This document shows positions 1 through 64,000 of a stretch of 64,000 nucleotides of DNA, one piece after another; the first letter of the stretch is position 1; each line of letters starts with the position of its first letter. Source of the stretch: Thermomicrobium sp. 4228-Ro (GTDB lineage: Bacteria > Chloroflexota > Chloroflexia > Thermomicrobiales > Thermomicrobiaceae); the NCBI RefSeq assembly GCF_026241205.1, contig NZ_JAPFQM010000001.1:1054001-1118000 (forward strand). Reading direction: 5' to 3'. The notes beneath the pieces are model-generated. The model was not told the origin of the DNA. It saw nothing but the letters and a program-made list of their open reading frames with translations, and did not search any database. A program made the position numbers and the translations under genes.

Positions 1-904
1 CGTACTCGAGGAGTTCCTTGACACGCGTCAGGCCGCGGCGCTTCGGATAGGTATCGAACCGCCCCTGGAGGATCGAGTTGTCCGGCGGATTGGCGATGAT
101 GCTGAGGTCGGCACGCTTGAGCCAGCCGAAGAGCTTGAACGCGTACGCATTGTTGTACGAGCCCATCGCTGTCGTATGGCTGGCGACCACCCGCCCGTGC
201 ATGCCACGACGGATCGTCTCGGCCGCCATCACCTCGACGAAGCGCGATTGGTCGTCGTCCGTCTCGTCGCAGTGGGCATCGAGCGGCCGGTCGTAGCGCT
301 CGGCGAGATCGAACGCGATCCGGAGCGACTCGACCCCCATCTCGCGCGTCGTCTCGTAGTGCGGGATCGCACCGACGACGTCGCACCCCATGCGCAGGGC
401 CTCTTCGAGCAGTTCGGCTCCGCGCGGATAGGAGAGAATCCCCTCCTGCGGGAAGGCGACGAGCTGGAGATCGACGAGGTCGCGCATCGCTTCCCGTACC
501 TCGAGCAAGGCACGCAGGCCGACGAAGTTCGGATCGCAGACATCGACGTGACTGCGGATAACCAGGGCACCCTGGCTCGCGTACCATTCGATCGTTCGCC
601 TGGCTCGCTCCTTCACCGCCTCGACCGTGAGCTGCGGCTTCGTCTGCGCCCAGCGCTGGATCCCTTCGAGGAGGGTGCCGGTCTGGTTATGGCCCGCCAG
701 CCCTTCGGTCAGGGCAGCGTCGAGGTGGCAGTGCGGTTCGACGAGGGGCGGCGAGACGAGCCTCCCGGCCGCATCGATCGTTTCCGGTGCCTCGCCCTCG
801 ATCCGCGACTCGATCGCGACGATCCGCCCGTCAGCGACACCCAGATCGACCAGGCGTCCATCGCGGAGACGGCCATTGCGGACGATGAGGTCATACGGCA
901 TCAT
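1..904 (-). CDS. codA: Cytosine deaminase-like amidohydrolase, 3' end outside the window
   Basis: Hydrolytic deamination of cytosine (or a related base) to uracil and ammonia in the cytoplasm, a pyrimidine salvage reaction. The frame is open from ATG at 904 to the window edge, about 301 residues; the family is usually about 400-430. It shows the amidohydrolase metal motif HCHLD (residues 58-62), then a CodA-type HCDETDD, then SHTTAMGSYN and QGRFDTYPKRRG near the edge, all close to the E. coli CodA pattern. The final metal-binding Asp lies beyond the window. Two tandem ATG codons (904 and 901) follow an AGGAAGGGG ribosome site. Substrate range is inferred from motifs only. Confidence 0.85.
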   Translation of the reverse strand, partial: MMPYDLIVRNGRLRDGRLVDLGVADGRIVAIESRIEGEAPETIDAAGRLVSPPLVEPHCHLDAALTEGLAGHNQTGTLLEGIQRWAQTKPQLTVEAVKERARRTIEWYASQGALVIRSHVDVCDPNFVGLRALLEVREAMRDLVDLQLVAFPQEGILSYPRGAELLEEALRMGCDVVGAIPHYETTREMGVESLRIAFDLAERYDRPLDAHCDETDDDQSRFVEVMAAETIRRGMHGRVVASHTTAMGSYNNAYAFKLFGWLKRADLSIIANPPDNSILQGRFDTYPKRRGLTRVKELLEY

Positions 905-1013
905 CGATACCCCTTCCTGCTCAAAAGACGAATGGCCAGGGGGAGACGCCCACCCGGCATCCGGCCCCAAACGTCATCTTCGCGGGATAGAGAAACGGCT
1001 CGCCACTCCATTG

Positions 1014-2645
1014 TCAACCGGTGAGGCGCGCGCGGAGCAGACGCGTCAATGCCGTGAACTCGTCCACGCGCAACAGCTGCATCAGCAACGCGTAGGAGAC
1101 GGCACCGATGCCAACCCCACCAGCGACGAGTACGATCCGCCATAGCAGGCCGCTCGTCTCGGGCGGGCGCCACGAGCCAACGAGCAGCGCGAATCCGCCG
1201 ACGACCAGCGCCATGACCAGCGCGGCGAGCGCACAGGCTCGCAACGTCCGCCCGACCGTTCCGTCACCGACCCGGCCGAGCCAGCGTCGCAAGACCCACC
1301 ACATGACGAGTGCGTGCCCGATGAACTGCGCAGTGTTCCCGAGCACGAGCCCGAGCATGCCGAGCGGACGAACTAGTGCGAGCGCGACGAGGAAGTAGAC
1401 ACCGACGGAGAGCACACCCACCAGCACCGGCGTGCGCGTGTTCTGCCGCGCGTAGGCGGCGAAGATCAGCACCTGATCGAAGGCGGCGAACAACGTCCCT
1501 GGCAGATACCCGAGCAGCGCGATCCAGATCGCGCGCGCTCCCTCCAGGTCGGTCGCACCGTGGTAGAAGAGGAGCGTCACGATCGGCCAGCCGAGCGCCG
1601 CCATCCCGAACGTCGCAGGAAAGATGAGCAGCGACACGAACTTCAGGCCGAGCGCGAGCGTGCGCTGGTAAGCCGGTTCGTCACCGAGCGCTGCGTGACG
1701 GGAAAGTGTCGGCAAGGCCGCCAGCGATGTCGCCGCTGCGACCAGTCCGAGGATCATCTGGTTGAGCGCGGTCGCATAGCGCATCGCGCCGAGCGCGTGG
1801 GGATCGACACCCCATGCCAGGTTGCGGTCGATCGTGAGTGCCACGGTGTTCGCGAACAGGCCAAGGAAAATCGGAAGATACAGCGCGAAGATACGGCGGA
1901 TCGCCGGGTGCCAGAGCTGGAGGTTCGGCTTCGGAAGACAGTCGCGCAACCCCCAGAGCTGCAGCACGGCGAGACCGAACGCTCCCAGCAGGACACCGAC
2001 GACGAGACTCGCGACACCGAGCGTGTGACCGAATGCGAGCGCGCAGGCGACGATGGCAGCATTGCGGACGCTGAGGGCGAGGGATGGCTGGGTGAAGCGT
2101 TGCAGGGCATAGAGCGCTCCCATGAGTACGGTCGAAAAGGCGAGCAAGAGCACGGCCGGGACGATGAGCCGGACGAGCCGGATCGTGAGGCGAAACGTCT
2201 CGGGGCCGCGCGCCGCTTCACCACCGCCGAGCGCGGTCAGCGCGAGCACGACCCAGGGAGCCGCGACGGCGACCACCACGACCGTCGCCCCGACGACCAG
2301 TACCACCCAGACGAGCAACGCACCGACGATCCGCCGGAACTCCTCGCGGCGCTCCGGCGTCGCATAGGCGCTGAGGACAGGAACCAGCGCGGCTTGCAGC
2401 ATCCCGCTGATGACGAGGTCGAACAGCATGGTGTGGACGTTGTCGGCGATGGTGAACGCAGCGACAGCGTCGGTCGTACCCCAGAAGTAGGACGTCACTT
2501 GCTCCCGAGCGAGACCCAGTACCCGGCTGAGCACGACACCGAGCATGAGAACACCCGCGGCACGAGCGACCTGCGCCCGCTCGCTCCGCGCTGCCGCTTC
2601 ACCACTCGGCTCGACCCGAACCGGACTGGACTCGCTCGCCGCCAC
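1014..2645 (-). CDS. murJ: Lipid II flippase MurJ (MviN family)
   Basis: Multi-pass inner-membrane flippase of the MOP superfamily that moves lipid-linked peptidoglycan precursor across the membrane. The product has about 14 hydrophobic segments and a typical MurJ start (LMLGVVLSRVLGLAREQ). Later signatures include AFTIADNVHTMLFDLVISG and RFTQPSLALSVRNAA. The start is uncertain. The frame is open back to GTG 2798, which overlaps the stop of the preceding gene as GTGA and would add 51 Arg/Pro/Ser-rich residues unlike MurJ. I place the start at GTG 2645, preceded by a GGAGGGG motif, giving 543 residues, near the family norm. It is downstream of the nucleotidylyltransferase gene and probably cotranscribed. 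Confidence 0.85.
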   Translation of the reverse strand: MAASESSPVRVEPSGEAAARSERAQVARAAGVLMLGVVLSRVLGLAREQVTSYFWGTTDAVAAFTIADNVHTMLFDLVISGMLQAALVPVLSAYATPERREEFRRIVGALLVWVVLVVGATVVVVAVAAPWVVLALTALGGGEAARGPETFRLTIRLVRLIVPAVLLLAFSTVLMGALYALQRFTQPSLALSVRNAAIVACALAFGHTLGVASLVVGVLLGAFGLAVLQLWGLRDCLPKPNLQLWHPAIRRIFALYLPIFLGLFANTVALTIDRNLAWGVDPHALGAMRYATALNQMILGLVAAATSLAALPTLSRHAALGDEPAYQRTLALGLKFVSLLIFPATFGMAALGWPIVTLLFYHGATDLEGARAIWIALLGYLPGTLFAAFDQVLIFAAYARQNTRTPVLVGVLSVGVYFLVALALVRPLGMLGLVLGNTAQFIGHALVMWWVLRRWLGRVGDGTVGRTLRACALAALVMALVVGGFALLVGSWRPPETSGLLWRIVLVAGGVGIGAVSYALLMQLLRVDEFTALTRLLRARLTG

Positions 2646-2794
2646 CTCGCCCTGCCCCTCCACCGCCGCGAGACCAGGAGGAGTGTACTGGGTCGAGCGA
2701 TCCGGCGGACGGCGGGCGCAGCACGCAGCTCGTGAGGGTGGTGACACAGTTCCACAGCGCGAGAACAGGCGTCGCTGCTGGACTGTCGCTGGGC

Positions 2795-3337
2795 TCACCG
2801 CTCAGCCTCGCCTGGAGGCTGCAGGTGCTCAGCGCAGCCGTATGCCGTGAGGATCCGGCGGACGAGGGCTGTCGTCGAATGCTCCGGCACGAGCGGGAGC
2901 AAGACCACGTCGCCACCGAGCGCGCGGACGACCGGAGCCTCCGGCAGCGGCTGCTTGCCACGAGCGAGGTCTTCGGGCGTCAAGCCATAATCGCCGCCTT
3001 TGACGTAGACGTGCGGGCGGACGATTCGGATGACCTCTTCCGCGGTGTCGCCGGGAAAGATCGTCGCATAGTCGACGCAGGCCAAGGCAGCGACCAGTTC
3101 GACCCGTTCCGCTGCAGGCACGAGCGGACGAGCCGGTCCCTTCCTGCGCCGCGTCGAGGCGTCGTCATTCACCGCGACGATCAGCACATCACCCAGCTGC
3201 CGGGCAGCCTGGAGATACCGGACATGACCGATATGCAGGAGATCGAAGTGGCCGTTGGTGAGGACGATGCGCTTGCCGGTCTCGCGAAGCTGCGCACCGA
3301 GCGATGCCAGCGACCCGTACGGGACGACCTTCCCCAT
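2795..3337 (-). CDS. RfaE/HldE C-terminal-type nucleotidylyltransferase
   Basis: Small cytidylyltransferase-like enzyme, 180 residues. The HxGH nucleotide-binding motif is visible as GHFDLLHIGHVRYLQ, with VAVNDDAS, VDYATIFPGDT and YVKGGDY as in the adenylyltransferase half of HldE (ADP-heptose synthesis). A stand-alone enzyme of this type may activate a sugar phosphate for cell-envelope glycans; the exact sugar is unknown. An in-frame GTG at 3355 overlaps the upstream stop, but the AAGGAG six bases before ATG 3337 makes that ATG the more likely start. Its stop overlaps the longer possible murJ start as GTGA, so the two are probably cotranscribed. Confidence 0.8.
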   Translation of the reverse strand: MGKVVPYGSLASLGAQLRETGKRIVLTNGHFDLLHIGHVRYLQAARQLGDVLIVAVNDDASTRRRKGPARPLVPAAERVELVAALACVDYATIFPGDTAEEVIRIVRPHVYVKGGDYGLTPEDLARGKQPLPEAPVVRALGGDVVLLPLVPEHSTTALVRRILTAYGCAEHLQPPGEAER

Positions 3338-3351
3338 CGATTTCTCCTTGC

Positions 3352-4089
3352 TCACATGACCGCAACGCCGGATCGGGCGAGCGCCTCGCGGAGGCGGCGC
3401 GCATCGGCGACGGCGTGTGCGAAGGCGTCATTGTTGAAGTAGACGTAGCCCGGGCGATCGGCCCACTCCGCGAGGCGACTCGCCAGTCGCTCGATCTCGT
3501 CGTCAGTCAACCCGATATCGAAGAGACCGCTGTGTACCCGTACGTAACAGAGCGGGCCAGGAGGGACGAAATCGCCCGGTGTCGGGTGTCCTCCACCGTA
3601 CGCGAGCACGACCGTACCCCCCGCGCCAGCGATCAGGTCGCTGACCGCCGGGACGAACCAGCTCGGATGCCGGAATTCGAACGCGAACGGGTGGCCAGCC
3701 GGAAGCAGTGCGAGGAACGCCTGCAGCCGAGCGAGGTCACAGCGCAACCCTGGCGGCAGTTGGAAGAGGAGCGGGCCGAGCGCTGTGCCGAGGCCGTCGA
3801 TCGCCTGGAGAAACTGCTGGAGCTCGTTTGCAGCATCGACCAGCCGGCGCACGTGCGTGATCGTCCGCGGCGCCTTCACCGCGAAGACGAAGCCGGGACG
3901 CTGGGCAGCGACTCGTGCCCATTCCTCGAAACGCTTCCGCGAGGGAAGCCGATAGAAGGTGACGTTCAGTTCGACTGTGGCAAACTCGCGGATATAGAAC
4001 GGAAACCATTCCCACCGGGAGAGATCCGGGGGATAGAAGCGCCCACGCCAGTGCTGATACGACCAACCGGAGGTTCCGACGACATACAT
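3352..4089 (-). CDS. DUF72 family protein (YecE-like)
   Basis: A 245-residue DUF72 protein, a TIM-barrel-like family of unproven function. Typical motifs are YVVGTSGWSYQHWRGRFYP at the N-terminus, VELNVTFYRLPS, FVFAVKAPRTITH, LFQLPP, FAFEFRHPSWF and a C-terminal YVYFNNDAFAHAV. The frame is open much further upstream, but the family begins at MYVVGTSGW, so I take ATG 4089. Its stop overlaps a possible GTG start of the nucleotidylyltransferase. It diverges from the acetyltransferase at 4158, leaving only 68 bases between the two starts for both promoters. Confidence 0.85.
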   Translation of the reverse strand: MYVVGTSGWSYQHWRGRFYPPDLSRWEWFPFYIREFATVELNVTFYRLPSRKRFEEWARVAAQRPGFVFAVKAPRTITHVRRLVDAANELQQFLQAIDGLGTALGPLLFQLPPGLRCDLARLQAFLALLPAGHPFAFEFRHPSWFVPAVSDLIAGAGGTVVLAYGGGHPTPGDFVPPGPLCYVRVHSGLFDIGLTDDEIERLASRLAEWADRPGYVYFNNDAFAHAVADARRLREALARSGVAVM

Positions 4090-4157
4090 CGCTGCACCCG
4101 GATGCCGACAGTTCGTCCAGTCCAGGGTACCAGTTCGCACGGGAGGTGGGGAGACCG

Positions 4158-4766
4158 ATGAGCGCACACGATGAGTTCGTCCATCTCCAGGTAATCGTGC
4201 CGGGACAGCGCGTCTACCTCGGCCCGATTCGCCGCGAGCTCGCACCCGTTTACCAACGCTGGATGAACGACTTGGAAGTCTCTCGGACGCTCACTGCGCA
4301 TTGGCGGGTCCCGTTTACTGTCGAAGACGAGATCGAATGGTTCGAGCAGGCACGGCGGGATCCGACCCGACGCGTCTTCACGATCTACGAACGGCCCGAC
4401 GACCGTCCGGTCGGAAACGCGGAACTCTTCGGCATCGACTTCGCCGTCGGCACCGCTGAAGTCGGCATCGTCATCGGCGAGCGGAGCGTCTGGGGCCGAG
4501 GATACGCAACCGAGGCACTGCAACTGCTCCTCGACTTCGGCTTCACCGTGCTCGGACTGCACCACATCTGGCTCCGCTACTACGCATCCAACGAGCGGGC
4601 GCGGGCGGTTTACGATCGAGTCGGGTTTCGCGAAGTCGGTCGCCTGCGGCAAGCGACCAAGATCGGGCCGCACCGCGACGACGTCGTGATCATGGACATG
4701 CTCGCGAGCGAGTTCCGTAGCCCGGTCTTGGCTGCCAAGTTGCATCTCCCATCGTCCGACGACTGA
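4158..4766 (+). CDS. GNAT family N-acetyltransferase (RimJ/RimL-like)
   Basis: Acetyl-CoA-dependent N-acetyltransferase of 202 residues; the target is unknown and could be a protein N-terminus or a small amine. The central VGIVIGERSVWGRGYATEAL contains the acetyl-CoA-binding R/Q-x-x-G-x-G/A signature, followed by LHHIWLRYYASNERARAVYDRVGFREVGRLR, typical of Acetyltransf_3 members. A strong GGGAGGTGGGG before ATG 4158 favours this start over an in-frame GTG at 4146. It is transcribed divergently from the DUF72 gene. Confidence 0.85.
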   Translation: MSAHDEFVHLQVIVPGQRVYLGPIRRELAPVYQRWMNDLEVSRTLTAHWRVPFTVEDEIEWFEQARRDPTRRVFTIYERPDDRPVGNAELFGIDFAVGTAEVGIVIGERSVWGRGYATEALQLLLDFGFTVLGLHHIWLRYYASNERARAVYDRVGFREVGRLRQATKIGPHRDDVVIMDMLASEFRSPVLAAKLHLPSSDD

Positions 4767-4890
4767 ACGACGACCCCGCCTGGCAGGGTATACTGGCAGC
4801 AGATCCAGGGGCAGTCAGCAGGGCACTGCTGCCGTGATTCCCTGGAACCGTACCCGGTCGAACCGGGTCGAACGCGAGGTGACCGGCGCG

Positions 4891-5160
4891 ATGCGAGTTA
4901 CAGAACTGTTCCAGCCTGCGCCGGACGCCGATTCCGAGGAACAGCTCTGGCTCGGATGCCCGATGTTGAAGAAGCTGACCTACCAGCCGAAGCGAGGTCG
5001 CAAGCGAGTGACGGTCATGCGATGCGCCCTCGGGTATGCACTCAACACACCGGAGGCGATCGAGCGTTGCCGGCAAACGCCTGGTCCGCATCGGTGCTGG
5101 CAGTGCCAGGAACAACGCGAGGCGATGCTGATTCGCGATCCGGAGGGCAGTCGAGCCTGA
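4891..5160 (+). CDS. Small Cys-rich protein, unrecognised
   Basis: An 89-residue basic protein I do not recognise. It has five cysteines: GCPML near residue 23, MRCALG near 45, ERC near 60, and a closing CWQC pair at about 68 and 71. The spacing suggests a bound zinc or iron-sulphur centre, but that is inference. GAGGTGA before ATG 4891 supports this start; an in-frame ATG at 4834 is less well placed. A TATACT -10-like hexamer at 4789-4794 lies upstream without a clear -35. A strong palindrome follows at 5188. Confidence 0.6.
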   Translation: MRVTELFQPAPDADSEEQLWLGCPMLKKLTYQPKRGRKRVTVMRCALGYALNTPEAIERCRQTPGPHRCWQCQEQREAMLIRDPEGSRA

Positions 5161-5187
5161 ACCCGGAGTCTGGCTCCGGCGGATCAC

Positions 5188-5223
5188 CGAGCAGCCGCCT
5201 GTTGCGCAACAGGCGGCTGCTCG
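5188..5223. terminator. 36-bp perfect palindrome, probable terminator
   Basis: Two 18-base arms are perfectly complementary with no spacer (centre TTGCGCAA). It lies 28 bases after the small Cys-rich gene and 42 before the receiver-like gene. It can form a very stable RNA hairpin, but no T-run follows on either side. It may be an intrinsic-like terminator or a processing site for the upstream transcript. Confidence 0.55.
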
Positions 5224-5264
5224 TCCATTCGTGAGGGACTTCTGCAGTCCGAGCAGGAAGCGCT

Positions 5265-5645
5265 GTGCGTACTCTGCCACTCATCGTGGTGATCGAGCCC
5301 GAATGGCCGACACGCTCGTATCTCCGTGCCGAGCTCGAGGAACTCGGCTACGAGGTTCTCGTTTTCGAGAACCCCAGCGACGCAGCGCGTGCGCTCGCCC
5401 ACTGGGGATTCCAACCGACCCTCTTCCTCATCGATCTGAGTCGTGACGGCTCGCCCCTTCCGCACGTCACCGAGCTCCTGGCGCAGTCACCCGAGGCACC
5501 GCTCGTCCTCATCACGAGCCCCCTGCGGCCCTTACCCGAACGGATCCGGAACCGAGCAGTGCGGATTCTCCAGCGCCCTGTATCGGTGCGTGAGATCGTC
5601 CGGACGGTCAGCCGGCTCGTTCCACCGCCGTTCATCGAGCGTTAA
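5265..5645 (+). CDS. Stand-alone response-regulator receiver-like protein
   Basis: A 126-residue single receiver-type domain with no output domain. The fold pattern is visible: LIVVIEPE strand, a predicted phosphoacceptor Asp57 in LFLIDLS, a VLITS strand and a C-terminal LQRPVS. The usual acidic pair is replaced by Glu11/Glu13, and the conserved KP near the end is QRP, so phosphorylation chemistry may be altered or absent. GTG 5265 follows GAGCAGGAAG. It lies 67 bases upstream of the phoB-type regulator and may be a decoy or modulator in the phosphate circuit. Confidence 0.65.
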   Translation: MRTLPLIVVIEPEWPTRSYLRAELEELGYEVLVFENPSDAARALAHWGFQPTLFLIDLSRDGSPLPHVTELLAQSPEAPLVLITSPLRPLPERIRNRAVRILQRPVSVREIVRTVSRLVPPPFIER

Positions 5646-5712
5646 GGTTCTGGGAATCTCCGCTTAAACTCCGCGGACTACACTGCTCGCAGAGAGCAAC
5701 GGAGGCCGTGTC

Positions 5713-6495
5713 GTGCAGCGAGCGGTCGAGTCGAGCGCGATGACCGAACAGGCAGTACCGAAACAACGTCGAGTTCTCGTCGTCGAAGATGATCCCACGC
5801 TGGTGCAGATCCTCACCTATAGCCTGCAGCAGCGAGGGTACAGCGTCTGGTCGGCACAGGAAGGCCGACAGGCCATCATGCTCGCCCGCACAGTTCGACC
5901 AGACGTGATCGTCCTCGACCTCATGCTGCCGGGTATCGACGGCCGCGACGTCTGCCGACTCATCCGCAAGTGGTCGAATGCGCCGATCCTCGTCCTGACA
6001 GCCCGCGACAGCGAAGACGATATCGTCGCGCTCTTCCAGGCTGGCGCGGACGATTACGTCACGAAGCCGTTCCGGACACGGGAGCTGTTCGCGCGTATCG
6101 AGGCGCTGCTCCGCCGCTCCGGCGAGACACCACCGGGTACGGTACTGACGGCAGGCAACCTCGTCATCTTTCGCGACGAGCATCGGGTGGTCTTTCGTGG
6201 GCGCGAGATCCGGCTCGCCCCGCGCGAATTCGCCTTGCTCGCCGCACTGGTCGAGCGCGCCGGTCGCGTCTGCACCCGGCAGGAGTTACTCGATCTGGTA
6301 TGGGGACAGGATATCGTCGATCTGCGCAACGTCGACGTCCACATTCACCGGATCCGCGAGGCACTGGGAGGGGAGGAGGATGGATCGCGCCTGATTCGCA
6401 CGGTTCACGGAATCGGCTACCGATTCGTACCGGAATTCACGGTCGACGAGATGGTGATCGAGGAGGGATCGAACGATGACACAGGCACTCACTAG
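5713..6495 (+). CDS. phoB: PhoB/OmpR-type response regulator of the pst operon
   Basis: A 260-residue two-domain regulator. The receiver has VVEDD (Asp26/27), phosphoacceptor Asp69 in [11 protein letters not shown] and YVTKPF. The winged-helix domain has [31 protein letters not shown] and [13 protein letters not shown]...[16 protein letters not shown] at 5701-5705 fits the GTG start; an in-frame ATG lies at 5740. Its 3' end overlaps pstS by 20 bases, so it should act on the phosphate operon and be translationally linked to it. No PhoR-type kinase is adjacent. A TACACT -10-like hexamer is at 5679-5684, without a good -35. Confidence 0.85.
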
Positions 6496-7600
6496 ACGAG
6501 AACTGCTCGCCCGGCTCGCAGCCTTCGGGCTGGCTGTCCCCGCAGCGAGTGCGCTGATCGCCGCCTGCGCGGGCAGTAGCGCGACCCCCACGCCAGCGAT
6601 GACCTCGGAGGGCCAGACACCGGTAAGTGGCGCCACGCCAGCGAAGCCGACAGTTGCGACGCCGACAAAGCCGGCTGCGGATCTCAGCGGCACGATCGCC
6701 ATCGATGGATCGAGCACGGTTTTCCCGATTTCGGAAGCCGTCGCCGAAGAGTTTCAAAAGCAGTACCGGAATGTCAAAGTGACTGTCGGTATATCCGGTA
6801 CCGGCGGCGGTTTCAAGAAGTTCTGCAACAAAGAAACCGACATTTCCGATGCCTCGCGCGCGATCAAGGACTCGGAGCTACAGGCCTGTGAGCAAAACGG
6901 ACGCGAGTTCATCGAGTTGCCGGTCGCCTTCGACGGCTTGGCAGTCGTCGTCAACCCGCAGAACGATTGGGTCGACCACCTGACCGTCGAGGAACTCAAC
7001 CTGATCTGGAAACCGGAATCGCAAGGGGTGATCACCCGTTGGAACCAGGTGCGACCGAACTGGCCCGATGCACCGCTCAACCTTTATGGAGCCGGTACCG
7101 ACTCGGGCACGTTCGACTACTTCACCGAGGCGATCAACGGCAAGTCGGGAGCCAGTCGCGGCGACTACACAGCATCCGAGGACGACAATGTCCTCGTCCA
7201 AGGAGTGAGTGGAGACAAGTACGCGCTCGGATACTTCGGGCTGGCCTACGCGATCGAGAATAGTGGCCGCGTCAAGATCGTTCCCATCGTCAATCCCAAG
7301 ACGGGTCAACCGGTCGAGCCGAACCTCGAGACGGTCAAGACGGGACAGTACCAACCGCTCTCCCGCCCACTCTTCATCTATGTGGCACGCGACCAGGCCG
7401 ATCGGCCGGAGATCGAAGCCTTCGTCGAGTTCTACCTTCAAAACGCGGCTACGCTCTCGCAGGAAGTCGGCTACATTCCGCTACCGGACGAGGCGTACCA
7501 GCTCGCGCTGGAACGCTTCCGAGCACGGAAGACCGGATCGGTCTTCAAGGGGGTCGAGGTCGGCGTTTCGATCGAGGACGTTCTCAAGCGTGAGGAATAG
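6476..7600 (+). CDS. pstS: Phosphate ABC transporter substrate-binding lipoprotein PstS
   Basis: Extracytoplasmic phosphate receptor, 374 residues. The N-terminus has [13 protein letters not shown] followed by a hydrophobic stretch and an LIAAC lipobox, so it is probably a lipoprotein anchored on the outer face of the membrane. A Thr/Pro-rich linker precedes the binding domain. Phosphate-contact segments include [31 protein letters not shown] and [12 protein letters not shown], typical of PstS. It overlaps the 3' end of phoB by 20 bases, and a hairpin separates it from pstC, compatible with more PstS than permease. Confidence 0.93.
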
Positions 7601-7633
7601 CTTTCGAGTCAGGCACAAAGGCGAGTACAATCC

Positions 7634-7667
7634 GCGAGGAGGAGACGAGCCGTTGTCTCCTCCTCGC
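7634..7667 (+). promoter_or_regulatory. Intercistronic hairpin between pstS and pstC
   Basis: Thirteen perfectly complementary bases (7634-7646 with 7655-7667, GCGAGGAGGAGAC arm) flank an 8-base loop. There is no T-run, and the downstream genes belong to the same transport system. It probably stabilises the upstream pstS mRNA segment or partially attenuates transcription, as in other binding-protein transporter operons. Confidence 0.55.
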
Positions 7668-7695
7668 ACCGATCGCTACCCCGTGGGGTGAAACG

Positions 7696-8670
7696 GTGAC
7701 GACCGAGCCGACTCCAGTAACGATGCCAACGCCGATCGACCGGCGAGCCTGGGTGGAACGTGTCCTGACCGGAACGCAGCGGATCGACCGCATCCGCCAG
7801 GTTCGCGAGTCGATCGTTCTCGCTGTGCTGTTCCTCGCCGCGCTGGTGTCGATCGGAACCACGCTCGGCATCATCTATACGCTGGCGATCGAGACGTTCC
7901 ACTTCTTCCAGCGGGTGTCGATCGTTGACTTTTTGACCGACACCCAGTGGACACCGCTGTTCACTGAGAAGCACTTCGGCATCTGGCCGCTCCTCACGGC
8001 GACGCTCGTCGTCTCGGCGATCGCGATGCTCGTTGCCCTCCCATTAGGCCTCCTCGCGGCGATCGGGCTCTCCGAATACGCATCGCCCCGGCTGGGAGCG
8101 ATCGTCAAGCCGATTCTCGAGATCCTGGCTGGCGTTCCGACGGTGGTCTACGGCTACTTCGCACTCCTCTTCGTCACGCCGCTCTTGAAGCGGTTCATTC
8201 CCCAGCTCGAGGTCTTCAATGCCCTCTCCGCCGGCCTGGTGATGGGTATCATGATCCTTCCGCTCGTCGCCTCCCTCTCGGAGGACGCGATGCGTGCCGT
8301 CCCGCAGAGCTTGCGGGAAGGTGCCTACGCACTGGGAGCGACCAAGCTCGAGGTCGTCTGGCGGGTCGTGGTGCCGTCGTCGCTTTCCGGTATCGTCGCT
8401 GCTTTCATCCTCGCCGTCTCGCGAGCGATCGGCGAGACGATGATCGTGGCGATCGCAGCGGGGCAGGTCCCGCGCTTCACGCTGAACCCGCTGGTCGCGA
8501 TGGAGACGATGACGGCCTATATCGTCCAGGTCAGCCTCGGCGATACCCCACACGGCACGCTGGAATACCAGACGATCTTCGCTGTCGGTACGACGCTCTT
8601 CGTGATCACCATGGCCTTGAATCTCTTGAGCTACCGCTTCCTCCAGCGATTCCGGGAGGTCTACGAGTGA
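7696..8670 (+). CDS. pstC: Phosphate ABC transporter permease PstC
   Basis: Inner-membrane permease of 324 residues with about six membrane spans. It shows the PstC pattern [35 protein letters not shown] and a permease EAA-type loop ([32 protein letters not shown]) that contacts the ATPase, followed by [16 protein letters not shown] 7696 is the likely start, with GGGGTG just upstream. The stop overlaps the pstA start as GTGA (8667-8670), so the two permease subunits are translationally coupled. Confidence 0.92.
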
Positions 8671-9557
8671 CTGCCGAACGCTCGATCGACCGCGAATTCG
8701 AACCGCGACTCGCCCTCCGCAGGCGATTGGGGACGCTCTTCGGCATCCTCAGTGCTGCGGCGATCGTGATCGGCCTGACGGCGCTGGCCGTTCTCATCGC
8801 CGATGTCGTCCGCGACGGCTGGCATGTCCTCTCGTGGGACTTCCTGACCAGCTTCCCCTCGCGACGCCCCGAACAAGCTGGTATCCGATCAGCACTGGTC
8901 GGAACGCTGTACCTCCTCGTGCTGGTCGCGATCATGGCGTTTCCACTGGGCCTCGCCGCAGCGCTCTATCTGGAAGAGTTCGCGCCGAAGAACCGGCTGA
9001 CCGCCATCATCGAGGTCAATATCTCGAATCTCGCAGCTGTCCCATCGATCGTGTACGGTCTCCTCGGCCTCGGCGTGTTCGTGCGCACGTTCATGCTCGG
9101 CCGTAGTCTCATCGCTGGCGCATTGACCTTGAGCCTGCTCGTCCTCCCGATCATCATCATCGCCGCGCGCGAAGCACTGCGCGCTGTCCCGCCGTCCATT
9201 CGCGAGGCCGGACTCGCGCTCGGTGCGTCACGGTGGCAGACGGTGCGACACTTCGTACTGCCGGCCGCCTTACCCGGCATCCTCACCGGGACGATCCTGG
9301 CCCTGGCCCGCGCGATCGGCGAGACGGCACCGCTCATCACGATCGGCGCGCTCACCTACGTCGCCTTCACGCCCAAGAGCATCTTCGATCCGTTCACGGT
9401 TCTCCCGATCCAGATCTTCAACTGGATCTCGCGTCCGCAACCGGCCTTCCACGAACGGGCAGCGGGTGGGATCATCGTGTTGCTCGTTGTCCTGCTGGTG
9501 TTCAACGGCCTGGCGATCGTTCTGCGTGCTCGCTTGCAACGCCGTATCCGGTACTGA
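8667..9557 (+). CDS. pstA: Phosphate ABC transporter permease PstA
   Basis: Second phosphate permease subunit, 296 residues with about six membrane spans. Motifs include [27 protein letters not shown], the EAA loop [31 protein letters not shown] and [14 protein letters not shown]. It starts at GTG 8667 inside the pstC stop. An ATPase gene follows 14 bases downstream. With PstC it forms the membrane channel of the high-affinity phosphate importer. Confidence 0.92.
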
Positions 9558-9571
9558 CGAGGAGTGCACCG

Positions 9572-10381
<810 letters not shown>

Positions 10382-10403
10382 ACCGGAAGCGACGGAGGCC
10401 CCG

Positions 10404-11258
10404 ATGTCCGACCCGATCACGACCCTGACGAACGCGCAGGCAGCCCGGGCAGGTGCGGCGCGGGAAACGGCTGCAGCAGTCAACGCCGCCAGCATGGAGG
10501 TGGAGCACCTCTCGGCCTTCTACGGGCGCTTCCAGGCACTCGACGACATCACGCTCCCCATTCATCCTGGTGCAGTGACGGCAATCATCGGGCCATCCGG
10601 TTGCGGGAAATCGACGTTCATCCGCTGCCTGAACCGGTTGCACGAACTGACTCCGGGCGCACGGGTGACCGGCAGTGTCCGTCTGGAGGGGATCGACATC
10701 TACCAGCCAGGGATCGACCCGGCCCGCGTGCGGCAGCTCGTGGGAATGGTGTTCCAGAAGCCGAATCCGTTCCCGACGTTGTCGATCTACGACAACGTCC
10801 TGGCTGGCGTGCGGCTGCATCGTCCGCGCCTTTCACGAGCCGAAGCAGACCAAATCGTCGAGCGGAGCCTGCGAGCCGCGGCGCTCTGGGACGAGGTAAA
10901 AGACAAGCTCAAGGCACCTGGCGGATCGCTTTCCGGCGGACAGCAGCAGCGCCTCTGCATCGCCCGGGCACTGGCGGTCGAGCCACTCGTCCTCCTGATG
11001 GACGAGCCGACCAGCGCGCTCGACCCGATCGCAACCTACCGGATCGAGGAACTCATCTGGGAACTCAAGCAGCGGTACACGATCGTCATCGTCACGCACA
11101 ACATGCAGCAAGCAGCCCGCATCGCCGATTACGTCGCCTTTTTGCTCGCCGGGGAGGAACGAACCGGTCGTCTGATCGAGTTCGACACGGCACAGCGCAT
11201 CTTCACCAATCCGAAGCGGAAGGAAACGGAAGATTACATTACCGGCAAGATCGGCTAG
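10404..11258 (+). CDS. pstB: Phosphate ABC transporter ATPase PstB, second copy
   Basis: A second, complete PstB of 284 residues in tandem with the first. It has its own Walker A (GPSGCGKST), signature ([14 protein letters not shown]), Walker B ([12 protein letters not shown]) and switch region ([16 protein letters not shown]). The N-terminal extension is longer (about 35 residues) and Ala-rich. ACGGAGG precedes ATG 10404. The two copies are clearly homologous but diverged along their whole length. They could form a PstB heterodimer or act under different conditions; the sequence cannot decide. Confidence 0.92.
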
Positions 11259-11358
11259 GAATACGGATCTCGTTCCGGTACACTTCTCTCACTCGGTGTC
11301 TCCTCGAGACCCACGCGCGCTTCCGGTTCGTGTACCTTGACGAAGGTGAGGCGAGGCC

Positions 11359-12075
11359 ATGGCGATCAGAGCCCGCGCAGAGTTCGAACGCGATCTCCAG
11401 CTGCTCCGCCAGGATGTCCTGAACCTGGGCAGTATGGTCGAGAAAGCTGTCGAGCGTGCGGTGGAAGCGCTCAAGCGGTACGACGTCGCTCTGGCCCAGA
11501 ACGTGATCGACCACGACCGCGAGATCGACGAGCGGAGTTATGCGCTCGAGGAACGAGCGCTCCTCCTCATCGCGACCCAGCAGCCGATGGCGACCGATCT
11601 CCGCATCATCGCAGCGACCTTGTTCATCATCAGCGAGCTGGAGCGGATCGGCGACTACGCGGAGGGACTGGCGAAGATCGCCATCCGGTTGAGCGCCTGG
11701 CCACCGCTCAAGCCGCTGATCGACATCCCCCGTATGGCCGAGATCTCGATCGATATGCTGCGGCAGGCGCTCGACGCGTTCATCGAGATGGATCTCGAGC
11801 GATGCCGCGCGATCTGGCGGCGCGACGACGAGGTCGACGGGCTCTACGACCAGGTCTACCGGGAACTCCTCACCTACATGATGAGCGACCCGCGAACGAT
11901 CGAGCGGGCGACTCTCCTGCTCTGGGCAGCCCACAATCTCGAGCGGATCGCTGACCGGGTAACCAATATCTGCGAGCGCGTCGCGTTCGTCATCACCGGT
12001 GATCCGCGTGCTCTCGTCAGCCCAGCCGAACCGGATTATCCTGGTGAGCGTGAAGCGGAGTACGACGTCGAGTGA
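11359..12075 (+). CDS. phoU: Phosphate transport regulator PhoU
   Basis: Cytoplasmic helical protein of 238 residues that couples Pst transporter activity to the PhoR/PhoB pathway and restrains phosphate uptake. The two PhoU three-helix repeats are visible; each carries a metal-binding E/DxxxD-type signature (first ATLFIISELERIGDYAE, second LLWAAHNLERIADRVTNICER). It is separated from pstB by 100 bases but is in the same orientation. With no PhoR gene here, its kinase partner must lie elsewhere or be absent. Confidence 0.9.
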   Translation: MAIRARAEFERDLQLLRQDVLNLGSMVEKAVERAVEALKRYDVALAQNVIDHDREIDERSYALEERALLLIATQQPMATDLRIIAATLFIISELERIGDYAEGLAKIAIRLSAWPPLKPLIDIPRMAEISIDMLRQALDAFIEMDLERCRAIWRRDDEVDGLYDQVYRELLTYMMSDPRTIERATLLLWAAHNLERIADRVTNICERVAFVITGDPRALVSPAEPDYPGEREAEYDVE

Positions 12076-12090
12076 CGAGAGGAGTGCGCG

Positions 12091-12369
12091 ATGCTGTGGG
12101 CCGCGGTCATCAGCTACGGGAACCCGGAGAAGATCCAGGAAGTGCGCCCTACCCACCGACAGTATCTCGCTTCGTTGCGCGAGCAGAGGAAACTCTGGGC
12201 TTCCGGCCCTTTCGAGGACGATAGCGGAGCGCTCATCATCTACCAGGCCGATTCGGAAGAGGAAGCCCGCAAGCTGATCCAAAGCGACCCGTTCTACGAA
12301 GCCGGTGTCTTCCAGGAGATCGTGCAGCTCAAGCCCTGGCGGATTGTCTTCACGCCGCCTCCTGCATGA
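12091..12369 (+). CDS. YciI-like protein
   Basis: A 92-residue YciI-family protein (ferredoxin-like fold, poorly defined function). It contains the family pattern RPTHRQYLASLREQRKLWASGPF followed by GALIIYQADSEEEARKLIQSDPF, with the His and Asp residues proposed as active-site groups in YciI. It lies 15 bases after phoU with a GAGGAGTG ribosome site, so it is probably the last gene of the phosphate operon. A link to phosphate metabolism is not established. Confidence 0.75.
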   Translation: MLWAAVISYGNPEKIQEVRPTHRQYLASLREQRKLWASGPFEDDSGALIIYQADSEEEARKLIQSDPFYEAGVFQEIVQLKPWRIVFTPPPA

Positions 12370-12455
12370 CAGGCTCGCTACCCCACGCAACGGGCACAGC
12401 ACCGGACGATGCGAAGGAAGTCGCTCGGCGAAAACACGCTACCTGGAGGACGTCG

Positions 12456-13961
12456 ATGGCAACCGAAACGGGTATCCGGGTGTACCAGCTCCTGATCGAT
12501 GGGCAGTTCGTTCCCGCCGCGAGCGGTGAGACGTTTCCGACCTACAATCCGGCCACCAACGAGGTCATCGGCTACGTCGCCAAAGCTGGCCGCGAGGATG
12601 TCGACCGGGCTGTCCGTGCCGCCCGGCGGGCCTTCGACGAGGGCCCGTGGGGACGCATGACACCGAACGAGCGTGCTCGACGGCTCCGCAAGGTCGCCGA
12701 GATCTTGCGCGAGCGGCTCGACGAACTAGCTCGGCTGGAAACGCTCAACTGCGGCAAGATCATCGTCGAGTCTCGCATGGATATCCTCGCAGCGGCCAAC
12801 TGCTTCGAGTACTACGCGAACCTTACCGGCCAGATCTGGGGCGAGACGATCCCGATGAACGGCCCGCTCCTCGACTATACCGTTCGCGAACCGTACGGTG
12901 TCTGCGGGCAGATCATCCCCTGGAACTTCCCGATCCTCATGGCCGCCTGGAAGCTCGCCCCCGCGCTCGCTGCGGGGAACACCGTGGTGCTCAAGCCAGC
13001 GAGCTATACCCCGATCACTGCGCTCGTGCTCGGCCAGATCTGCCTCGAAGCCGGCATTCCGGAGGGAGTCGTCAACGTCATCACGGGCCCGGGCAACGAG
13101 GTCGGAGCAGCCATCTGCGAACACCCGCTGGTCGATAAGATCGCCTTCACCGGCGAGACGGAAACCGGTCGCGAGATCCTGCGGTTGAGCGCTGGAACGA
13201 TCAAGAAGGTCTCGCTCGAGCTCGGTGGCAAGTCACCGAACATCGTCTTTCCCGATGCCGATCTCGAAGAGGCGGTCAACGGCTCGCTCTTCGCCATCTT
13301 TTCCAACGCTGGCCAACGGTGTACCGCACGCACGCGGCTCTTGCTGCACGAGTCGATCCATGACCGGTTCATGGACGAGTTCCTCCGCAAGGCCGCCCAG
13401 CTCCGCATCGGTGACCCGCTGGACGAAAACACCCAACTCGGTCCGCTCGTCTCGCGCCGTCAGTGTGAACGGGTGTTGAGCTACGTCGAACGCGCCAAGT
13501 CCGAAGGGGCAACGCTGCGGCTCGGCGGCAAGCGACCGGACGATCCCGCGCTCCAGCGAGGGAATTTCGTCGAACCGACGATCTTCGACGAAGTACAGCC
13601 CCACATGACGATCGCGCGGGAGGAAGTGTTCGGCCCCGTCCTGTCGGTCATTCCGTTCCGGAGCGAGGACGAAGCAGTCGAGATCGCCAATGCGACGATC
13701 TACGGGCTGGCTGCCACGATCTGGACGAACGACATCAAGCGGGCGCACCGGCTCGCAGCACGGATCAAGGCCGGCAACATCAGCATCAACTACCCGGTGG
13801 TGAATCCGCCCGAGGCACCCTTCGGCGGCTTCAAGCAGAGCGGCATCGGCCGCGAACTCTCGCGCCATGCGCTCGACTTGTACACGCAGGTCAAGAACGT
13901 GGTGGTCGGACTCAGCGAGCAGCGGTTCGACTGGTACGGTAACTGGCCACCCGGGCGCTGA
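12456..13961 (+). CDS. NAD(P)-dependent aldehyde dehydrogenase
   Basis: ALDH-superfamily enzyme of 501 residues that oxidises an aldehyde to the acid. Landmarks are [19 protein letters not shown] (nucleotide fold), [18 protein letters not shown], the catalytic-Glu motif [18 protein letters not shown], the nucleophile Cys in [13 protein letters not shown], and EEVFGPVL. It most resembles betaine-aldehyde and related dehydrogenases, but the substrate cannot be set. TGGAGGA before ATG 12456 fixes the start; a longer frame from 12366 is unlikely. It converges on the GH15 gene with 18 bases between stops. Confidence 0.88.
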
Positions 13962-13979
13962 ATCTCCGCTCGAGGCTGC

Positions 13980-15977
13980 TCACGGAGCCAGGAAGGCCGG
14001 CCAGCCTGCCGCCGCGAGGCGCTGTTCGCGCTCGAGGTAGCGCAGGACCGTGTGAATGTACGTCCCGTGACTCCAGCTGAGCGGGCTGACCGAAAGCGGT
14101 TCACCCGTTTCCGGATGCACTTGCTCGGCCAGCACGCCGCTCGGGAGCGCATGTCGCGCTACCCACTCGAGGAGTTCCAACGCCCGGCCCAACTCGCTCG
14201 GAGAATTCGCCCGCGCGATGTACCAGTCGGCGAGCCACAGCGTGCAGATGAACCACGGATTTCCCGGAATCCGTTCGAGGTCCCGGCTCATCTGGTAGTA
14301 GTAGTCGTCCTCGTAGCGGGCGACCCCGCCGATCGGCGTCTTCACCCACAAGCGCTCCTCGATCGCGCGCATCGTTGCGGTCATCCGTGGATCTCGAGCC
14401 GGCAAAACATCGAAGAGAAAGAGGCCAGCCAGGCTCGCGTCGAGCGTCGGGTCGGGATGAACCACACCATTCGGTGACACGGTCAGCATGCGGACGAAGC
14501 GGCCGAGTTCCGGACGATAGAGGAACCGCTCCGCTGCCGCGCGGATATCCTCGGCCGCTCGCCGCCAGGTCTCGGCGAACTGATCGTCGCCGAAGATGCT
14601 CGCCAGCCCGGCCGCAGCGCGCAAGCCAGCGACGACCGACGCGACCGTGAAGGCATGGATACCACGCCGCTCTTCCCAGAGGTCATAGGAGGGCGCGGGA
14701 AGCCCTGTGACCGAATCGCGGTAGGAAGCGAGAAAGCGCGCACAGGGAACGACGACCGGGCTGTACAGTGACCGCAAGAGTTCGAGGTCACGCGTCTTCC
14801 GGTAATACGACCACAGTGTGACGAGGACGAGCGCTGTGCTGTCTTCCTGAATCGGGAACTGAAGTTCGCCGTTCGGCCCTGCCCAGGGATGCCAGCTCGA
14901 ACCGGCTGATCCGTCCGGGTTGTACTTGTGGAGGAAGAACCCGTACTGCGTGACCAGTTCTCCCATGAAGAGAAGAAAGCGACGGGCCAGCTCTGGATAG
15001 CCCGCTTCCAGGAGCGCATTGGCGATCAGCGCGCCGTCGCGCGGCCAGACGTAGCTGTAGGTATCGCGACCGAAGTGCAGGATGTCGGAGTCGTTCGCTG
15101 CCAGAATCGCTCCACCATCGTCGATCTGTGTCCGCAGGATCAGCAAGCTCTGACGATACAGTCGCTGGAGTGCTGGCGGGAGCGTCTCCAATCGCGGTGG
15201 ATCCGGCTGCACCCAGCTCTGCCAGTAGCGGCGGACCCGTGTGAGCAACTGCTCCGGCCCCTGCTGCAGGACGACCTGATGGATGCGAGAAACGTCGGCG
15301 AAACGCAAGCCAGCAGCCATCCAGAAGGTCGCCGTTGCACTCCCATGAGCAGGCACCTCCAGTTCCAATCCTCCGATCGAGTCGACCGATCCCTGAGCGA
15401 TCGGATTCCCGCTCAGTTCGCCGTCCTCGGCATCGCGCCAGGCTCCTTCATGCCCGCGGAACGCCTTATTGCCGCACGCAAAGAAGTGGTAACCCGGCTG
15501 CTCGCCGGCCCAGCCGGAGAACCAGAAATACCGCTTGCCCTTGTAGTGAACGAGGGCTCGCGCCGCTGGCTCGTAGTAGGCCGTCTCGCCGTCTGCATAG
15601 CCCCAGAGATAGCCATCGAAGTGCAGGAAGAGCCGGACGCAGCGATCGGCTCCCCGCTCATCGTGCACCTGTACCTGGCGGATCCAGAGGTCGTGCTCCA
15701 GTGCGACCGCATCATGGCACACCAGAGTGAGGCCGAGGCGAGGATGGCACAGGCGGACATCCGTGACGAGCGTGCCATCCTCGTAACGCAGCTGCCGTTC
15801 CCATCCGTCATCGGATAGCCAGTCAAATTGGCCGTCGCACCAGATACCGAAGCGATTCGAACGGCCTTGCGTATGGTTCTCCTGGCCCACGCGCGGGTAA
15901 TAGACGTCGCGCAGGGTATAGGTGCGGTCGAAGGCGAGCAAGAGCCGCCCGTTTCCGACCGGTACATCGCGTGGCAT
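13980..15977 (-). CDS. Glycoside hydrolase family 15 (glucoamylase-type) protein
   Basis: A 665-residue protein with an N-terminal beta-sandwich region (PVGNGRLLLAFDRTYTLRDVYYPRVGQENH) and a C-terminal (alpha/alpha)6-barrel of GH15. Barrel markers are SYVWPRDGALIANALLEAGY, LWEERRGIHAFTVASVVAGL, with the likely catalytic acid Glu in the LWEERRG segment, and AEQVHPETGEPLSVSPLSWSHGTYI, with the likely base Glu near the end. No signal peptide is seen, so it probably acts inside the cell on oligosaccharides such as maltodextrin or trehalose. AGGAGAAGG precedes ATG 15977. It follows the DUF2085-like gene by 28 bases on the same strand. Confidence 0.88.
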   Translation of the reverse strand: MPRDVPVGNGRLLLAFDRTYTLRDVYYPRVGQENHTQGRSNRFGIWCDGQFDWLSDDGWERQLRYEDGTLVTDVRLCHPRLGLTLVCHDAVALEHDLWIRQVQVHDERGADRCVRLFLHFDGYLWGYADGETAYYEPAARALVHYKGKRYFWFSGWAGEQPGYHFFACGNKAFRGHEGAWRDAEDGELSGNPIAQGSVDSIGGLELEVPAHGSATATFWMAAGLRFADVSRIHQVVLQQGPEQLLTRVRRYWQSWVQPDPPRLETLPPALQRLYRQSLLILRTQIDDGGAILAANDSDILHFGRDTYSYVWPRDGALIANALLEAGYPELARRFLLFMGELVTQYGFFLHKYNPDGSAGSSWHPWAGPNGELQFPIQEDSTALVLVTLWSYYRKTRDLELLRSLYSPVVVPCARFLASYRDSVTGLPAPSYDLWEERRGIHAFTVASVVAGLRAAAGLASIFGDDQFAETWRRAAEDIRAAAERFLYRPELGRFVRMLTVSPNGVVHPDPTLDASLAGLFLFDVLPARDPRMTATMRAIEERLWVKTPIGGVARYEDDYYYQMSRDLERIPGNPWFICTLWLADWYIARANSPSELGRALELLEWVARHALPSGVLAEQVHPETGEPLSVSPLSWSHGTYIHTVLRYLEREQRLAAAGWPAFLAP

Positions 15978-16005
15978 CGTGCCTTCTCCTCGGTTTCTCC
16001 GAGCA

Positions 16006-16842
16006 TTACGAGAGCGGCGGTAGATGGAGTACCGCCTCGGCAGCGAAGCGCAGGCTGCTCGTCAGCGCCATCACGATGAGCGCGCAACAGCCGGACAGGA
16101 GTGCCGGAACGGGCGCGTCTCCCCAGCTCCCGAGACGCTCCAGCCGGCCAGTCAGCAGGAGAACGAACGGCCAGGCGAGCAAGGCGAGCGTCAGCACCGC
16201 TGCTGCGACCAAGCCGAGCGCGACGATCGGGTAGAGCGTCACCGGCCCCACATGGACGAGCCAGCCGAAAGCGACCAGCCCAGCTCCGAGGACAGGGAGG
16301 TCACGGCCGAACTGAAAGACGCGCTCCGCTGTTCGCCGAGTCGCGATCCAGGACGTGGAGACGAACACCCACCAGAGGAGAACACCGAGCGCGACTCCCG
16401 TCCAAGCACCGGTCACGTAGCGGACGGTGTTGTGGGGCTCATACAGTGTGGGCAAGCGAAGATCCCAGACCAGCGCGTTCGCGCCGTCCACCGCGAGGAC
16501 AGCAACTCCGCTGGCCAGGAGAACCACCGAGCCAGCACTCGGCGGCGCACTCGCTCGCCCAGCACGCCAGGCGAGCCACAGGAGTGTGAACGACGAGCCA
16601 GCGTAGATGCCGGTCATCCGTGCATCGAACGGCAAACGATAGGAACCGAACCAGAACGAATGACTCGGTCGTTGCGCACAGAGACCATGGAGCGCTGCGA
16701 TCGTCACGCGTTCCGTTCGCGCCGGACCAGCGAGCCAGAGTGCCACGAGCGCGAGCAGGAGCACCGCCAGTGCCAGGGGAAGCGCCAGTTCCCTGGCCAG
16801 CCGGCTGTGCATCGCCGAGCGAGCGCGGAGCCATCGCACCAC
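16006..16842 (-). CDS. DUF2085-like multi-pass membrane protein
   Basis: A membrane protein of about 278 residues with six or seven hydrophobic segments. After the first span it has LHGLCAQRPSHSFWFGSYRLPFDARMTGIYAG, which resembles the DUF2085 C-H-Q-x-P-x-R-S-F signature with a following small residue and GIY. Function is unknown for the family. GTG 16842 is chosen because GGAAGGG sits seven bases upstream; an ATG at 16812 is also possible. It diverges from the amidase gene, and a 33-base inverted repeat lies between the two starts. Confidence 0.65.
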   Translation of the reverse strand: MVRWLRARSAMHSRLARELALPLALAVLLLALVALWLAGPARTERVTIAALHGLCAQRPSHSFWFGSYRLPFDARMTGIYAGSSFTLLWLAWRAGRASAPPSAGSVVLLASGVAVLAVDGANALVWDLRLPTLYEPHNTVRYVTGAWTGVALGVLLWWVFVSTSWIATRRTAERVFQFGRDLPVLGAGLVAFGWLVHVGPVTLYPIVALGLVAAAVLTLALLAWPFVLLLTGRLERLGSWGDAPVPALLSGCCALIVMALTSSLRFAAEAVLHLPPLS

Positions 16843-16908
16843 GACCGAGCCCTTCCACAGCCCTCCAGCATACCACCGTTCCAGCCGAATGCTTTTCCTA
16901 GGAGGATC

Positions 16909-16941
16909 GGGGGTGTACGGTCGCATTGACCGTACACCCCC
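16909..16941. promoter_or_regulatory. Inverted repeat in a divergent promoter region
   Basis: Perfect 14-base arms GGGGGTGTACGGTC (16909-16922) and GACCGTACACCCCC (16928-16941) enclose a 5-base spacer. It is 66 bases from the DUF2085-like start and 60 from the amidase start. The position between two divergent genes suggests a shared operator; the same bases in RNA would also form a strong 5' leader hairpin. I do not recognise the regulator. Confidence 0.5.
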
Positions 16942-17001
16942 TGGGGCGTACCATTGCGGCGGTGCCAGTCCGGAGAGGAGGGCACCATCGAGGGGGACGC
17001 G

Positions 17002-19110
17002 ATGCGGGGGTTACGCCTGACGCGACGGACACTCTTACGCATTGCCGGTGGAGCGATCATCGCAACGGTGACGGAGTTCCGAGGAGTTCGTGCCGCAGCG
17101 AGCCGCATTCGACGGACTACCTGGATGGTCGAGGCCCCTTTTCCCCGTGCTGGCCAACTGCTCACACCGGTCTACCCGCTCCCCTACCCCTTTACGAGCG
17201 TCGAGGTAAGCTGGCAAGCGTCGGCCCCTCCTGGTTCGCTCTTGACCATCGCACTTCGACTGGCCGGTCATGACGGCTCGTGGAGCGACTGGATCACGCT
17301 CGACAGCGATCCGCACATGCCCCCGCGCCAGAATGACGGGTGGGTGTACGCGCCACCGGTTCTCGCACGCGGTCAGCAGGTACAACTCCTCGTCCGGTGT
17401 GAACCGGGGCCGGACGGCACGGCGCCGGAGCTTCGTACCCTGCGCGTGACGGCAGTCGAAACGTTCGAGGCCGATACCCAGTGGCTCGCGACACCCGATC
17501 TCATCGACGGGTGGATCGTGCCACGCGCCGGATGGGGCGCGGACGAATCGCTCCGCTTCGACGAAAACGGCGAGGAGATCTGGCCACCTCGCTACGCGCC
17601 GATCCAGAAAGTGATCGTTCATCACACCGTGACGAAGAACGACCCGCCCGATCCGGCTGCGACGATCCGGGCGATCTATGCGTACCATGCAGTCACGCTC
17701 GGGTGGGGCGACATCGGCTACAACTTCATCGTCGATTGGCAGGGGCGGGCCTACGAGGGACGGTATGGTGGTCCGAACGTCGTCGGTGCCCATACTGCTG
17801 GATACAACACGGGCACGCTCGGTATTGCTGTGCTCGGCGACTTCACCTCGACCGCACCACCGCAGTCAGTACTGGACGCGCTGGCCCGGCTGATCCGGAC
17901 GCGGGCGGGCAATCTCGATCCCGCCGGCATCAGTCCCTTCCGGGACCTCCTCGATGTCCCGAACATCGGCGGCCACCGCGACTACAACATCACCGAGTGC
18001 CCTGGCGACCAGCTGTACGCCCGCATCCCTGTCCTCCGGGGCATGCTCAAGGGTACCGGGCCCATCGTCTTCCCGAACAAGCCGCGGCGGCTCGAACCGA
18101 AGGCCGAACTCGTGAGCGTCACCTTCACGCCGGCGAGCGAACTCTACGCCGGCACGCTCGTGCGGGTCGATGCCGTGGTGCGGAACGTCGGACCGATCGA
18201 GTTGCCGACGCAAGGTCCGCCGCCGGGTTTCATCTACGAGGAAGGGCAAACCTTCGACACCGTCGGCTATCCCAAAGAGGAGGGAGCCTTCCGCGTCGGC
18301 GTCGACTTCGAGGGAAACGACGGAATTCCGAATCCGTTCCGCTGGGGTTTGCCGGGGCCGCTCCCACCCGGTGAAGCGGTCACCGTTACCGGTTTTATTC
18401 GCCTTCGCTCGGTACGGAAGTGGAAGCTCAGCGCGAGTCTCGTCCGCGAGTTCGTCCGCTACGAGCAGCAAGGCGTCTTCCCGCAGGAGCTGCAGACCCT
18501 GCCACCACCGACTGCACCGGTACCGCCGAGCAGCGATCCCGATATGGTCTATTTCGACGTCACCGGACACAACGTTCCTGAGGTTTTCTATGCCTTCTGG
18601 AAAGCGAACGGCGGGCTGGAGCGCTTCGGCTACCCGCTCACCGAGCCGTTCGTCGAAGTCTCGGCAACGGACGGGCACCAGTATCTCGTCCAGTACTTCG
18701 AGCGCGCCCGCTTCGAGCACCATCCGGAAAACGCGGGAACGCCGTTCGAAGTCCTCCTCGGGCTCCTCGGTGTGGAGCGCACGCGGGGCCGCGAGAACGA
18801 GCCGCCGTTCCGCCCGGTCGAGCGACCGGACGACCCGCGCATCGACTATTTCGTCGAAACACGGCACACGCTCGGGCCACCTTTCCAGGAGTATTGGTGG
18901 AGTCGTGGCGGTGCGGCCGTTTTCGGGTATCCGATCAGCGAGCCGTTCGAAGAAGTGAGCAAGACGGACGGCCGGCGCTACCTCGTCCAGTACTTCGAGC
19001 GCAATCGCATGGAATATCATCCCGAACTGGCCGGGACAGCGTTCGAAATCTTGCTCGGCCACCTCGGACGGGAGACCTTGATCGATCGCGGGTGGCTTCC
19101 GGGAGCCTGA
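17002..19110 (+). CDS. Exported N-acetylmuramoyl-L-alanine amidase (PGRP domain) with C-terminal repeats
   Basis: A 702-residue exported protein that should cut the lactyl-peptide amide bond in peptidoglycan. The N-terminus (RLTRRTLLRIAGGAII) is a Tat-type signal. A beta-sandwich-like region follows, then a PGRP/amidase_2 domain (about residues 175-340) with zinc-ligand motifs VIVHHTVT and GHRDYNITECPGD, and Tyr in DIGYNFIVDWQG; catalysis looks intact. After a CARDB-like region (RVDAVVRNVGPIELP) come two copies of an FGYP/YFER repeat (residues 514-593 and 613-693), also found in the CAP protein at 55550. GAGGGGGA precedes ATG 17002; an upstream frame to 16954 is unlikely. Confidence 0.85.
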   Translation: MRGLRLTRRTLLRIAGGAIIATVTEFRGVRAAASRIRRTTWMVEAPFPRAGQLLTPVYPLPYPFTSVEVSWQASAPPGSLLTIALRLAGHDGSWSDWITLDSDPHMPPRQNDGWVYAPPVLARGQQVQLLVRCEPGPDGTAPELRTLRVTAVETFEADTQWLATPDLIDGWIVPRAGWGADESLRFDENGEEIWPPRYAPIQKVIVHHTVTKNDPPDPAATIRAIYAYHAVTLGWGDIGYNFIVDWQGRAYEGRYGGPNVVGAHTAGYNTGTLGIAVLGDFTSTAPPQSVLDALARLIRTRAGNLDPAGISPFRDLLDVPNIGGHRDYNITECPGDQLYARIPVLRGMLKGTGPIVFPNKPRRLEPKAELVSVTFTPASELYAGTLVRVDAVVRNVGPIELPTQGPPPGFIYEEGQTFDTVGYPKEEGAFRVGVDFEGNDGIPNPFRWGLPGPLPPGEAVTVTGFIRLRSVRKWKLSASLVREFVRYEQQGVFPQELQTLPPPTAPVPPSSDPDMVYFDVTGHNVPEVFYAFWKANGGLERFGYPLTEPFVEVSATDGHQYLVQYFERARFEHHPENAGTPFEVLLGLLGVERTRGRENEPPFRPVERPDDPRIDYFVETRHTLGPPFQEYWWSRGGAAVFGYPISEPFEEVSKTDGRRYLVQYFERNRMEYHPELAGTAFEILLGHLGRETLIDRGWLPGA
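18541..19080 (+). repeat. Two protein repeats (FGYP/YFER module) in the amidase
   Basis: Copies at 18541-18780 and 18838-19080, about 80 residues each. Shared pattern: Y-F-x-E/D-T-x-H, F-x-x-F/Y-W, GG, F-G-Y-P-L/I-S/T-E-P-F-x-E, YLVQYFER, E-x-H-P-E, AGT, LLG-x-LG. The layout recalls LGFP cell-wall repeats but the residues differ. I do not recognise a named family. Confidence 0.75.
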
Positions 19111-19243
19111 AGCGTCCTGACGTGCGGATGCACCTGAGCTGCTGCCGGAAGCGCGACCCTGTCAGATCGCCCGGTACCAGAAAGCCACACCGTTTGCCGT
19201 GCCGCCCCAGTACGCGAGCCTCCGCCTTTCTGGGACGAGCCGA

Positions 19244-19957
19244 TCAGCTGTTGGGAAAGCCCAGGCCGAGTCGCCGGAGCGAGCAGAACCGCCCGTGGCC
19301 GATGACGAGATGGTCGATGACCTCGATCCCGAGCAGCTGCCCAGCCTGCACGGCGCTCCGCGTCAGCTCGATATCGGCATGCGACGGTGTCGGATCTCCC
19401 GAAGGGTGGTTGTGCAACAGGACGATCGCTGGCGCGTTCGCTCGGATCGCCTCCCGGAAGAGTTCAGCGATGCGCACCTGTGCGCCATTCACGTGCCCCT
19501 GGGCGACCGTCACCGTGCGGAGCACGCGATTGCGCGTGTCGAGCAGCACGACGCGCAGCTGTTCCTGCTCGAGCAGGGCCATCTCTGCACCGGCGACCGT
19601 GTACACATCTTCCGGTGTCCGCACGACTGGCCGCTCTTCCGGCTGGGCCAGTGCGAGACGACGGCCGAGTTCTAGCGCGGCTTTCAGCTTGGCGGCTTTG
19701 GCCTCGCCCAGACCGTGGAACTGCTGCAGCGTCACGAGGTCAGCTCTCGCCAGACCGACCAGCCCTCCGAAGCTGACGAGGAGCCGTTGTGCGAGATCGA
19801 GTACCGATTCGCCGCGCGTGCCGGTGTTCAGGATCACCGCCAGGAGTTCGGCGTTCGTCAGCACGTCTGCTCCGAGCTGACGCAAGCGCTCGCGTGGCCG
19901 CTCGCTCGCAGGGAGTTCCTTTACCGAAATGTGATACTCCCCCGGTGCGCGATGCAT
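19244..19957 (-). CDS. radC: RadC family protein
   Basis: A 237-residue RadC-type protein. The N-terminal half has a helix-hairpin-helix segment (LRQLGADVLTNAELLAVILNTG, then FHGLGEAKAAKLKAALELGRR); the C-terminal half is a JAB/MPN domain with the metal motif in LLHNHPSGDPTPSHADI. Despite the name, a direct DNA-repair role is not established; the MPN domain could be a peptidase-like or nuclease-associated module. GGGAGG precedes ATG 19957. It converges on the amidase gene; the 133 bases between them hold nothing recognisable. Confidence 0.88.
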   Translation of the reverse strand: MHRAPGEYHISVKELPASERPRERLRQLGADVLTNAELLAVILNTGTRGESVLDLAQRLLVSFGGLVGLARADLVTLQQFHGLGEAKAAKLKAALELGRRLALAQPEERPVVRTPEDVYTVAGAEMALLEQEQLRVVLLDTRNRVLRTVTVAQGHVNGAQVRIAELFREAIRANAPAIVLLHNHPSGDPTPSHADIELTRSAVQAGQLLGIEVIDHLVIGHGRFCSLRRLGLGFPNS

Positions 19958-20143
19958 GTCCCCTCCCTGTCTGAGAAGCGTCGGTCGTGACGAGTGTGCC
20001 GGTTCACCCTGGGTTCGTCAACGATCCGGTCACGGCGGAAGGGGAGAGGACAGCCAAACGCTCCCGCGCATCCATTCGCTCTGACCGGGCGATCCTCACA
20101 TCGAGCTATTCGATGAAGGCCGAGAGAACGCAACACGAACGGG

Positions 20144-20149
20144 TATACT
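20144..20149 (+). promoter_or_regulatory. Possible -10 element upstream of ftsY
   Basis: TATACT lies 68 bases before the ftsY start in the divergent radC-ftsY intergenic region (19958-20216). No good -35 hexamer is found 16-18 bases upstream, so the call rests mainly on the perfect -10 match and its position. Confidence 0.35.
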
Positions 20150-20216
20150 TGTCTCCGGCGCCGTGGCGACCGCTGCGGCGCCACACTCCAGGGAGTGGAT
20201 CCCGTAGACCGAGGAG

Positions 20217-21185
20217 ATGACCGTGATCTTCAGTCGCTTCTTCCGCCGGCGTGCTCCGGCGACTCCCCAGCTCGAAGCAGGCCTGAAGCGGAGTCGCCAG
20301 GGCATCTTCCGGCAGATCGTCCAACTGTTCGAGCGCAATACCGTCGACGAAGAGCTGTTCCAAGATCTCGAGGCGTTGCTCATCCAGGCCGACCTCGGCG
20401 TGGCGACGACCGAGGCATTGCTCGAGCGCTTGCGCGAACGCGTGCGTCGCGGCGAAATCCGCGATCCAGCCGAGGCACGCGAGGCCCTGCGTGACGAGAT
20501 GGTCGCGCTGCTCGATGCAGCGATGCGGAATCGCCGCGTCAAGATCTACCAGCGCGGCGTGCCGTTCGTGTCGCTCGTCGTCGGTGTCAACGGCACCGGG
20601 AAGACGACGACGATCGCCAAGCTCGCCCGCTACCACCTCGATCAGGGGCGGTCGGTCTTGCTCGTGGCAGCCGATACGTTCCGGGCAGCAGCGATCGACC
20701 AGCTCAAGACCTGGGGCGAGCGCCTCGGTGTGCCAGTGATCGCTCATGCACCCGGAGCGGATCCTGGCGCCGTCGTGTTCGACGGAATGCAAGCTGCCCA
20801 CAACCGTGGGATCGACGTGCTCTTGATCGATACGGCTGGCCGCCTGCACACCAAGACGAACCTCATGGCGGAGCTCGCCAAGATCCGGCGGGTCATCCAG
20901 CGGCAGGTGCCCGAGGCACCGCACGAGGTGCTGCTGGTGATCGACGCGACGACGGGTCAGAACGGACTCAACCAGGCGCGTGTCTTCACCGAAGCAGCCG
21001 GTGTCACCGATATCGCGCTGACCAAGCTGGACGGAACGGCCAAGGGCGGTATCGCCTTCGCCATCGCCCGCGAGCTGGGTATCCCGATCGCCTACGTGGG
21101 TACCGGTGAGAAACCGACCGATTTCGCCGAGTTCGACCCCGAGTCGTACGTCGACGCCCTGTTCTTCGGGGACGAGGAGGAATGA
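20217..21185 (+). CDS. ftsY: Signal recognition particle receptor FtsY
   Basis: SRP receptor GTPase, 322 residues, which docks ribosome-SRP complexes at the membrane. The short N-terminus ([10 protein letters not shown]) is basic and lacks a long acidic domain. The N domain is followed by a G domain with [15 protein letters not shown] (G1), [23 protein letters not shown] (G3), [10 protein letters not shown] (G4) and [15 protein letters not shown] (receptor-specific end). It is 3 bases upstream of ffh, so receptor and particle protein are made from one transcript. Confidence 0.95.
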
Positions 21186-21188
21186 GGC

Positions 21189-22646
21189 ATGTTCGAAGCA
21201 TTGACTGACCGCCTCACGGCAGTCTTCGAACGGATCGGGCGCAAGGGGCGTCTCACGGAACAGGACGTCGACGAGGCGCTGCGCGAGGTGCGCCGGGCGC
21301 TGCTGGAAGCGGACGTCCACTACACGGTCGTCCGCGACTTCATCGCCGCGGTGCGAGAGCGTGCGATCGGTGGAGAAGTCCTCAAGTCGCTGACACCGGC
21401 CCAGCAGGTCATCGCGATCGTCCACCAGGAACTCGTCCGGGTGCTCGGGAACGAGCGTGTCCCGCTGCAGTGGGCACCGCAGCCCCCGACGGTCATCATG
21501 CTGGTCGGTCTGCAGGGTTCCGGGAAAACGACGCAGGTGGCCAAGCTGGGATACCACCTCCGGAAGGAAGGACGGCGCCCGCTGCTCGTGGCAGCGGACA
21601 TCTACCGGCCGGCCGCGGTCGAGCAGCTGCGGACACTCGGTCAGCAGCACGACCTCCCTGTCTACGACGAGGGGGCGAAATCGGATCCGGTCGAGATCGT
21701 CAAGCACGCAGTCAAGCTGGCTCGTGATCAGGGCTACAACCCGGTCATCGTCGACACGGCTGGTCGGCTGCAGATCGACGAACCGATGATGCAGGAACTC
21801 GAGCGGATCGAGGAAGCGGTGCGCCCGACCGAGATCCTGCTCGTCGCCGACGCGATGACCGGGCAAGAGGCCGTGAACGTGGCGCAGGAGTTCCATCGCC
21901 GCCTGCACCTCACCGGCCTCATCCTGACGAAGATGGATGGTGATGCACGCGGAGGCGCAGCACTCTCCATCCGGGCGGTCGTCGGCGTCCCGATCAAGTT
22001 CATCGGTACCGGCGAGCGGGTGGATGCGCTGGAGCCGTTCTACCCGGATCGTTTGGCGACGCGCATCCTCGGGATGGGGGACGTCATCTCGCTGATCGAA
22101 AAGGCACAGCAGCAGATCAGCGAGGAAGAAGGAAAGAAGCTCCAGGAAAAGATGCTGACCGGCACCTTCAACCTGGAGGACTTCCTCCACCAGCTCCAGC
22201 AAGTGAAGAAGATGGGCCCGCTCACCCAGTTGCTCGAGATGATTCCCGGTATGGGCCAGCTCCTGCGCCAGCAGCAGGTGCAGATCAGCGACGACGAGTA
22301 CAAGCGGGTCGAGGCGATCATCCTCTCGATGACTCCGGAGGAACGGCGCAATCCGGACATCATCAACTACAGCCGGCGCCGGCGTATCGCCCAGGGAAGC
22401 GGAACGACGATGGCCGAGGTTTCGCAGTTACTCTCGCAGTTCAAGCAGATGCAGCGGATGATGACCGAACTCGGCCAGCTGGCGGCTGGTCGTGGCCGCG
22501 GCGGTCTCCGCGGACTGCTCGGCGGAGCCAATCCGTTCGCCGGATTCCCAGGTTTCGATGGGATGTCGACCGGGGTAGGCCCAGCCCGTCCAGCAGCGAT
22601 TCCGCCAGCTCGCCACGCCAAGAAGAAAAAGAAGAAGCGTCGCTGA
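21189..22646 (+). CDS. ffh: Signal recognition particle protein Ffh
   Basis: SRP54-type GTPase, 485 residues, that binds signal sequences and 4.5S/SRP RNA. The NG domain shows GLQGSGKTTQVAKL, DIYRPAA, DTAGRLQIDEPMMQEL, TKMDGDARGGAALS and GTGERVDALEPF. The Met-rich M domain follows (about residues 300-440; KKMGPLTQLLEMIPGMGQL, ILSMTPEERRNPDIIN, RRRRIAQGSGTTMAEV). The C-terminus ends in a Lys/Arg tail. It is followed 6 bases later by a histidine kinase gene on the same strand. Confidence 0.95.
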   Translation: MFEALTDRLTAVFERIGRKGRLTEQDVDEALREVRRALLEADVHYTVVRDFIAAVRERAIGGEVLKSLTPAQQVIAIVHQELVRVLGNERVPLQWAPQPPTVIMLVGLQGSGKTTQVAKLGYHLRKEGRRPLLVAADIYRPAAVEQLRTLGQQHDLPVYDEGAKSDPVEIVKHAVKLARDQGYNPVIVDTAGRLQIDEPMMQELERIEEAVRPTEILLVADAMTGQEAVNVAQEFHRRLHLTGLILTKMDGDARGGAALSIRAVVGVPIKFIGTGERVDALEPFYPDRLATRILGMGDVISLIEKAQQQISEEEGKKLQEKMLTGTFNLEDFLHQLQQVKKMGPLTQLLEMIPGMGQLLRQQQVQISDDEYKRVEAIILSMTPEERRNPDIINYSRRRRIAQGSGTTMAEVSQLLSQFKQMQRMMTELGQLAAGRGRGGLRGLLGGANPFAGFPGFDGMSTGVGPARPAAIPPARHAKKKKKKRR

Positions 22647-22652
22647 GAGCCG

Positions 22653-23735
22653 TTGCGGATTCGAGCAGTGACACCACGTTTTCGCACACCGCCTGCGCGT
22701 GTCGTCCGACGACTCTTGCACCTTCCGATCTTCTACAAAGTGCTGGTCGCCAATTCGCTCATCGTCGTCGTCGGAGCGATCGTCGGGACCACACTGACCC
22801 TTTTGAGCACCGGGAATACGGAGCACCTGCCGGAACTCGTCGCGCTCTTCGCGGTTACCGGAACGCTCCTGTCCGTGCTCATCAACTGGATCGTCCTGCG
22901 CGCGGCGTTCCGGCCGATCGAGGTACTGGAGCAGACAGCGGATGAAGTCCGTCGCGGCAACTTCCACGTTCGTGCGCCAGCCGTGACGTTCAGCGATCCG
23001 GATCTGGACAACCTCACCTCGACGTTCAACGCGATGCTGGACACGCTGGTCGGCTATCAGGAGCGACTCCGTGAACTCTCGCAGCGGGCACTGACGGCTC
23101 AGGAGGAGGAACGGCGCCGGATCGCACGGGAGCTGCATGACGATCCGGCCCAGAGTCTCACCGCACTCCTCGTCCTGCTCAAGATGGTGCACGACCGACA
23201 GCAACTGACCGATGGCACGGTACTGCGCGAGCTGATCGACCTGACGAGTTCGGCCCTCGAGTCGATTCGAGCCATTGCCCAGGAACTCCGCCCACCAGTG
23301 CTCGACGATCTCGGCCTGGTCGCAGCACTGGAAGGCCTGGCAATGCAATACCGGCAGCGTTTCGGCTTGACCGTCCAGGTCCAGATACGGGGACAGTGCC
23401 AGCGACTCGCCCCCGAGATCGAGCTGGCGCTTTACCGAATCGCCCAGGAGGCGCTCACCAACGTCGCCAAGCATGCGGGAACCGATCGAGCGACGCTGGA
23501 ACTGGCCTTCGAGGCCGACCGTGTGGCACTGAGTATTTCCGATCGGGGCAAGGGCTTCGATCTCAACGAAGTGCTCGGAAGCGGAGTGGGGCTCTTCAGC
23601 ATGCGCGAACGCGCGCAATTGGTCCATGGCACACTGGAGGTAAAAACGGAACCAGGAGCCGGAACGCGCGTCGCGGTCACGGTACCGCTCCGTCCCGCTG
23701 ACCAGCTCCCGGATGGAACCGAGGGAGAACAATGA
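22653..23735 (+). CDS. NarL-type sensor histidine kinase
   Basis: Membrane sensor kinase of 360 residues: two membrane segments (about 30-48 and 57-80) with almost no extracytoplasmic loop, a HAMP linker (RPIEVLEQTADEVRRGNFHVR), a HisKA_3 dimerisation/phosphorylation helix with His in RRIARELHDDPAQSLTALL, and a HATPase domain (EALTNVAKHAG, ISDRGKGFDL, GVGLFSMRERAQLVHGTLEV). The start may be TTG 22653 or GTG 22668. It overlaps the regulator gene by ATGA. The short periplasmic part suggests it senses a membrane or cytoplasmic signal. Confidence 0.85.
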   Translation: MRIRAVTPRFRTPPARVVRRLLHLPIFYKVLVANSLIVVVGAIVGTTLTLLSTGNTEHLPELVALFAVTGTLLSVLINWIVLRAAFRPIEVLEQTADEVRRGNFHVRAPAVTFSDPDLDNLTSTFNAMLDTLVGYQERLRELSQRALTAQEEERRRIARELHDDPAQSLTALLVLLKMVHDRQQLTDGTVLRELIDLTSSALESIRAIAQELRPPVLDDLGLVAALEGLAMQYRQRFGLTVQVQIRGQCQRLAPEIELALYRIAQEALTNVAKHAGTDRATLELAFEADRVALSISDRGKGFDLNEVLGSGVGLFSMRERAQLVHGTLEVKTEPGAGTRVAVTVPLRPADQLPDGTEGEQ

Positions 23736-24397
23736 CGTCGGAAGCGATTCGCGTCTTGCTCGCTGATGACCATCCCGTCGTCCGGGTTGGGCTCCGTGCG
23801 CTGCTGGAAGGCGAACCGGACATTCGGGTCGTCGGGGAGGCCGGTAGCGCTGACGAAGCGGTCGAACTGGTACGAGAACTCCAGCCGGACGTCGCGGTGC
23901 TGGATATCAGCATGCCGGGAAACGGGCTGGAAGCCTTGCGACGGATCGCGGCACTCGGCGTGCCGACGCGTATCCTGATCCTGACCGTCCACGCCGAGGA
24001 GCGGTACCTCCTGCCGGTCCTACAGGCAGGGGGATCCGGTTACGTGCGCAAGTCCAGCCTCCACACCGATCTCATCGAGGCGATCCGGACGGTCGCACGC
24101 GGTGAAGTGTTCATCGACCAGGCAGCGGCACGGACGCTCCTGCAGCGATATCTCGACCGCGCGCAGGCGGGCGAAGTCCAGGACCCCGCACAATTGCTCT
24201 CCGAGCGCGAGCGCGAGGTGCTGCGGCTCACGGCAGCCGGCTACACCGCGCAGGAGATCGCCGATCAGCTGTTCCTTTCACCGAAAACGGTCGAAACCTA
24301 CCGGCACCGCGTCATGCAAAAGTTGGGATTCTCGCGCCGGTCGGAGCTGGTGCGGTTCGCGTTGCGGATCGGCTTGCTCGATCCCCAAGCCGAGTGA
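23732..24397 (+). CDS. NarL/FixJ-type response regulator
   Basis: A 221-residue DNA-binding regulator, partner of the kinase it overlaps by four bases. The receiver has LLADDHP, phosphoacceptor Asp in VAVLDISMPG, LTVHAE and the usual Lys in YVRKSSLH. The C-terminal LuxR helix-turn-helix is LSEREREVLRLTAAGYTAQEIADQLFLSPKTVETYRHRVMQKLG. The target genes are unknown. Confidence 0.88.
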   Translation: MTSEAIRVLLADDHPVVRVGLRALLEGEPDIRVVGEAGSADEAVELVRELQPDVAVLDISMPGNGLEALRRIAALGVPTRILILTVHAEERYLLPVLQAGGSGYVRKSSLHTDLIEAIRTVARGEVFIDQAAARTLLQRYLDRAQAGEVQDPAQLLSEREREVLRLTAAGYTAQEIADQLFLSPKTVETYRHRVMQKLGFSRRSELVRFALRIGLLDPQAE

Positions 24398-24549
24398 GGC
24401 AACCAGACACAGTAGGCCTCGCTGCACGGGATGGCAGGGACCGGACACTAGGGCACAGCGCATCAACCGTTCTCCGTGCTCCTCCGGCAGGACGCTTTCG
24501 AACAGCTCCGGCGCGACCCCGCGACTTCATGCGTTCGTACGCGACCCTC

Positions 24550-24578
24550 TTGCAGCGCATCCTCGGCGGTGCTAGACT
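24550..24578 (+). promoter_or_regulatory. Sigma-70-like promoter of nrdJ
   Basis: TTGCAG (24550-24555) and TAGACT (24573-24578) are separated by 17 bases, close to the TTGACA/TATAAT consensus. It would start transcription near 24585, about 200 bases before the nrdJ start, leaving a long leader. Confidence 0.55.
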
Positions 24579-24586
24579 GTTCTCAG

Positions 24587-24600
24587 GCTGTACGTACAGC
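24587..24600. promoter_or_regulatory. Palindrome GCTGTACGTACAGC at the nrdJ promoter
   Basis: A perfect 14-base palindrome just downstream of the -10 hexamer, at the expected transcription start. The location is typical of a repressor operator. It does not match the NrdR-box pattern. Confidence 0.45.
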
Positions 24601-24782
24601 AACGACTCCGAACGAGTGAGTCGCACATGTGACCGGAAGACACATCTGGACAGTGCCGGCGGGTGCGACTACACTAGAGCTTGGGCCGGAAGCCGGCGAT
24701 CGACGCAAGATCTAGTGGTGAGGGGTTCGACCGGTCGTCGTTGCGCCGGTCTTCCATCGAGGAAGGGATTGTGGGGGCGGTC

Positions 24783-27700
24783 ATGGTGACGGAGCGAGCG
24801 AACACCGGTGAGGGGCGACAAGGCTTGCGTATCCCGCGCTTCTACACGCGACCGGGCGAGGATCCGTACGCGAGCGTCCGCTGGACGCGACGTGCGTCGC
24901 GCATCACCAACCCGGACGGCACCGTCGTCTTCGAGATGACCGATGCCGAGGTACCGGAACACTGGTCGCAGGTCGCGACCGACATCGTCGTCTCCAAGTA
25001 TTTCCGCAAAGCGGGCGTGCCGCAGTACGACGAGAACGGTCAGCCGATCCTCGACGAGCACGGCAATCCGGTTCTCGGCCCCGAGCGGAGCGTCCGGCAG
25101 GTGATCCGTCGCCTCGTCGGCTGCTGGCGCGATTGGGGCGAGCGATACGGCTACTTCGCGACACCGGAGGACGCGCAGGCTTTCGAGGACGAGCTCGCCT
25201 ACATGCTGCTCCACCAGATCGGCGCCCCGAACTCGCCGCAATGGTTCAATACCGGGCTCTATTGGGCCTATGGCATCACCGGTCCTGCTCAGGGACACTG
25301 GTACGTCGACCCGGAGACCGGTGAACTCCGCCAGTCGCCGGACGCCTACTCGCACCCCTCCGCGCACGCCTGCTTCATCCAGTCGGTCGAGGACGACCTC
25401 GTCAACCCGGGCGGTATCTTCGATCTCGTCCTCCGCGAGGCACGCGTCTTCAAGTACGGCGCTGGCTCGGGAACGAACTTCTCCAAGATCCGCGCCGAAG
25501 GCGAACCGCTCTCCGGCGGGGGAACGTCCTCCGGTCTCATGAGCTTCCTCAAGGTCTTCGATCGGGCTGCTGGCGCGATCAAGAGCGGCGGGACGACCCG
25601 GCGTGCAGCCAAGATGGTCGTCGTCGATATCGACCATCCCGATATCGAGCAGTTCATCCGCTGGAAAGCCGAAGAAGAGAAGAAGGTCGCTGCGCTCGTT
25701 GCCGCGGGGTATTCAGCCGACTTCAACGGTGAAGCCTACGCGACCGTTTCGGGACAAAACTCGAACAACTCGGTCCGCGTCCCGGACGAGTTCATCCAGG
25801 CTGTCCTCGAGGACCGCGAGTGGCACCTGCGTTGGCGGACCGACGGCCGTATCGCCAAGACCGTCCGCGCTCGCGATCTCTGGCGTCTGATCGCCGAGGC
25901 CGCCTGGCAGTGCGCCGACCCAGGTATCCAGTACGACACCACGATCAACGACTGGCACACCTGCCCAGCGTCCGGACGGATCAATGCCTCGAACCCGTGT
26001 GTGACCGGTGACACGCTGATCGCGACGACCCAGGGCTATCGTCGCATTGCCGATCTCGTCGGTCAGACCGTCGAGATCATCGCGGGTGACGGGCAGCCCT
26101 CTCTCGTGACGCGGGTGTTCCCTACCGGAACCAAGCCAGTCTATCGACTGCACACCCGTGCTGGTTACACGCTGGATCTCACCGCAGATCATCGTGTCTG
26201 GACAGTCAACCGGGGAGACGTTCCCGCCATCGAACTCCGACCGGGCGATCGGGTGCAACTCCGCGGAGCCGGGTTCGGTACGCGGAGCCTCGATCCAGCG
26301 GTTGCAGAAATCATCGGGCTGGCGGTAGGAGACGGATGCCTGACTGGAAGCCAGGGGCACCTTTTCATCACGGTCGGCAAGGACGAGCAAGCACTGGCGG
26401 CAGCGCTCGCGACCACCCTCAACGACTTCACAGCCGCAGCGGAGGACGGTCGCGCTCGTCGGGCCAAGAGGGTGATCGAGACACCCACAACGCTCCGGGT
26501 CGGAACATCAGCACTGCCGGTACGCACACTCGTTTCGCGGTACGCAGTGCTTGACCAGGGTGCAGCTGCTAAGCGCTTTACCGATGAAGTCTTCACCCTC
26601 GACCGGGACTCGCAAGCAGCGCTCTTGCGAGGACTGTTCACTGCTGACGGCACCGTCGCGGACTACGGTGAAAAGTCCCAGTACATCTCCCTCGAAAGCA
26701 CGTCACTGACGTTGCTGCAGCAGGTTCAGCTGCTGCTCCTCTCGTTCGGTATCAAGTCCAAGCTCTATCGCAATCGCTCGCTTGGCGGTCTCAACCGTAT
26801 GCCCGGCGGCACGTACGAGCGCCAGCCGGTGCACTCGCTTCGGATCAGCCGTTCCTCCCGCGTCCGCTTCGCCCAAGAGATCGGCTTCATGCCGGAGAGT
26901 CCGAAGGCCGCCAAGCTGGCAGCCCTCAACGATCGCGTGGGCGTGTACCAGGAGCGACTCGAGGATGAAGTAGTCGGGCTCGAATACCTTGGAGAGCAAC
27001 CTGTCTTCGATTTGACCGAGCCGCGCACCCAGCATTTCGTCGCCAACGGGATCGTCGTGCACAATTGTTCCGAATACATGTTCCTCGACGACACGGCCTG
27101 CAACCTGGCCTCGCTCAATCTGCTCAAGTTCTACGACCCGAAGACCGGCCGCTTCGATATCGCGGCCTTCCGGCATGCAGTGCGACTCTGGACGATCGTG
27201 CTGGAGATCACCGTCCTCATGGCCCAGTATCCGAGTCGCGAGATCGCCTGGAACAGTTACCGCTTCCGGACGCTCGGGCTGGGCTACGCGAATCTCGGCT
27301 CCCTGCTCATGACGATGGGACTCCCCTATGACTCCGACGAGGCGCGCGCCGTCGCTGCAGCCATTACTGCGATCATGACCGGCGAAGCCTACGCGACCTC
27401 GGCCGAGATGGCCGCCGTCCTCGGCCCGTTCCCGGCCTTCCCGGAGAACCGCGAGCACATGCTGCGCGTCATCCGCAACCACCGGCGCGCGGCCTACGAC
27501 GCGCATCCCGAGGAGTACGAGGGGCTCCACATCGCACCGCAGGGGCTCGACCCGACCCACTGCCCACCCGATCTCCTGCGCGCGGCACGCCAGGCCTGGG
27601 ACCGCGCACTCGAACTCGGCGAGCGCTATGGCTATCGGAACGCCCAGGCCACGCTCCTCGCCCCGACCGGCACCATCGGGCTCCTGATGGACTGCGACAC

Positions 27701-29225
27701 GACTGGTATCGAGCCCGACTTCGCGCTCGTGAAGTTCAAGAAGCTGGCGGGCGGTGGCTACTTCAAGATCGTCAACCGCTCGGTCGCACCAGCGCTCGAG
27801 CGACTCGGCTACGCCCCCGAGCAGATCGAGGACATCTTGCGCTACGTGCTCGGCACGCTCTCGTTCGAAGGAGCACCGCACATCAATCGAGAGACGCTGC
27901 GCGCGCGTGGCTTCACTGACGACGACCTCGCCCGGATCGAGGCTGCACTGCCGGGCGTCTTCGAACTCCGCCACGCCTTCTCGCCCTACGTGCTCGGTGA
28001 AGCGGCCATGCGGCGTCTCGGCTTCACACCCGAACAGTGGAGCCAACCTGGCTTCGACCTGCTCACCGCCCTCGGCTTCACACCGCAGCAGATCGAGGAA
28101 GCCAACGACGTCATCTGCGGGTGGCAGACGGTCGAAGGCGCACCGCACCTCAAGCCAGAGCACCTGCCGGTCTTCGACTGCGCCAACAAGTGCGGGAAGC
28201 ACGGCACGCGCTTTATCCACTACATGGGGCACATTCGGATGATGGCAGCCGTGCAACCGTTCCTCTCGGGAGCGATCTCGAAGACGATCAACATGCCGCA
28301 CGAGGTGACGGTCGAGGACGTCGCCAACGCGTATTTCGAGGGCTGGCGCCTCGGTCTCAAGGCACTCGCTATCTACCGCGACGGCTCCAAGCTCTCCCAG
28401 CCACTCGCGACCCGATCGAGCGACGACAGGGGCAAGAAGGGCGAAGGAACCGAGCCAGCTGGCGAGCCCGAGAAGCAGGTACAGGTCGTGGTCGTCGAGC
28501 GGCCGCGGCGACGGCCACTGCCAGCCAAGCGTCGCGGCATCACCTACGAGGGACGCATCGGTGGGCAGAAGGTCTACCTGCGCACCGGTGAATACGAGGA
28601 CGGGACACTCGGTGAGATCTTCGTCGACGTCGCGAAGGAAGGTGCCGCCTTCCGGAGCCTCATGAACTGCTTCGCGATCGCCGTCTCCAAGGGTCTGCAG
28701 TACGGCGTGCCGCTGGAAGAATTCGTCGACACGTTCACCTTCCAGCGCTTCGAGCCGCAGGGCATGGTCGAGGGTCATCCGAACATCAAGATGGCGACCT
28801 CGATCATCGACTACATCTTCCGCGTCCTCGGCTACGAGTATCTCGGGCGTACCGATCTCGTGCAGGTGCCGCCGGAGGATCAGGGCAATCGCTCACCCGC
28901 TGCTAACCTGACGCGGCCGGAGGTAGCCTCCGCAACCGCTCAGCCGGAAGGGGCGAGTCAGCCAACGGAGCAGCCAGCGCATGCTGCCAGCGAACTGCCG
29001 CAGTCACGAGCGAACGGACAAGCTGAGCTCGCAGCTGCACTGGCGACGGTCGCCGCTGCCGCCAACGGTGCTGCTCGCCCATCGGTGCTCCGCGACGCCC
29101 TGGACGAGCAACTGTCCCAGCTGATGGGTGACGCACCGTTCTGCGACGTGTGCGGGCACCTCACGGTGCGCAACGGTTCCTGCTACAAGTGCCTGAACTG
29201 CGGGAACAGCCTCGGCTGCAGCTAG
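24783..29225 (+). CDS. nrdJ: Adenosylcobalamin-dependent (class II) ribonucleotide reductase, intein-containing
   Basis: Reduces ribonucleotides to deoxyribonucleotides using adenosylcobalamin. The precursor is 1480 residues; removal of the 356-residue intein leaves 1124. N-extein (1-405) includes [28 protein letters not shown] and [15 protein letters not shown]. The C-extein starts at the catalytic CSE of the [11 protein letters not shown] active site, then [22 protein letters not shown]. Later [18 protein letters not shown] leads into a linker and TSCPD-like region, and the C-terminus ends in a zinc-ribbon-like CDVC...CYKCLNC with GCS. ATG 24783 follows GGGGGCGG; GTG 24771 is an alternative. 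Confidence 0.93.
25998..27065 (+). mobile_element. LAGLIDADG-type intein inside NrdJ
   Basis: A 356-residue in-frame protein insertion. Block A is [17 protein letters not shown], block B has [11 protein letters not shown] (TxxH), the two LAGLIDADG helices are [11 protein letters not shown] and [11 protein letters not shown], and the end is [12 protein letters not shown] with penultimate His and terminal Asn. The next extein residue is Cys. All splicing residues are intact, so self-splicing is expected; both homing-endonuclease motifs keep an Asp. It interrupts NP/CSE, placing the catalytic thiyl-radical Cys as the +1 nucleophile. Confidence 0.92.
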
Positions 29226-29253
29226 CGAGCGCGGGCCAGAGCGAACAGCGTGT

Positions 29254-29280
29254 GAGGGGAGCGACTTCCTCGCTCCCCTC
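29254..29280 (+). terminator. Terminator hairpin after nrdJ
   Basis: Eleven-base perfect stem (GAGGGGAGCGA with TCGCTCCCCTC) and a 5-base loop, 28 bases after the nrdJ stop. No long T-run follows. Position and stability support a terminator. Confidence 0.65.
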
Positions 29281-29428
29281 TGCCTGTCCGAACAGATCGA
29301 GTACGAGTCCGACTAAAGACCTATGGCCTCCTTATGACTCCGTGCCGTACAAGTGATAGAGTCTGTGCGACACGGCCGGCTCGTGGGTCACCCCGGCTGC
29401 TCGGCTGGCGTGCAGGGAGAAGCGCGGG

Positions 29429-32400
29429 ATGGGTAGGCAGCGCTACGCGAGCCGCTCGGTACAGCAGGCTGATCCCAACAGCACCGATCGCGACGGTGCC
29501 GGCTGGTTGCCCGCAGCCATCGCCTTCGGCTGCGCAGCGACCGGTCTCCTCCTGGTCGCAACGGCTCCGTTCCCGCTTCCCATCGTCCTCTTCACTGCCA
29601 CGTGTGCGGTCGCTGTCGTCGCAGTCGGCTACGCTGCGAGACCGGAGCAGCGGGACTGGAAGCGCTTCGCCCTCCCCCTCGGCGCAGGAACCACCTTCGC
29701 CGCGGGTGTCGCGGTGGCGGGCCTGTTCGATGGTCGGTCTCTGTTCTCGTCATCCTTTCCGCGTACGCTTGTCGCCGCTGCATACCTTCTCTTCGGGTTG
29801 GCGCTCCTGACTCCTTCCCTCGGTAACCGCTCACCACTCCGCTGTCTCTCCGGAATGAGTGGATCACTGGGCGGCATCACCGCGCTGCTTCTCCTCGCCG
29901 CCCAGTTCACTCGTCTCGACGCACTCCGGATCCTCGAACCCTCCTCCCTGCTCCGCTGGGCGCTCGGTCTGCTCGTCCTCACAGCAGGGTCGCTCGTCTT
30001 CGCTACCGTACGGGCTGATCGGAGCCAGCAGCAGTCACCGCTCCGTTGGGTACCGTGGGCCGCGCTCGGTGCCGGCTCGCTCCTGACGATCGTGTCCGTC
30101 ATCGTTCTCGAGCACTGGCAGACCACCGTGCTCCAGACGCAGACACGGACGGAAGCTGTTGCGGCAGCCAATCAGGCTGCCACACTACTCGACAACCGCT
30201 TGCAGCGGCTGCAACCCGAACGTGTCCTCCGTCTGGGTGTCGATGACCAGAGTGTCCCGGGACTCCTGTGGTACGGGCAAGTCCCACCGTTCACGACGAG
30301 TCCGCTCTTCGTCGCCCCGGAGTGGCGAACGCGCGAGGGAGAGATCCGCAGGCTCATCCAAACGGCCGCTCGCCTCGGTCCGGACATCGCCTCGCCTGCC
30401 TTGGCGCGTCTCGATGGGCCGGATGGGCGCCCCCTCCTGCTCGTCGCCTGGCACGACCGTGATCCGACCTTCGGCGCGGTCATCGATCCAGCAACCTTCT
30501 TCGCACCGGCGATCCAGGCAACCGTGACGCGTGGTGCAGCACTCACCCTGATGCTGGACGACGAGACACTCGTTTCCAGCGGCCTCCCTGCGGCCGGAGT
30601 ACCGGCTGAGACTGCTCTCGTGCCGAGCCGGACAACGGGTTTCGGGATCCTCCGAGTTCGCGTGCAACTCGCGCCGGAGCGAGCCAGCGTGCTCGCGACA
30701 CCGTTCCCCAAGACGATCGCGGTCCTCGGGATACTCGCCACCTGCTTCTTGACCGTCGCATTGATACTCGGCTGGCGAACGAGCGAAGCCAACCGATCCC
30801 TGCGGCTCTTCAGTCAGCAACTGCAAGAGGAAATCGACGAGCGCAGGACGATCGAGCGACTCTTGGCCGAGCGCGAAGCACGTCTCCAGGCTCTGCTTCG
30901 CCAGCTCCCAGCGATCGTCTGGACAGTCGATCGTGACCTCGTCTTCACCTCGAGCGAAGGGAGCGGGCTCCAGCAACTCGGCTTGCAGCCGGGGCAGGTG
31001 GTGGGACAGACGCTGTTCGAGTACTTCGGGACCGAGGATCCCGACTACCTGCCGATCCGGCTGCACCGCCGAGCACTCGCTGGTGAACCACAGGAGTACG
31101 AGTTCGAGACGAACGGACGGCACTACCGAGTGCGCCTCGAACCATTGCGGAACCAGAGGGGCGAAATCGCTGGAGTCGTCGGTATCGCCTTCGACGTGAC
31201 GGAGCAGGTCCAGGCACAACAGGAGCTGGAACGGCTGGCAACGACCGATCCGTTGACGGGACTCGCCAACCGCGCAGCCCTCATTGATCGGTTGGACGAA
31301 CTGCGGCGAGCCGGCCGCCCGTTCGCGGTTCTTCTCATCGACCTCGACGGGTTCAAGTCGATCAATGATACGCTCGGCCACTTAGCTGGCGATGCGCTCC
31401 TCCGCCAAGTTGCCGACCGGCTCCGCCACACGGTCCGCAGCGGCGACACGGTGGGCCGCCTCGGCGGTGACGAGTTTCTCGTCATCGCTCCGTTGCAGAG
31501 CCAGGAAGCGGCGCGAGAACTCGCCAGGCGTCTGCTCGTTGCGCTGTCGCAACCGCTACGCATCGAAGACCGATCGGTCTCGGTCGGTGGGAGTATCGGC
31601 GTGGTTTTCTGCGCCGACGGTAGGTGCTCGGCACGAGACGTCCTGCGGGATGCTGACCTCGCCCTGTACGAAGCCAAGCGGCAAGGCAGGGGACGCATCG
31701 TGTTCTTCCATCCGGCACTGGCAGAGGCGGCGACGCAGGAGCTCGCACTCGAGCAGGCGCTCCGCCAGGCGATCGACCACGAGGCGATCGTCTTCCGCGG
31801 ACTCCCGATCGTCCATCTGGCGAGCCGTCAGCTCTTCGGTATCGACCTTTCCCCGTCTTGGGTCGATCCACACGGAACAGTGCAGCGCGCCGATAGCCTC
31901 GCCCGCCTGGCCGAGCGAGCTGGCGTCGATGTCGCCCTCGCCCAACGAGCGATAGCCGAAGCCGTCGCCTGGCTCAGCGAGCTCCCGCACAGTTGGGCCG
32001 TCGTGCTCGGTTTCCCGAGCCCGGCAATGCTCGATGAGGCGGTCACCGAGTTCCTCGAGCAGCAGCTCGCCTCCCGACCCGAGTGCGCAGGAAGGCTCTG
32101 GTTGGACCTCCCAGCGAGTGCCCTCGCCACCCCCTCGTCTCGTCAGCGGCTCGCCGCGCTCAGCTCTCACCGGATCGGCATGCTCGTGCGCGATCCCGTG
32201 CTGAAACCGGAAGGCATCGACCCTCTGGTCGAACTCCAGCGAGCCGGTATCCGGATTCCGAGCGGGTTCGTACGGTCGTTCTTCATCGACCCGCGCGCTG
32301 CCACCCTCGCACGAGCGCTCATCCAGGTCGCGCAGGACCTGGGAGCGGTCAGCCTCGCCGACTCGATCGACGAGTTCGCGGTGTACGTCGCACTGGCACG

Positions 32401-32572
32401 GAGCGGTTGCACGTTGGGGCAAGGATCGCTCTTCGGGTGCGAACTCGACCGGCAACGAGCGGTCGCCATCGCACCGCAGGTGCGCCACTGGCGCCAGTTG
32501 GTCGTCGCGCTGGCGGAGACGGAGTCGATGACGGTGCAGCATGCTGCTTCTGGCCAGGAAGGGCAACGCTGA
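29429..32572 (+). CDS. Membrane PAS-GGDEF protein with a degenerate EAL domain
   Basis: A 1047-residue signalling protein. The N-terminal 240 residues contain about six membrane spans, then an extracytoplasmic region to about 430, another span (to about 452), a coiled coil, a PAS domain (LLRQLPAIVWTVDRDLVFTS to VVGIAFDVTEQ) and a GGDEF domain (ATTDPLTGLANRAALIDRL, IDLDGFKSINDTLGH, GRLGGDEF near 679), which should be an active diguanylate cyclase. The last 270 residues resemble an EAL domain, but EAL is DLS and the metal and Lys positions are changed, so no phosphodiesterase activity is expected. GGGAG lies before ATG 29429. Confidence 0.88.
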   Translation: MGRQRYASRSVQQADPNSTDRDGAGWLPAAIAFGCAATGLLLVATAPFPLPIVLFTATCAVAVVAVGYAARPEQRDWKRFALPLGAGTTFAAGVAVAGLFDGRSLFSSSFPRTLVAAAYLLFGLALLTPSLGNRSPLRCLSGMSGSLGGITALLLLAAQFTRLDALRILEPSSLLRWALGLLVLTAGSLVFATVRADRSQQQSPLRWVPWAALGAGSLLTIVSVIVLEHWQTTVLQTQTRTEAVAAANQAATLLDNRLQRLQPERVLRLGVDDQSVPGLLWYGQVPPFTTSPLFVAPEWRTREGEIRRLIQTAARLGPDIASPALARLDGPDGRPLLLVAWHDRDPTFGAVIDPATFFAPAIQATVTRGAALTLMLDDETLVSSGLPAAGVPAETALVPSRTTGFGILRVRVQLAPERASVLATPFPKTIAVLGILATCFLTVALILGWRTSEANRSLRLFSQQLQEEIDERRTIERLLAEREARLQALLRQLPAIVWTVDRDLVFTSSEGSGLQQLGLQPGQVVGQTLFEYFGTEDPDYLPIRLHRRALAGEPQEYEFETNGRHYRVRLEPLRNQRGEIAGVVGIAFDVTEQVQAQQELERLATTDPLTGLANRAALIDRLDELRRAGRPFAVLLIDLDGFKSINDTLGHLAGDALLRQVADRLRHTVRSGDTVGRLGGDEFLVIAPLQSQEAARELARRLLVALSQPLRIEDRSVSVGGSIGVVFCADGRCSARDVLRDADLALYEAKRQGRGRIVFFHPALAEAATQELALEQALRQAIDHEAIVFRGLPIVHLASRQLFGIDLSPSWVDPHGTVQRADSLARLAERAGVDVALAQRAIAEAVAWLSELPHSWAVVLGFPSPAMLDEAVTEFLEQQLASRPECAGRLWLDLPASALATPSSRQRLAALSSHRIGMLVRDPVLKPEGIDPLVELQRAGIRIPSGFVRSFFIDPRAATLARALIQVAQDLGAVSLADSIDEFAVYVALARSGCTLGQGSLFGCELDRQRAVAIAPQVRHWRQLVVALAETESMTVQHAASGQEGQR

Positions 32573-32636
32573 CGTCTGGTGTATCATCGGTCCGAGCCGA
32601 CTAGCCGCGCAATGAGGCCATGCCGGGAGCGAGGCG

Positions 32637-33125
32637 ATGCCGATCGGACCGGGTCAACAGCTTCCCGACTTCGACGGGCAGACGATCGAAGGGCAACACA
32701 TTGCGACGCGCCGGTATTACCTCCGGTCGGGGCTCGTGCTCGTCTTCACCCACGCCTGGCCGTGCGCGGGCTGCCGGGCGTATCTCTCGGAACTCGACCG
32801 ACACCTCGCGGATTTCCGCGCCGACCGGATGGAAGTGCTCGCGGTGGTCCCGCTGGAACACACGCTCGTCGTGGACTGGCGAGACGGTTCGCCGCACTTT
32901 CCGATCGTGCTCGCTGAAGGCGACACCGTTCATCGCCGGTTCGGATTCCTCAGCCCGGTTGGATCGCCCGAAGCAGCAGTGGTCGTCACTGACGACACGG
33001 GGACGATCTGGCAGGCGTGGCCAGTCGGCATCGCGCACGGATTCCCGCCTGTCCAGGAGGTTCTCGCCTGGGCACGGTACGTCTCGTACCAGTGTCCGGA
33101 ATGTTGGGAGACCGACCGCTGGTGA
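32637..33125 (+). CDS. AhpC/TSA-type thioredoxin-fold protein
   Basis: A 162-residue peroxiredoxin-like protein with no signal peptide. The fold pattern is GPGQQLPDFDGQTIEG, then a strand LVLVFTHAWPCAGCRAYLSEL holding a CxxC centre, HFPIVLAEGDTVHRRFGF and VVVTDDTGTIWQAW. Two further cysteines lie in YQCPECWE at the end. It probably reduces peroxides or disulphides. It is 64 bases after the GGDEF gene and 76 before the GIDE-like gene. Confidence 0.7.
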   Translation: MPIGPGQQLPDFDGQTIEGQHIATRRYYLRSGLVLVFTHAWPCAGCRAYLSELDRHLADFRADRMEVLAVVPLEHTLVVDWRDGSPHFPIVLAEGDTVHRRFGFLSPVGSPEAAVVVTDDTGTIWQAWPVGIAHGFPPVQEVLAWARYVSYQCPECWETDRW

Positions 33126-33201
33126 GGACGATGCCCAACGCAGGTACGCAGCGAGGCTGGAAGGTTGTCGTTTGCTCTTCGACACGCAGGGAGAACGAGC
33201 G

Positions 33202-34182
33202 ATGGAAGACGCAGCGTTCCTGGTCGTCCTCGCCAGCCGGTGCGTCGGAGCCTGCGACCGGTTCTTCGATGCTGCCCTCAGCGCGGCGATCGAGGGTGCA
33301 CTCGCCACGATTGCGATCGTGGGGCTCGTGTTCGGTTTTCGACAATGGCTCCGCGCGACGAAGTGGAGACGGCTCCGGGCGGAGACGGTGGCGGGCGCTC
33401 GAGCCAGTCCGGTGAACCGGAGCGTCGAGCTTACCGGACGGGCGACCAGCGACGCACCGCAGCGTGCGCCGCTGAGCGGCATCGAGGCTGCCGGGTACCG
33501 GCTGCAGGTGAAGGCGTTGTGGCGGCGACGCGACCTCCTGTCGAACCAACCGTACAAGTACGAGCGCATCGAGAGCGAGGACGCGTACCTGGACAGCATC
33601 CTGCTCGACGACGGCACAGGACGCATCCGGGTCGACGTCACAAATGCCCAGTGCTACTGGCCAGAGCGTGAGGCCGAATGGGCGTTCCACGAAGCACCGG
33701 AATGGGTGCTCGCTCGGTACCGGGAAGCGGAAGAGCGGCAAGCCGAAAGGATCCGAAGGCTGAACGAGTTCGGTTACAAGCCGCTCCGGATCTCCGTCTC
33801 CGAGGAGGTGCTCCCGCTCGGCAGCGAACTGTACGTCATCGGTCGCTTGACCGATCCGGACACGCTCGTCGCTGAGGTCGCCAGCACTGGCGGTGAGCAG
33901 GCGACCCGGCGCGCACTTCGTGCGGAGGCAGTGACGGCGTGGCTCCTCGCGATCGTGGCGACCTGGTTCGCGATTCGCCTCCTCCCGTGGCTCTCTGCGG
34001 AGTGGGCAACGTACTCAGCGGGCGAGCCGTACCTGGGGTGGCGAGTCATCGACTACGGTCTCCTGCTCGTGCTGCTCGGGTTCACCGCGTTCGGTGCTGC
34101 CGTCTTCGCGCTCCTGCCCGCATCCGCGATCGGGCGATACCTGACCTTCCGAGGCAACAGGAATACCCCACGATACCCATAA
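33202..34182 (+). CDS. GIDE-like membrane protein
   Basis: A 326-residue membrane protein: one span near residues 28-46, a long soluble part, and two spans near the C-terminus. The soluble part has APLSGIEAAGYRLQVKALW, SILLDDGTGRIRVDVTNAQ and EEVLPLGSELYVIGRL, the layout of the GIDE domain found in bacterial relatives of the mitochondrial MULAN/GIDE protein but without its RING finger. Function in bacteria is unknown. AGGGAGA precedes ATG 33202; longer upstream in-frame extension overlaps the preceding gene and is unlikely. Confidence 0.65.
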   Translation: MEDAAFLVVLASRCVGACDRFFDAALSAAIEGALATIAIVGLVFGFRQWLRATKWRRLRAETVAGARASPVNRSVELTGRATSDAPQRAPLSGIEAAGYRLQVKALWRRRDLLSNQPYKYERIESEDAYLDSILLDDGTGRIRVDVTNAQCYWPEREAEWAFHEAPEWVLARYREAEERQAERIRRLNEFGYKPLRISVSEEVLPLGSELYVIGRLTDPDTLVAEVASTGGEQATRRALRAEAVTAWLLAIVATWFAIRLLPWLSAEWATYSAGEPYLGWRVIDYGLLLVLLGFTAFGAAVFALLPASAIGRYLTFRGNRNTPRYP

Positions 34183-34219
34183 CGTCTCCGCCGGAGCGTA
34201 GGCTTCCCGTGACGAGCGT

Positions 34220-35281
34220 TCAGGCAGGGAACGGCACCTCGTATCGCTCAGCGATCTCGCGGAGCTTCTCGAGCACCGCCGGATGCACCGGAATGCCATT
34301 GGCACGCCGCTCTTGCTCCGTTTCGTACTCGAGGTCACCAGGCACGAGCACGCGCTCGGCCCCCTCGGCCGGGCGAGCACGGCGGAGGTCCCCGAGCATA
34401 TCGTCCATATCGGCGAGGAACTCCTCGAGCGGTCGGAAGACGTCGATGCGGATCGCCAGGAACGCATGGCCAGTCCCGGACGGTCCGAGCGTCTGCGACC
34501 GCGAGCCGCCGACGTACTTGGCCCAGACACCACCAGCCAGCTGGCCGCACAGCGTTTCGACGAGGAGGGCCAGCGCATACCCCTTGTGACTCCGGAGTTC
34601 GGGAAAGGCACCGAGCGGTGTGAGGTAGCGGGCGGCGAACGGATCGGTCGTCGGCCTCCCCTCGGCATCGAGTGCCCAACCGAGCGGGATCGGCTCGCGC
34701 TTGCGGCGCGCGATCTCGATCTTGCCCCAGGCGACCGTACTGGTCGCGCCATCGAAGACGAGCGGCCGCTCCTTCCCAGCTGGTATCGCGAAGGCGATCG
34801 GGGCAGTGCTCAGGTAGGCATCGCGGGCGAAGGGTGGGACGACGAGCGGGGTCGCGTTCGTCATCGAGACGCCGATCATGCCCGGCTCGTCGAGCGCCAT
34901 CGTTGCATAGTAGCCAGCGATCCCGTAGTGATTGCTGCGCCGCACCGTTGCAAGGCAAATGCCGCTTTCCTTCGCCTTCTCGAGGCAGCGCCGCATCGCC
35001 CGATAGCCGCTGACGAAGCCGATCGCGTTGTCAGCATCGAAGACGACGGTCGCTGGTGTTTCCGCAACGGCTCGGATAGCCGGGCGCACGTTGATGGCGC
35101 CAGCCTCGAGCCGCCCCACGTAGTAGTCGAGGCGGGCGACCCCGTGGGAATCGAAGCCACGGACGTCGGCGGCGACGAGGATTTCCGCACTGATCGCCGC
35201 GTCCTCTTCCGGCAGGCCAGCCCGGGTCAAGACGGTAGTCACGAACCGCTGCAGCTCCTCGACCGGTATGCGTGCCGTCAC
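34220..35281 (-). CDS. Malate/L-lactate dehydrogenase family (Ldh_2) oxidoreductase
   Basis: A 353-residue NAD(P)-dependent dehydrogenase of the Ldh_2 family (malate, ureidoglycolate, lactate-type substrates). Markers are ADVRGFDSHGVARL, the active-site His in VRRSNHYGIAGYY, SMTNATPLVVPPF, FDGATSTVAWGKIE and LRSHKGYALALLVE. GAAGGGGGGAG before GTG 35281 sets the start. Substrate cannot be told. It diverges from the universal stress protein; the 217-base gap holds their promoters but no clear hexamers. Confidence 0.85.
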   Translation of the reverse strand: MTARIPVEELQRFVTTVLTRAGLPEEDAAISAEILVAADVRGFDSHGVARLDYYVGRLEAGAINVRPAIRAVAETPATVVFDADNAIGFVSGYRAMRRCLEKAKESGICLATVRRSNHYGIAGYYATMALDEPGMIGVSMTNATPLVVPPFARDAYLSTAPIAFAIPAGKERPLVFDGATSTVAWGKIEIARRKREPIPLGWALDAEGRPTTDPFAARYLTPLGAFPELRSHKGYALALLVETLCGQLAGGVWAKYVGGSRSQTLGPSGTGHAFLAIRIDVFRPLEEFLADMDDMLGDLRRARPAEGAERVLVPGDLEYETEQERRANGIPVHPAVLEKLREIAERYEVPFPA

Positions 35282-35498
35282 TACTCCCCCCTTCGCGCCC
35301 TCGAACACCGCTCACGAGCGGATGATAGCGTACCGCGCCGCCTCCCGGAGCGCGAACGCTGCACGCTGTTCCCCCGCTGACAGAGCAATGACTACATGTT
35401 ATGCTGACGTCGCACCGCCTCTCTTTCTGTTTTCTGCGCGGGGATGGGCTGTCGTCAGTGTGCCGGTGGATCCGAGCGGAGGGAAAGGACGGGAAGAG

Positions 35499-36374
35499 AT
35501 GATCGCATCGGTTGTCGTTCCACTCGATGGCTCCGAGCTCGCCGAAGCAGCCCTGCCGTACGGTAAGGCGCTGGCTGAGCGGTTCGGTGCCAAGCTCTAT
35601 CTGGTTCGTGTCGTCGACATCGACGCGCCGGCCGATGTTGCCGCAGCTGCGCGCGACTACCTAGCCCAAACGGCGCAGCGCTTGGGTATGGCGGCAGACA
35701 TCGCCGTACGCTACGGTGACCCGGCTGCCGAAATCATCGACCTGGTGCTCGAGCTACCCGATCCGGCGATCGCGATGACCACGCATGGGGGGAGCGGTCT
35801 CGGTCGCTGGCTCTACGGGAGCGTCGCTGACCGGGTCGTACGCGGAGCGGGCGTCCCCGTCTTGCTGATTCGCTCCTCGATGCCGCAGCGCGAACCTGGG
35901 GCGGTGCACGCGATCATGCTGCCGGTCGACGGCTCGGCACTGGCCGAGGCAGCGATCCCGTATGCCAAGGAGCTGGCTCGCCGCTTCGACGCGACCATCC
36001 ACCTCGTCCGCGTGGCCGAAACACCCGAGATCTACAGCCTGCTCAGCGTGCCAGCCGGGGCCCCGGCTTCGGCTGACGTGCTGAACCAGCTCGCGCAGCA
36101 GCTCGTCGAGACGGCGACGGCGTACGTCAACGAACTGGCCGAGCGCTTGCGCAGCGAGGGACTCCGGGTCGAGCCGCACGTCCTCGAAGGACTCGCGCCC
36201 GAGCAGCTGCTGGCGTTCGAACGCGAGCGAGAGCCGAGCCTGGTGGTGATGGCGACCCATGGACGGAGCGGGCTGAGCCGTGTCGTCTTCGGCAGTGTCG
36301 CTGAGCGGCTCCTGCGCGAAGGGACAGTACCCTTGCTCCTCATCCGCCCACCGGAGGCGACACAGGCGAGTTGA
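35499..36374 (+). CDS. Tandem universal stress protein (two UspA domains)
   Basis: A 291-residue cytoplasmic protein of two UspA domains, about residues 1-143 and 150-288. Each begins with a VVVPLDGS or IMLPVDGS strand and ends with the ATP-binding GxxG...S motif (MTTHGGSGLGRWLYGSVADRVVRGAGVPVLLIR and MATHGRSGLSRVVFGSVAERLLREGTVPLLLIR). Both domains appear able to bind ATP. The role in stress survival is family-level knowledge. GGGAAGAG lies before ATG 35499. Confidence 0.88.
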   Translation: MIASVVVPLDGSELAEAALPYGKALAERFGAKLYLVRVVDIDAPADVAAAARDYLAQTAQRLGMAADIAVRYGDPAAEIIDLVLELPDPAIAMTTHGGSGLGRWLYGSVADRVVRGAGVPVLLIRSSMPQREPGAVHAIMLPVDGSALAEAAIPYAKELARRFDATIHLVRVAETPEIYSLLSVPAGAPASADVLNQLAQQLVETATAYVNELAERLRSEGLRVEPHVLEGLAPEQLLAFEREREPSLVVMATHGRSGLSRVVFGSVAERLLREGTVPLLLIRPPEATQAS

Positions 36375-36403
36375 GATTGCGGCGCAGAGCATATCGACAT
36401 GGG

Positions 36404-36432
36404 CACGGGGCGCCTGCGGCAGGCGCCCCGTG
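36404..36432. terminator. Bidirectional terminator hairpin
   Basis: Thirteen-base perfect stem CACGGGGCGCCTG/CAGGCGCCCCGTG with a 3-base loop between the convergent universal stress protein and E1 beta genes. It can work for both transcripts; no T-run is present. Confidence 0.65.
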
Positions 36433-36454
36433 TCATGCAGTCCGTTGGAATGCC

Positions 36455-37474
36455 TCACGCCCGTGCACCGGCACCGAGCAACGCCTTCGCCTCGGCGACG
36501 ATCCGTTCGACGCTCGGAATCACCGCGCGCTCGAGCGGCTCGGAGAACGGGATCGGTACGTCGGGCACGGCCAGGCGGCGAATCGGAGCCTTCAGCGCAT
36601 CGAGCGCGCCAGACTGGACATGGAAGGCGACCTCGCCGGTCATCCCGTAGCTCTGATAGTCCTCGTCGACGATCAGCACGCGACCGGTCTTGCGTGCTGA
36701 GGCGACGAGCGTTTCGGTATCGAGCGGGACGAGCGTCCGTAGGTCGATCACCTCGGCCGACACGCCGTCCCGAGCCAGTTCCTCGGCGGCACGCAGGCAG
36801 CGGTGCACCATGAGACCAGCCGCGATCATCGTGAGGTCGCTCCCCTCGCGACGCACCGCTGCTTTGCCGAACTCGAGCGTGTAGCGCTCCTCCGGTACTT
36901 CCTCTTCCTGCCCCTCGAACGGCAGGAACGGCAGGCCAGTCAGCAGCTTGTGGCCGAAGATGACGACCGGGTTGGGATCGCGCAGCGCGGTGATGGTGAG
37001 CCCCTTGGCATCGTAGGCGGTCGCCGGCACGACGACCTTGAAGCCAGGAACATGTGCGAACAGCCCGTAGAGCACCTGCGAGTGCTGGGCCGCGTCACCG
37101 TAGCCACCCCCGATCGCCGTGAGGATGGTGACCGGCATCGCGAACTGTCCACCGGACATGTAGTGGTTCTTGGCGATGTGGTTGTACATCTGGTCGAATC
37201 CCGCTCCGAGGAAGTCGACGAACATGAGCGATACCACCGGATGCATGCCGACCGAAGCCGCGCCGGCTGCTATCCCAAAAAATGTTTGCTCAGTGATCGG
37301 TGTATCGATCACGCGGTCGCGTCCGTACTTCTCGTGCAGGCCCATCGTGAAGCCGAAGACCGCACCCCAGTAGGTCACGTCCTCGCCGAGCACGACGATG
37401 TCCGAACGCTCGGCCATCTCCTGATCGATCGCTTCGGCGATCGCGAAGGCGATCCCTTTCATCGTCCGCGTCAT
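36455..37474 (-). CDS. 2-oxoacid dehydrogenase E1 component, beta subunit
   Basis: A 339-residue thiamine-diphosphate E1 beta subunit (pyruvate, acetoin or branched-chain type). Motifs include VVLGEDVTYWGAVFGFTMGL, RVIDTPITEQTFFGIAAGAA, GGGYGDAAQHSQ and SAEVIDLRTLVPLDTETL. The start overlaps the alpha-subunit stop by ATGA (37471-37474), as expected for an alpha/beta heterotetramer. No E2 or E3 gene lies next to it, so the rest of the complex is elsewhere. Confidence 0.88.
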   Translation of the reverse strand: MTRTMKGIAFAIAEAIDQEMAERSDIVVLGEDVTYWGAVFGFTMGLHEKYGRDRVIDTPITEQTFFGIAAGAASVGMHPVVSLMFVDFLGAGFDQMYNHIAKNHYMSGGQFAMPVTILTAIGGGYGDAAQHSQVLYGLFAHVPGFKVVVPATAYDAKGLTITALRDPNPVVIFGHKLLTGLPFLPFEGQEEEVPEERYTLEFGKAAVRREGSDLTMIAAGLMVHRCLRAAEELARDGVSAEVIDLRTLVPLDTETLVASARKTGRVLIVDEDYQSYGMTGEVAFHVQSGALDALKAPIRRLAVPDVPIPFSEPLERAVIPSVERIVAEAKALLGAGARA

Positions 37475-38508
37475 CGGAACACCCCCACCAGCGCTTCTTC
37501 CGGATCCGGCAACGGGCTCTGCTCGGCAAAAGCGATCGCCCGGGCGACTTCTTCCTCCGCCTCGCGGCGCAGTCGTTCGAGCGTCGTGTCATCGGCCCAA
37601 CCGAGCCTCTTGAGTCGTTCGCCGAGTCGCGGGATCGGGTCGAGCTGCCGCCAGCGCTCGACCTCCTCGCGGGTGCGGTACTCTTCGGCATCCCCCTCGA
37701 AGTGGCCCCGGTAGCGATAGCAGACAGCCTCGATCAAGCTCGGACCGTACCCGGCACGAGCTCGCTCGATCGCGTCTTTGGCCGCTCGCCACACATCGAT
37801 GAGGTCCATCCCGTCGACCAGATAGGACGGGACGTTGAAGCCGAGCGCGCGCTGGAACTGGTGCGGCTGGGCGAGCGCCTGCCACTTGGGCGTCGAATCG
37901 GCGTACATATTGTCCTCGATGACGATCACGAGCGGGAGCCGCCAGAGCACCGCGGCGTTCAGCGTCTCGGCGAGTGTCCCGTGATTGGCAGCACCTTCAC
38001 CCGCGAACGCGACAGCGACGTGCGGCTCGCCGCGGTGCCGGAACGCGAACGCCGCACCAGCCGCCTGTGGGAAGGACGCACCGACGATGCCGCTGCACGA
38101 GAAGCGATGCTCGGCATCGAAGAGGTGCATGTGCCCACCTTTGCCGCGGCAGAGACCGGTGACCTTCCCGAAGATCTCGGCGGCGAGCTTGTCGGGCGGA
38201 ACGCCCTTCGCCAGCGCATGGTGATGCGGCCGGTGCGTGCTGACGACAGCGTCCGGATCGCGGAGGTGCGTTCCGACGCCGACCGCGACCGCCTCCTGGC
38301 CGACCGCGAGGTGCATCTCGCCGCGGATCGGGCCGGCGGCCATGTTGAATTGCGGCGTCTTGCCGATGTAGTACCGGTCGGCGATCGTCTCCTCGAACGA
38401 CCGGATGAGACACATCTGCCGGTACGCCGCGAGCAGGATGTCCGGCGTCAAGCCAGCCTTCTCGACGGTGTACCGCAGGTCAGCGAGACTCGGCTCAGGC
38501 TTCCACAT
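37471..38508 (-). CDS. 2-oxoacid dehydrogenase E1 component, alpha subunit
   Basis: Alpha subunit of 345 residues. It has MCLIRSFEETIADRYYIGK, HLAVGQEAVAVGV, HRPHHHALAKG, RGKGGHMHLFD and the thiamine-binding stretch FAGEGAANHGTLAETLNAAVLWRLPLVIVIEDN, with GEG in place of the common GDG. The acetoin/pyruvate dehydrogenase type fits best, but the substrate is open. GGGAGG precedes ATG 38508. The 276 bases to the upstream gene (38509-38784) hold no gene. Confidence 0.88.
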   Translation of the reverse strand: MWKPEPSLADLRYTVEKAGLTPDILLAAYRQMCLIRSFEETIADRYYIGKTPQFNMAAGPIRGEMHLAVGQEAVAVGVGTHLRDPDAVVSTHRPHHHALAKGVPPDKLAAEIFGKVTGLCRGKGGHMHLFDAEHRFSCSGIVGASFPQAAGAAFAFRHRGEPHVAVAFAGEGAANHGTLAETLNAAVLWRLPLVIVIEDNMYADSTPKWQALAQPHQFQRALGFNVPSYLVDGMDLIDVWRAAKDAIERARAGYGPSLIEAVCYRYRGHFEGDAEEYRTREEVERWRQLDPIPRLGERLKRLGWADDTTLERLRREAEEEVARAIAFAEQSPLPDPEEALVGVFR

Positions 38509-38784
38509 GCCGCACCTCCCTCACTGCACCGCGGCCAGTTCAGTTCGCGCCTCTGTTCCCAGCGTAGGAGTCATCGAGTCAGCTGTCAAGAGGGTGAGCC
38601 GATAGCTACGGAGCTGCCTTGGAAGGGAAACGATAAAGGGGTCGAAAGGTCGCGAGGAGGCTGCTGGCACCGCGCAGAGAGCGCCCACCGGAGTCATCGC
38701 TGGGCTCGTGGCCGCGCCGCGAGTCGGACAGCGACGGGTGCGTGGAAAGAGCAGCGACCTCCTGCTCCCACCCACTCGACCGCC

Positions 38785-40464
38785 TCAGCTGCTGGCGAGC
38801 GACTCGGCCAGCTGGCGTACGGCGTGGAGCATACCGATATAGGCGAAGGTACAGGCCGGCCCGATCGTCGAGCCCGGTCCGGGATAGGTGCGGCCCATCA
38901 CCGACGCAGTTGTGTTCCCGGCCGCGTACAGCCCGGGGATCGGTTTCCCGTCCTCGCGCAGCACGCGCGCCCACTCGTCGGTGAGGAGCCCACCTTTGGT
39001 ACCCAGATCCCCTGGATAGATGGCCGTGGCGTAGAACGGCGGGCGATCGAGCGGCCCGAGGTTCGGATTCGGCCGCACCCGCGGATCTCCGTAAAAACGG
39101 TCATAGGCACTGTCGCCGCGATGGAAGTCTTCGTCCTTCCCAGCCGCCGCCATGCGGTTGAAGCGTTCCACCGTGCGCTCGAGACCATTGGGATCGATAC
39201 CGCAGCGGAGCGCGAGTTCGCGCAGCGTCTGCTCCCGGACGAGGAATTGCTGGCTCGTCATCGATCGCGGTGTGAGCAGCGGTGGGACGAAACCGAATGG
39301 GTAGTAACGACGGTGCTTGGAATCGATGATCAACCACGCTGGGATCGCTGGAACTTCGCGATGTCGCTCGTACTGGGCATGGCCGCAATCGACGTAGGAC
39401 GCCGACTCGTTCATGAAGCGCTGGCCACTCGAGTCGACGATGATGCCAAAGGGCAAGGAGCGTTCCCAGAGGACGAAGAGCGGTCGGCCGTTCGGCATGA
39501 TCGCTGTCGGGCCCCACCAGGCATCGTCCATGAGCGCGACCGCTGCGCCGATGGCTTGCGCCGCACGAATCGCATCACCTGTGTCGCTCGGGGCCGCGCT
39601 CGTCCATTCCGTGGTGATCGGGTGGGGGTGGTAGCGCTCGCGCATCTCCCGGTTGTGCGCGAATCCGCCAGCCGCCAGTAATACACCGCCCCGCGCGCGG
39701 ATACGAACGCGCCGTCCCTGATGGTCGACGACCGCACCGACGACGGCCCCGTCTTCCGTCAAGAGATCGACGAACGGGCTCTCCAGCCAGATCGGGATGC
39801 TGCGCTGGAGGCAGAGAAAGAGGAGCTGCCCGATGAGCGTGGCTCCGAGCGTGAGCGGCACGCGGCCGCGCAGGCGGTAGGACAGGAGTCGCCAGAGGAC
39901 ACGCGCTGCCGTCAGGGCCCCGCCGGGCGTTCGGAGGACGAGGGCGAACTGACTCGCTTCGTTCGTATGAAGCGGCACACTCGGCAGATTGGGATACCGA
40001 TGCAGGCGGGACAGCCAGGGACCGAGCTGTCTGCCATCGAAGAGGGCTCCCTCGATCGACCGGCCGAAGGTCGAACTACCCGGCTTCTCGGGATAATAAT
40101 CGGGATAGCCGAGCGATGGCCGCCAGCGGAAGCCCAGCCGCTCCAGGAACTCGACCATTTGTGGGCCGTACTCGAGGAAAGCGCGCCGGCGCTCTGGCGA
40201 GGAGGCAGGCCCGACATCCCCGATCACCTCGTTCATATACCGGAGCGCTTCATCGAAGGAATCGCGTAAGCCAGCTCGCCGACTCACCGGGTTGTTCGGA
40301 ATCCAGAGCCCCCCACCCGACCAGGCGGTCGTCCCGCCGACGTACGCTGTTTTCTCGACGACCAAGGGCTCGAAACCGTGTTCTGTGACAACCAGCGCAC
40401 CGACCAGCGCTGCACCGCCGCTCCCCACGATCAGGACATCGGTCTGATAGTCGAAATCCGGCAT
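38785..40464 (-). CDS. FAD-dependent 3-ketosteroid dehydrogenase-like oxidoreductase
   Basis: A 559-residue flavoprotein of the fumarate reductase/KstD family, which introduces double bonds next to keto groups in steroids or related compounds. Motifs are the FAD-binding VLIVGSGGAALVGAL, VVEKTAYVGGTTAWSGGGLWIPNN, a central DYYPEKPGSSTFGRSIEG and the C-terminal GLYAAGNTTASVMGRTYPGPGSTIGPACTFAYIGM typical of KstD. Substrate is not known; steroid use by this organism is not implied. GGGAGGG precedes ATG 40464. Confidence 0.8.
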   Translation of the reverse strand: MPDFDYQTDVLIVGSGGAALVGALVVTEHGFEPLVVEKTAYVGGTTAWSGGGLWIPNNPVSRRAGLRDSFDEALRYMNEVIGDVGPASSPERRRAFLEYGPQMVEFLERLGFRWRPSLGYPDYYPEKPGSSTFGRSIEGALFDGRQLGPWLSRLHRYPNLPSVPLHTNEASQFALVLRTPGGALTAARVLWRLLSYRLRGRVPLTLGATLIGQLLFLCLQRSIPIWLESPFVDLLTEDGAVVGAVVDHQGRRVRIRARGGVLLAAGGFAHNREMRERYHPHPITTEWTSAAPSDTGDAIRAAQAIGAAVALMDDAWWGPTAIMPNGRPLFVLWERSLPFGIIVDSSGQRFMNESASYVDCGHAQYERHREVPAIPAWLIIDSKHRRYYPFGFVPPLLTPRSMTSQQFLVREQTLRELALRCGIDPNGLERTVERFNRMAAAGKDEDFHRGDSAYDRFYGDPRVRPNPNLGPLDRPPFYATAIYPGDLGTKGGLLTDEWARVLREDGKPIPGLYAAGNTTASVMGRTYPGPGSTIGPACTFAYIGMLHAVRQLAESLASS

Positions 40465-40625
40465 GGCACCCTCCCTGCCGCATCGATGGTGCGCGCCCCG
40501 ATGTCCGTACTCTGCCAGCGATCGACCGATTCGTCAACCGCTCGAGCACAGGAGTTCCCGTTCCGGGAACCGGACAGACTCGTTGCCTCGACCAGCGGCT
40601 TGCGAGAATGAGCATCGTCTGACCC

Positions 40626-40653
40626 TTGCTCACGTCGTGTTTTCCCGTATACT
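40626..40653 (+). promoter_or_regulatory. Sigma-70-like promoter of the serA leader transcript
   Basis: TTGCTC (40626-40631), a 16-base spacer and TATACT (40648-40653). Start of transcription would be about 40660, leaving roughly 55 bases before the leader ORF and 255 before serA. It is the best matching promoter in this part of the window. Confidence 0.65.
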
Positions 40654-40715
40654 ACAGTGAGCGCATCATTGCGCGACCGCAGTCGATGCCGAACCGTAAG
40701 GAGGGAACGAGAACG

Positions 40716-40949
40716 ATGAACCAGTACACCGCCTCACGAGTCGACCAGCGTGTCGTCTTCTTTACCGCGGCGGTGGGCTTCGGTTCCGGTTCGGGTTGCG
40801 GTCACGGCTCCAGTAGTCCCTCCGGTTCCACTCGCAGCGGTTCCGGTCGCCACGGAGACGCTGTGACGATCCGTTCGCTTCCTGTCACCGGCAGACGTGA
40901 ACCGGAGGGGATCCATGGAACGGCAAATACGGCTCGCCCTCGATCTTGA
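40716..40949 (+). CDS. Ser/Gly-rich leader peptide upstream of serA
   Basis: A 77-residue ORF with a near-perfect AAGGAGG before ATG 40716. Residues 20-48 contain 10 Gly, 9 Ser and one Cys among 29, the end products of the serine pathway, encoded almost only by GGT/GGC and TCC/AGT/AGC codons. The remaining sequence resembles no protein family. The stop at 40947-40949 lies 32 bases inside serA, so ribosomes finishing the leader pass over the serA ribosome site. The length, position and composition suggest a regulatory leader, not a functional protein. Confidence 0.7.
   Translation: MNQYTASRVDQRVVFFTAAVGFGSGSGCGHGSSSPSGSTRSGSGRHGDAVTIRSLPVTGRREPEGIHGTANTARPRS
40818..40909 (+). promoter_or_regulatory. 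Possible anti-Shine-Dalgarno helix of a serA attenuator
   Basis: CCCTCCGGTTC (40818-40828, inside the leader Ser/Gly codons) pairs over 11 consecutive bases with GAACCGGAGGG (40899-40909), then two more pairs across a bulged C. The right arm contains the serA Shine-Dalgarno site (GGAGGGG, 40904-40910; ATG 40915). The stem would hide the site, and a ribosome stalled at leader codons 32-43 would cover the left arm. A competing stem (40801-40811 with 40854-40867) excludes it. Confidence 0.6.
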
Positions 40950-43128
40950 CGGTGTCCTGACGGAGCATCCGGCGCCCTTGGCCCAAGCGGCCAACCGGGC
41001 TCTCGGGATGCAACTTCCCGATCACGCATTCGTCGATTCCCACGGCTGCAACGTTCCCGAGGCTGTCCGCCTCTGGGTCTACGGCCCCGGCGGACCAGCG
41101 ACGTTACTCGATCCTGCCCCCAACGCACCGCAGCTCCTGCGCGACGTGCTGCGCGCACTCGGGAGCGATCGTGTGGTCATCATCACGGCGCGACCGGAGC
41201 GCTCGCGCGCGACGACGGAGGAGTGGCTGCAGCGACACGGCTTTCCCCAGTGCCGGATCGTCTTCACCGACGACAAGGTGGTGGCTGCCCGTGAACTCGG
41301 CGTGACGCATACCATCGAGGACAGCCTGCGGCACGCGACATGCTATGCCGAAGCCGGTATCACCTGTTTCCTCTTGACGAACGAGCCCGCACCACCCGGC
41401 GAGTCGCCCTTCGTTGTCCGCGTGCCTGATCTGACCGCTGCCGTCCAATCGGTTCTCCGTCTCGTTGGGGCACCGCTCCCGACTGCCAGCAGCGACGGGA
41501 TGCTGCCGCGTCGGCGGCGCATCGTGGTCAGCGACGTGATCGACCAGCGTGCCCTCGAGCGGCTGGCCGCTGAGGCCGAGGTGATTGAGGTCGATGGCCG
41601 CGACAAGGAAGCGCTCTACGCAGCACTGCGCGACGCGGACGCCTTGATCGTCCGCAGCGAGACGCAGGTCACCCGCGAACTCCTCTCCCACGCACCGCGT
41701 CTCCGCGTGGTCGCACGCGCCGGTACCGGCGTCGACAATATCGACCTCCAGGCAGCGACGGAAGCCGGAATCATGGTCCTCAACGCACCCGGTGCCAACG
41801 CGGTCTCAGCGGGTGAGCACACGATCGCCCTCATACTCGCCATCTCGCGCTGTCTCATCGAGGCGAACGCAACGACGCACGCCGGACGCTGGGAACGCAA
41901 GCGCTTCCGCCCATTCGACCTCAAAGGCAAGACCGTGGGCATCGTCGGGCTCGGTCGTGTGGGATCAGTCGTTGCCCAGCGGCTCCGCGCCTTCGAGGTC
42001 CGCTTGCTCGGCTACGACCCGTACATTACCCGCGAACGCTTCGCTCAGCTCGGTGTCGAACCGGTCGACTACGAGACGCTGCTCGAGCACAGCGATATCG
42101 TCACGTTCCACGTCCCCGCGACGCCAGAGACCCGCCACATGCTCGACGCCCGGGCGATCGCCCGGATGAAGCGCGGTGCGATCGTCATCAACTGCGCGCG
42201 CGGCGAGATCGTCGATGTGTACGCACTCGCGGAAGCGCTGAAGAGCGGGCAGATCGCGGCAGCCGGTGTCGACGTGTTCCCCGAAGAGCCAGCGTACGAG
42301 AGCCCGCTGTTCGGCCTCCCGAACGTGGTGCTCACGCCCCACATCGGCGGCTCGAGCCGGGAAGCCCTCCAGGCGGTCGGCGAGATTATCGCCACGACGA
42401 CGCTGGCTGCCCTCCGTGGCGAAGTCGTCCCGAACGCGGTCAACCTGCCAGCTGCTTCGCTCCATGCACCGGAACTGCTCCGCCTCACCCAAGTGGCTGA
42501 GGCAGCCGGGCACCTCATCGCCGTGCTCCAGCCATCCCGCCCGTCGCACTTCCTCGTGACTGTTCACGGCCAGGTCGCACCGGATATCGCCGAGCATGTG
42601 ACAGCAGTGGCGCTCGCAGCGGCACTCCGGCGCTGGACGGTACGACGCGTGACACCCGTCAATGGCCGGCTGGTCGCCCAGGAACTGCACCTCTTCGTCG
42701 ACGTGCGCTTCGATACCGGCGCCTCGTCGGTACCCGAATTCAACTTCGAGGTCGATGGCGACCCGCCGCATCACGTCATGGTGCGCTGGGATCACCGCCA
42801 TGCCGGCATCATGGAAGTCGACCGCTTCTCGCTCGAGCGACCGCTGGCCGGACACATGCTCATCACGCATCACCGCGACCGACCCGGCATCATCGGCCGC
42901 ATCGGGACGATCCTCGGCCGCTATGACGTGAACATCGCGGGCATGCAGGTCGGGCGGCGCGAGCGCGGCGGCGAAGCGATCATGGTGCTGAACGTCGACG
43001 ACCCGATTCCGGAAGCAGCCTTGAACGAGATCCTGCAGGTGCCGGACGTGTGGACAGCTTATGTTGTCTCGCTCCCGGATCCTGTCGATGCACCGGCACC
43101 CTTTGCACCGGCTCTCGCTGACGACTGA
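40915..43128 (+). CDS. serA: D-3-phosphoglycerate dehydrogenase with N-terminal HAD phosphatase-like domain
   Basis: First enzyme of serine synthesis, 737 residues, where the usual long form has about 525. Residues 1-190 are a HAD domain with all four motif groups: DLDGVLT (Asp10, Asp12), IITARP (Thr), a Lys in FTDDK and IEDS. Residues about 200-737 are a complete long-form SerA: ARAGTGVDNID, NAVSAGEHT, GIVGLGRVGSV (NAD), INCARGEIVD, LTPHIGGSS (His), an ASB-like domain, and a C-terminal ACT domain (ITHHRDRPGIIGRIGTILG). A GGAGGGG site precedes ATG 40915. Confidence 0.9.
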   Translation: MERQIRLALDLDGVLTEHPAPLAQAANRALGMQLPDHAFVDSHGCNVPEAVRLWVYGPGGPATLLDPAPNAPQLLRDVLRALGSDRVVIITARPERSRATTEEWLQRHGFPQCRIVFTDDKVVAARELGVTHTIEDSLRHATCYAEAGITCFLLTNEPAPPGESPFVVRVPDLTAAVQSVLRLVGAPLPTASSDGMLPRRRRIVVSDVIDQRALERLAAEAEVIEVDGRDKEALYAALRDADALIVRSETQVTRELLSHAPRLRVVARAGTGVDNIDLQAATEAGIMVLNAPGANAVSAGEHTIALILAISRCLIEANATTHAGRWERKRFRPFDLKGKTVGIVGLGRVGSVVAQRLRAFEVRLLGYDPYITRERFAQLGVEPVDYETLLEHSDIVTFHVPATPETRHMLDARAIARMKRGAIVINCARGEIVDVYALAEALKSGQIAAAGVDVFPEEPAYESPLFGLPNVVLTPHIGGSSREALQAVGEIIATTTLAALRGEVVPNAVNLPAASLHAPELLRLTQVAEAAGHLIAVLQPSRPSHFLVTVHGQVAPDIAEHVTAVALAAALRRWTVRRVTPVNGRLVAQELHLFVDVRFDTGASSVPEFNFEVDGDPPHHVMVRWDHRHAGIMEVDRFSLERPLAGHMLITHHRDRPGIIGRIGTILGRYDVNIAGMQVGRRERGGEAIMVLNVDDPIPEAALNEILQVPDVWTAYVVSLPDPVDAPAPFAPALADD

Positions 43129-43138
43129 ACGGGCAGGA

Positions 43139-44350
43139 TCACACCAAACGGCGATAGAGGTCGAGCGTGCGCTGGGCGACGGCACGCCAGCTGAAGTGCT
43201 GTTCGACCCGCGCACGTCCGTTCCGACCGAGTCGCTCGCGGAGCTCCGGATCGTCGACGATCCGCTGGATCGCGGCTGCCAGGTCGCGGGCGAAGGTGTC
43301 CGGATCGACCGGCTCGCCGCGTTCCGGATCGACCTCGACGTGCACCAGGATCCCGGTCTCGCCGTCGACGACCACTTCCGGTATCCCTCCGACGTCGGAG
43401 GCCACGACCGGGCACTCGCAGGCCATCGCCTCGAGATTGATGAGGCCGAACGGCTCGTAAATCGAGGGGCAGCAGAAGACAGTCGCGTGCGAGTAGAACT
43501 GGATGACGTCGGAGCGCGGCAGCATCTCCGGGATCCAGACGATACCGCGCCGTCGAGCACGGAGCTCAGCCACCCGCGTCTCGACCGCCTGCGCGAGTTC
43601 CGGGGTATCCGGCTGCCCAGCCAGGAGGACGACCTGGACGTCAGGGCGGAGGATCCGTACCGCATCGAGCAGGTGCACGATCCCCTTTTGGCGCGTGATC
43701 CGGCCGACGAAGAGGACGTACGGCCGGCCGAGGTCGACGCCAGCACGCTCGAGAGCGCTCGTCTCGCTCGTCTTGCGATAGAGGTCGATATCGATCCCGT
43801 TGTGAATGACGTGGACGCGCTCCGGCGGTATCGCGAAGAGGTGGAGGACATCCTGGCGCGTCGCGCCGGATACGGCGATCACGGCATCGGCCGCCTCGAT
43901 CGCTGTCCGCTCCATCCAGGAACTCAACCGGTAGGCGGTCCCGAGCTGCTCGGCCTTCCAGGGACGGAGCGGTTCGAGCGAGTGGACGGTCAAAACATAC
44001 GGCCGCTCCCAGAGAAGTCGGCCCCAGAGCGCTGCCAGGTCGGTGTACCAGGTGTGCGCGTGGATGACATCGGCATCGATCGGATCGCGTACCATCAGGA
44101 GGTTCCGCGACAAGGCATCGAGGGCCGACCAATGGCGGCGGTCTCCACCGCGCCGGATCTCTTCCCATCCCAGGTAGCCGCGGACGCGCAGGTTGGGCTG
44201 CTCGGTGTCCTGATCGCCGAAGCAGCGCACTTCGACCGAAACGGAGCGAGCGAGTTCGCGGGTGAGGTACTCGACATGCACGCCAGCACCGCCGTACACG
44301 TGCGGCGGGTATTCATTGGTCAGTACTAACACCTTCGAGACATCGCCCAT
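43139..44350 (-). CDS. GT4-family glycosyltransferase, GlgA/GlgM-like
   Basis: A 403-residue glycosyltransferase with two Rossmann-like halves: N-terminal VLVLTNEYPPHVYGGAGVHVEYL and HTWYTDLAALWGRLL, C-terminal YVLFVGRITRQKGIVHLL and the donor-binding PSIYEPFGLINLEAMACECPVVASDVGGIPEVV. It is like the actinobacterial GlgA/GlgM glycogen or maltose-1-phosphate synthases; the acceptor is uncertain. ATG 44350 (MGDVSKVLVL) is chosen over 44377. It lies 23 bases downstream of the metal ATPase gene and on the same strand. Confidence 0.82.
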   Translation of the reverse strand: MGDVSKVLVLTNEYPPHVYGGAGVHVEYLTRELARSVSVEVRCFGDQDTEQPNLRVRGYLGWEEIRRGGDRRHWSALDALSRNLLMVRDPIDADVIHAHTWYTDLAALWGRLLWERPYVLTVHSLEPLRPWKAEQLGTAYRLSSWMERTAIEAADAVIAVSGATRQDVLHLFAIPPERVHVIHNGIDIDLYRKTSETSALERAGVDLGRPYVLFVGRITRQKGIVHLLDAVRILRPDVQVVLLAGQPDTPELAQAVETRVAELRARRRGIVWIPEMLPRSDVIQFYSHATVFCCPSIYEPFGLINLEAMACECPVVASDVGGIPEVVVDGETGILVHVEVDPERGEPVDPDTFARDLAAAIQRIVDDPELRERLGRNGRARVEQHFSWRAVAQRTLDLYRRLV

Positions 44351-44373
44351 GTCGCCCCCGGCAGCCCATCGTA

Positions 44374-46638
44374 TCACGCCGGCGCGACGGCATCCCCGAT
44401 CCGCGAGGACGCTGCACTGGGACGGAAGGCAAGAAGCCGCAAGCCGTTGAGGACGACGACGATCGTGCTGCCCTCGTGACCGACCACCGCGAGCGGCAGC
44501 GGCACGCCGCGTACGAGAATACTGGTGACGAGAATCACGATCACAGCGAGAGCGATCGCCAGGTTCTGCACGATGATGCGCCGGGCAGCGCGCGACAGCT
44601 CGATCGAGTAGGGCAACTTGGTCAGATCGTCGCTCATCAGGACGACATCGGCCGTCTCCAGCGCCACGTCCGTTCCTGCCGCGCCCATCGCGACCCCCAC
44701 ATCGGCAGCCGCGAGCGCCGGCGCATCGTTGACGCCGTCACCCACCATCGCGACCCGGAAGCCCGCCGCCTGCAACTCGCGGACGACCGCGACTTTCTCT
44801 TCTGGCAAGAGATCGGCTCGCCACTCGTCCAGACCGACTTCCCGGGCGATGGCTCGCGCAGCACGCTCGTTGTCGCCAGTCAGCATGACGATCCGGCGGA
44901 CGCCGAGCGCGCGCAGGCGCTCGACCACCTCCCGCGCGACTGGTCGGACGGTATCCGCGATACCGAGCACTCCCAGAACGCGCCCGTCGACCGCGGCATA
45001 GATCGCCGTCCGGGCACGCTCGCGGAGTGCCTGGGCGACCTGTTGGAGATCCGCGGGGACGGCGACTCCATGATCGTGCAGTAGTGCCTCGTTCCCGATG
45101 AGGACGTCCAGACCGTCGAGTTCAGCCCGGACTCCTCGCCCCGGAATGGAGGTTAACGAGGTCACGCGATCGATCAGCGTGCGGTCGAACGCGTGCGCTG
45201 CTTCCGCGTGCGCAACGACCGCCAGCCCGAGAGGGTGTTCCGACCGATACTCGACCGGTGCGACGATGCGCAGCAATTCGATCGGGTCGACACCCGGTGT
45301 CGGTATCACATCGGTCACCCGCGGCTTGCCGACCGTCAGTGTCCCGGTCTTGTCGAAGACCACGGCATCGACCACACCGATCGTCTCGAGTTGCAACGCT
45401 CCCTTGAACAGCACGCCGCTCCGGGCCGCATTGGCGAGCGCCGAGAGGATCGAGGCCGGCGTCGAGATGACGAGTGCGCAGGGAGAGGCAGCGACGAGGA
45501 GCGTCATCGCCCGGTAGAAACTCGTCGCAGGGTCAGCGCCCAACGCGACCGGCAACCCGAACGCGAGCAGCGAAACCACGATCACACCTATCGCGTATTT
45601 CCCCTGGAACGCTTCGGCGAACCGCTGAGCGTGCGACTTCTGTTCTCGCGCTTCTTCGACGATCCGAATGATGCGCGCCAGGGTGCTCTCATCGACCGGC
45701 CGATCGACGCGGATTCGGAGCAGGCCGGTCGTATTGAGTGTCCCGCTGAAGACCTGATCCCCCGGTCGCTTGTGCACCGGCAGCGACTCACCGGTGATCG
45801 CCGACTGGTCGACACTGGAATCTCCCGCGACGACCGTGCCGTCGATCGGGATACGTTCGCCTGGCCGAACGATGACTTCGTCACCGGGCACGAGTTCCTC
45901 GACCGGGAGGACGACTTCGTTATCGTCGCGGATGGCGAGTGCGGTATCCGGTCGCAGCGCGATCAGCGAACGGATGGCCCGATGCGTCCGGCCGAGCGCG
46001 TAGTGTTCGAGCGCGTTCCCGAGAGAGAAGAGAAATAGCAGGATGCCGCCTTCCGGCCAGGCACCCAGGACAGCGGCACCGGCTGCTGCCAGGATCATCA
46101 GGAGATCGATATCGACGGTCTTTTGGAGAAGCGCTACGACTGCGCGGTAGCTGGCGTACGCTCCGCCGGCGAGGTACGAAGCCAGATAGAGGGCGAGCGG
46201 GAGCCAACCACCGAATCCAGCCCGCTCGGTAGACCAGGCCGAGAGCAGGAAGACACCGGTCGCAGCAGTCGTGAGGAGGAGTCCGTGCTGCTGCCACCAG
46301 AGGACCCGTTCCTCGCGGCTCCATCCTTCGGGTCGTCGAACGGGGACGACGAGCGTGCGCAGCTGCTCACCGCCAGCTAGACCGTTCCCGACGACGAGCG
46401 GGTCACTCGTGCTGGAACAGCGTGGACAGCTTCCGCCATGTCCAGCGCAATGATCGGCGAGACGTGCTGCGACGGCACGGGCGCGAGCATGAACCCGGTC
46501 TGCAGCGGCATCGTGCCGGTAGCGCACGACCAGCTGGTGCTGGTCAGGGTAGTAGGTCACTCCGACGATTTCGCCCTCGCTGGTGAGCTCCTCCAGGAGC
46601 GTTTCGCATTCGCTGCGTGTCGTCGCGGACAGTACCAT
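44374..46638 (-). CDS. P1B-type heavy-metal-transporting ATPase
   Basis: A 754-residue metal efflux pump. The N-terminus holds a short domain with a His/Cys-rich segment ([16 protein letters not shown]) instead of a classic CxxC metal-binding domain. Then come membrane spans, TGES, the ion-binding [10 protein letters not shown], the phosphorylation site [13 protein letters not shown] in [28 protein letters not shown], and HEGST in the last span, a pattern of Zn/Cd/Pb pumps. A Fur/Zur-like palindrome lies 24 bases upstream of the ATG. Confidence 0.9.
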
Positions 46639-46661
46639 ACGACCGAACCTCTTTTTCGAAT

Positions 46662-46684
46662 TTGAGAATGAGTCCTATTCGCAA
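46662..46684. promoter_or_regulatory. Fur/Zur-like operator upstream of the metal ATPase
   Basis: Imperfect inverted repeat TTGAGAAT-N7-ATTCGCAA (one mismatch) just before the ATPase start (46638). AT-rich, hyphenated palindromes of this kind are typical of Fur-family metal regulators. Confidence 0.45.
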
Positions 46685-46767
46685 CGGTCGAAGTGTACCG
46701 CGAGACGTCCGGGGCGTCAAGGACCACCACCCCGCACCGGACCGTCAGTGGCTGGATCGGCCAGCGA

Positions 46768-47285
46768 TCAGTGGCGCAGCCCTTCGCTGTGCTTCACGGT
46801 CAGGATCTCGATCGTCATGTCATAGAGCACGATGCGGTCGAGGTACGGGTAGCCAGGTTCGAACAGCGAGGGATCGCTGTACGTCTCCAGCAGCCGGTCG
46901 AAGAACCACGTCTTCGTCTCGTCGTCCTCGACGATGCGCACGCGCCCGAAGGCGACGACACTGGTGTAGACGAGTGCCGAGTTACAGGCGTACGGTTTCC
47001 CAGGATGGAGCGGCCCTATTTCGGCAGCCTCGATGCAGACTCGGGGATCGCGGCGAATATTGGAAAGAAAATGTCCTTCCTGCGCGCCGGTGTGGAAGTA
47101 CAACGTCTCGCCACCTGGGTAAAAGAACACAAGGGGAACGACAGAGGGCCAGCCGTCCGAACCGGTCGTCGCAACGTGGATGACCTGTTGCTGTTGCAGC
47201 CATCGACGCCCCCGGCATCAGGCATCGAGCGCTTGACACGTCGCACACGGCCCCGGTAGTCAGCCGCACGCTGAGGCTCTTGCAT
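46768..47285 (-). pseudogene. PPOX-type flavin-dependent oxidoreductase, frameshifted
   Basis: A pyridoxamine-phosphate-oxidase-like gene broken by one frame change. From ATG 47285 (after GGAGGG) the first frame reads MQEPQRAADYRGRVRRVKRSM. The conserved body, VIHVATTG...GWPSVVPLVFFYPGGETLYFHTG, continues in another frame to the stop at 46768. The switch is at a C5 run (47209-47213; G5 on the coding strand): one added G restores a single frame of about 172 residues. It could be a sequencing error or a recent mutation. Confidence 0.7.
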
Positions 47286-47804
47286 CGCTCGTCCCTCCGT
47301 TCCCTCGAGCTCGTCCGGTGGCGACGTCGGACGAGTAGAGATCGTAGGATACCGACATACCATATCGACTGGCTCTTCCTCGCTCGCACACGGTGACACG
47401 CTGGCATAGAGCGGAGCGCGCGACAGCGCTGGTGTGGATGATGGCTCCGCTTGCTGTGGATAACCGGCTCGCTCATCCACATCCATTGCGTCTCGCTGTG
47501 GGTATCGACATCTCCTGGCGCGGACAGGCAGTGGACGGAGGCTCGCGCAGTGCCAAACGGGCGTGCTGCTTACCCACAGGACGTCGGTTCCGACCAGGCA
47601 GTATCCACAGGAACGCTCCACGACGTTGGGCCCCGTGATCGCGGTTTCGTCACTCTCCCCACGATCCACGCCCCCGACTACGGTGACGGATTCTCCCCAG
47701 CGCGTTATGGACATGGACTCTCCACCACGTGTGGGACGTGCGAGAATCGGGAGTGTGAACGTGAGGGAGAGCAGGGAACCACCAGGAAGAAGGGACACAG
47801 GCAG
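47286..47804. other. Gene-free region with DnaA-box cluster, possible replication origin
   Basis: 519 bases with no convincing gene. Between 47433 and 47609 lie six sequences matching the DnaA box TTATCCACA: perfect on the minus strand at 47455-47463; one mismatch at 47433-47441 (minus), 47473-47481, 47570-47578 and 47601-47609 (plus); two mismatches at 47497-47505 (minus). I saw no obvious AT-rich unwinding element. dnaA is not in the window, so this is an origin candidate, not proof. Confidence 0.55.
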
Positions 47805-48941
47805 ATGCAGAGTGCTGAAGTCGTGATCGTTGGCCTCGGGATCATGGGCACGGCCGCTGCTGCAGCATTGGCCCGGCGGGGTCATCGTGTCCTAGGGCTT
47901 GAACAGTATCCACCGTTCCATACGCGTGGATCCTCGCACGGGAAGACGCGAATTATCCGGGAGGCCTATTTCGAATCACCGGAGTATGTCCCACTCGTGC
48001 AGCGAGCGTATGCGCTCTGGGAAGCGCTCGCCGAGCGAACCGGGCGCACGCTCTTGCGGGTGACCGGCGGCATCAGCGTGGGACGCCCGGAGAGTCCGTT
48101 CATCACCGGGGCACGCGAGAGCGCGCTCCGCCACGGACTCGCCCACGAGCTCCTGGATGCTGCGGAGGCGAGGAAGCGGTTCCCGGCTCTCCAGGTGCCC
48201 GACGACTTTGTTGCCCTGTATGAGGGCAGGGCTGGGATCCTGTTCGCCGAGGAATGCTGGCGGGCGTTCATCGAGGACGCGGTGGCGCACGGTGCCCGAC
48301 TGCACTTCGGGGTACGAGTGACCGGTTTCGCGCCGGAGGGGAGCGGCGTCGCGATCGAGACGAGCGAGGGGACAGTACGAGCCGATCGTCTCGTCGTCGC
48401 CGCGGGACCGTGGGCGCCGGAGGTGCTGGCCTCGCTGGGGTTGCCCTTGACGGTGCGGCGTGTTCTCGTCGTGCACGTCGAGCCGCGGCGACGCGAGCTG
48501 TTCGAGTTGGGACAGCTGCCCATCTTCTTGCTCGACGTACCGGAGGGCGAGTACTATGGCTTCCCGTGGCTCCCGGAACAAGGGGTCAAGTTCGGTCGGC
48601 ACGACGATGGCGAAGCGTGCACGGCGGAGACGGCACGTCGGACGATCACCGAGGCAGAGACCGCACACATGCTCGCGGTGCTGGGGCGATATCTGCCGGA
48701 GGCCGCTGGGGCACTCCTGATGCCGGTCACTTGCCTCTATACGATGACACCCGACGCGCATTTCGTCGTCGATCGGCATCCGGAGTGGCCACACGTTGCC
48801 TTCGCCGGCGGCTTTTCTGGTCACGGATTCAAGTTCGCACCGGTGATCGGCGAGGCGCTGGCGGATCTGGCGATCGATGGGCGTTCCGAACTGCCGATCG
48901 GTTTCCTCGGGGCAGCCCGGTTCGGGACACGGCATCAGTAA
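47805..48941 (+). CDS. Monomeric sarcosine oxidase-like FAD oxidoreductase
   Basis: A 378-residue flavoprotein of the DAO family, like monomeric sarcosine oxidase and N-methyl-tryptophan oxidase. It has [29 protein letters not shown] (FAD), [56 protein letters not shown] and [23 protein letters not shown] with its flavin-contact Gly residues. MSOX attaches FAD through a Cys; TCLYTMTPD contains the candidate Cys. ATG 47805 starts the recognisable N-terminus; the ribosome site (GAAGAAGG) is weak. The 3' end overlaps the convergent queuosine gene by seven bases. Confidence 0.82.
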
Positions 48942-49918
48942 AAGCGTGTCCGGGTACGGTGGTACGGCGGTGCATCGGGCGGCAACGACTGGCCGAGTTG
49001 CCAGAGAGCCCAGTCGACTTGCCAGGCAGCTGCAACCTGGCCCTGCGCGTGCAGGCGAGCGACGAGTTCGTCGACGGCGCAGACGGTCGCGGCTCGGATC
49101 TCGACTTCCTCGGGGGAACCAGCCGGGATCTCCTCGCGTGCATCGATGCGGCGTGCCAGGGGTTCCGCGTATCGGAGCGCACCGTAGAAGCGGAGCACTT
49201 GGGGAAGCTTGTAGTCAGCGAACGCGGTGAGCGCATCGAGGTCGTGGAAGGAGCCGAGGTCGCGACCCTGGAAGGCGCCGGCGAGGTCGGTGCAGAGCAG
49301 TTGCGCACGCTTGGAGAACGGCACGACGAGACCAGCGTAGGAAGCGAAATCGCGGAAGGAGGGGAAGAGCTCACTGACCAGACGCACTAACGCGGCGGCG
49401 CTCCCGGCTGCACTGCGCACGAGATGCGCAAACTGGCCGTCGCAAGCTGTGAGAAGACCCTGTGCGACTTCCCGGACATGCTCGATACGCCAGCTGAGCA
49501 AAGGGATCGTTCCCTCGCCAGCGAACAGGTCGGCGATCTGGTCGTCGGTGAGCTGAGCGAGGTACCTGGCATCGTAGAGCGGTTGACCGCGTTCCAGTGC
49601 GCGTCGCAGGGCAGCTGCGAGGGCCCAGTAGCCGTCGTAGAGCTGGTCCCGATAGCGGATGCGCCAGCGCGGTTCTCCCCAGAAGCAGAAGTTCAGCGCA
49701 TCGAGGAGGAGCACATAGTTCGCAGTCTGTTCCGGCGTCCCGCGCCAGTGGAGTGGGTGATCCCAGTCCGGGAGGTCGGGGAGCGGGGTGGGAAGAAGAG
49801 TGAGTATACGCTCGATCCCGCCTGGATCGAGCTGCACCCAGCGAGCGCGTTCGAGGACGATGCGCGTCGCAGCGCGGATGCCGAGAGGGTCGGGTAGGGT
49901 TCGGTATGCAGACAGCAT
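48935..49918 (-). CDS. Queuosine salvage protein (DUF2419, Qng1-like)
   Basis: A 327-residue protein of the DUF2419/queuosine 5'-phosphate N-glycosylase family, which frees queuine from queuosine nucleotides. Signatures are [53 protein letters not shown] and [25 protein letters not shown]. It suggests the cell scavenges queuine or queuosine instead of making it; no queuosine biosynthesis gene is nearby. The ribosome site before ATG 49918 is weak. It overlaps the end of the convergent sarcosine oxidase-like gene. Confidence 0.8.
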
Positions 49919-50042
49919 CGAGACGCTCGCCTTCCGGAGCGCGCAGACGCCGAAAATGGGAGGATCCGGCTACACAGGCGCCGAACCCGCTCCAGTATAC
50001 TGGCGGTACGATGCCGCTCGCTGCCGTGCATGGGGGACGAGG

Positions 50043-51683
50043 ATGAGTGCCATTCCGCTGGGCGAAGCTGTGGAGAGAGCTCAGCGCGCGATCGGGGAGG
50101 GGCGACTGGACGTAGCCAAAGCGATCGTCGAGGCGATCCGTTCGGCCGCACCGGAAGCAGCGATCACGCAGCGGCTGTGGAGCCAGGTTCTGCTGGAGGA
50201 GGACGCCGAAACGGCCGAGCGAGTCCTGGTGCGGGCGGTCGAGATCGATCCGGAAGATGCCGACGCGTGGGCCTTGCTCGCGGAGACACGGCGACGCCAG
50301 GGTGATCGCGACGCTGCGCGCCGGTTGCTGCAGGTCGCCTGGGAGTCGGCGCCCTGGCGCAGGGAGTTCGCCGAGCGGCTGCTCGAGTGGTACCGGGAGG
50401 ACGGACAGGATGGCCAGTTGTGGCTGTCCCGAGCGGGGCTGTCGGCGGTGTATGTTGCCCAGGGGTGGTGGACGCGCGCCGGCGAAGAATGCCGGGCGGT
50501 GCTGGAGGTAACGAGCGAACGGTGGGATCTCCGCCAACGGTTGTGCCTGGCCTTATGGTGGCTGGGTGCGCGCGAGGAAGCTGCCGCAGAGGCGGAGCGG
50601 CTGTTGGCGGAGCGCCCCGAGATGGTGGGCGCGCTCATCGTGGCGACATTAGCAGCCCGCGAACGGGGAGACGAGTCGACGGCGCGACGACACCGCGAAC
50701 TCCTCTGGACGCTCGATCCGGTGGGTGAGTCGATCGCTCGGTGCGTTCCGGTGGAGCGATGGGAGGAACGAGCCTGGTTGCGAGCGCCGGAACAGGTGCT
50801 GGTGGAGGAACGCTGGACGGTTGCGTCGCTCGGCGTGACAGCGCTGCTCTGGGACCTGCCGACGGACGAGGAGCTGGAGGCGGCTCGGCCGAGTGGCCAA
50901 CCGATCGAGGAAGAAGCACTCGGGGTGGAGATGCTGACCCTCGCCGAGGAGATGGCGGGAGAGAGCGAGAGCCACGCTGGGGAGTTTGCGAGCGAGGTGG
51001 CAGAGGAGGCACCAGCCGGGGGAGAGACGCTCTGGGAACTGCCGAGCGATGAGGAGATCGAGGCAGCGCGCCCGGCGAGCGAACTGGAACGCGGATGGAC
51101 GAGCCTCCTCGAGGAACTCGGCGCGAGCGGAGTGGAGCCGCTCGTCATCGAAGAAGCCGGGGAGGGCCCTCCGGTGAGCGCGGTGGTGGAGAGAGCGAGC
51201 GAGACTCCAGGCGAGGAGGCGGTGAGCGCGGAAGCGGGAACATGGCTCACCGCGGGAAGAGGAGCCGAGGAGGGTGGCGTCGGGCAGGTGGAGCGGTTGG
51301 CAGGGACGGAAGACGTCGAAGCGGCGAGAATCGGATCGACGGCAGGGGAGACGGAGCACTGGGAACCGAGCGCACCGGCGGTCAGCGGGGTGAGCGATCG
51401 GACAGCGGGTGCGGAAGTGGAAGTTGGCTCGATCGTCGTGGAGTTCGAGCGGCTGCTTGCCAGCGGGGCGGTCGGAGAAGCGGTACGGTTGGCCCAGCGG
51501 GTTGTCCATCGCGGGGGAGAGGACGCTGAGGCGCTGGTGCCGCAGCTGGAGCGGCTGGTCGCGGAGGGCGGGCCAGGATCCCGGCAGGCGGCGATGGCGC
51601 TGGGTGCCTTCTACCGGCGGCGAGGGGAAACGGGCCGAGCGGCGCGGTACTACGAGTTGGCGCTCCGGCTACGCGGTGAGTAG
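50043..51683 (+). CDS. TPR-containing protein of unknown function
   Basis: A 546-residue acidic, soluble protein. The first 250 residues look like tetratricopeptide repeats (AETAERVLVRAVEIDPEDADAWALLAETRRRQGDRDAARRLL). The middle third is Glu/Ala-rich and low in complexity, with two copies of a short motif, LLWDLPTDEELEAARPS (about 280) and LWELPSDEEIEAARPA (about 340). A final helical repeat region ends with GRAARYYELALRL. GGGGGACGAGG precedes ATG 50043. A TATACT -10-like hexamer is at 49996-50001. Function unknown; it may be a scaffold. Confidence 0.65.
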   Translation: MSAIPLGEAVERAQRAIGEGRLDVAKAIVEAIRSAAPEAAITQRLWSQVLLEEDAETAERVLVRAVEIDPEDADAWALLAETRRRQGDRDAARRLLQVAWESAPWRREFAERLLEWYREDGQDGQLWLSRAGLSAVYVAQGWWTRAGEECRAVLEVTSERWDLRQRLCLALWWLGAREEAAAEAERLLAERPEMVGALIVATLAARERGDESTARRHRELLWTLDPVGESIARCVPVERWEERAWLRAPEQVLVEERWTVASLGVTALLWDLPTDEELEAARPSGQPIEEEALGVEMLTLAEEMAGESESHAGEFASEVAEEAPAGGETLWELPSDEEIEAARPASELERGWTSLLEELGASGVEPLVIEEAGEGPPVSAVVERASETPGEEAVSAEAGTWLTAGRGAEEGGVGQVERLAGTEDVEAARIGSTAGETEHWEPSAPAVSGVSDRTAGAEVEVGSIVVEFERLLASGAVGEAVRLAQRVVHRGGEDAEALVPQLERLVAEGGPGSRQAAMALGAFYRRRGETGRAARYYELALRLRGE

Positions 51684-51711
51684 GCTACAGGATAGGTGAG
51701 CGGAGTGGAAG

Positions 51712-51729
51712 CGGGCGCGCGGGCGCCCG
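51712..51729 (+). terminator. Short GC hairpin after the TPR gene
   Basis: Seven-base stem CGGGCGC/GCGCCCG with a 4-base loop, 28 bases past the TPR stop and 24 before ndk. No T-run. It may be a weak terminator or a processing site. Confidence 0.35.
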
Positions 51730-51753
51730 TGTTCGTTGCCGGAGGGTAGGAGC

Positions 51754-52203
51754 GTGGAGCGATCGTTGATCATCGTGAAGCCGGATGCAGTGCAGCGGGG
51801 CCTGATCGGGGAGATCTTGCGACGGTTGGAGCAACGGGGTCTCCGATTCATCGGGCTGAAGCTGATGTGGATCGACCGGGAGCTTGCGGAACGACACTAT
51901 GCGGAGCATCGCGGGAAGGCGTTTTTCGAGGAGTTATTGTCGTTCATCACCTCGGGGCCAGTGGTCGTGGGGGTGGTGGAAGGGCCGCGCGCGATCGAGG
52001 TGACGCGCAAGACGATGGGGAAGACGGATCCGGCGGAGGCTGAGCCGGGGACGATCCGGGGGGATCTGGCGCTGTCGATCGCGCAGAATGTGATTCACGG
52101 CTCGGACAGCCCGGAAAAGGCAGCGTACGAGATCAGCCTGTTCTTCCGCGAGGACGAGCTGGTGAGCTACGAGCGAGCGATCGACCGGTGGATCATGGGC
52201 TGA
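51754..52203 (+). CDS. ndk: Nucleoside diphosphate kinase
   Basis: Transfers the gamma phosphate from ATP to nucleoside diphosphates; 149 residues, a normal length. It has [70 protein letters not shown] with active-site His in [11 protein letters not shown] 51754 is preceded by GGAGGGTAGGAGC. Codons here are unusually G-ending (CTG, TTG, GGG) compared with most plus-strand genes of the window. It ends five bases before a parS site. Confidence 0.95.
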
Positions 52204-52208
52204 GCGGT

Positions 52209-52226
52209 GTGTTTCACGTGAAACAC
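52209..52226. promoter_or_regulatory. parS centromere-like site (ParB/Spo0J binding)
   Basis: Contains TGTTTCACGTGAAACA (52210-52225), the 16-base bacterial parS consensus, extended to an 18-base perfect palindrome. ParB nucleates here to organise chromosome segregation, and such sites normally cluster near oriC. It lies immediately after ndk and overlaps its terminator. No parA or parB is in the window. Confidence 0.88.
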
Positions 52227-52254
52227 GGGGGCACCAGTGCGGTGCCCCCGTGTT
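52222..52254. terminator. Bidirectional terminator overlapping parS
   Basis: Fourteen-base perfect stem AACACGGGGGCACC/GGTGCCCCCGTGTT with a 5-base loop, between convergent ndk and the 52263 gene. The first bases of the stem are the last bases of parS. Confidence 0.75.
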
Positions 52255-52262
52255 GCGTTGCG

Positions 52263-52652
52263 TCAGCTGTCGCTCTGCCGGATGATGAGCGGGTGCTTGT
52301 GCCAGGCGGCGAGCAAGCGCGCGAGCTCGTCGCGCAACTCGATATCGGAGATACTCGGGTCGATCTCCTCGCTCTCCTCGTAGGGCTGGCCGCCGAACCA
52401 CTCCCGCCCAGCGGACGTGTGCACGAGCGTGCGATGCAGGATTCGCTCTCGCCGCACGACCGTCCTGTCCCCTTCGCGGACCACGTACAGACCGAAGCCC
52501 GGTGCGAGTGCGATCCCGACGACTCCGTGGTCGGGATCATCCACCAGGCCCGGATACCCCGGTGCGGTTCGGTCCGCGAGTTGCTCGGCGACCCGCCGCA
52601 GCATGGGCAACAGGCGCTGACGCAACGAAACGAAACTGTCTGGCGTCATCAT
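52263..52652 (-). CDS. Hypothetical protein
   Basis: A 129-residue soluble, acidic protein I do not recognise. It includes PGLVDDPDHGVVGIALAPGFGLYVVREGDRTVVRRERI, which looks like a small beta-sheet region, and a closing helix DIELRDELARLLAAWHKH. GAGGGAG precedes tandem ATG codons at 52652 and 52649. It is three bases downstream of the YczE-like gene and probably cotranscribed. Confidence 0.6.
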   Translation of the reverse strand: MMTPDSFVSLRQRLLPMLRRVAEQLADRTAPGYPGLVDDPDHGVVGIALAPGFGLYVVREGDRTVVRRERILHRTLVHTSAGREWFGGQPYEESEEIDPSISDIELRDELARLLAAWHKHPLIIRQSDS

Positions 52653-52655
52653 CGA

Positions 52656-53267
52656 TCACGCTCCCTCGTTGTTCCTCCGGTAACCCTGTGCGTCGAGACC
52701 GAAGAGATAAAATCCGAGGCGCACAGCTGGCCCGACCGTCAACGCGACGACGATCGTTCCCACGCCGAACGATCCACCGAGAACGATTCCGGCTATCGTG
52801 ACCGAAACCTCCAGTGCCCACCGGACCCAGCTGACCGACCACCCGGTCCGACGCGCCAGTGCCAGCATGAGGCTATCACGCGGTCCAGCACCGAAGTCAG
52901 CCCCGCTGTACATCCCGGTGGCGATACCCAGCAGAATCACGGACAGTCCGACTTCGATCGCACCGCCGACGAACGAGGTGGCTTCGGGAACCCAGCCGAG
53001 CCACAGCAACACATCCATGAACACACCGATCAGCACGAGGTTGGCCAACGTTCCGATGCCCGGGGGCACGCCGAGCAGCCAGCTGACCCCGACAACGATG
53101 GCACTCACCGCGATGCTCGCCTGCCCGACCGTCAAGACCGTGTGCCGGGCAAGTCCGTCCTGGAAGACGACCCAGGAATAGGCACCCAGGCCACTCTGAA
53201 GCCCCAGCACCAGCGCGAGTGCGAAGAGAAACAACCCAGAGACCAGCGTGACCCACCGCCTGAGCAT
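52656..53267 (-). CDS. YczE/YyaS/YitT-type membrane protein
   Basis: A 203-residue protein with about six membrane segments. The family pattern is GLFLFALALVLGLQSGLGAYSWVVFQDGLA, IGTLANLVLIGVFMDVLLWLG, LGIATGMYSGADFGAGPRDSLMLALARRTGWSVSWVRWALEV and VGTIVVALTVGPAVRLGFYL. Function is not established. The reading frame extends to 53426, but the family starts near MLRRWVTLVSG, so ATG 53267 is chosen; the ribosome site there is poor. Confidence 0.75.
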   Translation of the reverse strand: MLRRWVTLVSGLFLFALALVLGLQSGLGAYSWVVFQDGLARHTVLTVGQASIAVSAIVVGVSWLLGVPPGIGTLANLVLIGVFMDVLLWLGWVPEATSFVGGAIEVGLSVILLGIATGMYSGADFGAGPRDSLMLALARRTGWSVSWVRWALEVSVTIAGIVLGGSFGVGTIVVALTVGPAVRLGFYLFGLDAQGYRRNNEGA

Positions 53268-53565
53268 CGACTGGTGCCGCTTCGACTGTCCCAAAAGAAC
53301 GCATGACATCCGTGACATCATAGACGCCTGCTTCGTCTTCTCCTCGCAACGATCCATCGACCTCTTGCCCGAACGAAGGTGGACGTCCGATTGCCTCGGC
53401 ACTACCACGTTCGTTTGCCGCGACACCCGTTCTCCCTGCCTTTCGCAGTTTCCTATCCCTCACAGCGACCTCGCCACTCAGGGGGCACGTTCGGCACACT
53501 CTACCTGGTGTGTGTCGAGCGCAGCACGCGCTCGGCACAGTCGGCCAATTCGGAAAGGAGGTACT
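53268..53565. other. Divergent intergenic region
   Basis: About 300 bases between the YczE-like and flavin reductase starts. It holds a direct repeat, TGACATC at 53304-53310 and 53313-53319, and a perfect AAGGAGGT ribosome site at its end. No clear promoter hexamers or gene. Confidence 0.4.
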
Positions 53566-54126
53566 GTGGCTGACGAGCCGCTTCGGATCCTCGGCATCCC
53601 AGGGAGTCTCCGACGTCAGTCGTACAACCGGGGGCTGCTCCTCGCCGCGCAGGAACTCGCACCCCCTGGGGTCACGATCGGTCTCTACGAACTCCACGAT
53701 CTACCCCTCTACAATCAGGACCTGGAGGAGGCTGGTCCCCCCGAGTCCGTCCTGCACTTCAAGCGCGCGATCGCGGAGGCGGATGCGCTCCTCATCGCCA
53801 CGCCCGAATACAACTGGAGCGTTCCCGGTCCGCTCAAGAATGCGATCGACTGGGCTTCCCGACCACCAGCGACGAGCCCATTGCGCCGGAAACCGGTGGC
53901 GATCATGGGGGCCACGACCGGCCTCTTCGGGACCGTTCGCGGCCAGCTCGCGCTGCGTCAGGTCCTTCTCTCGACCGAGTCGTACGTCCTTCCCAAGCCA
54001 GATGTCCTGGTACGCGACGCGGCCAGCCTCTTCCGGGAGGGTCGACTGGTCGACGAGCCCACCCGGCAGATGATCCGCCAGCTCGTGGAAGCGCTGGTCG
54101 CCTGGACGCTCCGTTTCCGCGATTAG
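53566..54126 (+). CDS. NADPH-dependent FMN reductase
   Basis: A 186-residue flavodoxin-fold reductase using NAD(P)H to reduce FMN or a quinone/azo substrate. It has RILGIPGSLRRQSYNRGLLLAA (FMN phosphate loop), ADALLIATPEYNWSVPGPLKNAIDWASRP (flavin and substrate contact) and MGATTGLFGTVRGQLALRQVL, typical of the SsuE/ChrR-like group. GTG 53566 has AAGGAGGT four bases upstream. Its stop overlaps the convergent dinB stop (54123-54126). Confidence 0.87.
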   Translation: MADEPLRILGIPGSLRRQSYNRGLLLAAQELAPPGVTIGLYELHDLPLYNQDLEEAGPPESVLHFKRAIAEADALLIATPEYNWSVPGPLKNAIDWASRPPATSPLRRKPVAIMGATTGLFGTVRGQLALRQVLLSTESYVLPKPDVLVRDAASLFREGRLVDEPTRQMIRQLVEALVAWTLRFRD

Positions 54127-55290
54127 TCGCGTCGCTTCGTGAACCAGCCGGGTTGGATCGGCAGGCCACGTGCCCGCAAAATGTCGATCGCTGCGAGCAC
54201 CCGCTCGCACCGCAGTGGATCCCGCGAGGCGGTGAACAGCCGGAGCCGGAGCGCCCGCTCGCTCGATACACCCACCCGCACGCCGAGCAGTCGCACCGGC
54301 TCCCGCTCCTTCGCTAGGAGCGTGCGCACGAGTTCGCAAGCGACCTGCCCGACGACTGCCCGGTCCGCTGACGCTTCTACCGGTGCTCGCTGGCGCGTCA
54401 CGGTGCGGAAATCGGCAAAACATACCTTGACCGCGACGATCCGCCCCTGCAGGCCGGCCGACCGCAGCTCGCTCGCTACCCGGTCAGCCAGTCGAAACGT
54501 CGCCGCTGCGACCTGTCTCGGATCGGTGAGATCCTGCGCGAACGTCTCCTCGTGCCCGAGCGACTTGGGCCCCTTTCGCCCGAAACCGACCGGCCGGAGA
54601 TCCCGGCCGGCCGCCAGCTCGCGCACCAGCTCGGCGCGTCGCCCGAAGACCGGCTCCAGGAGATGGGAAGGGGCTGCTGCTACCTGTCTGAGCCGCTCGA
54701 TTCTGAGCCGTCGAAGTTCCGTGGCAGCTCGCGGCCCGATACCAGGCAGGACCTCGATGGGAAGCGGTGCGAGGAACTCCTGTTCCGTTCCCGGCTCGAT
54801 GAGACGAAAGCTGTTCGGCTTGGCTAGTTCCGCCGCCACCTTGGCCAGAGTCCGGTTGGTCGCTACGCCGATCGTCGCTGTCAGCCCGAGTTCCTGTGCC
54901 ATGCGAGCGCGCAGCTCCTCGCCGGCGCGTCGAACCGTATCAGGCCGGCCGATGTGCTTTCCGAGCTCGAGACACGCTTCGTCGATACTCAGCATCTCGA
55001 TCCGATCGGTCAGCCTTCCCAGCAGCTGGCGAAAAGACCGCGAGAGTCCCCGATAGTACGCGCTTTCGGTTCGCAGGACGATCGCTTCTGGGCACCGGCG
55101 GCGCGCCTCGACCAGCGACCGATCGGATACCGAACGCTGGTGCTTCGTAGCTCGCTGAGGCAACGACGGCACGCGGCCCATGACCGGCGATCAGGACGGG
55201 ACGCCCCCGCAGTTCCGGACGTCGTCGGTGTTCACCGGCGACGAAGAACAAATCCAGGTCGATGTGCAACACGGCTCCCTCGACGGTCAT
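54123..55290 (-). pseudogene. dinB: DNA polymerase IV (DinB), frameshifted
   Basis: Y-family translesion polymerase interrupted by a frame change. From ATG 55290 one frame reads VLHIDLDLFFVAGEHRRRPELRGRPVLI...VVASASYEAPAFGIRS, the DinB N-terminus with catalytic Asp. The next conserved piece, SLVEARRRCPEAIVLR, continues in another frame through SIDEACLEL, IGVATNRTLAKVAAELAKP and LPGIGPRAATELRRL to the stop at 54123. The change is near 55117-55125, in a GATCGGTCG context, where a normal gene would read IRSAMSLVEA. It may be a five-base loss, a one-base gain or a sequence error. Confidence 0.75.
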
Positions 55291-55549
55291 GATCGGCGTG
55301 AGTACCTCCGGATCTGTTCCGGGAGAAACGGCAGTACTGAACCTCTTCGCCTCCGTACTCCGCCCGAACCGGGCAGCGCTCCGCAAATCGTGTTAGCTAG
55401 CCCATCTAGGAATGATGCACCAGGACCCAGGCCCCCCCGAAATCGTAACACCCTCTTCACCCTCTCTCGGCCTCCTCCCAACGTACCAGCCGGGCCGATT
55501 TCTTCTCTCGTCGGTCGGTGATGGAGCCGGCCCGGGAGAGGAAACTACG

Positions 55550-56542
55550 ATGCTTCGTCGGTTCGCCATTTGGACGACGGTCGCTGCTGTCGCCTTGGTT
55601 ACGCTCCTTTCACTCGCCCCCAGTGCAGCCGCGGCGAGCCCGACTGGCTACGAGGTCGCGCCGGTGTTCCGGGATTTCTACCAGCGCTACGGTGGCGTTC
55701 CGGTCTTCGGTTTTCCCCTCGGCCCAGCGACGTTCGAGAACGGCTATCTCGTCCAGTACTTCGAGCGTCAGCGATTCGAGTATCACCCCGAGTATGCCGA
55801 TACCGAATACGCCGTGCTTCTCGGTCTGCTCGGCAAGGAAGCCGCCGTCCGCGAGGGACGCGATCTCCGAAGGGTTGCGCCGATTCCGGGTCGACGCTAC
55901 ATCGCCGAGACCGGCCACAACATCGCGCCCGAATTTCTTTCCTACTGGGAGAGCCGCGGTAGCGTACGGCTGTTCGGGTATCCGATCACCGAACCCTTCT
56001 GGGAGAACGGGTTGCTCGTCCAGTACTTCGAGCGCGCACGCTTCGAATATCACCCGGACCTGGCTGGTACCGAATGGGCTGTCCTCCTCGGCCGCCTCGG
56101 GGCCGAGATCTGGGCGGAGCGGCAACGTGACGTCGCCTATCAGGGCAATTCGCTGGCACTGCAGCTGGCCCAGCTGATCAACGACCGCCGTCGTGCTGCA
56201 GGCATCGCTCCACTGACGCTCGACGCGACCTTGACCGCGATCGCCCAGCAGCGCAGCGACGATATGGCTCGTCGCGGGTATTTCGCGCACGTCTCTCCAG
56301 AAGGGCGGACGGCCTTCGATCTCATCGCGGCGACCGGCATACCGTGGCGTTACGCTGGTGAGACCTTGCAGCGCAACAACTACCCGTTGGCGCAGACCGC
56401 GGCCGAGGCAGCGCGCTCGCTCTTCGCGAGCCCCTCGCATCGAGAGATCCTGCTCGACCCGCGCTTCACGCACTTCGGCGTCGCCGAGGCGACCGCCAGC
56501 GACGGTATGCACTACTACACCGTGGTCCTGATCCAGCAATGA
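55550..56542 (+). CDS. Secreted CAP/SCP-domain protein with cell-wall-type repeats
   Basis: A 330-residue secreted protein. Signal peptide MLRRFAIWTTVAAVALVTLLSLAPSAAA; then two copies of the FGYP/YFER repeat found in the amidase (about 33-98 and 115-188), then a CAP/PR-1-like domain (about 203-330; LAQLINDRRRAAGIAPLTLDATLTAIAQQRSDDMARRGYFAHVSPEG). CAP domains have diverse extracellular roles. Shared repeats suggest both proteins bind the same wall component. AGAGGA precedes ATG 55550; the 259-base upstream gap has no clear promoter. Confidence 0.83.
   Translation: MLRRFAIWTTVAAVALVTLLSLAPSAAAASPTGYEVAPVFRDFYQRYGGVPVFGFPLGPATFENGYLVQYFERQRFEYHPEYADTEYAVLLGLLGKEAAVREGRDLRRVAPIPGRRYIAETGHNIAPEFLSYWESRGSVRLFGYPITEPFWENGLLVQYFERARFEYHPDLAGTEWAVLLGRLGAEIWAERQRDVAYQGNSLALQLAQLINDRRRAAGIAPLTLDATLTAIAQQRSDDMARRGYFAHVSPEGRTAFDLIAATGIPWRYAGETLQRNNYPLAQTAAEAARSLFASPSHREILLDPRFTHFGVAEATASDGMHYYTVVLIQQ
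55646..56113 (+). repeat. Two protein repeats (FGYP/YFER module) in the CAP protein
   Basis: Copies at about 55646-55843 and 55892-56113. They share F-x-x-F/Y, F-G-F/Y-P-L/I, E-N-G-x-LVQYFER-x-RFEYHP, DT/GT-E and LLG-x-LG with the amidase repeats at 18541-19080. The spacing between the conserved blocks is shorter because the V-S-x-T-D-G insertion of the amidase copies is missing. Confidence 0.75.
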
Positions 56543-56658
56543 CCGGGAGGGAGGCCGCTCGCGGTACGCTTTCCAGCACCTGCGAGGGTGACGCGCTGGT
56601 AGCCGCCGATCCGCACCTTCGGGACTGCTTCACTGGCCACGATCGAGCCTGCTGCAGC

Positions 56659-57429
56659 TCAGAAGTTCGGACTGCGCTTCTCCAAAAACGCGCGCACCCC
56701 TTCGCGGTAGGCTTCTCCGCTGTACACGCTGTCCAATAACTCCCGGTACCGCTCGTCCCGCTCGTCGCCCCCACTCGTCGCCAGCTGCAACACAGCCTTG
56801 GTCGCCCGGATCGTGTCCGGTGAAAGCGCGGTCAGACGTTCCACCCACTCCCGAACTCGTGCCTCCAGTCGGTCGACGGCGACGACCTCGCTCACGAGTC
56901 CGAGCCGGTGGGCTTCCTCTGCATCGACCAGCTCACTGCGCAGGATCAGCTCGACGATCTTCCCCGGCGGCAGAAGACGCAGGAGCGCCCGGCACTCGCC
57001 GAGCCCTGGCATGACGCCGAGCCGGGCGATCGGCAGTCCCAACCGAGCATCCTCGGTCGCGATCCGGAGATCGCACGCCGCAGCCAGCTCGAGACCACCG
57101 CCGACCGCGATACCGCGGATGACGGCGATCACTGCCTGCGGCGCCTCTATGATGGCGCGGAGTGCCTCCGCGACAGCTGCATCGTATGTTGCAGCTGCCG
57201 CACCGCCGGTCCGCAACACCGGAAACTCGTGAATATCCGCACCGGCGCTGAAGGCACGTTCCCCTGCACCGCGCAGGATCAGCACACGGATATCCCGATC
57301 GGTGCTGAACGCGCGAACCAGCCGTGCCAGTTCCCGCCACATCGCGAAAGTCAGCGCATTCAACGATTGCGGCCGGTTCAGCACGATCGTCGCGACTGGT
57401 CCACTGCGTTCGACGAGCAACTCGTTCAT
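56659..57429 (-). CDS. Enoyl-CoA hydratase/isomerase family protein
   Basis: A 256-residue crotonase-fold enzyme. It has VATIVLNRPQSLNALTFAMW, FSAGADIHEFPVL (oxyanion hole), IAVIRGIAVGGGLELAAACDLRIA, and the second active-site region ARLGLPIARLGVMPGLGECRALLRLL, where MPGLGE holds the conserved Glu position. It starts at ATG 57429, overlapping the CoA-transferase stop by ATGA. The substrate is unknown; the linked CoA-transferase suggests catabolism of a CoA-activated acid. Confidence 0.85.
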   Translation of the reverse strand: MNELLVERSGPVATIVLNRPQSLNALTFAMWRELARLVRAFSTDRDIRVLILRGAGERAFSAGADIHEFPVLRTGGAAAATYDAAVAEALRAIIEAPQAVIAVIRGIAVGGGLELAAACDLRIATEDARLGLPIARLGVMPGLGECRALLRLLPPGKIVELILRSELVDAEEAHRLGLVSEVVAVDRLEARVREWVERLTALSPDTIRATKAVLQLATSGGDERDERYRELLDSVYSGEAYREGVRAFLEKRSPNF

Positions 57430-58664
57430 CGGGCAGCTCGCTCTCGCGTCACTGGTCCGAGCACGACCGCGCCTTCCTGAGCCAATGCGGCGATCGTCGC
57501 CTCGTCGTACCCGAGCTCCGCCAGAATCTCCGCAGTGTGTTGGGCGAGCAGCGGCGGAGAGTGGCGGATGACCGGCGGTGTCTGGGACAAGTCGATCGCC
57601 GGTCCGACCAGCCGGATCTGACCGGCCAGTGCATGCTCGACAGTCCGCACGATACCGAGGTAGTGCACCGGCTCGCTCTCCAGCGCCTGTCCGACTGTCC
57701 AGATCGGTCCACACGCCACACCGGCGCGACTGAGTCGCTCGACCCAGCTCGCGACCGTGTCGTGTTGCAGCTCTGCCTCGAGCGCCGCATTGATCGCCGC
57801 GCGGTTGGCTACCCGGTCGGCGTTCGTCCGGAAGCGCGGATCCTCGACCCACTCGGGATGGCCGACTTCCTCGGCCAGTCGTCGCCACATTTGCTCGTTC
57901 GCGATCGCGATGTTGATGTAGCCGTCCGCGCAGCGGAAGGTCCCGTAGGGCGCTGCGACCGGATGATCGTTCCCCTCCAGACCCGGCTCGCTCCCGTCGG
58001 CGAGATAGCGTCCAGCCTGGAAGGTGAGGACACCGATCACGGCTCCGAGCAGCGACGTATCGACCCGCTGCCCGACACCGCTGCGCTCTCGCTCGTAGAG
58101 GGCTGCCAGCACGCCGTAGGTCGCGAACAAGGCGGCCAGGATGTCAGCGATCGCGATACCGACCCTGACCGGACCGCTCTCGGGTTTCCCGGTCACGCTC
58201 ATCAGGCCCGACATCCCCTGCGCGACCTGATCGAAAGCCGGTACATCGGCCCAGGGCCCGCGCGGTCCGTAACCGGTCACCTGACAGTAAATGAGCCGCG
58301 GGTTGATCGCGCGCAGGGTCGGCTCGTCCAACCCGAGACGTTGCATGGCGCTCGGACGGAAGTTCGTTACCAGCACATCCGCGCGTGCCGCGAGGTCGCG
58401 CGCGAGTTTCGCTCCGTCTGGATGCTTGAGGTCGATCACGATGCTCCGCTTGTTCCGGTTGACCGAAAGGAAATACGGGCTCTCGCCCGCGACGAACGGC
58501 GGGCCGTACCCGCGAGCGGGATCGCCCTGTGGTGGCTCGATCTTGATGACGTCGGCTCCGAGATCTCCCAGCAGCATCGTACAGAGCGGGCTCGACACGG
58601 CCTGTCCCAGCTCGATGACCGTCAGCCCATCGAGTGGCAGGTGTCGCGTGCGATCAGCGGTCAT
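57426..58664 (-). CDS. CaiB/BaiF family (type III) CoA-transferase
   Basis: A 412-residue CoA-transferase. Landmarks are TVIELGQAVSSPLCTMLLGDLGADVIKIEPPQGDPARGYGPPF, RNKRSIVIDLKHPDG, PRLIYCQVTGYGPRGPWADVPAFDQVAQGMSGLMSVTG, with the catalytic Asp in AFDQVAQG, and YGTFRCADGYINIAI. AGGAGGGAG precedes ATG 58664 (in-frame 58691 also possible). It overlaps rsmI by 11 bases and the enoyl-CoA hydratase by 4, forming an operon. Confidence 0.87.
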   Translation of the reverse strand: MTADRTRHLPLDGLTVIELGQAVSSPLCTMLLGDLGADVIKIEPPQGDPARGYGPPFVAGESPYFLSVNRNKRSIVIDLKHPDGAKLARDLAARADVLVTNFRPSAMQRLGLDEPTLRAINPRLIYCQVTGYGPRGPWADVPAFDQVAQGMSGLMSVTGKPESGPVRVGIAIADILAALFATYGVLAALYERERSGVGQRVDTSLLGAVIGVLTFQAGRYLADGSEPGLEGNDHPVAAPYGTFRCADGYINIAIANEQMWRRLAEEVGHPEWVEDPRFRTNADRVANRAAINAALEAELQHDTVASWVERLSRAGVACGPIWTVGQALESEPVHYLGIVRTVEHALAGQIRLVGPAIDLSQTPPVIRHSPPLLAQHTAEILAELGYDEATIAALAQEGAVVLGPVTRERAAR

Positions 58665-59523
58665 CGCTGTCTCCCTCCTCATACTGCCCATGTTCTTGTG
58701 CCGACTGGATCGTCACGGCGAGATGGTAGAGCTCGCGTCGCGGTAGTCCGGTTTGTCGAGCCAACTCGCGTGCCACGACGCTGGGTGCCTCGCCAGCCGC
58801 GATGCGGTCCGCGATCAGACGGCGAATCGTCTCGTCGCTCGGGGGCGCTGGTCGCGTAACCGGCGCTGCCACCACGAGCACGAACTCGCCGCGCGGCTCG
58901 TGGCGCTCGTAGAACAGGACTGCTTGGCTGAGCGTCGTCCGCTGTACCTCTTCGAATCGCTTCGTGAGTTCACGGCACACGGCCACCGGTCGGTCGCCAA
59001 GCACGTCCAGTGCGTCCTTGAGCGTTTCGCGGAGCCGATGCGGTGCCTCGAACAGGATGAGCGGATAGGGCACGCTCGCCAGCTCGGCCAGTCGCTCGCG
59101 CCGCTCCTTCTGACGCCGCGGTAAAAAGCCGGCGAAGACAAACCCGTCCGAAACCAGGCCAGAGATCGCTGCGGCAGCAGTGACTGCTGAGGGGCCGGGT
59201 ACGACGACGACGGGATACCCCGATCGGGCGGCTGCCTGGACGAGCTCCGCTCCGGGATCGGAAACGCCCGGCATACCGGCGTCGCTCACCAGAGCGACGT
59301 CTCCCTCAGCGAGGGCAGCCAACAGCTGGCGGAGACGAGCCGGGCCACTGTGCGCGTGGAAACTCACCACTGGGGTCGTGATGCCGTAGCGGCCCATGAG
59401 CTTTCGCGTCTGCCGCGTGTCCTCCGCCGCGACGAGCCGCACCTCCTTGAGGACGCGCAAAGCGCGCAGCGTGATGTCTTCGAGATTTCCGATCGGTGTG
59501 CCGACGAGATAGAGTGTCCCCAT
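58654..59523 (-). CDS. rsmI: 16S rRNA 2'-O-methyltransferase RsmI
   Basis: SAM-dependent tetrapyrrole-methylase-fold enzyme of 289 residues that methylates C1402 of 16S rRNA. N-terminal MGTLYLVGTPIGNLEDITLRALRVL, then AEDTRQTRKLMGRYGI, DAGMPGVSDPGAELV, PGPSAVTAAAAISGL, FAGFLPRR and EAPHRL are family hallmarks. ATG 59523 is chosen over in-frame GTG 59538. It is the first gene of the minus-strand operon and diverges from dnaX with 78 bases between starts. Confidence 0.93.
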   Translation of the reverse strand: MGTLYLVGTPIGNLEDITLRALRVLKEVRLVAAEDTRQTRKLMGRYGITTPVVSFHAHSGPARLRQLLAALAEGDVALVSDAGMPGVSDPGAELVQAAARSGYPVVVVPGPSAVTAAAAISGLVSDGFVFAGFLPRRQKERRERLAELASVPYPLILFEAPHRLRETLKDALDVLGDRPVAVCRELTKRFEEVQRTTLSQAVLFYERHEPRGEFVLVVAAPVTRPAPPSDETIRRLIADRIAAGEAPSVVARELARQTGLPRRELYHLAVTIQSAQEHGQYEEGDSDDR

Positions 59524-59601
59524 TTGCCTGCCCGGCACCGACTCCGTATGCTTAGCCGTACGGACGCTCGCGGTGCAGCACCGCTCTGGAGAGGCCCCAC
59601 G

Positions 59602-61338
59602 ATGGACTCGACCCGCGAGATCACGCTGCAGTCCGGGTCATTGTACCGGAAGTACCGGCCGCAGACGTTCGACGAGCTGGTCGGTCAGGAAGCGATCGCT
59701 CGGACCCTCCGCAATGCGGTCGCCCTCGGCCGGGTGGCTCATGCCTACCTCTTCTGTGGGCCGCGCGGTACCGGGAAGACGAGCACGGCGCGTCTACTCG
59801 CGAAAGCGGTGAATTGCCTCGCTCCCGATCCCTGGCAACGTCCGTGCAACCAGTGCGCGGCCTGTCGGGCGGTCGCGAGCGGTGCTGCGGTCGACATCGT
59901 GGAGATCGACGCAGCCTCCAACCGCGGAGTCGATGATATTCGCGACCTCCGCGAGAAGGTCAAGTACGCACCGGTCGAACTGCGCACCAAGTTCTACATC
60001 ATCGACGAAGCGCATCAGCTCACCCGCGATGCGTTCAATGCGTTCCTGAAGACACTGGAAGAGCCGCCGCCGCACGTCGTCTTCGTGCTGGCGACGACCG
60101 AGCCGGACAAGCTTCCCGAGACTGTCGTCTCGCGCTGCCAGCGCTTCGACTTTCGGCGTCTCCCGATCGATCGCGTGGTCGAGCGCCTCCGCTTCGTCTG
60201 TGCACGCGAGGGTATCGCTGCCGACGATGCAGTCCTCACGCTGGTCGCGCGGCGTGCGACCGGGAGCCTCCGCGACGCGCTCGCCTTGCTCGAACGCCTC
60301 GTCGTCTTCGCTGGTGAGCAAGCGGCCAACGCTCCGATAACCCTTGAACTGGCGCTCGACGTTCTGGGTGGTAGCCAGCAAGAGCGGCTCGTCGACGTGG
60401 TGAGCGCGATCGCCGACCGCGACGCTGGGCGAGCGCTCCGGGTCATCGCGGCTGTCGCTGATGCCGGTGACGACCTGCAGCAGTTCGGCCGGGATCTGGT
60501 CTCCTTCGTCCGCAGTCTCCTCCATATCCGGGCTGGCGGTGTCGATCCGCTCCTTCCGGAGGAGAGCGCGCAGCTGGCCCATCGCTTCTCGTTGTCCGAA
60601 CTCGCTACGGTACTCCGCAAACTCACCGGTTTCGAGGTGCCGGTACCACGTTCGGGAGTCGATCCGCAATTGCTTCTCGAGTTGACCGTCGTGGAATCGA
60701 TCCTGGCCCTCGACCAGGTACACGTCCAGGCACCAGCCCCGCTCACCAACCAACCAGGCTCTCTGCTCCGGCCAGCACCTGCAGCCCCGGCACAGGCGAA
60801 GCCAGCTGCACCACGCGGAGACGGCCGAGCGCCCGACGCATTCCCGCCGTCTCCCAGCGGGCCATCGGGCAACCAGCCTCCGGCCGCGGCGAATGAGGAT
60901 GCACTGCTCGAACAGCTCGTTCTCCGCTGGGCAGCGATCCGCCGCGAGTTGCGGAGCGCCAACAGTAAGGCGGCCGCACTCCTGGCCGATGCCGAGCCGC
61001 GCCTCGTCCGCGGTGAAGAGGTGATCCTCGTGGCGCCGTACGAGTTCCACCGCCGGCGGATCAACGAGGAGAACGAGTTGCGCCGGGTCATCGAGCGGGT
61101 TCTCGCACGTCACCTCGGTCGCCCGTGCCGCGTTGTCTGTGTCGCGCCGGAAGAGGTCGCGGCACTGCGCAAGCCGGGCACGAGCGAGGATACCAGCGAC
61201 CGCGGTGCCGAGGGGACCGAGACTGCTGAGACGCGTAGCGATGAGGACGACCCGTCGGCACTCCGATCGCTGAGTCCAGACGACCGCCGCCGTCTCGAGG
61301 CCGCCAAAGCGATCTTCGATGCCGTCGAGCTACCGTGA
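59602..61338 (+). CDS. dnaX: DNA polymerase III subunits gamma/tau
   Basis: Clamp-loader ATPase, 578 residues. SLYRKYRPQTFDELVGQEAIARTL, Walker A GPRGTGKTST, a four-Cys zinc module (CLAPDPWQRPCNQCAAC), IDEAHQLTRDAFNAFLKTLEEPP (Walker B/DExx-like) and sensor LATTEPDKLPETVVSRCQRF are all present. A Pro/Ala-rich linker precedes a tau-like C-terminal domain (EDALLEQLVLRWAAIRRELR). I see no slippery A-run to make a short gamma form. GAGAGG precedes ATG 59602. Confidence 0.93.
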   Translation: MDSTREITLQSGSLYRKYRPQTFDELVGQEAIARTLRNAVALGRVAHAYLFCGPRGTGKTSTARLLAKAVNCLAPDPWQRPCNQCAACRAVASGAAVDIVEIDAASNRGVDDIRDLREKVKYAPVELRTKFYIIDEAHQLTRDAFNAFLKTLEEPPPHVVFVLATTEPDKLPETVVSRCQRFDFRRLPIDRVVERLRFVCAREGIAADDAVLTLVARRATGSLRDALALLERLVVFAGEQAANAPITLELALDVLGGSQQERLVDVVSAIADRDAGRALRVIAAVADAGDDLQQFGRDLVSFVRSLLHIRAGGVDPLLPEESAQLAHRFSLSELATVLRKLTGFEVPVPRSGVDPQLLLELTVVESILALDQVHVQAPAPLTNQPGSLLRPAPAAPAQAKPAAPRGDGRAPDAFPPSPSGPSGNQPPAAANEDALLEQLVLRWAAIRRELRSANSKAAALLADAEPRLVRGEEVILVAPYEFHRRRINEENELRRVIERVLARHLGRPCRVVCVAPEEVAALRKPGTSEDTSDRGAEGTETAETRSDEDDPSALRSLSPDDRRRLEAAKAIFDAVELP

Positions 61339-61377
61339 CGACTCGATGGCTGTACGCTGTGCAACGGGAGTGCTTGA

Positions 61378-62742
<1,365 letters not shown>

Positions 62743-62787
62743 GTCACGACGTGCTACACTGCGGCCCGGCAGAGGGGAGGAGTCGCG

Positions 62788-63081
62788 ATGCGGCTGAGCC
62801 GGGAGATCGTTGACCATGTGGCGATGCTCGCCCGACTCGGGTTGACGGAAGAAGAGCGCGAGCTCATGCGCGAGCAGCTTTCCTCGATCCTCGAACATGT
62901 AAGTCGTATCCAGGAACTGGACACCGAAGCGATCCCGCCGACGGCGCAAGTGATCACGCTGCAGAACGTGTGGCGTGACGACGAAGTTCGTCCCTCTCTG
63001 CCGGTCGAGGCGGTGCTGGCGAACGCTCCGGAGAGCGAGGACGGTTTCTTCCGCGTGCATGCGGTGCTCGAGCAGAGCTGA
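62788..63081 (+). CDS. gatC: Asp/Glu-tRNA amidotransferase subunit GatC
   Basis: A 97-residue subunit of the amidotransferase that converts mischarged Glu-tRNA(Gln) or Asp-tRNA(Asn). [42 protein letters not shown] and the C-terminal [28 protein letters not shown] are typical. GGGGAGGAG precedes ATG 62788. A TACACT -10-like hexamer is at 62755-62760. gatA begins 12 bases downstream. Confidence 0.93.
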
Positions 63082-63093
63082 AGGGGTGACGCG

Positions 63094-64000
63094 GTGACGA
63101 GCGAACTCATCCGTCTGACTGTGGCGCAAGCCCGGGTCTTGCTCGATCAGCGCGAGGTGAGCGCGGTCGAGCTTCTCGAGGCGCATCTGGCCCAGATCGA
63201 GCGGCTCGAGCCGCAGCTCCATGCCTTCATCACGCTGACCCCCGACATCGCTCGCCGGCAGGCTGAGGAAGCCGACCGACGTATCGCCCGCGGTGAGGCT
63301 GCTCCCCTGACCGGGATTCCGATCGGGCTCAAGGACAATCTGTGCACGGTCGATGCCCCGACGACGGCTGGCTCCCGCATTCTCCAGGGGTTCCTGTCGC
63401 CGTACGACGCGACGGTCGTCGCGCGACTCCGCGAGCAGGGAGCGGTCTTCCTCGGCAAGACCAATACCGACGAGTTCGCGATGGGTTCCTCCACCGAGAA
63501 CTCGGCCTATGGGCCGACCCGGAATCCGTGGGATCGGGAGCGCGTTCCCGGTGGCTCGAGCGGCGGCTCAGCTGCAGCCGTTGCCGCTGGGGAAGCCATG
63601 CTCGCGCTGGGTTCCGATACTGGCGGCTCGATCCGGCAGCCGGCTGGATTCTGCGGTATCGTCGGTCTCAAGCCGACCTACGGTCGCGTGTCCCGGTACG
63701 GGCTCATCGCATTCGCTTCCAGCCTCGACCAGATCGGGCCGTTCGGCCGGACGGTCGAAGACGTCGCCGTTCTCCTGCAGGTGATCGCTGGGTACGATCC
63801 GGCCGATTCCACATCGGTTCCGGTACCGGTACCGGACTACCGTGCCGCTCTCACTGGCGACATCCGCGGTCTGCGCATTGGCATCCCGGCCGAGTATCGG
63901 GTTGCCGGGATGGATCCGGCTGTCGAGCAGGTCATCGACCAGGCGCTGGCAACCCTGCAGGAGCTGGGCGCCGAGTTGGTTCCGGTTTCGCTCCCCCACA
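63094..64000 (+). CDS. gatA: Asp/Glu-tRNA amidotransferase subunit GatA, 3' end outside the window
   Basis: Amidase subunit that frees ammonia from glutamine and transfers it to the charged tRNA. The first 302 residues are present. The Ser-cisSer-Lys triad is visible: Lys in [12 protein letters not shown], the Ser pair in [14 protein letters not shown] and [18 protein letters not shown], with [12 protein letters not shown] following. GTG 63094 has GAAGGGG upstream. The gene continues past the right edge. Confidence 0.93.

Follow-up and report, generated by a model that had tools for sequence, protein, structure and literature searches.

Why does the serA gene of Thermomicrobium sp. 4228-Ro begin inside another open reading frame? 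In a stretch of 64,000 nucleotides from this 3.07-Mb genome (the window), a 77-codon leader ORF runs across the serA ribosome site (SD) and ends within the gene. The original prediction, made from the letters of the window, took this ORF for a serine/glycine attenuator in which a ribosome stalled for want of charged tRNA frees the serA SD. Combining comparisons among relatives with RNA folding models, we infer that the leader is probably a serine-responsive, ribosome-mediated translational attenuator of serA. The features of the locus are collected in Table 1.

Table 1. Features of the serA leader locus (positions are those of the window).
Feature	Position	Strand	Details
Promoter	40626..40653	+	TTGCTC 40626-40631, spacer 16 nt, TATACT 40648-40653
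Leader ORF ribosome site AAGGAGG	40698..40704	+	SD-like site before the leader start in 19/19 members
Leader ORF, 77 codons	40716..40949	+	ATG 40716; stop inside serA
Serine codon core, codons 24-43, SGSGCGHGSSSPSGSTRSGS	40785..40844	+	dense in Ser across 6 genera that use different Ser codons
Left (anti-SD) arm TCCCTCCGGTTC, within codons 34-38	40817..40828	+	covaries with the serA SD context in 4 genera
Inner hairpin between the arms	40830..40866	+	structure kept, sequence variable; several pairs double-changed within the genus
Right arm GAACCGGAGGGG with serA ribosome site GGAGG	40899..40910	+	from predicted folds
Leader stop TGA	40947..40949	+	within CTT-GAC of the serA DLDG motif; starts 32 nt into serA
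serA: HAD-like N-terminal domain, phosphoglycerate dehydrogenase and ACT domain	40915..43128	+	ATG 40915

The leader features that had been described for the window are all present, base for base. The ORF encodes MNQYTASRVDQRVVFFTAAVGFGSGSGCGHGSSSPSGSTRSGSGRHGDAVTIRSLPVTGRREPEGIHGTANTARPRS, and residues 20-48 of this peptide hold 10 Gly, 9 Ser and one Cys; if a serine frequency of 6% is assumed, the probability of at least nine Ser among 29 residues is 3e-5. Within the serine codons, CCCTCCGGTTC (40818-40828) is the exact complement of GAACCGGAGGG (40899-40909), and the longer arm TCCCTCCGGTTC is complementary to GAACCGGAGGGG around the serA ribosome site with one G-U pair. The promoter, described as good, deserves that description in part: both boxes are present at a 16-nt spacing and the -10 box is conserved among relatives, but the -35 sequence is a weak one and the leader region gave no match in a strict sigma-70 scan. 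A scan of the leader for intrinsic terminators found none, and the overlap of leader and gene leaves no room for one between them. An Rfam search at gathering and relaxed thresholds returned neither a T-box nor any other family; a match to the L31 leader (E 4.5) is at chance level and was rejected.

The gene downstream does encode a phosphoglycerate dehydrogenase (TIGR01327, 518 bits vs a cut-off of 454), and SerA proteins share 92-98% identity within the genus of the window. Its HAD-like N-terminal domain of about 190 residues (40915-41480 in the window) occurs in most Thermomicrobiales SerA proteins and is absent from those of other members of the class. Pfam is nearly silent on this domain and the best PDB hints, at E 0.15, are 5'(3')-deoxyribonucleotidases; it might be a fused phosphatase.

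We collected serA loci from 61 genomes plus extra regions, all oriented to the gene strand, among which 19 Thermomicrobiaceae genomes from six genera (g1-g6, g1 being that of the window) have a readable serA 5' region. As predicted, a leader ORF upstream of and overlapping serA is conserved in the family: all 19 members have an SD-preceded ATG ORF of 59-79 codons, open throughout while the two remaining frames are both interrupted, and in all of them it stops 26-41 nt inside serA in a different frame. A TATACT or TATCAT box lies 61-96 nt 5' of the leader start in 18/19 by scan, and in the remaining locus, L033, a TATCAT was recognized by eye. What is kept 5' of this biosynthetic gene in 19/19 is, as in an attenuator, a translatable leader with start codon, SD and promoter.

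Serine is concentrated in the same frame. The best 20-residue window of each family leader contains 8-14 Ser, vs 2-8 in an antisense control, and before the serA SD there are 10-18 Ser in the leader frame vs 1-10 in the other frames; the leaders of relatives are exemplified by WSSSSSRGSSSPSSSSSGSD (L014), SSKSSSSSSSRSSRD (L034) and VSSSSSRWSHSSSSTSSSST (L036). Beyond the family the pattern ends: a comparable conserved Ser ORF is found at 0/26 serA loci elsewhere in the order, and no Ser leader appears at about 68 correctly placed class-level loci (one incidental 8/20) or at 61 more distant ones. The serA 5' regions of other families of the order (L017-L029) carry instead a recurring TGCTACxCT, 100-200 nt before serA and followed by GC-rich stretches, which is possibly a different serA control region.

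The TGA that ends the leader consists of the third base of the codon before an Asp in the serA xDLDG motif, followed by the GA of that Asp codon. Of the family members, 19/19 have a leader-frame TGA at one or other of two Asp codons, vs 8/26 order-level relatives (Fisher p 1e-6, uncorrected for relatedness). The comparison suggests that wobble choice within serA keeps the leader short.

Which amino acid would be sensed is indicated by what the genera retain. AGU and UCC dominate the serine codons of g1-g3 and UCA those of g5, while serine itself is kept; a run of codons for the pathway product is thus conserved as amino acid, with 10-18 Ser per leader, and the outgroups are without it. Glycine, which the original prediction had paired with serine as sensor, behaves differently: there are 9-13 Gly per leader in g1 vs 2-4 in g2, g5 and g6, and on account of this scarcity we rejected it as a co-signal. 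Upstream of glyA and serS no consistent Ser leaders were found. Leader dN/dS is about 0.8-1.2 within g1, g2 and g3 and 0.31 in g5, from which it follows that the peptide is not strongly constrained outside its serine content. Of the proposed Ser/Gly sensor it is the serine part that stands, and from these codon comparisons serine codons are the likely sensor of the serA leader.

The second element of the design, pairing of the serA ribosome site with the Ser codons, is supported by predicted folds and by compensatory changes between genera. In nearly all of the 19 minimum-energy folds the serA SD is paired with the Ser region of the leader or with the border of that region. We assembled an alignment of the arms by hand from nine sequences of g1-g4, with one bulged g3 base removed and with g5, g6 and L013/L014 omitted. 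In these nine members 98% of the cells of the 12-bp helix are paired, vs 32-63% in slid controls, and three positions are changed on both sides (e.g., G-C to A-U, U-A to C-G); 2 of 500 shuffles reached its covariation score. Double changes are found in the inner hairpin of g1 too. The helix extends over 12-15 bp in g1, g3 and g4, and pairing is weaker in g2, g5 and g6. From folds and counted pairs, then, the serA SD is predicted to be bound by the codon run of its own leader, an arrangement shared with the LEU element discussed below.

When leaders were shuffled among synonymous codons, anti-SD pairing beat chance clearly in few members (p about 0.01-0.02 in L009, L012 and L033) and was not above chance in L013-L015 and L035; the family means were -20.2 vs -17.2 kcal/mol. 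Serine stretches rich in UCC are often complementary to an SD in any case, and UCC codons bring part of the match with them. Because this shuffle was only partly successful, covariation and folds carry most of the weight of the pairing claim. For its composition, the stretch 40780-40960 folds with unremarkable energy (z -0.13). A competing stem that had been proposed as a second state (40801-40811 with 40854-40867) can be drawn in the window and in two near relatives; in the other aligned sequences, which we inspected, it is absent, and for this reason we think it improbable that the stem is needed as a second state.

We modelled stalling by folding only the RNA downstream of a ribosome and reading the probability that the serA SD is unpaired. 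This predicted probability is 0.03 for the window with no ribosome, and near 0 in most members as long as the ribosome has not reached the Ser core. Once the ribosome moves into the core, the probability climbs to about 0.3-0.7 in about 17/19 leaders; L036 showed no clear opening. In this model the claim that stalling covers the left arm and frees the SD holds in part for the window: a stall at about codons 30-38 would mask the arm, but with the arm masked the SD would open weakly and partially (P 0.1-0.4), a second copy of CGGTTCC close by probably being able to take its place.

The anatomy of the leader is directly observed; from it we infer the switching and its direction, as follows. A transcript from the conserved promoter would carry the leader ORF, which extends across the serA ribosome site to a stop codon within the gene. 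When seryl-tRNA is plentiful, the Ser codons would be crossed quickly, and ribosomes would end atop the serA start region and occlude it, or the mRNA would refold with the SD closed; either way, little serA would be translated. When seryl-tRNA is scarce, a ribosome would stall on the Ser core, mask the anti-SD arm and never get to the serA start, leaving the serA SD free and allowing serA to be translated. The signal would come from serine codons being decoded, not from a fixed arrest peptide.

Part of this scheme might suffice without the rest. If fluent leader ribosomes occlude the serA start and starvation simply removes them, the SD helix would be incidental. Such control by ribosome traffic alone would account for the stop 26-41 nt inside serA in 19/19, since a ribosome terminating there overlaps the serA initiation region, and for the weak SD pairing in g5, g6 and L015. 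It would not account for the compensatory changes and the 12-15 bp helix in g1, g3 and g4, nor for an SD predicted to be closed without ribosomes in most members, and we consider it unlikely. The leader might alternatively be an arrest peptide whose nascent chain responds to free serine or another metabolite. TnaC is such an arrest peptide, responding to tryptophan, and the N-terminal part of the leader is well conserved within g5 (dN/dS 0.31). Between genera, however, the peptide outside the Ser core is unlike, its dN/dS is about 0.8-1.2 in g1, g2 and g3, and synonymous Ser codons interchange, which makes a nascent-peptide sensor highly improbable.

Translational coupling would turn the effect of the leader around, its translation opening the SD helix or feeding reinitiation at serA, so that serA expression would go up because of the leader and serine would hardly be sensed, if at all. 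The leader does overlap serA, and a long overlap could permit reinitiation; the serA start codon, however, lies 26-41 nt upstream of the leader stop, which is far to go back for reinitiation, and coupling leaves the retention of serine codons in six genera unexplained. It has been proposed that reinitiation lets leader genes enhance expression (PMC4833913), but that work concerns non-overlapping leaders 10-11 nt away. We judge coupling improbable. As for a Ser-rich ORF that arises through composition only, or a small protein with a function of its own unrelated to serA control, GC-rich DNA often contains runs of UCC and AGU, and the fold energy is ordinary. Conservation in 19/19, limited to Thermomicrobiaceae and to the leader frame, the low antisense and outgroup controls and a stop kept inside serA nevertheless have largely refuted this already, and we give it almost no credence. 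Serine-responsive attenuation by a stalled leader ribosome is the reading we carry forward.

The nearest relative of this design in the literature is the LEU element of actinobacterial leuA leaders, in which a run of Leu codons pairs with the leuA SD (Seliverstov et al. 2005, PMC1262725). For that element, which has no terminator, translation-level control was proposed, with a predicted pseudoknot and an alternative hairpin (PMC1262725). In the serA leader, too, codons for the pathway product are predicted to pair with the ribosome site of a biosynthetic gene, and there is no terminator. It differs in phylum, and in having serine codons and serA in place of leucine and leuA; it would resemble a LEU element in operation without belonging to that class, its codons being for serine and its gene serA. 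Polycysteine sORFs upstream of mycobacterial cysteine genes act by translational attenuation (Canestrari et al. 2020, as described in PMC13236596 and PMC9094748). They share with the serA leader a codon-run ORF upstream of a biosynthetic gene and attenuation of translation (there a response to starvation), but they are leaderless and made of Cys codons, whereas the serA leader is led by an SD, carries Ser codons and overlaps its target by 26-41 nt. Before the serA SD there are 0-2 Cys per leader, so this is not a polycysteine sORF.

Other systems share the gene, the signal or the logic. In Paenibacillus polymyxa, serA is preceded by a tRNA-Ser T-box riboswitch (PMC8002221): gene and signal, the charging of tRNA-Ser, are the same, but a T-box binds tRNA directly and acts by transcription antitermination, whereas the serA leader would sense through a translating ribosome. 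Leader codons or a stalled ribosome alter mRNA structure in the trp, his and ilv transcription attenuators and in erm-type translational attenuation (PMC1183508, PMC8274638). Unlike the former, the serA leader has no terminator; unlike the latter, where the signal is an antibiotic, its signal would be serine. A further difference is that it runs into the gene that it would regulate. Serine starvation is read through slow decoding of Ser codons in Bacillus subtilis sinR too, where UCN codons respond and AGC/AGU are insensitive (PMC3862929). There, in contrast to the serA leader, the codons lie inside the regulated gene, with no leader and no RNA switch, and AGU, insensitive in sinR, is common in serA leaders. 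Among open-licence PMC papers we found no serine leader peptide or attenuator, in Chloroflexi or Thermomicrobium or elsewhere, which agrees with the statement in the original prediction that no ribosome-mediated serine leader of such a design was known.

Other genes of the Thermomicrobiaceae have leaders of their own. Upstream of ilvB are conserved Ile/Leu/Val-rich leaders that end 160-200 nt before the gene (L149-L159, L151 being that of the window's genome; e.g., SLVVVILILTGLPLAGG), with a strong GC hairpin after them; these are probable branched-chain attenuators. The region upstream of leuA (L125-L141; L132 in the same genome) has, in several genera, a short Leu leader ORF of the form M..xSSLLxLSLSRPRxGA.., and in the genus of the window a T-box-like AGGGTGGTACCACGG and a GC hairpin with a T-run stand just upstream of it, an arrangement whose sequence suggests stacked tRNA- and ribosome-based control. 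No leader was found at trpE in the family. Since ilvB and leuA have them, control by leader peptides belongs to the repertoire of the Thermomicrobiaceae, and the serA leader differs from these others in overlapping its gene. We lean, with somewhat more confidence than doubt, towards regarding it as an undescribed, Thermomicrobiaceae-specific class of serine-sensing translational attenuator, in which the leader crosses the SD of its target, its stop is held by wobble in DLDG, and unmasking and occlusion are combined.

Leader-peptide attenuators cover about a dozen amino acids. For the serine pathway, the open-licence PMC literature that we found describes only T-boxes and the internal codon sensing of sinR. 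If our reading is true, serine would join the amino acids sensed by leader codons, and the strategy would be demonstrated in Chloroflexota. It would also follow that a sensor can be formed by UCC and AGU codons pairing with an SD that they resemble in complement, in the manner of the Leu codons of the LEU element. For a leader stop to lie inside the regulated gene, within its active-site motif, would be an unusual and readily testable design constraint.

Follow-up and report, generated by a model that had tools for sequence, protein, structure and literature searches.

Why should a phosphatase domain of the HAD superfamily be joined to SerA, the enzyme of the first step of serine synthesis, and which reaction, if any, would it contribute? 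The question arises from one open reading frame in a 64,000-nucleotide stretch of the Thermomicrobium sp. 4228-Ro genome (hereafter the window), for which an initial annotation had suggested that steps one and three of the pathway may be united in one protein, with the caveat that the added domain resembles 5'-nucleotidases.

A HAD domain is fused in frame to a complete long-form SerA

The reading frame and its parts are as follows.

40915..43128, + strand: HAD-SerA fusion ORF of 737 aa, uninterrupted from the ATG at 40915 to the stop ending at 43128
40904..40910, + strand: Shine-Dalgarno-like GGAGGGG, read in the sequence just 5' of the ATG at 40915
40915..41469, + strand: HAD phosphatase domain (residues 1-185), NT5C-like with a small C1 cap by profile; Pfam NT5C slightly under cut-off, AlphaFold2 pLDDT 95.4, HAD fold matches
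40942..40962, + strand: motif I, DLDGVLT, with nucleophile D10 and acid/base D12, both invariant in 40 sequences
41029..41109, + strand: cap signature (residues 39-65), with invariant F39, D41, S42, W54-V55-Y56, G60-P61-A62 and L65
41185..41196, + strand: motif II region, TARP (T91; ITARP), with T91, A92 and R93 invariant and P94 nearly so
41275..41277, + strand: motif III lysine K121 (DDK), invariant in 40 sequences
41317..41325, + strand: motif IV, E135-D136-S137 (IEDS), metal binding, invariant in 40 sequences
41470..41517, + strand: variable linker of 16 residues (186-201), marked by length and sequence variation, low pLDDT and dN/dS of 0.36-0.52
41518..43074, + strand: complete long-form SerA (residues 202-720), TIGR01327 at 518 bits, with R429, E458 and H476 invariant
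42853..43044, + strand: C-terminal ACT domain of SerA (residues 647-710), PF01842 at E 3.5e-14

The arrangement originally read from this frame, a HAD domain with all of its catalytic motifs joined in frame to a complete long-form SerA, is borne out, and the motifs lie where they had been placed; the HAD domain is likewise intact, but its size is corrected from some 190 residues ending at 41515 to about 185, with positions 41470-41517 forming the linker. Motifs I-IV (DxD, S/T, K and an acidic pair) sit on a Rossmann-like core in a confident structural model, which places the domain in the HAD superfamily. By HAD chemistry, an aspartyl-phosphate would form on the nucleophile D10, D12 would serve as acid/base, and Mg would be coordinated by D10, E135/D136 and neighbouring residues. 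The SerA part exceeds the TIGR01327 cut-off of 454 bits over profile positions 1-525, the full length of the model, and contains the catalytic arginine, glutamate and histidine of long-form SerA, while its diverged intervening region matches PF19304 at E 0.038 only. Like the long-form SerA of Mycobacterium tuberculosis (1ygy, E 7e-97), it matches over its full length; unlike that enzyme, the window protein has an extra N-terminal HAD domain and the diverged intervening region. An AlphaFold2 model of the full-length protein consists of two modules and a linker, with pLDDT below 50 at residues 190-198, and its pTM of 0.44 leaves the relative orientation of the HAD and SerA modules unreadable.

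Directly downstream, in the opposite orientation, lie genes for a glycosyltransferase (43139-44377, - strand) and a P-type ATPase (44374-46638, - strand). Apparently the same pair follows the fusion at two further loci (L085 and L087), and at three others (L089, L091 and L094) the ATPase-like frame alone was recognised after it.

The fusion appears to be a trait of the order Thermomicrobiales

The initial annotation had proposed that the same domain order be sought in related genomes, and there it was found: the HAD domain was matched in 48 of 61 Thermomicrobiales genomes, with full-length matches in the same domain order in 45, each within a stop-free open frame of 489-951 codons. The three additional genomes yielded HAD fragments only, with contig ends confirmed for two of them (G043 and G046). 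Because the fusion recurs in independent assemblies, a chance or assembly join is ruled out. Short-looking SerA genes examined outside family f4, discussed below, were all located at contig ends, and two seemingly unfused SerA copies (in G043 and in G044) were, like the shortened frame of G046, rejected as artefacts of such ends. The fusion is thus seen in almost every Thermomicrobiales genome with a fully assembled SerA. One genome of the order, G054, contains a second, unfused SerA beside its fusion (C319:509-2077, L058), whose catalytic part shares 44% identity with that of the window SerA; this second copy may represent contamination (estimated at 5%) or a true paralogue.

A scan of about 85,000 species, which relied on two short patterns that diverged relatives would escape, returned 40 fusion loci, whose titles include Thermomicrobium, Sphaerobacter, Thermalbibacter, Thermomicrobiales, Chloroflexia and Chloroflexi. 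Across 400 Chloroflexota genomes, every strong match (E 1e-76 or better) was a Thermomicrobiales fusion, and the other seven matches were weak HADs (E 2e-13 or worse), six of them in frames of 233-289 codons; the seventh, in a 961-codon frame, reads as a stand-alone HAD. Within the reach of our searches, strong matches are thus confined to Thermomicrobiales, and the fusion appears to characterise this order.

Profile comparisons place the HAD domain nearest to NT5C-like nucleotidases

Against the NT5C profile (PF06941), the window's HAD domain scores 22.2 bits relative to a gathering cut-off of 24.8, and the profile picks up 10 of 18 relatives with E values of 0.01 or lower, down to 6.9e-7. 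Comparison by hhalign with two stand-alone Chloroflexota NT5C-type proteins, the first itself NT5C at E 3e-27 and the second above the NT5C cut-off, gave probabilities of 97.6 and 98.5, respectively, with alignments spanning cap and core, and homology to NT5C members therefore extends over both. By contrast, hhalign against the SerB of one Chloroflexota genome, represented by a single sequence, returned a probability of 0.1 and no relationship to the catalytic domain or cap, and an NCBIfam search with the HAD domain alone found no match even at E 1, the SerB model TIGR00338 included. These two results rule out that the domain is a relative of SerB within the superfamily. When the cap is compared with both candidate groups, as had been advised at the outset, the likeness is to the nucleotidases and not to SerB, and the early caveat about 5'-nucleotidases was well placed, the closest relatives being NT5C-like HADs, cap included. 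On these profile data, the domain is probably nearest to the NT5C-like (deoxy)nucleotidases with a small cap.

The predicted fold, for its part, appears to leave the substrate undiscriminated, with many C1-cap HAD families tied at Z 13-15, that is, within about two Z units. The MtlD phosphatase domain is among them at Z 13, and SerB appears in the Foldseek list only, at ranks 22, 34 and 43.

These affinities raise the possibility that the domain is an NT5C-like nucleotidase or general phosphatase engaged in house-cleaning, damage control or regulation, for example the tuning of SerA to nucleotide levels, and that it contributes no pathway step. NT5C-like proteins are its closest relatives by profile in cap and core, and the deoxyribonucleotidase-like 3bwv stands second by Z among the fold matches (Z 14.4). 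The fused domain shares with the 5'(3')-deoxyribonucleotidase-like HADs of PF06941 their core and a small C1 cap about as long as theirs, but differs from them in its own invariant cap signature, in a window sequence that stays under the family cut-off and in its fusion to SerA; moreover, if it were an ordinary nucleotidase, its coupling to the sole SerA throughout the order would go unexplained. We consider a nucleotidase or general phosphatase role somewhat unlikely. What the domain has in common with SerB (TIGR00338) is the chemistry of the HAD superfamily and the pathway proposed for it, but not detectable profile similarity.

The HAD domain is under strong purifying selection

In an alignment of 40 sequences, the HAD motif residues and the cap signature are invariant, as are R429, E458 and H476 of SerA in 37 sequences, and the linker differs in length and sequence between genomes. 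Comparisons within the genus put dN/dS at 0.039-0.049 in the HAD domain, at 0.016-0.046 in SerA and at 0.36-0.52 in the linker; these ratios are rough, as the synonymous distances approach or exceed saturation. The HAD domain is thus under strong purifying selection. HAD and SerA distances over 34 fusions are tightly correlated (Mantel r 0.90; none of 2000 permutations as high), a codivergence consistent with one old fusion that was inherited vertically. Fused domains are sometimes kept for structural reasons, and the HAD module could in principle be a non-catalytic relic or an oligomerisation device; given that no catalytic or metal-binding residue varies across the 40 sequences and that dN/dS is about 0.04, we regard this as highly improbable.

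Neither well-known phosphoserine phosphatase family was found in Thermomicrobium

If the fused domain acts in serine synthesis, the other enzymes of the pathway bear on its role. In the window genome, the fusion is the sole TIGR01327-grade SerA, and the next 2-hydroxyacid dehydrogenase scores far below it. No SerB above cut-off was found in any of the 61 genomes of the order. The SerB matches listed there were rejected as weak and sub-cut-off, mostly to the C-terminal half of the model, and many lie within long open frames such as those of P-type ATPases. Separately, in the window genome an in-frame TAG lies within a P-type ATPase-like frame (G000:C1:1357972-1358376, L053), which is perhaps a pseudogene. 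SerB is, however, above cut-off in only 2 of 251 Chloroflexota genomes, and because it is rare across the whole phylum its absence from the order is weak evidence that is not specific to the fusion. The initial annotation had named, as the observation that would speak against a serine role, a normal serB in the same genome together with strong nucleotidase likeness of the cap: the likeness is there, to a moderate degree, and the serB is not, although the rarity of SerB in the phylum takes much of the force out of that second point.

The second well-known family of phosphoserine phosphatases comprises histidine phosphatases (PF00300). Searches with PF00300 gave no match in the window genome (E 1e-3) or in six other Thermomicrobium genomes (E 1e-6), four of which are 90-99% complete and two partial (62% and 54%). 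With no SerB above cut-off and no PF00300 match, both well-known phosphoserine phosphatase families are unfound in Thermomicrobium, and the lack of PF00300 is the more telling of the two absences. In genus g3, PF00300 is absent from three of four genomes and partially matched in the fourth; it is present in most other genomes of the order, many of them fusion-bearing, and in nearly all control genomes. Without a PF00300 match, the identity of the phosphoglycerate mutase in Thermomicrobium also comes into question. Stand-alone class IA HADs of the window genome match models of phosphoglycolate phosphatase, beta-phosphoglucomutase and nucleotidase below their cut-offs, and one of these HADs could be the phosphoserine phosphatase instead.

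Canonical SerC was found only in genomes with unfused SerA

Canonical SerC (TIGR01364 above cut-off) was detected in 2 of 31 genomes, G023 and G027, and not in the other 29. Both belong to family f4, and both combine this SerC with an unfused SerA (L059 and L060). Identity of that SerA to the fusion form is 52-53% across the catalytic portion and 30% over the C-terminal portion, where fusions share 50-97% among themselves. This divergence indicates that fused and unfused forms are different SerA lineages, such that the contrast between them counts as one evolutionary event, and, together with the canonical SerC, it suggests that the serine pathway was replaced within the order.

A candidate for the transamination step in the window genome is a BhcA/AGXT-type aminotransferase of family PF00266, encoded at C1:1986650-1987753. 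With a threshold of E 1e-20, matches to this BhcA/AGXT-like enzyme came from 57 of the 61 genomes; G028 and G030, which both bear the fusion, gave none. The top-scoring models are those of glyoxylate or pyruvate aminotransferases. This aminotransferase lies near the fusion at none of the 40 named loci; for 12 of these, the neighbours listed include no recognised serine gene. AGXT-like PF00266 enzymes are known to serve as phosphoserine aminotransferases, as in SerC3 and the Synechocystis enzyme, and non-orthologous replacements of SerC and SerB are common in bacteria, with several described for SerB (PMC9026213).

The same data accommodate a different order of reactions, in which the HAD domain would dephosphorylate 3-phosphohydroxypyruvate and the BhcA/AGXT-like aminotransferase would then convert hydroxypyruvate directly to serine. 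The fusion would in that case join two consecutive steps, and a dedicated SerC and SerB would both be dispensable. This scheme accounts for the canonical SerC missing from the 29 non-f4 genomes and draws on the 57 of 61 genomes with an aminotransferase best modelled on glyoxylate or pyruvate substrates; it also accounts for why a phosphatase is joined to SerA, since consecutive steps are the usual logic of fusions, with MtlD as the nearest parallel. Against it, AGXT-like enzymes of PF00266 also act on the phosphoserine route (PMC9026213), and G028 and G030 bear the fusion without the aminotransferase match. We regard action on 3-phosphohydroxypyruvate as unlikely, though as a near competitor of the phosphoserine reading.

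A proposed function in serine synthesis

We propose that the fusion is a bifunctional serine-synthesis protein in which the NT5C-like HAD domain supplies the phosphatase step, most likely the conversion of phosphoserine to serine, and assign this reading a probability of roughly 0.5. The SerA module would oxidise 3-phosphoglycerate to 3-phosphohydroxypyruvate, with regulation via its C-terminal ACT region; phosphoserine would be made by an aminotransferase encoded elsewhere, putatively the PF00266 enzyme described above; and the HAD module, on its flexible linker, would act as a Mg-dependent phosphomonoesterase that releases serine. As our best reading, the HAD domain is a non-orthologous SerB replacement, presumed to be catalytically active on phosphoserine, to profit from tethering and to be served by the candidate aminotransferase. 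The phosphoserine role is favoured by the order-wide fusion, the invariant motifs, the low dN/dS, the codivergence of the two parts and the status of the fusion as sole SerA, and also by the presence of canonical SerC in the genomes with unfused SerA and its absence from the 29 others. It is weakened by nearest characterised relatives that are (deoxy)nucleotidases, by the other stand-alone HADs, by PF00300 in many fusion genomes and by the lack of a recognised serine gene beside the fusion. The original suggestion that steps one and three meet in one protein is partly supported: it gains from the fusion being the only TIGR01327-grade SerA, from the lack of SerB in the order and of histidine phosphatases in Thermomicrobium, and loses from a HAD domain that is not SerB-like (0.1 versus 97.6-98.5) and from the rarity of SerB in the phylum.

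Parallels exist for parts of this arrangement. MtlD (PDB 7ocn/7ocs) likewise has an N-terminal HAD phosphatase fused to a dehydrogenase, with linked reactions on one chain, but its dehydrogenase and pathway are unrelated to those of the SerA fusion; this HAD-dehydrogenase fusion can link successive reactions (PMC6291793). The oomycete SerA-SerC fusion Ps142688 also unites serine-pathway enzymes, but it is eukaryotic, joins steps one and two and contains no HAD domain (PMC2705460). Curated models exist for each part of the window protein separately. Whereas the oomycete fusion and unrelated SerB replacements are already known, the HAD-SerA fusion is undescribed in the literature searched, a search outside of which most subscription journals lay.

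That genomes lack an assignable phosphoserine phosphatase is an acknowledged problem: among surveyed gut genomes, 450 encode SerA and SerC without any known SerB (PMC9026213), and the phosphoserine phosphatase of Desulfovibrio vulgaris is likewise a gap (PMC5764234). With its phosphatase physically attached to SerA, the fusion hints at a function more directly than is usual, and makes the gap testable across a whole bacterial order. In Thermomicrobiales, a mostly heat-loving order of Chloroflexota, the fused HAD domain may supply the phosphatase step where the usual enzyme is unfound, and at about even odds we see in it a new phosphatase family, unrelated to SerB, with an NT5C-type HAD fold and a permanent link to SerA, that defines serine synthesis in this order. 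In a stronger form of this proposal, the family may act on 3-phosphohydroxypyruvate and open a serine route that bypasses phosphoserine; were that so, these bacteria would possess a variant of textbook serine synthesis without phosphoserine.

Follow-up and report, generated by a model that had tools for sequence, protein, structure and literature searches.

The window analysed here is a stretch of 64,000 bases (C1:1054001-1118000) from Thermomicrobium sp. 4228-Ro, a heat-loving bacterium of hot springs, whose genome of 3,068,448 bases in 13 contigs includes a 2,046,163-base contig reported as a circular chromosome (C1) and a 907,128-base megaplasmid (C6) (PMC10019275). Within this window, a gene-free interval lies between a pyridoxamine 5'-phosphate oxidase (PNPOx)-like gene on the minus strand to its left and an FAD oxidase gene on the plus strand to its right (Table 1). 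Rightward, the oxidase is followed by genes for a queuosine salvage protein and a TPR protein (at about 50-51.7 kb, of strongly skewed composition), then by ndk and a parS site. The same order of neighbours is found in the congeneric genome G006, and G009, from outside the genus, keeps it for the oxidase, queuosine salvage gene, ndk and parS. The left edge of the interval depends on the first codons of the PNPOx-like gene. These codons in turn hinge on what looks like the gain or loss of one base within a C tract (47195-47285) relative to G005 and G001, either a true frameshift or an artefact of sequencing. A search with Rfam gave no match anywhere in the window.

Table 1. Features of the putative replication origin and its surroundings, in window positions.
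Feature	Position	Strand	Remarks
PNPOx-like gene, left flank	46768..47285	-	PF12900 7.8e-17 on 46768-47193; start inferred; frame interrupted near start
Intergenic region, putative oriC	47286..47804 (C1:1101286-1101804)	.	519 bases, gene-free; best skew change point; conserved in genus
Least stable 40 bp of region in 4228-Ro, alternative melting site	47333..47372	.	Duplex-stability scan; not conserved in more distant genus members
DnaA box B1, TCATCCACA	47433..47441	-	One mismatch; position kept in 6/6 genus loci
DnaA box B2, TTATCCACA	47455..47463	-	Perfect; 22 bases from B1 in 6/6 genus loci
DnaA box B3, TCATCCACA	47473..47481	+	One mismatch; 18 or 19 bases from B2 in 6/6 genus loci
Weak DnaA box B5, ATACCCACA	47497..47505	-	Two mismatches; 7/9 positions invariant in 6 genus genomes
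DnaA box B6, TTACCCACA	47570..47578	+	One mismatch; site with at most two mismatches at same place in 5/6 genus loci
DnaA box B4, GTATCCACA	47601..47609	+	One mismatch; 128 bases from B3 in 6/6 genus loci
Two weak tandem box-like sequences, TCTCCCCAC and CGATCCACG	47654..47670	+	Candidate box part of unwinding module
Conserved triplet-like element, CGACTACGGTGACGG	47675..47689	+	13/15 positions invariant in 6 genus genomes; candidate single-strand/unwinding element
FAD-dependent oxidoreductase (DAO family) gene	47805..48941	+	PF01266 9.5e-61; adjoins array in 6 genus loci, G009 and Thermalbibacter
Queuosine salvage protein gene	48935..49918	-	PF10343 3e-83; syntenic in G006 and G009
ndk, nucleoside diphosphate kinase	51736..52203	+	PF00334 1.2e-54; adjoins parS in G006 and G009
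parS, TGTTTCACGTGAAACA	52210..52225	.	Perfect; sole perfect parS in genome
dnaX (DNA polymerase III tau/gamma), domain match	60340..60588 (C1:1114340-1114588)	+	PF12169 4.2e-9

The intergenic region contains six DnaA-box-like sites within 177 bases (47433-47609), one of them perfect, four with one mismatch and a sixth with two. A first-pass annotation of this DNA had described such a cluster in a 519-base gene-free region and judged it too dense for chance, and our analysis confirms each of these statements. Seven sites with at most one mismatch occur in the window, two of them outside the array, against a mean of 2.62 after shuffling, and genome-wide there are 128 such sites compared with 100 for a reversed control pattern. 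The places of the first 100 genome-wide sites cover all of C1 and run into C6; elsewhere on C1 there are never more than three sites per 177 bases, so that the density of the array is unique on this contig. The only point in favor of a chance cluster is the shortness of the motif; 12 Mb of sequence simulated from a first-order Markov model of the window reached a maximum of 2 sites per 177 bases.

The idea of a chance cluster is refuted by the conservation of the array, and we assign it a vanishingly small probability. Genus loci from G000, G001, G002, G004, G005 and G006 were compared. A DNA search with the intergenic region matched 5 of 61 genomes, all within the genus and including 4228-Ro itself; it did not match the seventh genus member, G003, whose genome is 54% complete. 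The spacings listed in Table 1 are kept in every one of the six loci. In G001, all boxes carry two mismatches, yet their spacing is the same. In a six-genome alignment, 39 of 54 box positions are invariant (72%) compared with 21% of the other intergenic positions, and when the box mask was shifted circularly, none of the 474 placements reached 39 invariant positions. Beyond the genus, the first two boxes are 21 bases apart in all five aligned family loci (G007, G009, G012, G013 and G014), and a pattern of the B1-B2-B3 geometry gives a single match in each of 6 genomes, out of 158 in the class, always at the array locus and with zero control matches. The arrangement of the boxes is conserved in relatives, G008, G016 and G010 aside: no cluster within one mismatch was found near parS in G008 and G016, and parS itself was not found in G010.

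The position of the array can be compared with the strand asymmetry of the chromosome, for which we sampled 40 segments of 20 kb on C1 in addition to the window, together 42% of the chromosome. Between 200 kb and 1.10 Mb, GC skew is negative in all but one of the 21 stretches, the exception starting at 950 kb (+0.0425); from 1.10 Mb onward, past the end of C1 at 2.05 Mb and up to 170 kb, all 23 are positive. A two-change-point fit places the origin at 1.100 Mb and the terminus at 0.172 Mb; the boxes lie at 1.1014 Mb, coinciding with the leading-strand switch at this level of sampling. A skew minimum far from the cluster had been named in advance as the result that would speak against an origin, and the fit instead falls beside the boxes. 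When candidate loci are imposed as fixed origins, the loss is 0.0 log units for the boxes, 5.7 for dnaX, 71.1 for an mraZ-associated cluster, 92.7 for dnaA and 102.9 for parB, values that serve as orderings and not as probabilities because skew bins are autocorrelated. A block bootstrap of the fit on a 20-kb grid spans 0.88-1.12 Mb, with an interquartile range of 1.10-1.12 Mb and a lower 2.5% limit of 0.88 Mb, and the range of the fitted origin is 1.084-1.132 Mb. Within the window, the local skew minimum is at 45904, and the 8-kb bin starting at 1106001 has negative skew. Because the skewed TPR gene dominates the local signal and this negative bin lies to its right, the fine position of the switch is unreliable.

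Further evidence comes from parS, which is 4.6 kb from the boxes; proximity of this kind is common at DnaA-box origins but not defining. Every other parS-like sequence in the genome has at least three mismatches, and among the 16 genomes searched, 13 have a parS site with no more than one mismatch. The neighbourhood from the intergenic region to parS is largely kept in relatives. Together, parS proximity and conserved box geometry add independent support for the origin reading. The chromosomal ParB is encoded 868 kb off, at C1:1969889, and the megaplasmid has its own ParB (C6:332715-333239, L218). We also observed that parS directly follows ndk and stands beside a GC-rich inverted repeat that, by its sequence, resembles an ndk terminator (52210-52250).

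Boxes alone cannot separate an origin from a site that titrates DnaA or controls initiation in the manner of datA, an alternative that the first-pass annotation had raised. The true origin would then lie elsewhere nearby, for example at dnaX, which is 13 kb from the array and inside the fitted skew range. However, we found no other box cluster between 1.084 and 1.132 Mb or near dnaX, dnaX is the poorer fit to the skew, and the array, the genes to its right and parS stay together across the genus and in G009. A datA-type site is expected as a box cluster away from the skew switch, and this cluster is at the switch. Titration is not needed to account for the array and is disfavored; a titration site alone is unlikely, and we see only a slim chance that the origin proper is a neighbour of this cluster.

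In many bacteria, dnaA sits right beside the origin. A location within a few kilobases is common, though not defining, and 4228-Ro departs from it: its dnaA match is at C1:1834031, 732 kb from the array, which bears out the earlier suggestion of an origin separated from dnaA. The encoded protein has the C-terminal sequence GGRDHTTVLHG, the usual DnaA signature for box binding. We rejected an origin at dnaA itself, where no box with at most one mismatch lies just upstream, skew is positive on both sides and the loss in the skew fit is among the largest. The distance between dnaA and the array varies among relatives, from 6-7 kb in G009 to 710 kb in G006, and is at least about 244 kb in G002, where the two are on different contigs. 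In G007, a record of 2,741,033 bases, dnaA is at position 440, the boxes are near 2593926 and parS is at 2599351, placing dnaA about 147 kb from the array; the skew fit gives 2.576 Mb, with losses of 1.8 log units for the boxes and 6.5 for dnaA, and thus weakly favors the boxes over dnaA as the origin. In the outgroup G022, dnaA and parS are less than 4 kb apart, and a box cluster of its own was not found. Close linkage in both G009 and G022 hints that linkage may have come first. In a tree of 15 DnaA proteins, the deep forks are open and the G022 branch is very long, so the tree gives no direction for the change.

The array also lies upstream of the FAD oxidase gene in the genus, in G009 and in Thermalbibacter, as would be expected of an operator through which DnaA or another regulator controls that gene. 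Evidence from the oxidase itself is against this: the 1300 bases upstream are free of boxes in 68 of 69 relatives outside the family and contain a single box in the other (full length available for 64 of 69), and five more distant loci (L137-L141) lack a cluster. Since the oxidase relatives outside the family are without boxes, the array marks the place and not the enzyme. Conversely, the Sphaerobacter-like genome G007 has the box pair and parS but no match to the oxidase in the surrounding 20-kb stretch. An operator would furthermore leave the skew switch unexplained, and we regard this account as very improbable.

Taken with its setting in an intergenic region, the box cluster is very probably the single bidirectional chromosomal oriC of Thermomicrobium sp. 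4228-Ro, as far as sequence comparison can indicate. What had been proposed as a possible oriC is supported by the skew fit, the nearby parS and the conserved box geometry. It is an ordinary DnaA-box oriC, confidently placed, with an uncommon gene context and a well-conserved family-specific layout, and its description refines to box level the identification of an element whose kind is already known. In Thermomicrobium roseum DSM 5159, base 1 was set in an intergenic region near dnaX by skew alone (Wu et al. 2009, PMC2615216), and dnaN, dnaA, gyrA, gyrB, gidA and others were described as dispersed and hence unusable as origin markers (PMC2615216). The two organisms share their genus and a skew-defined origin near dnaX; they differ in that the passages on the origin in the T. 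roseum paper name no boxes or parS (PMC2615216), whereas in 4228-Ro the boxes lie 13 kb from dnaX. The origins of 4228-Ro and T. roseum, the latter standing outside the set of genomes compared, probably occupy the same place. Among the papers listed by our literature searches, we recognised none that describes the Thermomicrobium box array, and DoriC may already list the region for T. roseum.

That oriC is not always beside dnaA is established (PMC4285127, PMC10225481). As in E. coli and many other bacteria, the 4228-Ro origin would be an intergenic box cluster without the rnpA-rpmH-dnaA-dnaN-recF-gyr gene cluster (PMC4285127). It differs from E. coli-type contexts, as far as these are outlined in that source, in its remote dnaA on a 2.05-Mb chromosome and in a box geometry particular to the family. 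Cyanobacterial origins are likewise often not marked by dnaA and have few boxes, but they are described as usually adjoining dnaN and using TTTTCCACA (PMC4674748).

Candidate melting elements lie on either side of the box array (Table 1). A duplex-stability scan of 11 genomes gave no consistent melting site that includes 4228-Ro and no clearly AT-rich conserved element; 8 of the 11 have one of their three weakest stretches starting at +242 to +270 relative to B1, the others being 4228-Ro, G006 and G004. To the right of the array, two weak tandem box-like sequences precede a triplet-like element (Table 1). Sequences similar to the former (ttCCCCAc..tCCAC) are found in the genus and in G009, G007 and G012. 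The core motif of the latter, CGACTACGRTGACG, occurs at the putative origin in all six genus loci, at 47675-47689 here and at the same place in L055, L056, L057, L058 and L090, and within the genus it is better conserved than each of the six boxes. This succession of weak tandem boxes and a conserved triplet-like stretch recalls the basal unwinding system of DnaA-boxes and DnaA-trios, from which 4228-Ro differs in having the triplets GAC-TAC-GRT-GAC instead of the 3'-GAT-5' consensus (PMC6669920, PMC8287927). Measured against a requirement of at least three 3'-NAN-5' triplets no more than 16 bp from a box, the match to the trio consensus, read by eye, is partial.

In a possible mechanism, DnaA made from its gene 732 kb away would reach the array, where B1 and B2, about two helical turns apart, the opposed B3 and the rightward B6 and B4 would nucleate an ATP-DnaA oligomer. 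From there, the oligomer may grow to the right over the weak tandem boxes and onto the CGACTACGGTGACG element, at which the strands would open and the helicase would be loaded. ParB, made far off, would bind parS and hold the new origin copies for segregation. It is a tentative and rather doubtful idea that strand opening at the GC-rich origin of this family takes place at a divergent, GC-rich element of triplets (GAC-TAC-GRT-GAC by weak tandem boxes) in place of an AT-rich stretch, and that dnaA moved (to distances of 6-7, about 147 and 732 kb) relative to an origin block that kept its place. If true, relatives could be compared for how the position of the initiator gene affects initiation.

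Our findings would locate an origin, down to its boxes, in a heat-loving and deep-branching bacterial group where dnaA, the customary marker, is misleading. In G007, for example, the record starts at dnaA, though its boxes and parS are about 142-147 kb away, and the neighbourhood set by skew alone in T. roseum would shift by about 13 kb if gene order is shared. The family also offers a compact example of an origin block (oriC, oxidase, ndk and parS) that is intact while dnaA and parB are elsewhere. Because dnaA is replicated later in the cycle when it is distant from oriC, the group could serve to examine whether the common linkage of the two has a bearing on timing.

The only other C1 cluster of three or more sites, at 1530438-1530488 (L003:1459-1509), has three sites upstream of an mraZ-like gene and consists of a run of TGTGG/GTGGGG direct repeats ahead of what we take, from the encoded proteins, to be an mraZ-rsmH pair. 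These may be MraZ operator repeats; an origin there was rejected, the locus being a direct-repeat run with no skew switch and no parS. A second DnaA-family AAA+ match (C1:310446-311066, L007:1402-2022) lies in an open frame of about 319 amino acids with a counterpart matched in all 16 genomes, and its translated part looks, by eye, like a helicase loader of the DnaC/DnaI type.
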